A DNA stretch of 25,620 nt from a virus, in the IMG/VR virus record IMGVR_UViG_3300032333_000054, positions 1 to 25,620 of that record. The stretch is one strand, 5' to 3'. Both the position numbers and the translations under genes were made by a program. Under the pieces are notes generated by a model, which was not told where the DNA came from, made no database searches, and was given only the letters and a program-made list of their open reading frames with translations. Shown here piece by piece: positions 1 through 25,620 of this stretch; the first letter of the stretch is position 1, and the number at the start of each line of letters is the position of its first letter.

Positions 1-82
1 CTTCTCTATCACCCTCCATTTGAACTTGTGCAAATTTTGCACATGTTGCTTCTTTAAGATAATCTACTGCTGTTCGTTTCAT
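1..82 (-). CDS. Small leftward protein, partial (C-terminus outside window)
   Basis: A leftward reading frame starts at an ATG at 82-80 and runs off the left edge, with 27 codons visible. It begins MKRTAVDYLKEATCAKF. The opening resembles the MKxTAVxWL-type starts of small phage proteins that I remember from marine phages, but I cannot assign a function. It overlaps the end of the leftward 51-residue frame (54-209) in a different frame, as expected of a compact phage operon. There is no Shine-Dalgarno sequence; the leader is A/T-rich. Confidence 0.5.
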   Translation of the reverse strand, partial: MKRTAVDYLKEATCAKFAQVQMEGDRE

Positions 83-209
83 TTTTAGTTGTTTTAATTG
101 GATTGTTATTTAGTTTATTTAATCGTTGTTCAATGTAACTCTCGAATGATGGATTCGAATAGTACGTTTGTCGTACAAATTGCTTACGTGCTGTGTTATT
201 ACTCTTCAT
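54..209 (-). CDS. Small basic hypothetical protein, 51 aa
   Basis: This leftward frame starts with ATG at 209-207 and stops with TAA at 56-54. It begins MKSNNTARKQFVRQTYYSNP and is rich in Asn, Lys, Arg and Thr, with no membrane segment. Its start overlaps the end of the 30-residue frame (199-291) by 11 bases and its end overlaps the next leftward frame, so the three look translationally coupled. I recognise no family. The case for it being real rests on the overlapping arrangement and the promoter-like motif at 317-348; a chance frame is possible. Confidence 0.4.
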   Translation of the reverse strand: MKSNNTARKQFVRQTYYSNPSFESYIEQRLNKLNNNPIKTTKNETNSSRLS

Positions 210-291
210 CTTTCGCTATTTCAAATGTTTCATCTTGTTGTAGCATTGCTCTAAACAATTCAATCTCTTGGTAGTACTCTTCTAGTGTCAT
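199..291 (-). CDS. Very small acidic hypothetical protein, 30 aa
   Basis: The frame starts at ATG 291-289 and stops at TAA 201-199. It begins MTLEEYYQEIELFRAMLQQD and ends in an acidic tail, and could form a single amphipathic helix. It is the first frame after the leftward 32-base motif at 317-348. The gap between motif and ATG is the same as for the 104-residue gene behind the second motif copy, which is the best evidence that this tiny frame is translated. The leader is A-rich without a Shine-Dalgarno sequence. Function unknown. Confidence 0.45.
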   Translation of the reverse strand: MTLEEYYQEIELFRAMLQQDETFEIAKDEE

Positions 292-316
292 ATTATATTT
301 GTTTTAGTTACATTTG

Positions 317-348
317 TATTATCGTTTGTTCGTCGTATTCACACTGTA
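317..348 (-). promoter_or_regulatory. 32-base leftward promoter-like motif, copy 1
   Basis: Read leftward, it starts TACAGTGTGAATACGA, has 8 further bases and ends GATAATA. It matches copy 2 (791-822) at 29 of 32 positions, including 23 identical bases in a row, and copy 3 (976-1007) at 24 of 32. Its downstream edge lies 26 bases before the ATG at 291. The GATAATA end looks like a -10 element. I infer a phage promoter or operator; no factor can be named. Confidence 0.6.
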
Positions 349-410
349 AATGTATAGCATTCGCAGAAGTGCAATGATTACAGCGTGTTGAGGTTACCCC
401 TGTGGGATCT

Positions 411-430
411 AAAACCTACTCCGCAGTAGG
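411..430 (-). terminator. Candidate leftward intrinsic terminator after the 104-aa gene
   Basis: Read leftward, CCTACT-GCGG-AGTAGG forms a perfect 6-bp stem with a 4-base loop, followed directly by TTTT. It lies 20 bases past the stop codon of the leftward 104-residue gene and before motif copy 1, giving the order gene, terminator, promoter, gene. The T tract is short, so termination may be weak. Confidence 0.5.
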
Positions 431-450
431 CTCTAGATTTTCGATTGTTG

Positions 451-765
451 CTAGATGTCTAACATTAGCCGGCATATCGGTTGATTGTGACAGTACTCAC
501 GTTTGATCCAACATGGCATGATTGATAGTTTAGGTAACATCACATTCAATACTTCGTCGTGATTGTAAGTAACTCGTTGATTCTTGTTGTTAACAAAGGT
601 TATGATTTGGTTGCGACCTAACCACGCTTTGCGGACCACAAAGTTTGCTCGTTGTATTGGCGGATAGATTAGAGCCAATTGTTCAGGTGTTAAGGCAGCG
701 ATCGCCTCGGCTAATAATTCTTTACTTGATTTTGTCACTTCGATTTGTTCTTTTACTTTTTTCAT
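451..765 (-). CDS. Hypothetical protein, 104 aa
   Basis: This is the largest leftward gene in the window. It begins MKKVKEQIEVTKSSKELLAE; residues 1-35 look helical and charged, and the rest mixes beta and basic stretches (FVVRKAWLGRNQIITFV). The C-terminal part has three cysteines in a short span (MPCWIKREYCHNQPIC), but the spacing does not fit a standard zinc finger. I recognise no family. The start at 765 has an A-rich leader 26 bases from motif copy 2, and a terminator-like hairpin follows the stop. Its position in a separately controlled leftward arm suggests an early or host-interaction role, which is inference. Confidence 0.65.
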   Translation of the reverse strand: MKKVKEQIEVTKSSKELLAEAIAALTPEQLALIYPPIQRANFVVRKAWLGRNQIITFVNNKNQRVTYNHDEVLNVMLPKLSIMPCWIKREYCHNQPICRLMLDI

Positions 766-790
766 AACTCTTATATTTTATTTACACTTA

Positions 791-822
791 TATTATCGTT
801 TGTTCGTCGTATTTATTCTGTA
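791..822 (-). promoter_or_regulatory. 32-base leftward promoter-like motif, copy 2
   Basis: This is the second copy of the motif described at 317-348. Read leftward it ends in GATAATA, 26 bases before the ATG of the 104-residue gene at 765, exactly the spacing of copy 1. It abuts the stop codon of the 36-residue gene (823-933), so it fills the whole space between the two genes. Confidence 0.6.
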
Positions 823-933
823 TTACCATTGTGCTTCAAGAGGACATAAACGTTGACCACCAAATAAGGTTGTACTTATTGATCCATGAACATAACTAAT
901 TCTAATCACCACTAATCTACTAAATCTTTTCAT
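823..933 (-). CDS. Very small basic hypothetical protein, 36 aa
   Basis: The frame starts at ATG 933-931 and stops at TAA 825-823, beginning MKRFSRLVVIRISYVHGSIS. The leader is A/T-rich (AAATAAATAAAG before the ATG), as for other genes here. It sits between motif copies 3 and 2 with no wasted bases, which favours a real gene. It has no recognised domain; the first 20 residues are basic and beta-prone. It could be a chance frame in a regulatory stretch. Confidence 0.4.
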   Translation of the reverse strand: MKRFSRLVVIRISYVHGSISTTLFGGQRLCPLEAQW

Positions 934-975
934 AACTTTATTTATTTAATTATTATTACTTTTTAACTTCATATA

Positions 976-1007
976 TATTATCAATAGAGTCTCGTATTCA
1001 CTCTGTA
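976..1007 (-). promoter_or_regulatory. 32-base leftward promoter-like motif, copy 3
   Basis: This more diverged copy matches copy 1 at 24 of 32 positions. Read leftward, TACAGAGTGAATACGA and GATAATA are kept at the same spacing while the 8-base middle differs. That pattern fits two bound boxes separated by a spacer. It lies 43 bases before the ATG at 933. Confidence 0.5.
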
Positions 1008-1300
1008 TGCTATACACGCTACGCGTTGCTCCGCGCGTTATGGCAAGTGCGATAGATCACGCGTATCGAATCAAATCATGTACACACATAACATAATACT
1101 ATGTAACGCACAACAACACAACCAGCGCACCAATACACATACATACACGATGCATACGTACATACAAAGCCTGGACCATTGCATAAAACCAAACCAAAAG
1201 GCAAAACCTTTTCAAAAAACCATATAAACAGCAGGGGGCTGGGTAAAAACAAATCAATTTCCTTTTTCAAAAAGTAGAATCAAAACTAGTATATAACCCC

Positions 1301-1378
1301 TTACTTCTGAATATCTAATACTATTTTTTAATCATCATGCATCATTACTTCTAAATATCTGATACAATTTTTTCAATC
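1301..1378. repeat. Imperfect direct repeat, two units of 33-34 bases
   Basis: Unit 1 (1301-1333) and unit 2 (1345-1378) both start TTACTTCT, continue AATATCT after one variable base, and end in a T run plus AATC. They agree at about 30 of 34 positions with one insertion, and the units start 44 bases apart. They lie in the non-coding strand switch, so they may be binding sites (iterons or operators). This is inferred from the repeat only. Confidence 0.6.
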
Positions 1379-1493
1379 CCTTGGGATTTATTTATTAAAT
1401 AGTAGTATGACATTAGCTAGTTATAATATATAGTAGTAGGCTAACGTCGCATTTTGATCGTGTAAAATTTTGGTATAATACGTGAGTATAAAG

Positions 1494-1508
1494 AGTATAA
1501 TAAAATCT
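1494..1508 (+). promoter_or_regulatory. Candidate rightward promoter/leader element, copy A
   Basis: The 15 bases AGTATAATAAAATCT occur here and again at 8907-8921 before the chaperonin gene. Here they end 6 bases before the ATG at 1515. A second TATAAT box (GGTATAATACG) lies just upstream at 1472-1482. TATAAT is not the usual Bacteroidota -7 box, so a phage-specific promoter is possible. A chance match in A/T-rich leader cannot be excluded. Confidence 0.35.
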
Positions 1509-1514
1509 ATTTAT

Positions 1515-1760
1515 ATGGCACAGAAATTATCTCCAGAGGCTGCTAAAAAGAAAGCTGCACGTGATTTGGCTTATGCTAAAACTCCTGATCGTCGGGCTAA
1601 GAAAGCCGATGCGCAGAGAAAGCGTCGCGCGGATCCTAAGGGTGCTAATGGAAAAGATTGGGACCATAAGAATCAGAGGTGGGAATCTCCTGCTCAGAAT
1701 AGGGGTAATGATGGTTTGGGTACTAAGAAAGAAAGTGGTAAAAAATATAAAACAAAATAG
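1515..1760 (+). CDS. Small basic conserved phage protein, 81 aa
   Basis: The protein begins MAQKLSPEAAKKKAARDLAY. It has a highly charged Lys/Arg/Ala-rich helical N-terminal half (residues 1-50) and a C-terminal part with DHKNQRW, NRGNDG and GTKKE. The DHK...NRGNDG arrangement resembles small proteins I remember from marine phages and loosely recalls HNH-type DHK...N motifs, but the HNH catalytic histidines cannot be identified, so I make no nuclease call. I chose ATG 1515 over an in-frame GTG 33 bases upstream because MAQ starts a clean helical protein after an A/T-rich leader. It is the first rightward gene after the strand switch. Nucleic-acid binding is plausible from its charge. Confidence 0.65.
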   Translation: MAQKLSPEAAKKKAARDLAYAKTPDRRAKKADAQRKRRADPKGANGKDWDHKNQRWESPAQNRGNDGLGTKKESGKKYKTK

Positions 1761-1872
1761 TTTGAAGACTAATAAAAAAAGAGTTGAACCCACGGCACCA
1801 AAGTCTGGTGTTATGAGTAATAAATCGGGGCAAACCCCACCTAAAGAAAATAAATTAATAAAACAAAACACA

Positions 1873-2130
1873 ATGAAAAAATCACCGGCAAAACAAAAAG
1901 CAGGCCTTGGAGGCATTAAAGTAAAAGTTAAAGCAACAGTTACACCAAAAACAACAGTTGCGCCAAAAGCAGGAATAGCGGGAGCTAATGCACCTACTAA
2001 AATGAAAGATGTTTCTAAGAAGACTGCTTACAATATTAAAGAAGCAAGCAACCAAAAATTAACTGCTACCGCAAGAAAGCATTATGCAGAGAATGCACAA
2101 GCTGCAATGAAAAACAAAAAGAAAAAATAA
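1873..2130 (+). CDS. Lys/Ala-rich small basic protein, 85 aa
   Basis: The protein starts MKKSPAKQKAGLGGIKVKVK and continues with repeated KATVTP / TTVAPKAG stretches, then a helical segment with TARKHYAENAQAAM and a KNKKKK tail. It is very basic and low in complexity; no known domain is visible. It could bind nucleic acid or be a minor virion component. ATG 1873 is preferred because the leader before it is A-rich like other starts here; an in-frame ATG at 1813 would add 20 residues. The 112 bases between this gene and the previous one hold two short hairpins but no other gene that I can support. Confidence 0.6.
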   Translation: MKKSPAKQKAGLGGIKVKVKATVTPKTTVAPKAGIAGANAPTKMKDVSKKTAYNIKEASNQKLTATARKHYAENAQAAMKNKKKK

Positions 2131-2145
2131 TAACAAACATAAAAG

Positions 2146-2892
2146 ATGGCGATAATATATAGTTATCCTAAGAATACGGACATCCTTGTCACGGATACTA
2201 TAGTTGGTACATCGACAAGGGTTGTTAACGGTAAAAGGAAGAATGTAACTAAGAACTTTGAGATAGGGGCTATTGCTACGTTTTTTAACGAGAATAGCTC
2301 CATCGCAATTGCAGGGCAGAATAATTTCTTTTTCCAAAATAATATTGCTCCTGGTAGAAAACCGGGGTCGATTAGCTTTGTAAGCGGAAGCGGTGCAAAT
2401 ACACCATTCAATAATATAACGGTATTAAGAATAAGTAAGTTTGCAACATCAGGGAATGTTATAATTGATTTTATAAATACATTGGTGAATGAGGCTATTA
2501 TTATAGCGCAGACTGATGATTTAAATAATTTTGGTATATATAAGTTCAACAGTATAACAGCCGTTTCAGGTAATCCTAACTTTTATGATATTGCTATAGA
2601 AGCTGTTGCTGCGCATGGGAATATCTTAGAAGATAAATTTTACGGTATTGCGGTTTATCCTGGTTTTGTTAATCCTGATATAGATCCGGGAGCTGGTGAC
2701 AAGAATTTTGTTTTCGCGCAAGCTGTTGCCGCATCGGTATGGGATGTACAACATGATTTAGATAAGTACCCTTCGGTGTCTATTGTTAATGATAATAATA
2801 TGCAAGTTTTTGGAGAGGTAGAATATATAGACACTAACAATTTAACAATAACTTTTGCTGCCGCTTTTTCCGGTAAAGCATATATGAACTAA
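2146..2892 (+). CDS. Tail fibre/appendage protein, 248 aa
   Basis: This is a probable virion appendage protein. Residues 1-25 (MAIIYSYPKNTDILVTDTIV) form a short N-terminal module that recurs at the start of the 323-residue protein at 6544-7515, so it probably attaches both to the same part of the virion. The middle is beta-rich and Asn-rich. The last 60 residues (FVFAQAVAASVWDVQHDLDK, YPSVSIV, ending FAAAFSGKAYMN) resemble the small C-terminal beta-sandwich that ends many phage tail fibres. It is followed after 2 bases by the next fibre gene. The specific receptor or adhesive role is inferred from context. Confidence 0.75.
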   Translation: MAIIYSYPKNTDILVTDTIVGTSTRVVNGKRKNVTKNFEIGAIATFFNENSSIAIAGQNNFFFQNNIAPGRKPGSISFVSGSGANTPFNNITVLRISKFATSGNVIIDFINTLVNEAIIIAQTDDLNNFGIYKFNSITAVSGNPNFYDIAIEAVAAHGNILEDKFYGIAVYPGFVNPDIDPGAGDKNFVFAQAVAASVWDVQHDLDKYPSVSIVNDNNMQVFGEVEYIDTNNLTITFAAAFSGKAYMN

Positions 2893-2894
2893 CT

Positions 2895-4016
2895 ATGGCA
2901 ATACAATATTTAAGTAGTATAAATTTATCTACTAATCAATTACAATATGCGGTTATACAGCCAGAGACAAGCAACCCAACGCTATATACGGCGGTTGAGG
3001 GTCAAATCTATTATAACTCAGTAAATAGAAAACTTAAACTCTACACTGGATCCGTCGGAGGATGGGTTGATGTTGGTAGCGATGGAGACATTACGGAAAT
3101 ACAGACTACCACATCAAATCAATTAACCATTACCAACGGTACTGGGCCAATTCCCTCATTAGCAATTGTTACTGCATCGGTAACTAATGGATCTACTTCT
3201 TTAGCTACAGGTGATCAGATTTACGATTTTGTAACTGGGCAAGGTTATTTGACTACAGCAGTAACCTCTGTTTCTACAGGGTTTGGACTAGTAGGTGGAC
3301 CTATTACATCAACCGGCTCAATCGCTTTGGACTATGCTGGCGCAGACAACTTTATTATAATTGCAACTACCGCAACCGCTTCTGCGGATGATTCTATAGT
3401 GTTTAACGATGATGCTGATGGTAATGTTAAGAAAACTTCCTTTGGATCTATTCCAATGGCCGCGTTAACATTAGTCAAGGATTATATTGATGCATCAACA
3501 ACTAGCGCTTTAGTTTATCAAGGAGGATATAACGCTGCAACAAATACACCAGATTTGGATGTATCACCATCATCTGCTATTAAAACAGGATGGACGTATG
3601 CTGTAACCGCCGACGGTACATTCTTTACTGAGCAGGTTAGAATTGGTGATTTATTAATTGCTAATGTGAATGCTCCAACAACTTTAGCTGATTGGACAAC
3701 ATTACAAAATAACATTGATTTAGCAACATACACTGAGCCAGGTATTGCGTCATTCAGTTCTTCTGATTTCGTTGTAACTGCTGGAGCTGTAAGTTTAGCT
3801 ACGCCGGCATCTACTTCTTATGCAACTACGATCACTGTTACTTCTACTATAACGCATAGTTTAAATACTAAGGATGTAAATGTACAATTATATGATACAG
3901 TTACTTTCGAAACTATATTTGCGGATGTAACTAGACCAACAGTAAATACTGTTACGGTAACATTTGCTACAGCACCTACAAACCCAATTAGAGTATTGGT
4001 TACTAAAGTAGGATAA
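2895..4016 (+). CDS. Tail fibre protein, 373 aa
   Basis: The N-terminus (MAIQYLSSINLSTNQLQYAV, then GQIYYNSVNRKLKLYTG and GGWVDVG) is an attachment module often seen in Bacteroidota phage fibres. The centre is Ser/Thr/Gly-rich and beta-prone, with ITNGTGP and STGFGLVGGPITSTGSIALD stretches. The last 60 residues (THSLNTKDVNVQLYD, RPTVNTVTVTF, IRVLVTKVG) match the small beta-sandwich ending common in phage fibres, where H-L/N-T/S-K/Y-D-V and a final V-L-V strand recur. It follows the 248-residue fibre gene after 2 bases and precedes the large repeat fibre, so the three are probably co-translated. A collagen-like or enzymatic domain is not seen. Confidence 0.75.
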   Translation: MAIQYLSSINLSTNQLQYAVIQPETSNPTLYTAVEGQIYYNSVNRKLKLYTGSVGGWVDVGSDGDITEIQTTTSNQLTITNGTGPIPSLAIVTASVTNGSTSLATGDQIYDFVTGQGYLTTAVTSVSTGFGLVGGPITSTGSIALDYAGADNFIIIATTATASADDSIVFNDDADGNVKKTSFGSIPMAALTLVKDYIDASTTSALVYQGGYNAATNTPDLDVSPSSAIKTGWTYAVTADGTFFTEQVRIGDLLIANVNAPTTLADWTTLQNNIDLATYTEPGIASFSSSDFVVTAGAVSLATPASTSYATTITVTSTITHSLNTKDVNVQLYDTVTFETIFADVTRPTVNTVTVTFATAPTNPIRVLVTKVG

Positions 4017-4033
4017 TCTAATAAAAATTAAAT

Positions 4034-6190
4034 ATGAGCCAAAAGTTTTTAAGCGAAGTAAACCTGCAGGCCCTAAATAATGCTACTACGGATACGGATA
4101 AATTTCTAGTGTCCGATAGTGGTACTATTAAATATAGGACTGGAGCAGAGGTATTATCCGATATAGGCGGACAGGCCGCATTAACAAATCCTGTAACTGG
4201 AACTGGAACTACAAATTATGTAACTAAGTTTACAGGAACGTCAACTATTGGTAATAGTCAATTATTTGACAATGGCACAAACGTTGGAATTGGAACGACA
4301 AGTCCTTCAGGAAAATTAGATGTAATTGGAAACCTATATACAAGTGGTGAATTAAGAATAGGAGCTTCTTATGCAGCAACAGGTACTGGACTAATAAAAT
4401 CAAACTCAGGTGTACTATCGTTGTTTACCTGGGGAGATTCAACAAATATACAAATTGGGGGTAATGATGTTATTTTCAAATCAGAATCTGGTTCAGAAAG
4501 AATGCGTCTTACTTCGGCAGGTAACTTAGGTATTGGAGTAAGTGCTCCAGGATATAAAACACAAATTGAAACAGCAAGTTCAGTTGTTTTTTTAAGTAAG
4601 AATACAAGTTCAACTAGTTTTAATAGAAGTTATTTTTACAACAATAGCGATGTGGGTATTCAGATACAAGCTTATGGTTCTGCTTATCCTTTTGGAACAA
4701 CTTGGCCTGGTGGTGCAAATTCAGCTGACATAACTTGTAATGCGGCAAATGGTTTATCTATAGGGACTTCAACTGCTTCTGCATTTGTATTTGGTACAAA
4801 CTCAGCTGAAAGAATGAGAATTGATTCTAGTGGTAATATTTTAGTTGGTCAAACATCTGCTATTTATTCAGCTACTAATAGAGCAAATTTAACGATTGGA
4901 AAATCTGCTGGATCAATTTTAGTTTTAGGCACAAGTACTGCTTCAAACGGATACTTATTTTTTGATACTACAAATGTAGAATTAGCAAATAGTACAGCTT
5001 CTGGGTCTGTATTTTTTAGAACTGCTGGTACTGAAAGAATGCGAATAAATTCATCAGGTAACGTTGGAATTGGAACGACAAGTCCAACAGCTAAATTGCA
5101 TATTGCTGATATAAATAAAGTATTTGACGGATACGGAAATATAAATGTATTCACTACAGACGCTGCCTCTACAAGTATAGGTGGATCTATAGCGTTAGGA
5201 GGAGCAAATACTACGACAGGTACTACTCCATATGTTTTTGGAAAAATACAAGGTATAAAAGAAGGAAGTGCTAGTAGTTGGAACGGAGCTTTATTATTTG
5301 GAACAACACAATCTAATTCTGCTATTACTGAGAAAATGCGTATTACTTCTACTGGCAATGTAGGAATAGGAACAAGCAGCCCAAGTGGTAGATTACAAGT
5401 TTCATCTGCTACAGCAGGAGACGACCAAATATGGTTGCAAAGCACCACATACACTGGAGGATATTCAACATTAGGATATAATGCTAATACTGGGGAATTT
5501 AGAATAAAACAAAATGACGGAGGTTCTGCTGGTATAACATTTTACACAGGAGCATCAGCTTCTGAAAAAATGAGAATTACGCCTGCTGGAAACGTTGGAA
5601 TTGGAACGACAAGCCCAACTCAACCTTTAGAAGTAAATGGAACTATATTAAGCACAACAGGAAGTTCTGGCACTATTGCGTTAGGTGCAACAACAGTAAG
5701 AATTGAAGGTAATGCTTCTTCAAGAGAAATGATGTTTTATACGTTTAACTCTGAAAGAATGCGGATTACTTCAGGGGGAGATGTAGGTATTGGAACCAGT
5801 AGCCCAACGGCTAAATTAATGGCGTTATCTAATGGTGCTGGATGGACTGGATGGATTGAAAATCAAGATACAGCTGGAAATGGAAGCGGTTTAGTTGTTA
5901 GAGCCGCTTCAAACTCAGGTGGGTTTACAATGCTGCTACAAAAACAAGATGCCACATCAACATTTGCTGTTACAGGAAGTGGTAATGTAGGAATCGGGAC
6001 AGCGGCACCTGATGCATCAGCGGTATTAAACTTAGAGTCAACAACACAAGGATTTCTTTTGCCAAGAATGGGCGATACGGAAATGAATAATATATCGTCT
6101 CCTGCGCAAGGATTAATGATATTTAATTTAAGTGTTAATGCGGTGTGTGTTTTTGATGGCAGCACTTGGCAAAGACTAGCATACTTGTAA
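4034..6190 (+). CDS. Large repeat-containing tail fibre protein, 718 aa
   Basis: The N-terminus (MSQKFLSEVNLQALNNATTD) is a virion-attachment-like module. It is followed by seven or so repeats of the form S-E-R/K-M-R-I-T-S-x-G-N-V-G-I-G-T-T-S-P, each about 70-100 residues apart with variable beta-rich inserts. The C-terminus (GFLLPRM, ISSPAQGLMIFN, VFDGSTWQRL) is the typical end of Bacteroidota phage and bacterial surface repeat proteins. Such repeats are expected to make a long trimeric beta shaft. The inserts are the likely variable, host-contacting parts. Three repeats are almost identical at DNA level while others have drifted. No peptidase S74 chaperone domain is visible at the end. Confidence 0.85.
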   Translation: MSQKFLSEVNLQALNNATTDTDKFLVSDSGTIKYRTGAEVLSDIGGQAALTNPVTGTGTTNYVTKFTGTSTIGNSQLFDNGTNVGIGTTSPSGKLDVIGNLYTSGELRIGASYAATGTGLIKSNSGVLSLFTWGDSTNIQIGGNDVIFKSESGSERMRLTSAGNLGIGVSAPGYKTQIETASSVVFLSKNTSSTSFNRSYFYNNSDVGIQIQAYGSAYPFGTTWPGGANSADITCNAANGLSIGTSTASAFVFGTNSAERMRIDSSGNILVGQTSAIYSATNRANLTIGKSAGSILVLGTSTASNGYLFFDTTNVELANSTASGSVFFRTAGTERMRINSSGNVGIGTTSPTAKLHIADINKVFDGYGNINVFTTDAASTSIGGSIALGGANTTTGTTPYVFGKIQGIKEGSASSWNGALLFGTTQSNSAITEKMRITSTGNVGIGTSSPSGRLQVSSATAGDDQIWLQSTTYTGGYSTLGYNANTGEFRIKQNDGGSAGITFYTGASASEKMRITPAGNVGIGTTSPTQPLEVNGTILSTTGSSGTIALGATTVRIEGNASSREMMFYTFNSERMRITSGGDVGIGTSSPTAKLMALSNGAGWTGWIENQDTAGNGSGLVVRAASNSGGFTMLLQKQDATSTFAVTGSGNVGIGTAAPDASAVLNLESTTQGFLLPRMGDTEMNNISSPAQGLMIFNLSVNAVCVFDGSTWQRLAYL
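4280..5616 (+). repeat. Near-identical 26-base repeats inside the large fibre gene
   Basis: The 26-base segment beginning AACGTTGGAATTGGAACGAC occurs at 4280-4305 and 5060-5085 (identical) and at 5591-5616 (one mismatch). Each encodes the N-V-G-I-G-T-T-S-P core. Other copies of the same peptide core, near 5357 and 5781, use different synonymous codons. The three matching copies therefore look recently duplicated or homogenised by recombination. Confidence 0.85.
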
Positions 6191-6218
6191 AATAATAAAC
6201 AAATAAAAACAAAAAAAT

Positions 6219-6542
6219 ATGATTACTTACAAATGGACTTTTCCTGCTTTTGACTGCAGGGTAGACGAAGATGGAATGCAGGATGTGGTTACAACGGTGC
6301 ATTGGACATATAATGGCACTAATGAAGATGGTATTACAGCAGGAATGTATGGAACACAGGCTGTGGGAACACCAACACCAGATGCTTTTACACCATATCC
6401 AGACTTGTCAGAAGAACAAGTTATTGGATGGATGGAAGAAACAATGGATGTACCTGCGATGCAAGCTAATATTGCTGCGCAAATTGAATTAATTATCAAT
6501 CCAGTCTATGTAACTTTACCACCACCATTTAACGAAAACTAA
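6219..6542 (+). CDS. Small fibre-associated conserved protein (DUF7936-like), 107 aa
   Basis: The protein starts MITYKWTFPAFDCRVDEDGM, then has VHWTYNGTNEDGITAGMYGT, PDAFTPYPDLSEEQVIGWME and AAQIELIINPVYVTLPPPF. This pattern (a Y-x-W strand, H-W-x-x strand, F-x-P-Y-x-D-L-x-E-E-x-V-I-G-W helix, Q-I-x-x-x-x-N-P and a Pro-rich end) matches a small family that I recall from cyanophages and other marine phages as DUF7936; the number is from memory. Its molecular role is unknown. Genes of this type usually sit beside tail-fibre genes, as here between two fibre genes, so a role as fibre accessory or chaperone is plausible. It ends one base before the next gene. Confidence 0.7.
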   Translation: MITYKWTFPAFDCRVDEDGMQDVVTTVHWTYNGTNEDGITAGMYGTQAVGTPTPDAFTPYPDLSEEQVIGWMEETMDVPAMQANIAAQIELIINPVYVTLPPPFNEN

Positions 6543-6543
6543 T

Positions 6544-7515
6544 ATGGCGATAATTTATAGCTATCCTAGAGTAAATTCAGCTTTAGGATCTGACCTTCTT
6601 GTAGCTACAAGATTTGAAAACGAGGATAACGGCTCTGCTAGAACAGTTAGCATGACAATGGAAACCGTTGGAGCATACGTTGTTGGTAATTATGCTAATA
6701 CATTAGATCAAGTATTAGAAGCTGGCAATGTTTCTTTATTAGATGCTAAAATTGGAGAATTGTATTTATATGATACTTCAGAATCTAATTATGGTAAAAT
6801 AAAAATATCAGATAATGGATTTGACGCTATTGATGTTAATGATGATACTATATTTAGAATAGACAGAGGCGGATTAGCGATAGTAGGGGCGGCTTATACA
6901 AGCACAATTGAAACAGGGGTAGTAACAGGAAGTAGAGGTTATGTTTTACCTAATAAATCAGGGACTATAGCTTTAACTTCTGATATATTGTCATCTACTA
7001 ATTATGGATTAGCAACACAGTTGGCTAATTCCACACCGGTATCAGGAACAACAACACCAGGTGTATTAAATGGCAGTAGTATTGCTGGATCATTATCAGT
7101 TCCTGCAAATGGATTTGTAGCAGGTGATACGTTTGGTTTAAATATGATGGGTCATATAAGCTGTATTAATGGAACAACATTAGCTGTAACTATTGAAACT
7201 GTTGGCGGTGTTGTTTTAGCTACAACGGGATCAATGTCTATGAACATCACAACTGATAAGCATTGGACTTTAAACACAACATTTGTTATTAGAGCAATTG
7301 GTGCTGCTGGTACCGCTAGAATAATGACGGCAGGATCGTTTAGTGCAAATAAAAACTCGGGTAACAATGCAGAGACATTTAATTTTGTAAGTGAGAATAC
7401 AACTACGTTTGATACTACAGTAGCAAATGAATTGGTGGTAAAAGCTACTTGGGGATCTACATCAGGAACAAACTCAATATATTCAAATGTACTTACATTA
7501 AATAAATTATATTAA
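6544..7515 (+). CDS. Tail fibre/appendage protein, 323 aa
   Basis: The first 25 residues (MAIIYSYPRVNSALGSDLLV) repeat the module that opens the 248-residue protein at 2146, at both protein and DNA level. The middle has YLYDTSESNYGKIKISD and a GYVLPNKSGTIALTSDI stretch often found in phage fibre proteins. The C-terminal 170 residues are beta-rich and Thr/Ser/Gly-rich (TLAVTIETVGGVVLATTGSM, TVANELVVKATWGSTSGTN), resembling a jelly-roll-type receptor-binding or minor structural domain, though I cannot name it. The stop codon overlaps the start of the holin candidate (TAATG), linking the fibre block to the lysis cassette. Confidence 0.75.
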   Translation: MAIIYSYPRVNSALGSDLLVATRFENEDNGSARTVSMTMETVGAYVVGNYANTLDQVLEAGNVSLLDAKIGELYLYDTSESNYGKIKISDNGFDAIDVNDDTIFRIDRGGLAIVGAAYTSTIETGVVTGSRGYVLPNKSGTIALTSDILSSTNYGLATQLANSTPVSGTTTPGVLNGSSIAGSLSVPANGFVAGDTFGLNMMGHISCINGTTLAVTIETVGGVVLATTGSMSMNITTDKHWTLNTTFVIRAIGAAGTARIMTAGSFSANKNSGNNAETFNFVSENTTTFDTTVANELVVKATWGSTSGTNSIYSNVLTLNKLY

Positions 7516-7721
7516 TGAGTAGAAGAGAAAAAATAGATTTATTTTTAAATAAATGGGTTAGTAGAAAGCTTACGGTATTTGCCGTAGCTTCTACTGGCTT
7601 ATTTTCAGGAGTTATAACCTCAACGGATTGGGTTATTGTTGCAACATCGTATATAACAATAGAAGGAGTTACAAATATTGTTGAACGCTTATTTAAATCT
7701 AAATATGTCAACCCAGAGTAG
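7515..7721 (+). CDS. Small membrane protein, holin candidate, 68 aa
   Basis: The protein has a charged N-terminus (MSRREKIDLFLNKWVSRK) followed by two hydrophobic segments, about residues 19-36 (LTVFAVASTGLFSGVI) and 39-55 (WVIVATSYITIEGVTNIV), and a charged tail. Length and layout fit a small phage holin that forms holes in the inner membrane and times lysis. The evidence is topology plus context: it is directly followed by a spanin-like membrane protein and an M15 endolysin with overlapping frames. The second hydrophobic segment is only moderate, so a one-helix topology is possible. No named holin family is recognised. Confidence 0.65.
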   Translation: MSRREKIDLFLNKWVSRKLTVFAVASTGLFSGVITSTDWVIVATSYITIEGVTNIVERLFKSKYVNPE

Positions 7722-8322
7722 AATACCATACTATTTAATAATTTGTTTGATCGCTATTATATTTTTACAAAGAAGTTGCGGAGATATAAAAGTAGAGCAA
7801 CCAAAAGATATTATTAAAACGGATACAATATGGAAAACCACAAAAGATACGGTTTTTAAAACAGTTAACGTTGTAAAAAAACAATTTATTGCTGTAGACA
7901 AGCCAGAATATAAACCAACTGAATCAATAGATACTTGTAAAACGCGTTTTAATAGCCTTTTAAAGGAATATTTAGTTAGAACAATATATTCCGACACTTT
8001 AGAACTAGATAGTCTTGGCACGGTCGTTATACGTGATACAGTTTGGTTGAATAAATTATACGGAAAAAGAGAATATATAAAAGATTATAAAATTCCGTTT
8101 GTAACCAAAACAATTATTAAGAAAGAAGAGCCAAAAAGACAAATGTACGTTGGTGGTAATGTTTTTATTGGCGGATCCAGTTTAATGACACCAGGTTTAT
8201 TATATAAAGACAAAAAAGATAGAGTGTATCAAGCAAATGTTGGAATAAACTTTGATGGTACATTAAGTTATGGATTTGGTATGTATTGGAAAATAAAATT
8301 AGGAGGAGATGGTAACAAGTAA
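7705..8322 (+). CDS. Membrane-anchored spanin-like protein, 205 aa
   Basis: From ATG 7705 the protein begins MSTQSRIPYYLIICLIAIIF, giving one N-terminal membrane anchor (about residues 9-22), then about 110 charged, Lys/Asp/Thr-rich residues (DTIWKTTKDTVFKTVNVVKK) and a C-terminal beta-rich part (MYVGGNVFIGGSSLM, ANVGINFDGTLSYGFGMYW) that resembles beta strands of outer-membrane proteins. An inner-membrane anchor, periplasmic stretch and outer-membrane-like end would suit a spanin that joins the two membranes at lysis. This is inferred from topology and position between holin and endolysin. An in-frame ATG at 7678 would add nine residues before the anchor. A cysteine follows the anchor (QRSC) but does not fit a lipobox well. 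Confidence 0.6.
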   Translation: MSTQSRIPYYLIICLIAIIFLQRSCGDIKVEQPKDIIKTDTIWKTTKDTVFKTVNVVKKQFIAVDKPEYKPTESIDTCKTRFNSLLKEYLVRTIYSDTLELDSLGTVVIRDTVWLNKLYGKREYIKDYKIPFVTKTIIKKEEPKRQMYVGGNVFIGGSSLMTPGLLYKDKKDRVYQANVGINFDGTLSYGFGMYWKIKLGGDGNK

Positions 8323-8737
8323 ACAATGCTTTGATAAATGGGGTGATCCGGCAATAGTAACAAATGAGCTTAAATATATGACCGTATGGGATGTGCCTGT
8401 TCATTTAGAAGTTGGGGTAATACCTAAAAAGTTATATTGTAATAAATTAATGCTTGGTCCATTAACTCAAGCATTCACAAACATAAAAGATAGAAATCTA
8501 ATAGGTGAATTAAAAACCTGGGATGGATGCTTTAATGTACGTAAAAAACGCGGATTAAAATCTTTGTCGTTACATTCTTGGGGAATAGCTATAGATATTA
8601 ATGCTGCTTGGAATGGATTAGATAAAGAGCCAACTATGTCAAAAGAACTTGTTAAATGTTTTACAGATGCAGGTTTTGAATGGGGCGGAACTTGGAAAAG
8701 AAAAGATGGTATGCACTTTCAATTAAAAAATATATAA
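8309..8737 (+). CDS. M15-family peptidoglycan peptidase, endolysin, 142 aa
   Basis: The protein matches the D-Ala-D-Ala carboxypeptidase / L-Ala-D-Glu peptidase fold of family M15 (VanY-like). The zinc-binding signature SLHSWGIAID is at residues 87-96 (His89, Asp96) and the third zinc ligand is in DGMHFQL (His136), with WGG a little before it. These are the expected S-x-H-x-x-G-x-A-x-D and M-H-F-Q motifs. The enzyme would cleave peptide bonds in peptidoglycan stems to release progeny. It has no signal peptide, so export would need the upstream holin candidate. Its first 14 bases overlap the spanin-like gene, completing a nested lysis cassette. The length is typical for a single-domain M15 endolysin. 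Confidence 0.9.
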   Translation: MVTSKQCFDKWGDPAIVTNELKYMTVWDVPVHLEVGVIPKKLYCNKLMLGPLTQAFTNIKDRNLIGELKTWDGCFNVRKKRGLKSLSLHSWGIAIDINAAWNGLDKEPTMSKELVKCFTDAGFEWGGTWKRKDGMHFQLKNI

Positions 8738-8738
8738 A

Positions 8739-8879
8739 ATGGCAAAAGCAAAGCAATCAGATTCCGGCAAACTAATAAAGAATAAAGTTAAAAGACCTGG
8801 AGTACATGCGAAAACAAAAACATCTCAATTAAAATCATCTAAAAATTACCAAAAAAAGTACCGAGGACAAGGATTGTAA
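8739..8879 (+). CDS. Very small basic conserved phage protein, 46 aa
   Basis: The frame starts one base after the endolysin stop with MAKAKQSDSGKLIKNKVKRP and ends KNYQKKYRGQGL. The segment GVHAKTKTSQLKSSKNY is a pattern I recall from many tiny basic proteins of Bacteroidota and marine phages (H-x-K-x-K-x-S plus S-K-N-Y-x-K-x-Y-R-G-Q-G). That recognition and the tight spacing make it credible despite its size. Its function is unknown; its strong positive charge suggests nucleic-acid or capsid-interior binding. It ends the lysis block before the leader of the chaperonin gene. Confidence 0.7.
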   Translation: MAKAKQSDSGKLIKNKVKRPGVHAKTKTSQLKSSKNYQKKYRGQGL

Positions 8880-8906
8880 AAATCAGGTATAACAAGTAAT
8901 ATATAT

Positions 8907-8921
8907 AGTATAATAAAATCT
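8907..8921 (+). promoter_or_regulatory. Candidate promoter/leader element before groEL, copy B
   Basis: The 15 bases AGTATAATAAAATCT are identical to those at 1494-1508. They lie in the 58-base gap before the chaperonin gene and end 16 bases before its ATG. With the gap itself this suggests a fresh transcription start for the chaperonin block, but the A/T richness makes it only suggestive. Confidence 0.35.
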
Positions 8922-8937
8922 AATAAAATTAAATAAA

Positions 8938-10503
8938 ATGGCAGATGCAATTGTAAAAAACCTTAATTTTGGTGAAGACGCAAGATCTAAGGTATTTGAA
9001 GGTATTACAAAGCTAACAAGAGCAGTTAGTTCAACGCTTGGGGCTAGCGGTAAATGTGTAATACTTGAGGATGGAGCAGGTGGACCTGTAATAACAAAAG
9101 ATGGGGTAACTGTAGCGGATAGTATTATACTATTGGATCCTGTAGAGAATATGGGTGCTACTCTTTTAAAAGAAGCAGCTCGTAAAACTGTAAAAGAAGC
9201 AGGAGATGGAACAACGACCGCTACGGTATTAGCTCATTCTATTTTAACTGAAGCTTATAAAGTTTCAGATACAATAAGTCCTAGAGATTTAAAAGAAGGA
9301 ATTGAAAGAGCATCTATGGATGTTATTAATTATTTAGAGAATAATTCAATCCCAGTCTCAGGCAATATGATTGATCACGTAGCTACAATTTCCGCTAATA
9401 ACGATCACGAGTTAGGAAAGATAATTGCAGACGCTTTTAGGGAAGCTGGAGACAACGGTGTAGTTATGATGGAAACATCTACAGCAAATAATACCGAGAT
9501 TGAAATAATTGATGGTATTCAATACGATAAAGGATTAGTTAATTCACATTTTGTTACTAATCCAGTTAAAAAAACAGCAGAGCTAGAAAATGCTTATGTA
9601 TTGTTAATTGAATCACCAGTTGATAACATTAGACAGATACAAAGTGTTTTAGAATTTGTAATGAAAGAAAGAAAACCTTTATTAATTGTAGCAGATATGG
9701 AACAGCCAGTAATATCTGTTTTAGCTATGAACAAAGTAAAAGGTAACCTTAAAGTTAATGTAATTAATGCGCCAACTTATGGTGTTAATAAGAAAGATAC
9801 ATTAGCTGATTTAGCATTGCTTACAAAAGCAAAAGTGATTAATGAGGATCTGGGTGATGATATGGATTTAATTTCTGTAGAACATTTAGGGCATTGTACT
9901 AAAGTAGTAACAGATGATATTGAAACGATTATTCAGATTAATGATGAGTCTAATGAGGTATCTGCTTTAATTGATGAAATAAAAAGTCAATTAGCTGAAA
10001 CAAAAAATCCAGGCGATGTTATTAGACTAGAAAAAAGACTAGCTAGATTATCCGGTAAAGTTGTAGTAGTAAAGGTGGGTGCTAATTCAGAAGTTGAATT
10101 AAAAGAAAAAGCTGATAGAGTTGAAGATGCTATCTGTGCAACTAAAGCCGCTATAAAAGAAGGTATTGTTCCTGGAGGAGGCATTGCGTTATTAGATGCT
10201 GCTGAAGAATTAAGGAATGAGAATAAAGGAGAAGAAGTTTTATTTAAAGCCATTAGAGCTCCTTTTGAAACAATATTAATGAACGCTGGTATTTTTAAGA
10301 ATCCAATGCTAAACCGAAAAAAGGGGTACGGATTAAATGTTGTTACTAATGAAACCGTTGATATGGTTAAATTTGGGATTGTTGATCCTTTATTAGTAAC
10401 GAAGAGCGCATTAAGTAACGCTGTGTCGGTTGCTACAACCATTTTATCTACTGATTGTGTAATTAATAATTTAAGAGTAGGAGATGAAAGCAATAGGAAA
10501 TAA
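8938..10503 (+). CDS. groEL: Phage-encoded GroEL-type chaperonin, 521 aa
   Basis: This is a full-length group I chaperonin subunit that should form a ring-shaped ATP-driven folding chamber. Key elements are in place: ITKDGVTVA (residues 52-60, Asp55), the nucleotide loop GDGTTTATVLA (89-99, with the Asp that corresponds to Asp87 of E. coli GroEL), the catalytic Asp397 in RVEDA (corresponding to Asp398) and VPGGGIALL (411-419). The apical region (about 190-375) is recognisable but diverged. The usual Gly-Gly-Met tail is missing; the protein ends VGDESNRK. It is followed, with a 20-base overlap, by a GroES-like gene. Its setting between lysis and head genes suggests that it folds phage virion proteins. 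It could work alone or mix with host subunits. Confidence 0.95.
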   Translation: MADAIVKNLNFGEDARSKVFEGITKLTRAVSSTLGASGKCVILEDGAGGPVITKDGVTVADSIILLDPVENMGATLLKEAARKTVKEAGDGTTTATVLAHSILTEAYKVSDTISPRDLKEGIERASMDVINYLENNSIPVSGNMIDHVATISANNDHELGKIIADAFREAGDNGVVMMETSTANNTEIEIIDGIQYDKGLVNSHFVTNPVKKTAELENAYVLLIESPVDNIRQIQSVLEFVMKERKPLLIVADMEQPVISVLAMNKVKGNLKVNVINAPTYGVNKKDTLADLALLTKAKVINEDLGDDMDLISVEHLGHCTKVVTDDIETIIQINDESNEVSALIDEIKSQLAETKNPGDVIRLEKRLARLSGKVVVVKVGANSEVELKEKADRVEDAICATKAAIKEGIVPGGGIALLDAAEELRNENKGEEVLFKAIRAPFETILMNAGIFKNPMLNRKKGYGLNVVTNETVDMVKFGIVDPLLVTKSALSNAVSVATTILSTDCVINNLRVGDESNRK

Positions 10504-10744
10504 TATAATAATCCTTCCAAAGAAAGAGGGATTATCAAAGACAGCAAGCGGCTTAATATTAAAAGAAAAAGACAAAGAAAACATTAGATATAAAGAAGCA
10601 ATAGTTATCTCTGTAAGTGAAGACATTAATTGTTTAAAACAAGCAGATGTAATATACTATGATAAAACAGCTGGACACGGAATAGAGTTTGATGGGCAAG
10701 ATTATCAAGTGATAAGATTACAAGATGTTGTTATAGTTCTATGA
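10484..10744 (+). CDS. groES: GroES-like co-chaperonin, 86 aa
   Basis: The protein has the Cpn10 layout: an opening strand MKAIGNNIIILPKK, a mobile-loop-like segment TASGLILKEKDKENIRY with LIL in place of the IVL tripeptide that binds GroEL, a V-I-S-V-S strand like the E-V-L-A-V-G of GroES, DVIYYDKTAGHGIEF, and a closing strand pair ending LQDVVIVL. At 86 residues it is about ten shorter than bacterial GroES. It starts inside the last 20 bases of groEL, so translation is probably coupled. The bacterial order is groES then groEL; here it is reversed. It should cap the phage, or the host, GroEL ring. Confidence 0.85.
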   Translation: MKAIGNNIIILPKKEGLSKTASGLILKEKDKENIRYKEAIVISVSEDINCLKQADVIYYDKTAGHGIEFDGQDYQVIRLQDVVIVL

Positions 10745-11187
10745 GAAGGTTAGAAGCGAAAGATATTAAAGATCTTGGACTGTTAAAACATTATAGAATA
10801 ATTAGACGTTGGGCATGCCGAAATAACGGCTTAACCGATTCTGATCTTGAATTGCTTATATATTTTGATTGTTTAGAATTTTTCACTAAGCAGGATTATA
10901 AAACCGGTACTTACACATATAGTTGGGACAAAATGCGCTGGGACAGATTACTTAAAGAAGGGTGGATTGTAGTATGGAGAGAAAGAAACCATACAACCCA
11001 AAAGTATCATATCTACAAAGTCTCTTTTAAGTGCAAACAACTTATAAGTAGGATGTACCGAATAATGCTTGGGGAAGAAGATATACCAATGACCGAAAGA
11101 AGCAATGTAATAATGAAAGGCAGACAGTATCGCGACACTGTTATGCAATCAGCAATAAATAACGTTAATAAAGATAAAACAAGATGA
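10741..11187 (+). CDS. Probable winged-helix protein, 148 aa
   Basis: The sequence begins MRRLEAKDIKDLGLLKHYRI and continues WACRNNGLTDSDLELLIYFD, YSWDKMRWDRLLKEGWIVVW and KYHIYKVSFKCKQLISRMYR. The pattern of a helix with G-L-T-D-x-D-L-E-L-L, a recognition-helix-like segment and a wing with K-Y-x-I-Y-K-V-S resembles MarR-type winged-helix DNA-binding proteins, and I recall similar proteins beside structural genes in flavobacterial phages. The C-terminus (LGEEDIPMTERSNVI) is a conserved-looking extension. Start and stop overlap both neighbours by ATGA. It may regulate late genes or act in virion assembly; this is inference. Confidence 0.55.
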   Translation: MRRLEAKDIKDLGLLKHYRIIRRWACRNNGLTDSDLELLIYFDCLEFFTKQDYKTGTYTYSWDKMRWDRLLKEGWIVVWRERNHTTQKYHIYKVSFKCKQLISRMYRIMLGEEDIPMTERSNVIMKGRQYRDTVMQSAINNVNKDKTR

Positions 11188-11465
11188 GATACGTATCAGA
11201 CGCAGGAATGGCAAATAGCTCAATGCAGGATGCTGCAAGTATGAGTCCTACAGGGATGAATAAATCAATGCTAGCCAACACTCCTTTAAATCCAGCAGCA
11301 ATTAATAATCCAGTTACAAAACCTACTGGAGCTAAATACACAGGAGCACCAGTTCCATTTAGCCCTAGAAGCCAAAGAACTATTAATGGTGTTTTTGGTG
11401 TACCACAACCTGGTACTTTTCAAAACGCTATGCCTGGAGCATTACCAACAGATAACTTAATGTAA
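11184..11465 (+). CDS. Small Pro/Ala/Met-rich hypothetical protein, 93 aa
   Basis: The protein begins MRYVSDAGMANSSMQDAASM and is rich in Pro, Ala, Asn, Met and Ser (MLANTPLNPAAINNPVTKPT, FGVPQPGTFQNAMPGALPTD). It looks mostly disordered, with few charges and no membrane segment. Its start overlaps the stop of the winged-helix gene (ATGA). Disordered proteins of this kind in a late operon are often minor virion or internal proteins, but no family is recognised. Confidence 0.6.
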   Translation: MRYVSDAGMANSSMQDAASMSPTGMNKSMLANTPLNPAAINNPVTKPTGAKYTGAPVPFSPRSQRTINGVFGVPQPGTFQNAMPGALPTDNLM

Positions 11466-11482
11466 CTATAAAAACAAATATT

Positions 11483-11695
11483 ATGAACAATAACATCAAA
11501 GATCCTCATTTAATGAAAGTCGAAAGACCAAAAGTATCAGGTTTAAATCATTTATGGGACGGACCTTTAGATTTAACAGGTTATCCAAAAGGTAGAGGAT
11601 ATAGCGGCGGTAAAGACGGGATAAAATTAAAACTTGATTGTCCTTGTGACACTTATTCACCTGAACCTATAACTCAAAAAGCAAAGAGAAGATAA
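11483..11695 (+). CDS. Small hypothetical protein, 70 aa
   Basis: The protein begins MNNNIKDPHLMKVERPKVSG. It has a Gly-rich middle (LTGYPKGRGYSGGKDGIKL), a C-x-C pair in KLDCPCDTY, and a basic tail KAKRR. It has no membrane segment and no recognised fold. Its stop overlaps the next ATG by one base (TAATG), which supports it as a genuine member of the operon. Confidence 0.6.
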   Translation: MNNNIKDPHLMKVERPKVSGLNHLWDGPLDLTGYPKGRGYSGGKDGIKLKLDCPCDTYSPEPITQKAKRR

Positions 11696-11859
11696 TGACA
11701 AGCACAGATATTAAACTATACGCATTAAATTCCGCATCTTTAGCGATCAGTATGACAGAGATAGAGCCTTTTTTAAAAATAGCGTTATTGTTAATATCAA
11801 TAGGTTATACCATTGCAAAATGGATGAACATGAGAAGACAAAATAACGAAAAAAAATAA
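11695..11859 (+). CDS. Single-pass small membrane protein, 54 aa
   Basis: The frame starts at the overlapping TAATG and ends at TAA 11857-11859. It reads MTSTDIKLYALNSASLAISM, then a hydrophobic segment at about residues 26-40 (FLKIALLLISIGYTIA), then KWMNMRRQ and a charged tail. The D-I-K-L-Y-A-L-N-S-x-S-L-A-I-S start with one membrane helix is a pattern that I recall from many small marine phage proteins of unknown or presumed holin-like function. Because a better holin candidate lies in the lysis cassette at 7515, this could be a second holin, an antiholin or another membrane factor. It is separated from the lysis genes by about 3 kb. Confidence 0.65.
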   Translation: MTSTDIKLYALNSASLAISMTEIEPFLKIALLLISIGYTIAKWMNMRRQNNEKK

Positions 11860-11863
11860 TATC

Positions 11864-12151
11864 ATGGCTTACAATCAAACTAACTCACCTTTCTTAAAGC
11901 TTAAACATACCACTAAAGGTAAAGGAAGACATTTCTTAACTGCTAAAGAAGGCGCTGGTATGACTGAGGCTGGTAGAAAAGCTTATAACAAACAAACAGG
12001 GGGAGATTTAAAAGCCCCTCAACCACAAGGCGGACCAAGAAGAGATTCATATTGTGCTAGATCAAGAGGTCAAATGAAAATGCACAATATAGATTGTTCT
12101 AAAACGCCTGATAAAAGAATATGTGCTGCTAGACGCAGATGGAACTGCTAA
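11864..12151 (+). CDS. Small basic Cys-containing conserved protein (DUF6321-like), 95 aa
   Basis: The sequence begins MAYNQTNSPFLKLKHTTKGK and contains MTEAGRKAYNKQTGGDLKAP, GGPRRDSYCARSRGQMK and a final RRRWNC. The elements G-x-T-x-x-G-R-x-x-Y-N-x-x-T-G-x-x-L-K-A-P-Q-P, R-x-S-x-C-A-R and R-R-W-N-C recur in a small phage family that I recall as DUF6321. It is very basic, with four cysteines (residues 64, 78, 87, 95) that could bind a metal. Its biochemical role is unknown. It follows the small membrane protein after 4 bases. A DNA-binding or packaging-related role would be a guess from the charge. Confidence 0.65.
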   Translation: MAYNQTNSPFLKLKHTTKGKGRHFLTAKEGAGMTEAGRKAYNKQTGGDLKAPQPQGGPRRDSYCARSRGQMKMHNIDCSKTPDKRICAARRRWNC

Positions 12152-12161
12152 ATAAAACAAT

Positions 12162-12473
12162 ATGGCTTTTAAATTAAGGAGTACTTATAATATAGATAAC
12201 ACACCTATATTTGAAAGAAATATAGAGGATGGAGTATTAGGTATGGCGCTAAATACTGGTGGAATAATTGTAAACAAAAATGTTTCACCATTAGAATTAA
12301 AAAGAAAAAAAACAGTGTCTCACGAAAAAGTTCATTTAGATCAAATGAAAAGAGGGGACTTAGATTATACTGATAAGCATGTTTTTTGGAAAGGCAAAAA
12401 ATATCTTAGATCAAAAATGGACGAAGGAGCAAAGAACTTGCCTTGGGAAAAAGAAGCTTATAAAAAGCAATAA
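12162..12473 (+). CDS. Mini HExxH metallopeptidase-like protein, 103 aa
   Basis: The central motif TVSHEKVHLDQMKRGDL (about residues 51-67) contains HEKVH at 54-58, the His-Glu-x-x-His zinc motif of many metallopeptidases. A glutamate in the following WEKEAY (Glu96 or Glu98) could be the third ligand. The spacer (YTDKHVFWKGKKYLRSKMDE) is conserved-looking. I recall similar short H-E-x-V-H...W-E-x-E-A-Y proteins in flavobacterial phages. It has no signal peptide. The placement among small virion-type genes raises the idea of a maturation protease, but no cleavage site or substrate is visible and the protein is very short. Confidence 0.6.
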   Translation: MAFKLRSTYNIDNTPIFERNIEDGVLGMALNTGGIIVNKNVSPLELKRKKTVSHEKVHLDQMKRGDLDYTDKHVFWKGKKYLRSKMDEGAKNLPWEKEAYKKQ

Positions 12474-12474
12474 T

Positions 12475-12504
12475 TTTGCGTGATATTAATAATATATAAC
12501 TTTA
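12475..12504 (+). promoter_or_regulatory. Bacteroidota-type promoter before the secreted protein gene
   Basis: TTTG at 12475-12478 is followed after 18 bases by TAACTTTA at 12497-12504, which matches the Bacteroidota -33 TTTG and -7 TAnnTTTG boxes except for the last base. The downstream ATG is at 12517. This suggests that the secreted protein can be transcribed by the host RNA polymerase. Confidence 0.5.
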
Positions 12505-12516
12505 ATTTAATTTATT

Positions 12517-12873
12517 ATGAGAAATGTATTATTAGCGATCGTATTGTTTTTTACTTGTTCATTTGCTAACGCTCAAAAAATGAGTAATAAATTTTTAGAA
12601 GGAACTTGGGAAACTGAATTTCATACTGTAGAATTTAAAACAACAAATAAAAAAGAATTAAAAATAACCATTCAATTAAAAGAAACTAAAGATACAATTG
12701 ATGTATTGTCTTATAAAATACAAGACAATGCTTTATATATGGAAACATATTATGGAGCAAATAATTGGAAAGCTATAGGTAAAATGGTTGTTATGGATAA
12801 TAACACGATGGTGGAAGACGTTGTGTCAGAAGCTGCTGGATTATTAGTATACAAAAGAAAATTAACAAACTAA
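12517..12873 (+). CDS. Secreted small beta-rich protein, 118 aa
   Basis: Residues 1-19 form a clear signal peptide (MRNVLLAIVLFFTCSFANA, then Gln), with an A-x-A cleavage site in the style of Bacteroidota exported proteins. The mature 99 residues begin with KMSNKFLEGTWETEFHTVEF and continue with alternating strands (KELKITIQLKETKDTIDVLS, NALYMETYYGANNWKAIGKM), suggesting a small lipocalin-like beta barrel. That fold is inferred from the pattern of G-T-W and strands. The gene has its own promoter-like boxes and looks like a moron gene set into the operon. It could alter the host envelope or block superinfection, but nothing in the sequence proves either. Confidence 0.75.
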   Translation: MRNVLLAIVLFFTCSFANAQKMSNKFLEGTWETEFHTVEFKTTNKKELKITIQLKETKDTIDVLSYKIQDNALYMETYYGANNWKAIGKMVVMDNNTMVEDVVSEAAGLLVYKRKLTN

Positions 12874-12883
12874 AATAATTAAG

Positions 12884-13396
12884 ATGAGTACTCCTTTTAA
12901 AATGAAACCAGGGCGTGGTGATATGCCTAAAACAGGTAGAGGTTTAGCGCCTACATTAATGTGCGGATCTCCAATGAAGCAAGATACTGAAATTGAATTA
13001 ACTAAAAAATTTGATGAAGGTAAAAAGAAAATGGCTAACGCTAGACAAACCCCTGGTAAAATTGCAGATATTGAAGCTACACAAGGTATCAAAGTTGACC
13101 CAATGTCTGGTAGTGCTTCAGTTAAGTCTTACGAGAAAAAGTTTATTCCTGGAGATATGGCAAAAGGAGTTAGAGCTAAAATAGTTGACGGAGCTGGTGG
13201 ATTAGTTAAAGAAGCTAAGATTGGTGAAGATAACAGACTTAAATCTGAATACGAAAGAGCTAAATCGTATACAGCTTCAACTAGAGGTAATAATGCTTCT
13301 CAATATAATATAACAAGCGGGTCTAAGTCTACTAACAAAGCTACCGAAAGAGAAAAGCAAATGTTAATAAATATTGGAAAAGCTAAAAAAGCATAA
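12884..13396 (+). CDS. Lys/Gly/Ala-rich small structural-type protein, 170 aa
   Basis: The protein starts MSTPFKMKPGRGDMPKTGRG, and the S/T-P-F-K-M-K opening recurs in small phage proteins that I remember from Bacteroidota phages. It continues with MCGSPMKQDTEIELTKKFDE, a helical Lys-rich part and a Ser/Thr/Asn-rich C-terminus (SYTASTRGNNASQYNITSGS). It is basic and probably partly disordered. No enzymatic motif or membrane segment is seen. The position between the secreted protein and the Dps-like protein does not specify a role; a minor internal virion protein is the best guess. Confidence 0.6.
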   Translation: MSTPFKMKPGRGDMPKTGRGLAPTLMCGSPMKQDTEIELTKKFDEGKKKMANARQTPGKIADIEATQGIKVDPMSGSASVKSYEKKFIPGDMAKGVRAKIVDGAGGLVKEAKIGEDNRLKSEYERAKSYTASTRGNNASQYNITSGSKSTNKATEREKQMLINIGKAKKA

Positions 13397-13400
13397 TACA

Positions 13401-13763
13401 ATGACTACAGAAGAAATTGCAGGAAAATTGGCCTTCTTTCACGAGCAGGTTCATTTAGTGCATTGGCAAACAAGAAGTTTTGCAGAGCACAAAGCAACAG
13501 GTGCTTTGTATGAATTTATTCAGGAATTTAAAGACGACGTTGTTGAAAAATTAATGGGTTATACCGGTAAAAGAATTAAGGGTATGAAAATTGATGCTCT
13601 TAAATCTGATGTTGATTGTATGGCTTTGGTAGACGAAATTATTAAGTTTGCCGAGGAATTAATGAATTTTGCTGAAACAAGTAAGTATTGGGATATAGCT
13701 AATATAGCTCAAACATTATCTGGAGAAGCAGCTAAAACAAAATATCTATTAACTTTATCTTAA
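13401..13763 (+). CDS. Dps/ferritin-like conserved phage protein, 120 aa
   Basis: This is an all-helical protein starting MTTEEIAGKLAFFHEQVHLV, then HWQTRSFAEHKATGALYEFI and FKDDVVEKLMGYTGKRIKGM. The pattern H-W-x-T...H...L-Y-E-F...D-D-x-V-E resembles the first two helices of Dps proteins, where such His, Asp and Glu residues bind iron (here His21, His30, Asp45/46, Glu49). I recall a phage family of this kind annotated as DUF5856. The protein is shorter than Dps (usually 150-170), so cage formation is uncertain. ATG 13401 is chosen because it follows the previous stop by a short A-rich gap; an in-frame ATG at 13374 lies inside the preceding gene. A tRNA-like gene follows. Confidence 0.65.
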   Translation: MTTEEIAGKLAFFHEQVHLVHWQTRSFAEHKATGALYEFIQEFKDDVVEKLMGYTGKRIKGMKIDALKSDVDCMALVDEIIKFAEELMNFAETSKYWDIANIAQTLSGEAAKTKYLLTLS

Positions 13764-13772
13764 TAGATGGAC

Positions 13773-13845
13773 AGCAGGTGGGAGGTAAGGTATCTCGCGG
13801 GTCTCATAAGCCCGTTCAAATTGGTTCGATTCCAGTACGTTGCTA
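13773..13845 (+). tRNA. tRNA-Met-like (anticodon CAT)
   Basis: A cloverleaf can be drawn. The D arm is GAG...CTC with GG in the loop. The anticodon arm is CGGGT-CTCATAA-GCCCG, giving anticodon CAT. The variable loop is TTCAA and the T arm is ATTGG-TTCGATT-CCAGT. The acceptor stem AGCAGGT pairs with ACGTTGCT only if one base is bulged, and it includes a G-T pair. No CCA is encoded. The CAT anticodon could also mean tRNA-Ile read after lysidine modification. Confidence 0.7.
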
Positions 13846-13873
13846 CTAGTATTAACAATTAAATTAAATTAAG

Positions 13874-14134
13874 ATGAATTACATTAAAAAAGAACAATTA
13901 GAGAAAATCGTTGCACAACAAAAAGAGTTAGCTGGAGTTTTAAATAGTATTGGACTATTAGAAGCGCAAAAGCACGGAGCTTTACACCAACTAGCTGGAT
14001 TAAACGAAGACATTGAAAAATTCAAATCAGAATTAGAACAAGAATATGGTCCTATCAATATTAGTTTAGAAGATGGATCTTATACAAAAGTTGATGAGTC
14101 TGGGTTAAAGGTTGTAACAGATGAATCAAACTAA
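13874..14134 (+). CDS. Small coiled-coil protein, 86 aa
   Basis: The protein starts MNYIKKEQLEKIVAQQKELA. Residues 1-60 form a heptad-like helix (LEKIVAQQKEL, LNSIGLLEAQKHGALHQLAG, DIEKFKSELEQEYG), followed by a short beta tail INISLEDGSYTKVD. The layout of a coiled coil ending in E-Y-G-x-I-N-I-x-x-E-D-G is a pattern I recall from small proteins of many phages with no known function. It could be an oligomeric scaffold or chaperone-like factor. It overlaps the next gene by 14 bases. Confidence 0.65.
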   Translation: MNYIKKEQLEKIVAQQKELAGVLNSIGLLEAQKHGALHQLAGLNEDIEKFKSELEQEYGPINISLEDGSYTKVDESGLKVVTDESN

Positions 14135-14351
14135 TATTAGGAAAATAAGCATTGGAGCAGATTATAAAAATGATGCAATGCACTATTCTTTACATCAAGA
14201 AGTATACGGGGGACATAAAATCTCCCATATACTATTTGATGAAATAGATAACTCTTATAATATTTATATTAAAAAAGAAGATGAGGTAATGCCTTGGAAG
14301 AAATTTAATAATAATATGGCTATCTCTGTTGAATACGATTTAGAATATTAA
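14121..14351 (+). CDS. Small conserved hypothetical protein, 76 aa
   Basis: The protein reads MNQTNIRKISIGADYKNDAM, then HYSLHQEVYGGHKISHILFD, YNIYIKKEDEVMPWKKFNNN and SVEYDLEY. It is a compact beta-rich domain with an I-R-K-I-x-I-G-x-D-Y-K opening and a W-K-x-F-N pattern that I recall from flavobacterial phage neighbours of the next gene. Its function is unknown. It overlaps the coiled-coil gene by 14 bases and sits 6 bases before the tandem GroES-like gene, so all three are probably made together. Confidence 0.65.
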   Translation: MNQTNIRKISIGADYKNDAMHYSLHQEVYGGHKISHILFDEIDNSYNIYIKKEDEVMPWKKFNNNMAISVEYDLEY

Positions 14352-14357
14352 TTTATT

Positions 14358-14963
14358 ATGAGAAGCGTTTTTAGTTTTATTGTTAAGCCAGTAGGCGAAA
14401 GATATAATAATAAAGTAAAAGTAGAAGATCGTGAACTAATAACGAACACGTCAATAGAAGCATTTAAAGCTATAAATAATGTAGCAGAAGTTGTGGCATT
14501 GCCTATAGCTTATAATACAGATATAAAGGTTGGTGATAAAGTAATTATTCACCATAATGTTTTTAGGCGATTCTACGATATGAAAGCCAAACAAAAGAAC
14601 AGTAGATCCTATTTTACAGAGGATTTATATTTTGTTGAAGAAGATCAAATATATTTATATGGAGACACAGGAAAGTGGAAGTCATTTAACGACAGATGTT
14701 TTGTAAAACCCATATTAAATACATCGGATTTAAAGCTTGATAAAGAGCAAAAGCATATTGGAATACTTAAATATGGAAATAGCTCCTTAAATGCGCTTAA
14801 AATCACCACCGGAGACCTTGTCGGATATAAACCTTATGGAGAATTTGAGTTTATAATAGATGATGAGCGTCTTTATTGTATGAAATCTAATGATATTGTA
14901 ATTAAATATGAACATAAAGGAAACGAAACTGAGTATAATCCAAGCTGGGCAAAAAGCAGTTGA
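14358..14963 (+). CDS. Tandem GroES-like domain protein, 201 aa
   Basis: The protein appears to be two Cpn10-like domains. Domain 1 (about residues 5-102) has FIVKPVG, VAEVVALP, IKVGDKVIIHHNVFR and EDLYFVEEDQIYLYG. Domain 2 (about 113-187) has CFVKPIL, IGILKYG, TTGDLVGYKPYGEFEF and ERLYCMKSNDIVIKY. The same order of strands, including the V-G-D-x-V / T-G-D-L-V turn and the final L-Y-x-x-x-x-x-D-x-I strand pair, occurs twice and matches GroES (opening strand V-I-V-K, G-D-I-V-I, closing S-E-S-D-I-L-A-I-V). No clear I-V-L mobile-loop tripeptide is visible. It overlaps the TerS candidate by 56 bases. A role as co-chaperonin for capsid assembly is plausible; a GroES-fold structural protein is the alternative. 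Confidence 0.65.
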   Translation: MRSVFSFIVKPVGERYNNKVKVEDRELITNTSIEAFKAINNVAEVVALPIAYNTDIKVGDKVIIHHNVFRRFYDMKAKQKNSRSYFTEDLYFVEEDQIYLYGDTGKWKSFNDRCFVKPILNTSDLKLDKEQKHIGILKYGNSSLNALKITTGDLVGYKPYGEFEFIIDDERLYCMKSNDIVIKYEHKGNETEYNPSWAKSS

Positions 14964-15186
14964 GGAGCTAATTAAAGTTGCTGAAGAAAAAATTGTTGAC
15001 AGCGGAGACGATATATCTGCTGATAGACTAAAGAATGCGGCAGCTACAAAAAAATTAGCCATCTTTGATGCTCTTGAAATTCTAAATAGAATAGAAGAGG
15101 AAAGAAGAATGCTTGATGCAGAAGAAGCCGGAGAATCTTCTCCAGGTAAATCATTTAGAGGATTTGCAGAAGGGAGGAGTAAGTGA
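14908..15186 (+). CDS. Probable small terminase subunit, 92 aa
   Basis: The protein is helical and charged: MNIKETKLSIIQAGQKAVEE, then SADRLKNAAATKKLAIFDAL, EILNRIEEERRMLDAEEAGE and a C-terminal GFAEGRSK. It sits immediately before the large terminase gene, overlapping it by one base (TGATG), the usual place of the small terminase subunit that recognises phage DNA and feeds it to TerL. The A-A-A-T-K-K-L-A-I-F-D-A core and the F-A-E-x-R tail are patterns I recall from genes in this position. A helix-turn-helix is not clearly seen, so the call rests mainly on position. The start overlaps the tandem GroES-like gene by 56 bases. Confidence 0.55.
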   Translation: MNIKETKLSIIQAGQKAVEELIKVAEEKIVDSGDDISADRLKNAAATKKLAIFDALEILNRIEEERRMLDAEEAGESSPGKSFRGFAEGRSK

Positions 15187-17414
15187 TGTACGAACAAACT
15201 CTTGTAACAGTTTTACCTGATCATATTAAACCTTCAACCATAAGCAAACTTAATAAAGCTAAAAAATGGGAGTATGGATATAACAAAGAACACGATGTAG
15301 TTGTTATAAGCCGTACCGGGAAAATTGGTGAAGTGTATGAAATACAAAATCTAAAGATTGCATTACCTTTTATAGAAGATGCTTATAAGCGATCTAATAA
15401 AAAAGAGGAACAATATTGGGAACAAAAAGCATACCCTAAAGAGCTCGAAAGAATAAAGAATAGATTTGATTGGGATAAATATCCTGACAAGTTTAAAGAG
15501 CTGTGGTATGACTTTATAGATAAGGAATTTATATATAGAGAACAAGGTTTCTCATTTTACAATAGCGGAGTACCAACGTATATAACTGGTACGCATTACA
15601 TGTACTTACAATGGTCAAAGATCGATGTAGGTGCCGCAGATTTCCGTGAATCAAATAGATTATTCTTTATATTTTGGGAAGCTTGTAAAGCAGATAATAG
15701 ATGTTACGGTATGTGCTATTTAAAGAATAGACGTTCTGGATTTTCATTTATGTCATCTGCAGAGCTTGTAAATCAAGCAACTATAAGTTCTGATGCTCGT
15801 TTTGGTATATTATCAAAATCAGGAGCAGATGCTAAAAAGATGTTTACAGATAAGGTTGTGCCAATATCAATCAATTATCCATTCTTTTTTAAGCCTATCC
15901 AAGATGGTATGGATAGACCAAAAACAGAGTTAGCTTATAGAGTACCTGCTTCTAAACTTACAAGAAAGAAATTAGATACACAAGAACAAGTTGAAGAACT
16001 TGATGGATTAGATACAACAATTGACTGGAAGAATACTGGAGACAATAGTTATGATGGTGAAAAATTAAAACTATTAGTACACGACGAAAGTGGTAAATGG
16101 GAAAGACCAGACAATATATTAAATAACTGGCGCGTTACTAAGACGTGCGTAAGGTTGGGTAGCAAGATTGTCGGTAAGTGTATGATGGGATCAACATCAA
16201 ACGCATTAGACAAAGGAGGAGAAAACTTTAAAAGATTATATTACGATTCAGATGTAACAAAACGAAATCGTAATGGCCAAACAGCTTCAGGTTTATATTC
16301 TTTATTTATTCCAATGGAATGGAATTATGAAGGTTTTATAGACTTATATGGTATGCCGGTATTTGATACGCCGGACAAACCTGTATTAGGAGCTGATAAA
16401 AATTGGATTGATTATGGGGTTATTGAGCATTGGCAAAATGAAGTTGATGGATTAAAAAATAATCAAGATGCTCTTAATGAGTACTTTAGACAATTTCCAA
16501 GAACTGAAAACCATGCATTCAGAGATGAAGCTAAACAATCTTTGTTCAATCTTACTAAGATATATGAACAAATAGATTACAATGAAGACCTAAGAAATAC
16601 CAATGTAGTAACAAAAGGGAACTTTCAATGGGAGAATGGTATACAAGATTCTAAGGTAATATTTATGCCAAATAAAGATGGCAGATTTTTAATTTCTTGG
16701 GTACCACCTAAAAATCTACAAAACCGAGTGATTATAAGAAATGGGATGAAATATCCAGGCAATGAACATTGTGGTGCATTTGGATGCGATAGTTACGATA
16801 TATCAGGAACGGTAGACGAAAGTAGAGGATCAAAAGGAGCATTACACGGGCTTACTAAATTCTCTATGGAAGATGTACCGCCTAATCATTTTTTCTTAGA
16901 ATATATTGCTAGGCCACAAACAGCTGAGATATTTTTTGAAGATGTATTAATGGCATTAGTGTTTTATGGTATGCCAATACTTGCAGAGAATAACAAGCCA
17001 AGATTATTATATTATTTAAAAAGAAGAGGTTACAGAGGATATTCTATGAATAGACCTGATAAAGTTTGGAATAAATTATCACCAGCAGAAAAAGAGATTG
17101 GTGGTATTCCATCATCTTCACAAGATATATTACAAGCTCACGCAGCAGCTATTGAAAGTTATATAGATAAAAACGTGGGTCTTTTAGAATATGGATATGG
17201 TAATATGTATTTCCAAAGAACTTTAAACGATTGGTCGAGATTTAATATAAATAATAGAACAAAACACGATGCAACAATTAGCAGTGGATTAGCTATTATG
17301 GCATGTAACAAACATTCTTATACACCAATATTTGATACGCCAAAAGAAAAGGTATCATTAGGATTTAAAAAATACAACAACGAAGGATATAGTTCAAAAA
17401 TAATAAGTAAATGA
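15186..17414 (+). CDS. terL: Terminase large subunit, 742 aa
   Basis: This is the ATPase and nuclease of the DNA-packaging motor. Its length of about 740 residues matches crAss-like TerL. The ATPase half has a Walker A-position segment NRRSGFSFMS (about residue 181), a clear Walker B KLLVHDESGKW (Asp300, Glu301) and a coupling motif GSTSNALDKGG (about 335). The nuclease half has CDSYD (Asp535), EIFFED (about 581-586) and HDATISSGLA (Asp695), the three acidic positions of the RNase H-type fold. The Walker A segment lacks the usual lysine. I start at ATG 15186; a GTG one codon earlier is possible. It ends overlapping the portal gene by ATGA. Confidence 0.92.
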   Translation: MYEQTLVTVLPDHIKPSTISKLNKAKKWEYGYNKEHDVVVISRTGKIGEVYEIQNLKIALPFIEDAYKRSNKKEEQYWEQKAYPKELERIKNRFDWDKYPDKFKELWYDFIDKEFIYREQGFSFYNSGVPTYITGTHYMYLQWSKIDVGAADFRESNRLFFIFWEACKADNRCYGMCYLKNRRSGFSFMSSAELVNQATISSDARFGILSKSGADAKKMFTDKVVPISINYPFFFKPIQDGMDRPKTELAYRVPASKLTRKKLDTQEQVEELDGLDTTIDWKNTGDNSYDGEKLKLLVHDESGKWERPDNILNNWRVTKTCVRLGSKIVGKCMMGSTSNALDKGGENFKRLYYDSDVTKRNRNGQTASGLYSLFIPMEWNYEGFIDLYGMPVFDTPDKPVLGADKNWIDYGVIEHWQNEVDGLKNNQDALNEYFRQFPRTENHAFRDEAKQSLFNLTKIYEQIDYNEDLRNTNVVTKGNFQWENGIQDSKVIFMPNKDGRFLISWVPPKNLQNRVIIRNGMKYPGNEHCGAFGCDSYDISGTVDESRGSKGALHGLTKFSMEDVPPNHFFLEYIARPQTAEIFFEDVLMALVFYGMPILAENNKPRLLYYLKRRGYRGYSMNRPDKVWNKLSPAEKEIGGIPSSSQDILQAHAAAIESYIDKNVGLLEYGYGNMYFQRTLNDWSRFNINNRTKHDATISSGLAIMACNKHSYTPIFDTPKEKVSLGFKKYNNEGYSSKIISK

Positions 17415-19852
17415 TTTATAGCAACAATAATAGTTCTTTCCCAAGTCAGGTAGTACCGGACTCAGAAAAGCAAAGTTACGAATACGGTGCTGCTGTCGGT
17501 AGAGCTATCGAAAATGAATGGTTTAGAGGTGATCGCGTTACAAGTGGCGGTGGCGACAATCAAGCTGGCACTGCTGATAGATGGGGATCAAACTGGAGAA
17601 ACTTTCATAGATTAAGATTATATGCAAGAGGTGAACAGTCCGTTCAAAAATATAAAGATGAATTGTCTATTAATGGCGATTTGTCTTATTTGAATTTAGA
17701 TTGGAAACCTGTTCCTGTAATACCAAAATTTGTTGATATTGTAGTAAACGGAATATCAAGCAAAAATTATGATATTAAAGCGTATGCTCAAGATCCAGAT
17801 TCTATAAAAAAGAAAACAAATTATGCTTCTAGTATATTAGAAGATATGATGGCTAAAGAATTGTTGGATGAAATCAAAGGATCATTAGGCGCAAACCTTT
17901 ATAATTCTTTGGATCCAGATAATTTGCCATCAGATAAAGAAGAACTTGAAATAAGACTTCAATTAAGTTATAAGCAAGAAGTAGAAATTGCAGAAGAGGA
18001 AGTTATAAATCAAATATTAGATAGAAACAAATACTCTTTAATAAACAAAAGATTAAATTACGACTTAGTTGTTTTAGGTATTGCATGTACAAAAACATCG
18101 TGGAATAAATCAAATGGCGTTACAATTGAATATGTAGACCCTGCTAATATTGTTTATTCTTACACAGAGGATCCAAACTTTGAAGACCTATATTACGTAG
18201 GAGAAGTTAGATCGGTTACATTAGAAGAGGTTAAAAAGCAATATCCTCACTTAACTAATGAACAATTAAAAAGAATAGAAAAATATCCTGGTGATACAAA
18301 CTATACTAGAAACTTTTATGGTCAAGATTATGACACACAAAATGTTCAAGTATTGTATTTTGAATATAAAACATATTCTAATCAGGTATTTAAAATTAAA
18401 CAAACAGATTTAGGTTTAGAAAAAGCATTAGAGAAAACTGATGAATTTAATCCACCTGAAAATGATAACTTTAGTAGAGTATCAAGAAGTATAGAGGTTA
18501 TATATCAAGGAGCTAAAATATTAGGGCATGAAGAAATGCTTGAGTGGAAGTTAGCTGAGAATATGACAAGGCCTTATGCAGATACCACTAAAGTATTAAT
18601 GAATTACGCCATTGTAGCGCCAAGAATGTATAAAGGTAGAATTGAGTCGCTAGTAAGTAGAATTACAGGTTTTGCGGATATGATTCAATTAACACATTTA
18701 AAAATACAACAAGTGTTAGCAAGGTTAGTGCCAGACGGGGTATTCGTCGATGTTGACGGTCTAGCTGAAGTCGATCTTGGTAATGGTACAAATTATAATG
18801 CTGCTGAAGCACTTAATATGTATTTCCAAACTGGTAGTATTGTTGGTAGATCTATGACACAAGATGGAGATATGAATAGAGCTAAGGTGCCAATTCAAGA
18901 ACTACAAACATCTTCTGGTGGCGCAAAAATTCAATCATTAATCCAAACGTACCAATATTATTTACAAATGATACGTGATGTTACTGGATTAAATGAAGCA
19001 AGAGATGGTAGTATGCCAGATAAAGATGCTTTAGTAGGCTTACAAAAATTAGCAGCTAATGCTTCGAATACAGCTACACGACATATATTACAATCAAGTT
19101 TGTATTTAACATTAAGAATTTGTGAGAATATATCAAGAAGAGTAGCCGATTCATTAAACTTCCCGTTAACAGCTAACTCTTTAATGCAAAGTATATCAGT
19201 GGCGTCGGTTGAAACATTAAGAGAACTAGAGAATCTTAACTTACATGACTTTGGTATATACTTAGAGTTGGAACCAGACGAAGAAGAAAAAGCAATGTTA
19301 GAACAAAATATTCAAGTTGCTTTACAAACAGGTGGTATTGATTTAGAGGATGCCATTGATTTACGTCAAATAAAAAATATTAAGTTAGCTAATCAATCTC
19401 TTAAATATAAGAGAAAGAAAAAGATGGAGCGTGATCAAGCAGTTCAACAAGCTAATATTCAAGCGCAAGCACAAGCAAATGCTCAATTAGCGGAAGAAAC
19501 AGCAATGTCAGAAGTTAATAAGCAACAAGCTTTAACCGAACAAAAGATACAATTAGAGCAAGTTAAGCATAACTTAGAGTTGCAAAAAATGCAACAAGAA
19601 GCGGATCTTAAGAAGCAATTAATGCTTGAAGAATTTAATTATAGTTTAGAGCTAGCAAAAATGCAGGTTAGTCAACAAGATGCTAAATTAAATATGCTTG
19701 AAGATCGTAAAGACAAAAGAACAAAATTACAAGCCACACAACAATCTGAATTAATAGAGCAAAGACAAAACAATACATTACCAAAAGATTTTGAATCTGC
19801 TGGATTTGACAATCTTAGTGGATTTGGTTTAGAACAATTCGAACCAAAGTAA
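17411..19852 (+). CDS. Portal protein, 813 aa
   Basis: This is the dodecameric channel at the head vertex through which DNA is packed. The position directly after TerL, the length of about 800 and sequence features support this. NWRNFHRLRLYARGEQSVQK, then PKFVDIVVNGISSKNYDI (about residues 103-120), is the typical start of crAss-like portals. A long alpha/beta core follows (MTRPYADTTKVLMNYAIVAP), with a stem-like helix (ESLVSRITGFADMIQLTHLK) and DVTGLNEARDG. The last 150 residues are a Gln/Lys/Glu-rich coiled coil (about 665-770), which would form the barrel in the capsid. There is no peptidase or Mu F-type fusion. It starts with an ATGA overlap and is followed by a 31-base gap. Confidence 0.88.
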   Translation: MIYSNNNSSFPSQVVPDSEKQSYEYGAAVGRAIENEWFRGDRVTSGGGDNQAGTADRWGSNWRNFHRLRLYARGEQSVQKYKDELSINGDLSYLNLDWKPVPVIPKFVDIVVNGISSKNYDIKAYAQDPDSIKKKTNYASSILEDMMAKELLDEIKGSLGANLYNSLDPDNLPSDKEELEIRLQLSYKQEVEIAEEEVINQILDRNKYSLINKRLNYDLVVLGIACTKTSWNKSNGVTIEYVDPANIVYSYTEDPNFEDLYYVGEVRSVTLEEVKKQYPHLTNEQLKRIEKYPGDTNYTRNFYGQDYDTQNVQVLYFEYKTYSNQVFKIKQTDLGLEKALEKTDEFNPPENDNFSRVSRSIEVIYQGAKILGHEEMLEWKLAENMTRPYADTTKVLMNYAIVAPRMYKGRIESLVSRITGFADMIQLTHLKIQQVLARLVPDGVFVDVDGLAEVDLGNGTNYNAAEALNMYFQTGSIVGRSMTQDGDMNRAKVPIQELQTSSGGAKIQSLIQTYQYYLQMIRDVTGLNEARDGSMPDKDALVGLQKLAANASNTATRHILQSSLYLTLRICENISRRVADSLNFPLTANSLMQSISVASVETLRELENLNLHDFGIYLELEPDEEEKAMLEQNIQVALQTGGIDLEDAIDLRQIKNIKLANQSLKYKRKKKMERDQAVQQANIQAQAQANAQLAEETAMSEVNKQQALTEQKIQLEQVKHNLELQKMQQEADLKKQLMLEEFNYSLELAKMQVSQQDAKLNMLEDRKDKRTKLQATQQSELIEQRQNNTLPKDFESAGFDNLSGFGLEQFEPK

Positions 19853-19883
19853 TAAATTTAAAACAATTATATAATATTTTATC

Positions 19884-21056
19884 ATGTCAGAAATCGTAAA
19901 ACAAGAAGGTGATTTTAAACTTAAAAGAGGTAAGTCACCTGTTGCAACCAAAACAGGTGCTGCAACTGTATCAAAAGTAAATTTATCAAAAAAAGAAGAA
20001 GATGCCGTTCAAGAGCAAAGCACAGATGAAAGCTTGTTACAGTCAGAACAGCCCCAAATGGGATTGCAAGAAGTGGAGCAAGGAAACACCGAACAAAAAG
20101 ATGTTGCCGGTGAAACTAAAAAAGAAGAAATAACCGTAATTAATATTGAAGGAGACTCACCTACTACTACGGAAGAAAAAGCAACTGCATTAGAAGAAGA
20201 ACTTGCTGATGCAATTACAGAGTCAAAAACCACAGGAAAGCAATTGCCTGAAAACATTGAAAAGCTAATATCTTTTATGGAAGAAACTGGTGGATCAATG
20301 GAAGATTACATTCGTTTAAATACGGATTACTCTACAGTTAATCCTGAAGCATTGTTAAAAGAGTACTACAGAAAAACAAAACCTCATTTAGACACTGAGG
20401 AGATTGATTTTTTCATGGATGAAACTTTTGCATACGATGAAGAAGAAGATGACGAGAGAGAGATCAAAAAGAAAAGGATTGCATTTAAAGAAGAAGTTGG
20501 GAAAGCTAAAGCTTTTTTAGAGGAAACCAAAAAGAAGTATTACGAAGAAATTAAAGTAAGACCTTCTGTTAATGAGGACCAACAAAAAGCAATGGACTTT
20601 TTTAACCGATATAAACAGGATCAACAAGCAGTTGAGCAGAAACATTCAAGTTTTAAAGAGACAACTAAAAATTTTTTTACACAAGATTTCAAAGGTTTTG
20701 ATTTCAACGTAGGTGGCAAAGACTTCAAAGTCAATCTTCAGAACACGGATGCTGTAGCAGAAAGACAATCTAACATTACTAACCTACTTAAGAAGTTCTT
20801 AAATGATAATGGTGAAGTAACTGATATTAAAGGTTATCACAAAGCTATGTATGCGGCTGAAAATGCGGACACACTAGCAAACAATTTTTATGAGCAAGGC
20901 CGAGCCGATGCAATAAAAGAGATGCTAGCTAAATCAAACAATATATCAGAAACTCCAAGACAAACAGCGAGTGGCGAGATATTTGTAAACGGATTTAAAG
21001 TTAAAGCAATTAATGGTGTTGATTCTACAAAATTAAAAATAAAAAGTAAATTTTAA
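19884..21056 (+). CDS. Probable capsid scaffolding protein, 390 aa
   Basis: The protein is highly charged and Glu/Lys/Gln-rich, and helical: a disordered N-terminus (SKKEEDAVQEQSTDESLLQS), acidic stretches (FAYDEEEDDEREIKKKRIAF), helices from about residue 130 to 250, and a beta-prone basic C-terminal part (GEIFVNGFKVKAINGVDSTK). The composition and its place between portal and major capsid gene fit a scaffolding protein that shapes the procapsid and then leaves. It lacks an obvious protease domain. Other possibilities are a capsid-interior or head-tail protein. Confidence 0.7.
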   Translation: MSEIVKQEGDFKLKRGKSPVATKTGAATVSKVNLSKKEEDAVQEQSTDESLLQSEQPQMGLQEVEQGNTEQKDVAGETKKEEITVINIEGDSPTTTEEKATALEEELADAITESKTTGKQLPENIEKLISFMEETGGSMEDYIRLNTDYSTVNPEALLKEYYRKTKPHLDTEEIDFFMDETFAYDEEEDDEREIKKKRIAFKEEVGKAKAFLEETKKKYYEEIKVRPSVNEDQQKAMDFFNRYKQDQQAVEQKHSSFKETTKNFFTQDFKGFDFNVGGKDFKVNLQNTDAVAERQSNITNLLKKFLNDNGEVTDIKGYHKAMYAAENADTLANNFYEQGRADAIKEMLAKSNNISETPRQTASGEIFVNGFKVKAINGVDSTKLKIKSKF

Positions 21057-21073
21057 CACAAAAAAACAAAATT

Positions 21074-22555
21074 ATGAGTGCAGTAACTCCTACTTTTGGG
21101 TCTATTAAGCCGTCTCAGAAACAACAGGCATTAGATACCAATTATTTAAACTTTACGGATCCGACTAACGCGGATTTCGTATCATTTGCTCAACAATACT
21201 TACCAGAAATCTACGAAAATGAAGTAGAGCGTTATGGAAACAGAACTTTATCTGGATTCTTACGTATGGTTGGTGCTGAAATGCCAATGTCTTCTGACCA
21301 GGTTATTTGGTCTGAACAAAACAGATTACACGTTGCTTATGACGGTGTTGATGTAGTTAGTGCAGCAGGTAATACTTTATTGATTCCTTCTGACTTGACT
21401 CCTACCGTTGCTACTGATTACGTTGCAAACGTTATCTCTAAGCACCAAACAATTGTTATTATGAATCCTGCAACAGGATTAGAAGTTAAAGCCGTAGTTA
21501 CAGCTACTGGAGCTCTTGATACTTCTTCTGATGCTGCAAATGGCGCTTTAACAGTTGCTCCTTATACTGCTGCTACTTTAGCTGCTGCTGGATTTACAGA
21601 CGGTATGGACAACTTGAAAATCTTCGTTTATGGTTCTGAGTATGCAAAAGGATCTCAAATTCCAAATGACGAGTATGCTAGCATCACTCCTTCATTTACA
21701 CAATTCAACAACTCTCCAATCATTATCCGTAACAAATATGTAGTTAATGGATCTGACACTGCTCAAATTGGTTGGGTTAATATTACTACTGAAGACGGAG
21801 CTGACGGATTCTACTGGTATTTAAAAGCTGAATCAGAAACTCGTTTACGTTTTGAAGATTACTTAGAAATGTCTGTAGTTGAGGGTGAATTAGCTGCTAC
21901 TGGATCTGCTGCTGCTACAGCTGGTAAAAAAGGTACGCAAGGTTTATTTGCTGCTGTTAATGAAAGAGGTAACGTAGTTGATAACTTTACAGCTGCTTCT
22001 GGATTAGCTGATTTTGATACTATCTTGAAAAACTTAGATACTCAAGGAGCTATTGAAGAAAATATGTTATTCTTAAACCGTCAATTATCTTTGGATTTTG
22101 ATGATATGTTAGCGTCTTTATCTTCTGGAGCACAAGGTGGTGTTGCTTACGGTTTGTTCGAAAACTCTGAAGAAATGGCACTTAACTTAGGTTTCTCAGG
22201 TTTCCGTAGAGGATCTTACGATTTCTACAAAACTGACTGGAAATACTTAAACGATGCTTCTACTCGTGGAGCTATGACAGGCGTTGGTAGTTCAATTCAA
22301 GGAATCTTGGTTCCTGCTGGAACTTCAACTGTATATGACCAAATTTTAGGTACTAATATCCGTCGTCCATTCTTACACGTTCGTTATAGAGCTTCACAAG
22401 CTGATGACCGTAGAATGAAATCTTGGGTAACAGGATCTGTTGGAGGAGCTTATACTTCTGACTTAGATGCAATGGAGGTACACTTCTTATCTGAAAGATG
22501 TTTATGTGTGCAAGGTGCTAACAACTTTGTATTGTTCACTGCTTCTGAAGCATAA
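21074..22555 (+). CDS. Major capsid protein, 493 aa
   Basis: This is the shell protein of the head, probably of HK97 fold. It begins MSAVTPTFGSIKPSQKQQAL, then PTNADFVSFAQQYLPEIYEN, and has ERYGNRTLSGFLRMVGAEMP and a C-terminal part with IRRPFLHVRYRASQADDRRM and DLDAMEVHFLSERCLCVQGA. The length of about 490 and position after portal and scaffold match crAss-like major capsid proteins. Codon use supports it as the most highly expressed gene: CGT is used for 12 of 19 arginines, against 4 of 36 in the portal gene, which mostly uses AGA. A strong hairpin follows the stop codon. I see no processing site. Confidence 0.88.
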   Translation: MSAVTPTFGSIKPSQKQQALDTNYLNFTDPTNADFVSFAQQYLPEIYENEVERYGNRTLSGFLRMVGAEMPMSSDQVIWSEQNRLHVAYDGVDVVSAAGNTLLIPSDLTPTVATDYVANVISKHQTIVIMNPATGLEVKAVVTATGALDTSSDAANGALTVAPYTAATLAAAGFTDGMDNLKIFVYGSEYAKGSQIPNDEYASITPSFTQFNNSPIIIRNKYVVNGSDTAQIGWVNITTEDGADGFYWYLKAESETRLRFEDYLEMSVVEGELAATGSAAATAGKKGTQGLFAAVNERGNVVDNFTAASGLADFDTILKNLDTQGAIEENMLFLNRQLSLDFDDMLASLSSGAQGGVAYGLFENSEEMALNLGFSGFRRGSYDFYKTDWKYLNDASTRGAMTGVGSSIQGILVPAGTSTVYDQILGTNIRRPFLHVRYRASQADDRRMKSWVTGSVGGAYTSDLDAMEVHFLSERCLCVQGANNFVLFTASEA

Positions 22556-22572
22556 TCTTTATAGGGAAAAAT

Positions 22573-22600
22573 TTACCCTCGATAACACTTTCGAGGGTAA
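22573..22600 (+). terminator. 10-bp hairpin after the capsid gene, possible partial terminator or mRNA stabiliser
   Basis: TTACCCTCGA (22573-22582) pairs perfectly with TCGAGGGTAA (22591-22600) around an 8-base loop, 18 bases after the capsid stop. No U tract follows directly, so it may protect the mRNA end or be a weak terminator. Neighbouring AGGG and TACCCT segments can form competing hairpins (see findings). Confidence 0.6.
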
Positions 22601-22638
22601 ACTTACCCTTCAAAACAAATTTTTAATTATATTATATT

Positions 22639-23523
22639 ATGGCAACAGCAAAAAAACCGGTAGCTAAGGCTACTAAAGAATTTATAGAAGACACATTCGT
22701 TCAACCTGAGGATTCGTTCATCGAAAATGAACAACCAGAATATGTTGAACAACCAAAAGCAAAAGAAGAACCTGAAGTTGCAAAATCAACTTGGGAAATT
22801 AAAGATAGAATTTATAAATTAAAAGGAAACATAAGTCCTTTAACATTCTCTTTGCAAACTAGACACTCAAGAAGATTTCCGTTGTTATGGTTTGATCCAG
22901 TAACAAAAGAACAAAGAGAATTAAGATATGCAACAAATCAAAACTCACCGTTTGTAGATGAGCAAAAAGGGGAGGTTACATTAGGGCATGTAATGATTAA
23001 AAACGGGATTTTAGTTGTCCCTAAAGAAAAACAAAACTTACAAAAATTATTATCCTTATATCATCCATCACTTAATAAAAAGTATGTTGAGTTCGATCCT
23101 ATTATAAAAGCGGTTGACGAATTAGATGATATGGAAATTCAATTAGAAGCAATGAATGCTGCAAGAGAAATGGATGTTGATCAAGCAGAAGCTATTTTAA
23201 GAGTAGAGATTGGATCTAAAGTAAACAAAATGACGTCTAAAGAAATTAAACGTGATTTAATGTTGTTTGCAAGAAGTAATCCTGAATTATTTATTGACTT
23301 AGCTAATGATGAAAATGTACAACTTCGCAATATAGCTATTAAAGCTACAGAAGAAGGCATTATTAAATTAACTCAAGATCAAAGAACTTTCTTATGGGCA
23401 TCTAACAATAGAAAATTAATGACAGTACCATTTGATGAAAACCCGTACTCAGCTATGGCTGCTTTCTTCAAAACAGATGAAGGTATTGAAATCTTAAGAT
23501 CTATAGAAAAAAGATTAGACTAA
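22639..23523 (+). CDS. Head-associated hypothetical protein, 294 aa
   Basis: The protein begins MATAKKPVAKATKEFIEDTF with an acidic/basic disordered N-terminus (to about residue 50). It continues with KDRIYKLKGNISPLTFSLQT, RRFPLLWFDPVTKEQRELRY, GEVTLGHVMIKNGILVVPKE, and a mostly helical second half with MTSKEIKRDLMLFARSNPEL and ENPYSAMAAFFKTDEGIEIL. I recognise a recurring protein found directly behind the capsid gene in related phages but no named function. It could be a head decoration, head-completion or auxiliary capsid protein. It is bounded by hairpins on both sides, which suggests separate mRNA control. Confidence 0.7.
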   Translation: MATAKKPVAKATKEFIEDTFVQPEDSFIENEQPEYVEQPKAKEEPEVAKSTWEIKDRIYKLKGNISPLTFSLQTRHSRRFPLLWFDPVTKEQRELRYATNQNSPFVDEQKGEVTLGHVMIKNGILVVPKEKQNLQKLLSLYHPSLNKKYVEFDPIIKAVDELDDMEIQLEAMNAAREMDVDQAEAILRVEIGSKVNKMTSKEIKRDLMLFARSNPELFIDLANDENVQLRNIAIKATEEGIIKLTQDQRTFLWASNNRKLMTVPFDENPYSAMAAFFKTDEGIEILRSIEKRLD

Positions 23524-23537
23524 TAGATAATAATGAT

Positions 23538-23570
23538 ATGTAAGCGGTAGCATAATGTTGCCGCTTATAT
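23538..23570 (+). terminator. 14-bp hairpin between head and connector genes
   Basis: ATGTAAGCGGTAGC (23538-23551) pairs with GTTGCCGCTTATAT (23557-23570) around a 5-base loop. The stem has 14 pairs, three of them G-T. It is followed by ATTATAATAAAAAA rather than a T run, so it is a terminator-like or processing hairpin. It lies in the 66-base gap before the connector gene. Confidence 0.6.
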
Positions 23571-23589
23571 ATTATAATAAAAAAACAAA

Positions 23590-24318
23590 ATGGCAATAAA
23601 CGTAAATACAGTATATACCACAGTTCTTTCTATTTTAAATAAAGAGCAAAGAGGTTATATGACTCCGGATGAGTTTAACAAATTAGCTACACAGGTTCAA
23701 TTAGAAGTATTTGAATCTTATTTTGAAGACTTAAACCAACAATTAAGAGTTCCACAATCCGAAACAGAGTATGCTGATCGACAAAAGAACATCGATAATA
23801 AATTGTCAATATTCAAAACATCTGGGACTTGTACTTATACGAGCCAAACATACTTCGCTGTACCATCTGATCTTCACAAGATAGGTACTGTTATATATAA
23901 TAATGAAGTAGAAGTTGAAAGAGTTCAACCTAACGATCTTTTATATATAAATTTATCCCCCTTAACAAAACCAACTACAGACTTTCCAATATATACATAC
24001 GAGAAGGCGGCAATAGGTACTGCTAATCCTAGAATATATGTATATCCTAAAACAATACAAAGCAATATTTCTGTTACTTATTTAAGAAAGCCAGCAGATG
24101 TTGTATGGGGTTATAGTGGTATAGGAGGAGTTACTTGGACATCTGGTCCATTTATATACAATCCAGCAACATCAGTTCAATTTGAATTGGATGCATCTGA
24201 GCAAACCAATGTTATTATAAAAATATTAATGTACGCTGGAATAATAATAAACAGTCCTGAAATTGTTCAAGCTGCTGCTCAAAAATCACAAGCTGAAGAA
24301 ATTAACTCTAAAAACTAG
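23590..24318 (+). CDS. Probable head-tail connector/ring protein, 242 aa
   Basis: The protein begins MAINVNTVYTTVLSILNKEQ, then GYMTPDEFNKLATQVQLEVF and FEDLNQQLRVPQSETEYADR. This resembles the N-terminal helical bundle of adaptor-type connector proteins of podoviruses. The middle (FAVPSDLHKIGTVIYN, VEVERVQPNDLLYIN) and a strand pair (PRIYVYPKTIQSNISVTYLR, followed by KPADVVWGY) fit the beta part of such proteins, with a final helix containing INSPEIVQAAAQKSQAEE. The position after the capsid and head genes and before another connector-like gene fits a ring that docks to the portal. No exact family is assigned. Confidence 0.7.
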   Translation: MAINVNTVYTTVLSILNKEQRGYMTPDEFNKLATQVQLEVFESYFEDLNQQLRVPQSETEYADRQKNIDNKLSIFKTSGTCTYTSQTYFAVPSDLHKIGTVIYNNEVEVERVQPNDLLYINLSPLTKPTTDFPIYTYEKAAIGTANPRIYVYPKTIQSNISVTYLRKPADVVWGYSGIGGVTWTSGPFIYNPATSVQFELDASEQTNVIIKILMYAGIIINSPEIVQAAAQKSQAEEINSKN

Positions 24319-24324
24319 TAAGAT

Positions 24325-25545
24325 ATGCCAATGCCAAATGGCGGTTTAATTACCGAAAACAATAGACAATATTATGAAGGAGCACAAAGTTTTATAGGAG
24401 ATGACACTGTCGTTTCTTTTGAAACTACCTTCAATACAAATTTAATTTTCTATACTTACGATCCAAATGGTGCAGACTATGCTCTTAACAATTTTAAGTT
24501 GTATACTAGTCCAACAGGATTGCCAGGTACATTTGTTGAATATACTGACCTATATTCTGTTTCTAATAATACTGTAACTTTTATTGATTATATTCCCGCT
24601 AATGGCGAATATATAGTAGTACAGTTAAAAGTATTAACTGGTGGTAACTATGGGGATGATGATGCCTATGGTACAACCGTTGAAGAAAATTATGGTGGCT
24701 ATCAATATACAAAATTAGTTGACGTAATAAATAGCTTTATAATGGCTTACGTTGGTAATGGAAAATTAATACCTTCTGTGAAAAGAACAGATGTTATCTT
24801 CCACGCTAAAAGAGCAATGCAAGAATTTAGTTATGATACTTTAAAAAGTATTAAGTCGCAAGAACTTACTGTTCCACATTCGCTAAGTGTTGTTATACCG
24901 CAAGATTATGTTAATTATGTAAAGATGTGTTGGGTGGATGCATTAGGTAGAAAACATCCTATATATCCAGCAAACAACCTTACGTCTAATCCAATGGAAG
25001 CACCATTACAAGATAACTTAGGGATAGAAATTCAGGATCAATTTAATAATAACATTGACACGGAGCCTATCATAGAAGAAAGATGGAGAAATGCAGATGG
25101 CGGAGCTTACAATGCCAATATGTATACCGATGTAAACGATTATAATTACAATTGGAATAACGGTAATCTTTATGGCAGAGGACAACTTTATGGTTTAGAT
25201 CCACAATATTCTCAATTTAATGGTTGGTTTACAATAAACAGTAGAGAAAACAAAATATCGTTTTCTAGTGACCTTAGAGGAGCTTTAATCGTATTAGATT
25301 ATATTTCCGATGGTTTAGCTTACGATCTTGACTCTAGAGTGCCTAAAATGATCGAGGAAGCTATGTATGCGTATTTATTGCATGCAATTTTAGCAACCAA
25401 AGCGAATACACCAGAATATTTAGTGCAAAGACTAAATAAAGAAAGAAGTGCAAAACTTAGAAATGCAAAAATAAGATTATCTAATATCAAGCTTGAGGAG
25501 ATTACACAAGTTATGAGAGGGAAATCAAAATGGATAAAACATTAA
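24325..25545 (+). CDS. Probable connector/tail ring protein with extra N-terminal domain, 406 aa
   Basis: Residues about 120-406 contain the connector-like pattern: YTKLVDVINSFIMAYVGNGK, then KRTDVIFHAKRAMQEFSYDT, SVVIPQDYVNYVKMCWVDAL, ENKISFSSDLRGALIVLDYI and a C-terminal helical part with RVPKMIEEAMYAYLLHAILA. This corresponds to ring proteins below the portal in crAss-like podoviruses. Residues 1-115 form a separate beta-rich domain (DDTVVSFETTFNTNLIFYTY, TVTFIDYIPANGEYIVVQLK) like the small beta domains in fibres and adhesins, so the protein looks like a fusion. It follows the 242-residue gene by 6 bases. It could help hold appendages. Confidence 0.68.
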   Translation: MPMPNGGLITENNRQYYEGAQSFIGDDTVVSFETTFNTNLIFYTYDPNGADYALNNFKLYTSPTGLPGTFVEYTDLYSVSNNTVTFIDYIPANGEYIVVQLKVLTGGNYGDDDAYGTTVEENYGGYQYTKLVDVINSFIMAYVGNGKLIPSVKRTDVIFHAKRAMQEFSYDTLKSIKSQELTVPHSLSVVIPQDYVNYVKMCWVDALGRKHPIYPANNLTSNPMEAPLQDNLGIEIQDQFNNNIDTEPIIEERWRNADGGAYNANMYTDVNDYNYNWNNGNLYGRGQLYGLDPQYSQFNGWFTINSRENKISFSSDLRGALIVLDYISDGLAYDLDSRVPKMIEEAMYAYLLHAILATKANTPEYLVQRLNKERSAKLRNAKIRLSNIKLEEITQVMRGKSKWIKH

Positions 25546-25549
25546 TAGT

Positions 25550-25620
25550 ATGGCTGAAATTAAAAATAGCTTTTTAGGGGCTAAAATGAATAAAGATATT
25601 GATGATAGAATTTTATCCCC
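25550..25620 (+). CDS. Tail stabilisation-type protein, 5' part only
   Basis: A reading frame starts at ATG 25550 and is open to the end of the window: MAEIKNSFLGAKMNKDIDDR, followed by ILS. The K-N-x-F-x-x-x-K-M-N-K-D-x-D-x-R opening is what I recall from the large tail stabilisation (muzzle-type) proteins of crAss-like and related phages. It follows the ring-like gene by 4 bases. Only 23 residues are visible, so the call depends on this start and on gene order. Confidence 0.6.
   Translation, partial: MAEIKNSFLGAKMNKDIDDRILS

Follow-up and report, generated by a model that had tools for sequence, protein, structure and literature searches.

The window analysed here is an entire IMG/VR record; at 25,620 bases, it probably represents just a part of a larger phage genome. 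A divergent intergenic region at about 1,010–1,510 has small leftward open reading frames (ORFs) on its left and rightward structural and packaging genes on its right (Table 1). The nearest named phages by portal and terminase, at moderate identity, are the unclassified podovirus MW202828 and Maribacter phage Panino, along with the Flavobacterium elemo phages and the Pachyviridae and Pervagoviridae of Cellulophaga and Tenacibaculum. Portal matches are below 60% identity in all 87 records, and those of the terminase are at 32–64% among the records listed. As regards membership of Pachyviridae or Elemovirus, a homologous portal and terminase are present, and the status of a sister clade only is suggested. 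This clade numbers at least 599 portal relatives and at least 481 sigma factor relatives in IMG/VR, and its hosts are probably Bacteroidota bacteria.

The pattern TACAG-N4-AATACGA-N9-GATAATA has three exact matches on the minus strand of the window, at 348–317 (copy 1), 822–791 (copy 2) and 1007–976 (copy 3). No further match occurs in the 25,620 bases even when up to three mismatches are allowed, and 100 dinucleotide shuffles of the window contain 0.01 matches on average. A preliminary description had placed all three leftward copies at exactly these positions, and the 23 consecutive identical bases that it reported for copies 1 and 2 (AATACGACGAACAAACGATAATA) are confirmed, as are the distances from copies 1 and 2 (26 bases) and copy 3 (43 bases) to an ATG (291, 765 and 933, respectively). 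The GTx that it assigned to block 1 is present in copies 1 and 3, but copy 2 has ATA instead. The 32-base motif is real, but its extent was underestimated: the repeat is 47 nt long and runs on into a conserved TGTAA(C) segment. The description of the downstream genes as tiny fails for copy 2, which is followed by a conserved ORF of 104 residues. In most of the relatives for which array sequence is available, a homologue of this ORF follows a copy of the motif, with 73–90% identity in near relatives by tblastn. The coding status of the 36-aa ORF after copy 3 is doubtful. Copy 3 is the first of the window array and adjoins the divergent region.

Table 1. Features of the 25,620-base window; promoter elements and transcription starts are predictions.
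Feature	Position	Strand	Remarks
30-aa ORF after copy 1	199..291	-	no homologue found
Predicted +1 of copy 1	311 (G)	-	20-nt leader to ATG at 291
Putative promoter, copy 1	317..348	-	block 1 (TACAG) 348-344; block 2 (AATACGA) 339-333; -10-like GATAAT 323-318
104-aa ORF after copy 2	451..765	-	tblastn homologues
Predicted +1 of copy 2	785 (G)	-	20-nt leader to ATG at 765
Putative promoter, copy 2	791..822	-	block 1 822-818; block 2 813-807; GATAAT 797-792
36-aa ORF after copy 3	823..933	-	no homologue found
Predicted +1 of copy 3	970 (G)	-	37 nt to ATG at 933
Putative promoter, copy 3	976..1007	-	block 1 1007-1003; block 2 998-992; GATAAT 982-977
Inverted repeat GACATTAGC...GGCTAACGTC	1409..1448		divergent intergenic region
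GroEL	8938-10503	+	rightward block, with virion proteins
tRNA-Met (CAT)	13772-13843
Terminase	15183-17414	+	rightward structural/packaging block
Portal protein	17411..19852	+	structural strand, opposite the motif; marker of the motif-bearing clade
Hairpin TTTACCCTCG...CGAGGGTAAA	22572-22602		between virion genes 21074-22555 and 22639-23523

The exact pattern occurs at 165 sites on 114 stretches of IMG/VR, with very few expected by chance. All 49 records that were searched whole contain it, with between 1 and 16 sites per record and almost all of them on a single strand; a reversed-pattern control gave no site in any record. The window-type portal is found in 47 of these 49 records at 55–88% identity, and the motif lies on the strand opposite the portal wherever the two could be placed. 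A position matrix obtained by iterative refinement detects 395 sites in 44 records (at most 16 per record), almost always on the strand that does not carry the structural genes, and its reversed form detects none. Recurrence upstream of other leftward genes had also been predicted, and the hundreds of sites indeed lie almost only on the early-gene strand, before small ORFs. Of the records picked by portal and not by motif, the three of at least 58 kb carry 8, 11 and 14 sites, and six portal-sharing outgroup phages contain no motif sites beyond a single match with three mismatches. Seven genomes that were retrieved show the sites arranged as an array, about 4–15 kb of tiny ORFs that runs into the replication genes; the genes annotated past the array in G004 encode sigma, Erf, exonuclease, primase-helicase, thymidylate synthase, MazG, Holliday resolvase and ribonucleotide reductase.

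The consensus of the matrix is TACA(A/G)ACTnAA(T/C)ACGA-N9-GATAATATAAATGTAACnAAA, and its spacing is rigid: block 2 and GATAATA are separated by N9 in 329 sites as against at most two at any other spacing, and blocks 1 and 2 by N4 in 275 sites as against at most one. A purine occupies position 37, which is 7 nt past GATAAT, in 391 of 395 sites (99%), and a pyrimidine-purine (YR) step leads into it in 342 of them (87%). This signature is the geometry of a predicted start site of the sigma70 type. When GATAAT is taken as -12 to -7, position 37 becomes +1, block 1 spans -37 to -33 and block 2 spans -28 to -22. The first ATG that opens a reasonable ORF lies most often 18–23 nt downstream of the predicted +1. 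There are also 23 ORFs that start exactly at +1, so their mRNAs would be leaderless. Flavobacteria normally have mRNAs with short leaders and a few with none, and the -7 box of their sigmaA promoters is TAnnTTTG (PMC9723704). The motif matrix does not fit this box, in agreement with the earlier statement that the boxes do not look like standard host -33/-7 boxes. Host-like TTG-N18-22-TAnnTTTG sites are slightly over expectation on the early strand, not at the arrays, and a k-mer search of the structural strand for a common late promoter found no shared box. We infer the start sites and an early/middle timing of transcription. An ATG followed immediately by a stop codon (consensus ATGTAA) lies over the predicted start in 149 of the 395 sites (index 35–40).

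A protein of the sigma70 family, about 250 residues long and with recognisable regions 2 and 4, is encoded in the early block of the clade phages. The protein of the relatives, not of the window fragment, matches PHROG 351 (E 7e-19) and, at cut-off, Pfam Sigma70_r2. Its best PDB sequence match is sigma28/FliA, profile matches are to SigA and FliA, and the predicted fold matches sigmaA (model pLDDT 73). The clade sigma thus resembles FliA and sigmaA in that its profile and predicted fold match regions 2–4. The -10 box of FliA promoters is GCCGATAA, which the clade -10 element GATAA resembles, whereas the upstream elements of the clade are unlike TAAAGTTT and their spacing is inflexible. The sigma gene is present in 38 of 49 motif records, including every record of at least 59 kb; those without it are all shorter than 56 kb and so are probably truncated. 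A sigma HMM matches all of the nine longer clade genomes to which it was applied and gives no match in W01–W05. The factor was not found in five of the six portal-sharing outgroup phages (elemoF, MW202828, phi38:1, phi13:2 and Panino), and Gundel_1 (W06) gives a single weak phrog_351 match (E 4.6e-5) confined to the C-terminal part. No tblastn match to the clade sigma was obtained among GenBank phage records. Because the 25.6-kb fragment ends before the sigma gene, the window's own phage would be expected to encode one by comparison with its relatives, of which the nearest with a sigma is G004 (portal 87%).

Upstream of sigma in loci from 80 of the at least 481 relatives, chosen without reference to the motif, there are 261 motif sites on the sigma strand; nine lie downstream and one on the opposite strand, and the control gives none. 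A motif site is present in 49 of 55 sigma loci with at least 5 kb of upstream sequence, and motif and sigma are present together in the clade and absent together in five of the six outgroup phages. Of the six exceptions, sigma loci that have 10 kb upstream and no matrix match, at least five carry variant alleles in the same frame. TCGAA replaces TACAA and AATACGA is kept in L344 and L395; CACGGACTT is found and block 2 lost in L347, L363 and L393, most clearly in L347 and L393; and L369 has TACAAACAAAA and has also lost block 2. GATAATA is kept at the same distance in all of these loci. The base directly before GATAATA, at -13, is largely fixed within each phage and differs among phages (MI z = 38.5), and the alleles at -13, block 1 and block 2 change fewer times along the sigma tree than shuffled labels do. 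Such clustering is the behaviour expected of a co-evolving phage-encoded reader, although shared descent alone could also produce it. Correlations between sigma residues and motif bases do not allow any single residue-base contact to be assigned; assignment of the -13 base to one sigma residue was rejected, as position 116 and others correlate with it and are confounded by ancestry.

The repeats very probably constitute an array of phage early/middle promoters, most likely read by the phage sigma factor together with the host core polymerase. Each promoter would consist of TACA(A/G) at -37 to -33, AATACGA at -28 to -22 and GATAAT(A) as a -10 element at -12 to -7, and transcription would start at the purine 7 nt after GATAAT, i.e., at 311, 785 and 970 in the window. 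By joining the host RNA polymerase core, the 250-residue factor would redirect host transcription. The sigma gene lies on the same strand past the array, so that its product would boost expression of the operon to which it belongs and of the replication genes. The first sigma molecules may be made from an as yet unrecognised host promoter or be delivered in the virion. The motif, its polarity, its fixed spacing, the start-like signature and the co-occurrence with sigma were all established computationally, and sigma as the reader is the likely interpretation of them. The spacing itself counts against a sigma factor to some extent, because sigma promoters usually tolerate 1-bp spacer changes and the clade motif does not.

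A bolder proposal, which we hold only tentatively and rather doubt, is that the sigma factor reads three elements without allowing any change of spacing, one of them 7 bp long and located within the spacer (-28 to -22), and that block 1, block 2 and -13 form phage-specific alleles changing along the sigma tree around a fixed GATAATA. If this were true, the clade would offer several hundred promoter-sigma pairs as a natural library displaying the evolution of sigma specificity, in a system possibly started by a virion-carried sigma.

The preliminary description had left the choice between a phage RNA polymerase and a phage regulator. The regulator, namely sigma, is favoured because no RNA polymerase has been detected and sigma co-occurs with the motif; it is unlikely that the sites are promoters of a phage-encoded polymerase, whether virion-carried as in N4 and crAss-like phages or T7-like. 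The rigid spacing would fit a single-protein reader, the clade has virion-block proteins of 2,000–2,900 residues with no assigned function, and the AATACGA-N9-G spacing equals that of the T7 promoter TAATACGACTCACTATAG. In the T7 promoter, however, the N9 stretch carries recognition and melting sequence, whereas it is unconserved in the clade motif. Since, in addition, the YR step lies 7 nt past GATAAT and not at its G, a T7-like start at the G of GATAATA is rejected. Pfam and PDB sequence searches of two giant virion proteins, and a PHROGs search of one of them, found no RNA polymerase match, and a search of 15 records for the T7-like polymerase family gave no match, its positive control being silent as well. 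These empty searches lower the probability of a polymerase.

It is improbable that the sites are operators at which a phage transcription factor acts over or next to ordinary host promoters. A candidate is a 206-aa helix-turn-helix (HTH) protein, whose gene directly precedes sigma, overlaps or adjoins it in most genomes and is found in 73 of 80 sigma loci; no significant PDB match was found for the predicted fold of this protein. Sigma factors rarely read sequence in the spacer, within which block 2 lies. The motif is asymmetric, though, the sites lack a TAnnTTTG box and the arrays are not enriched in host-like promoters. No HTH gene was found in four motif-bearing records, one of 68.9 kb (L344, L395, L397 and L385; G070–G073), and a different gene immediately precedes sigma in L344, L395 and L397. 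The HTH protein is thus apparently not required for the motif, and as an obligatory reader of block 1 it is rejected, two of these four records keeping a TACAA-like block 1.

Promoters of a host alternative sigma factor (ECF or sigma54) borrowed by the phage are very unlikely. Flavobacteria do have several alternative sigma factors (PMC9723704), but when 84,980 bacterial and archaeal species genomes were scanned, the extended motif turned up in just four contigs, all from metagenome bins, and it therefore does not look like a host regulon; moreover, the -13 letter varies from phage to phage. A motif-bearing contig binned as Gammaproteobacteria (L317, NYWC01000123.1) is probably a mis-binned phage contig. 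Replication-origin iterons, packaging sites or recombination repeats are the least credible reading, for although the copies are repeated, AT-rich and clustered in one part of the genome, they extend over many kb with a single copy for each small gene, almost all follow the orientation of the genes, their distances to start codons fall into fixed classes (peak +18 to +23) and they show a start-site signature.

Phage sigma factors with dedicated promoters are already known, and what appears to be new here is the rigid three-block architecture. The published cases that match best, the sigma factors phiEco32 gp36 and Salmonella phage 7-11 gp47, have dedicated phage promoters, six and eight of which are known, single-element in phiEco32 (tAATGTAtA) and bipartite in 7-11 (GTAAtg-16-aCTA); they drive middle and late genes, with starts 6–9 bp from the promoter element (PMC8948821). 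The proposed mechanism is alike in that a phage sigma-like subunit would redirect the host core polymerase to phage-specific promoters, with predicted starts within that same distance, and the clade differs from both phages in its three rigid blocks, its up to 16 copies, their location on the early/replication strand and its hundreds of uncultured members with diverged alleles. Bacteroidota sigmaA promoters, the presumed host transcription background, share short leaders without Shine-Dalgarno sequences, whereas no clade box matches their -7 TAnnTTTG (PMC9723704). The elemo phages, Pachyviridae and Pervagoviridae (Cellulophaga phi13:2 and phi38:1, Tenacibaculum Gundel_1) have a homologous portal and terminase and podoviral gene blocks, but no motif array and no sigma found apart from the weak partial match in Gundel_1. 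The N4/crAss-like virion RNA polymerase systems likewise have phage-specific early promoters and belong to phages of related lifestyle, and crAss-like phages also infect Bacteroidota; the clade differs in having a sigma and no detected polymerase. No paper on this motif or this sigma was found in the part of the literature covered.

The proposed system would be the early-gene control system of a very abundant uncultured phage clade, and its promoter and sigma variants, occurring in pairs, lend themselves to working out which bases are read by which sigma residues. The motif can serve as an annotation marker for very small early genes that escape gene callers and probably act against the host, and the system may be of use as an orthogonal promoter system for Bacteroidota.

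An Rfam search of window positions 1–3000 gave no match above gathering. The inverted repeat at 1409–1448 also occurs in G004, G013, G014, G026, G034, G045 and others, with the form GACATTAG(C/G)...GGCTAACGTC or GGCTATTGTC and one to three copies per genome. It is flanked by AAAAGTG/CACTTTT in several genomes and therefore looks like a bidirectional terminator. Hairpins related to that at 22572–22602 are found at the same place in relatives. Immediately 5' of many motif copies, in the window (1008–1015 and 351–358) and in many relatives, stands GTATAGCA or GCTATACA, which may belong to an upstream element or hairpin. A conserved segment free of ORFs, GCCTG(G/A)CTTTGAAATAGNGTCGGAAGAGTAGACTCCG, with one motif copy at its start in each genome concerned, was found in G004 (~60785), G013 (~35994), G014, G024 and G034 (loci L138–L148 and L289) and is a candidate small non-coding RNA.
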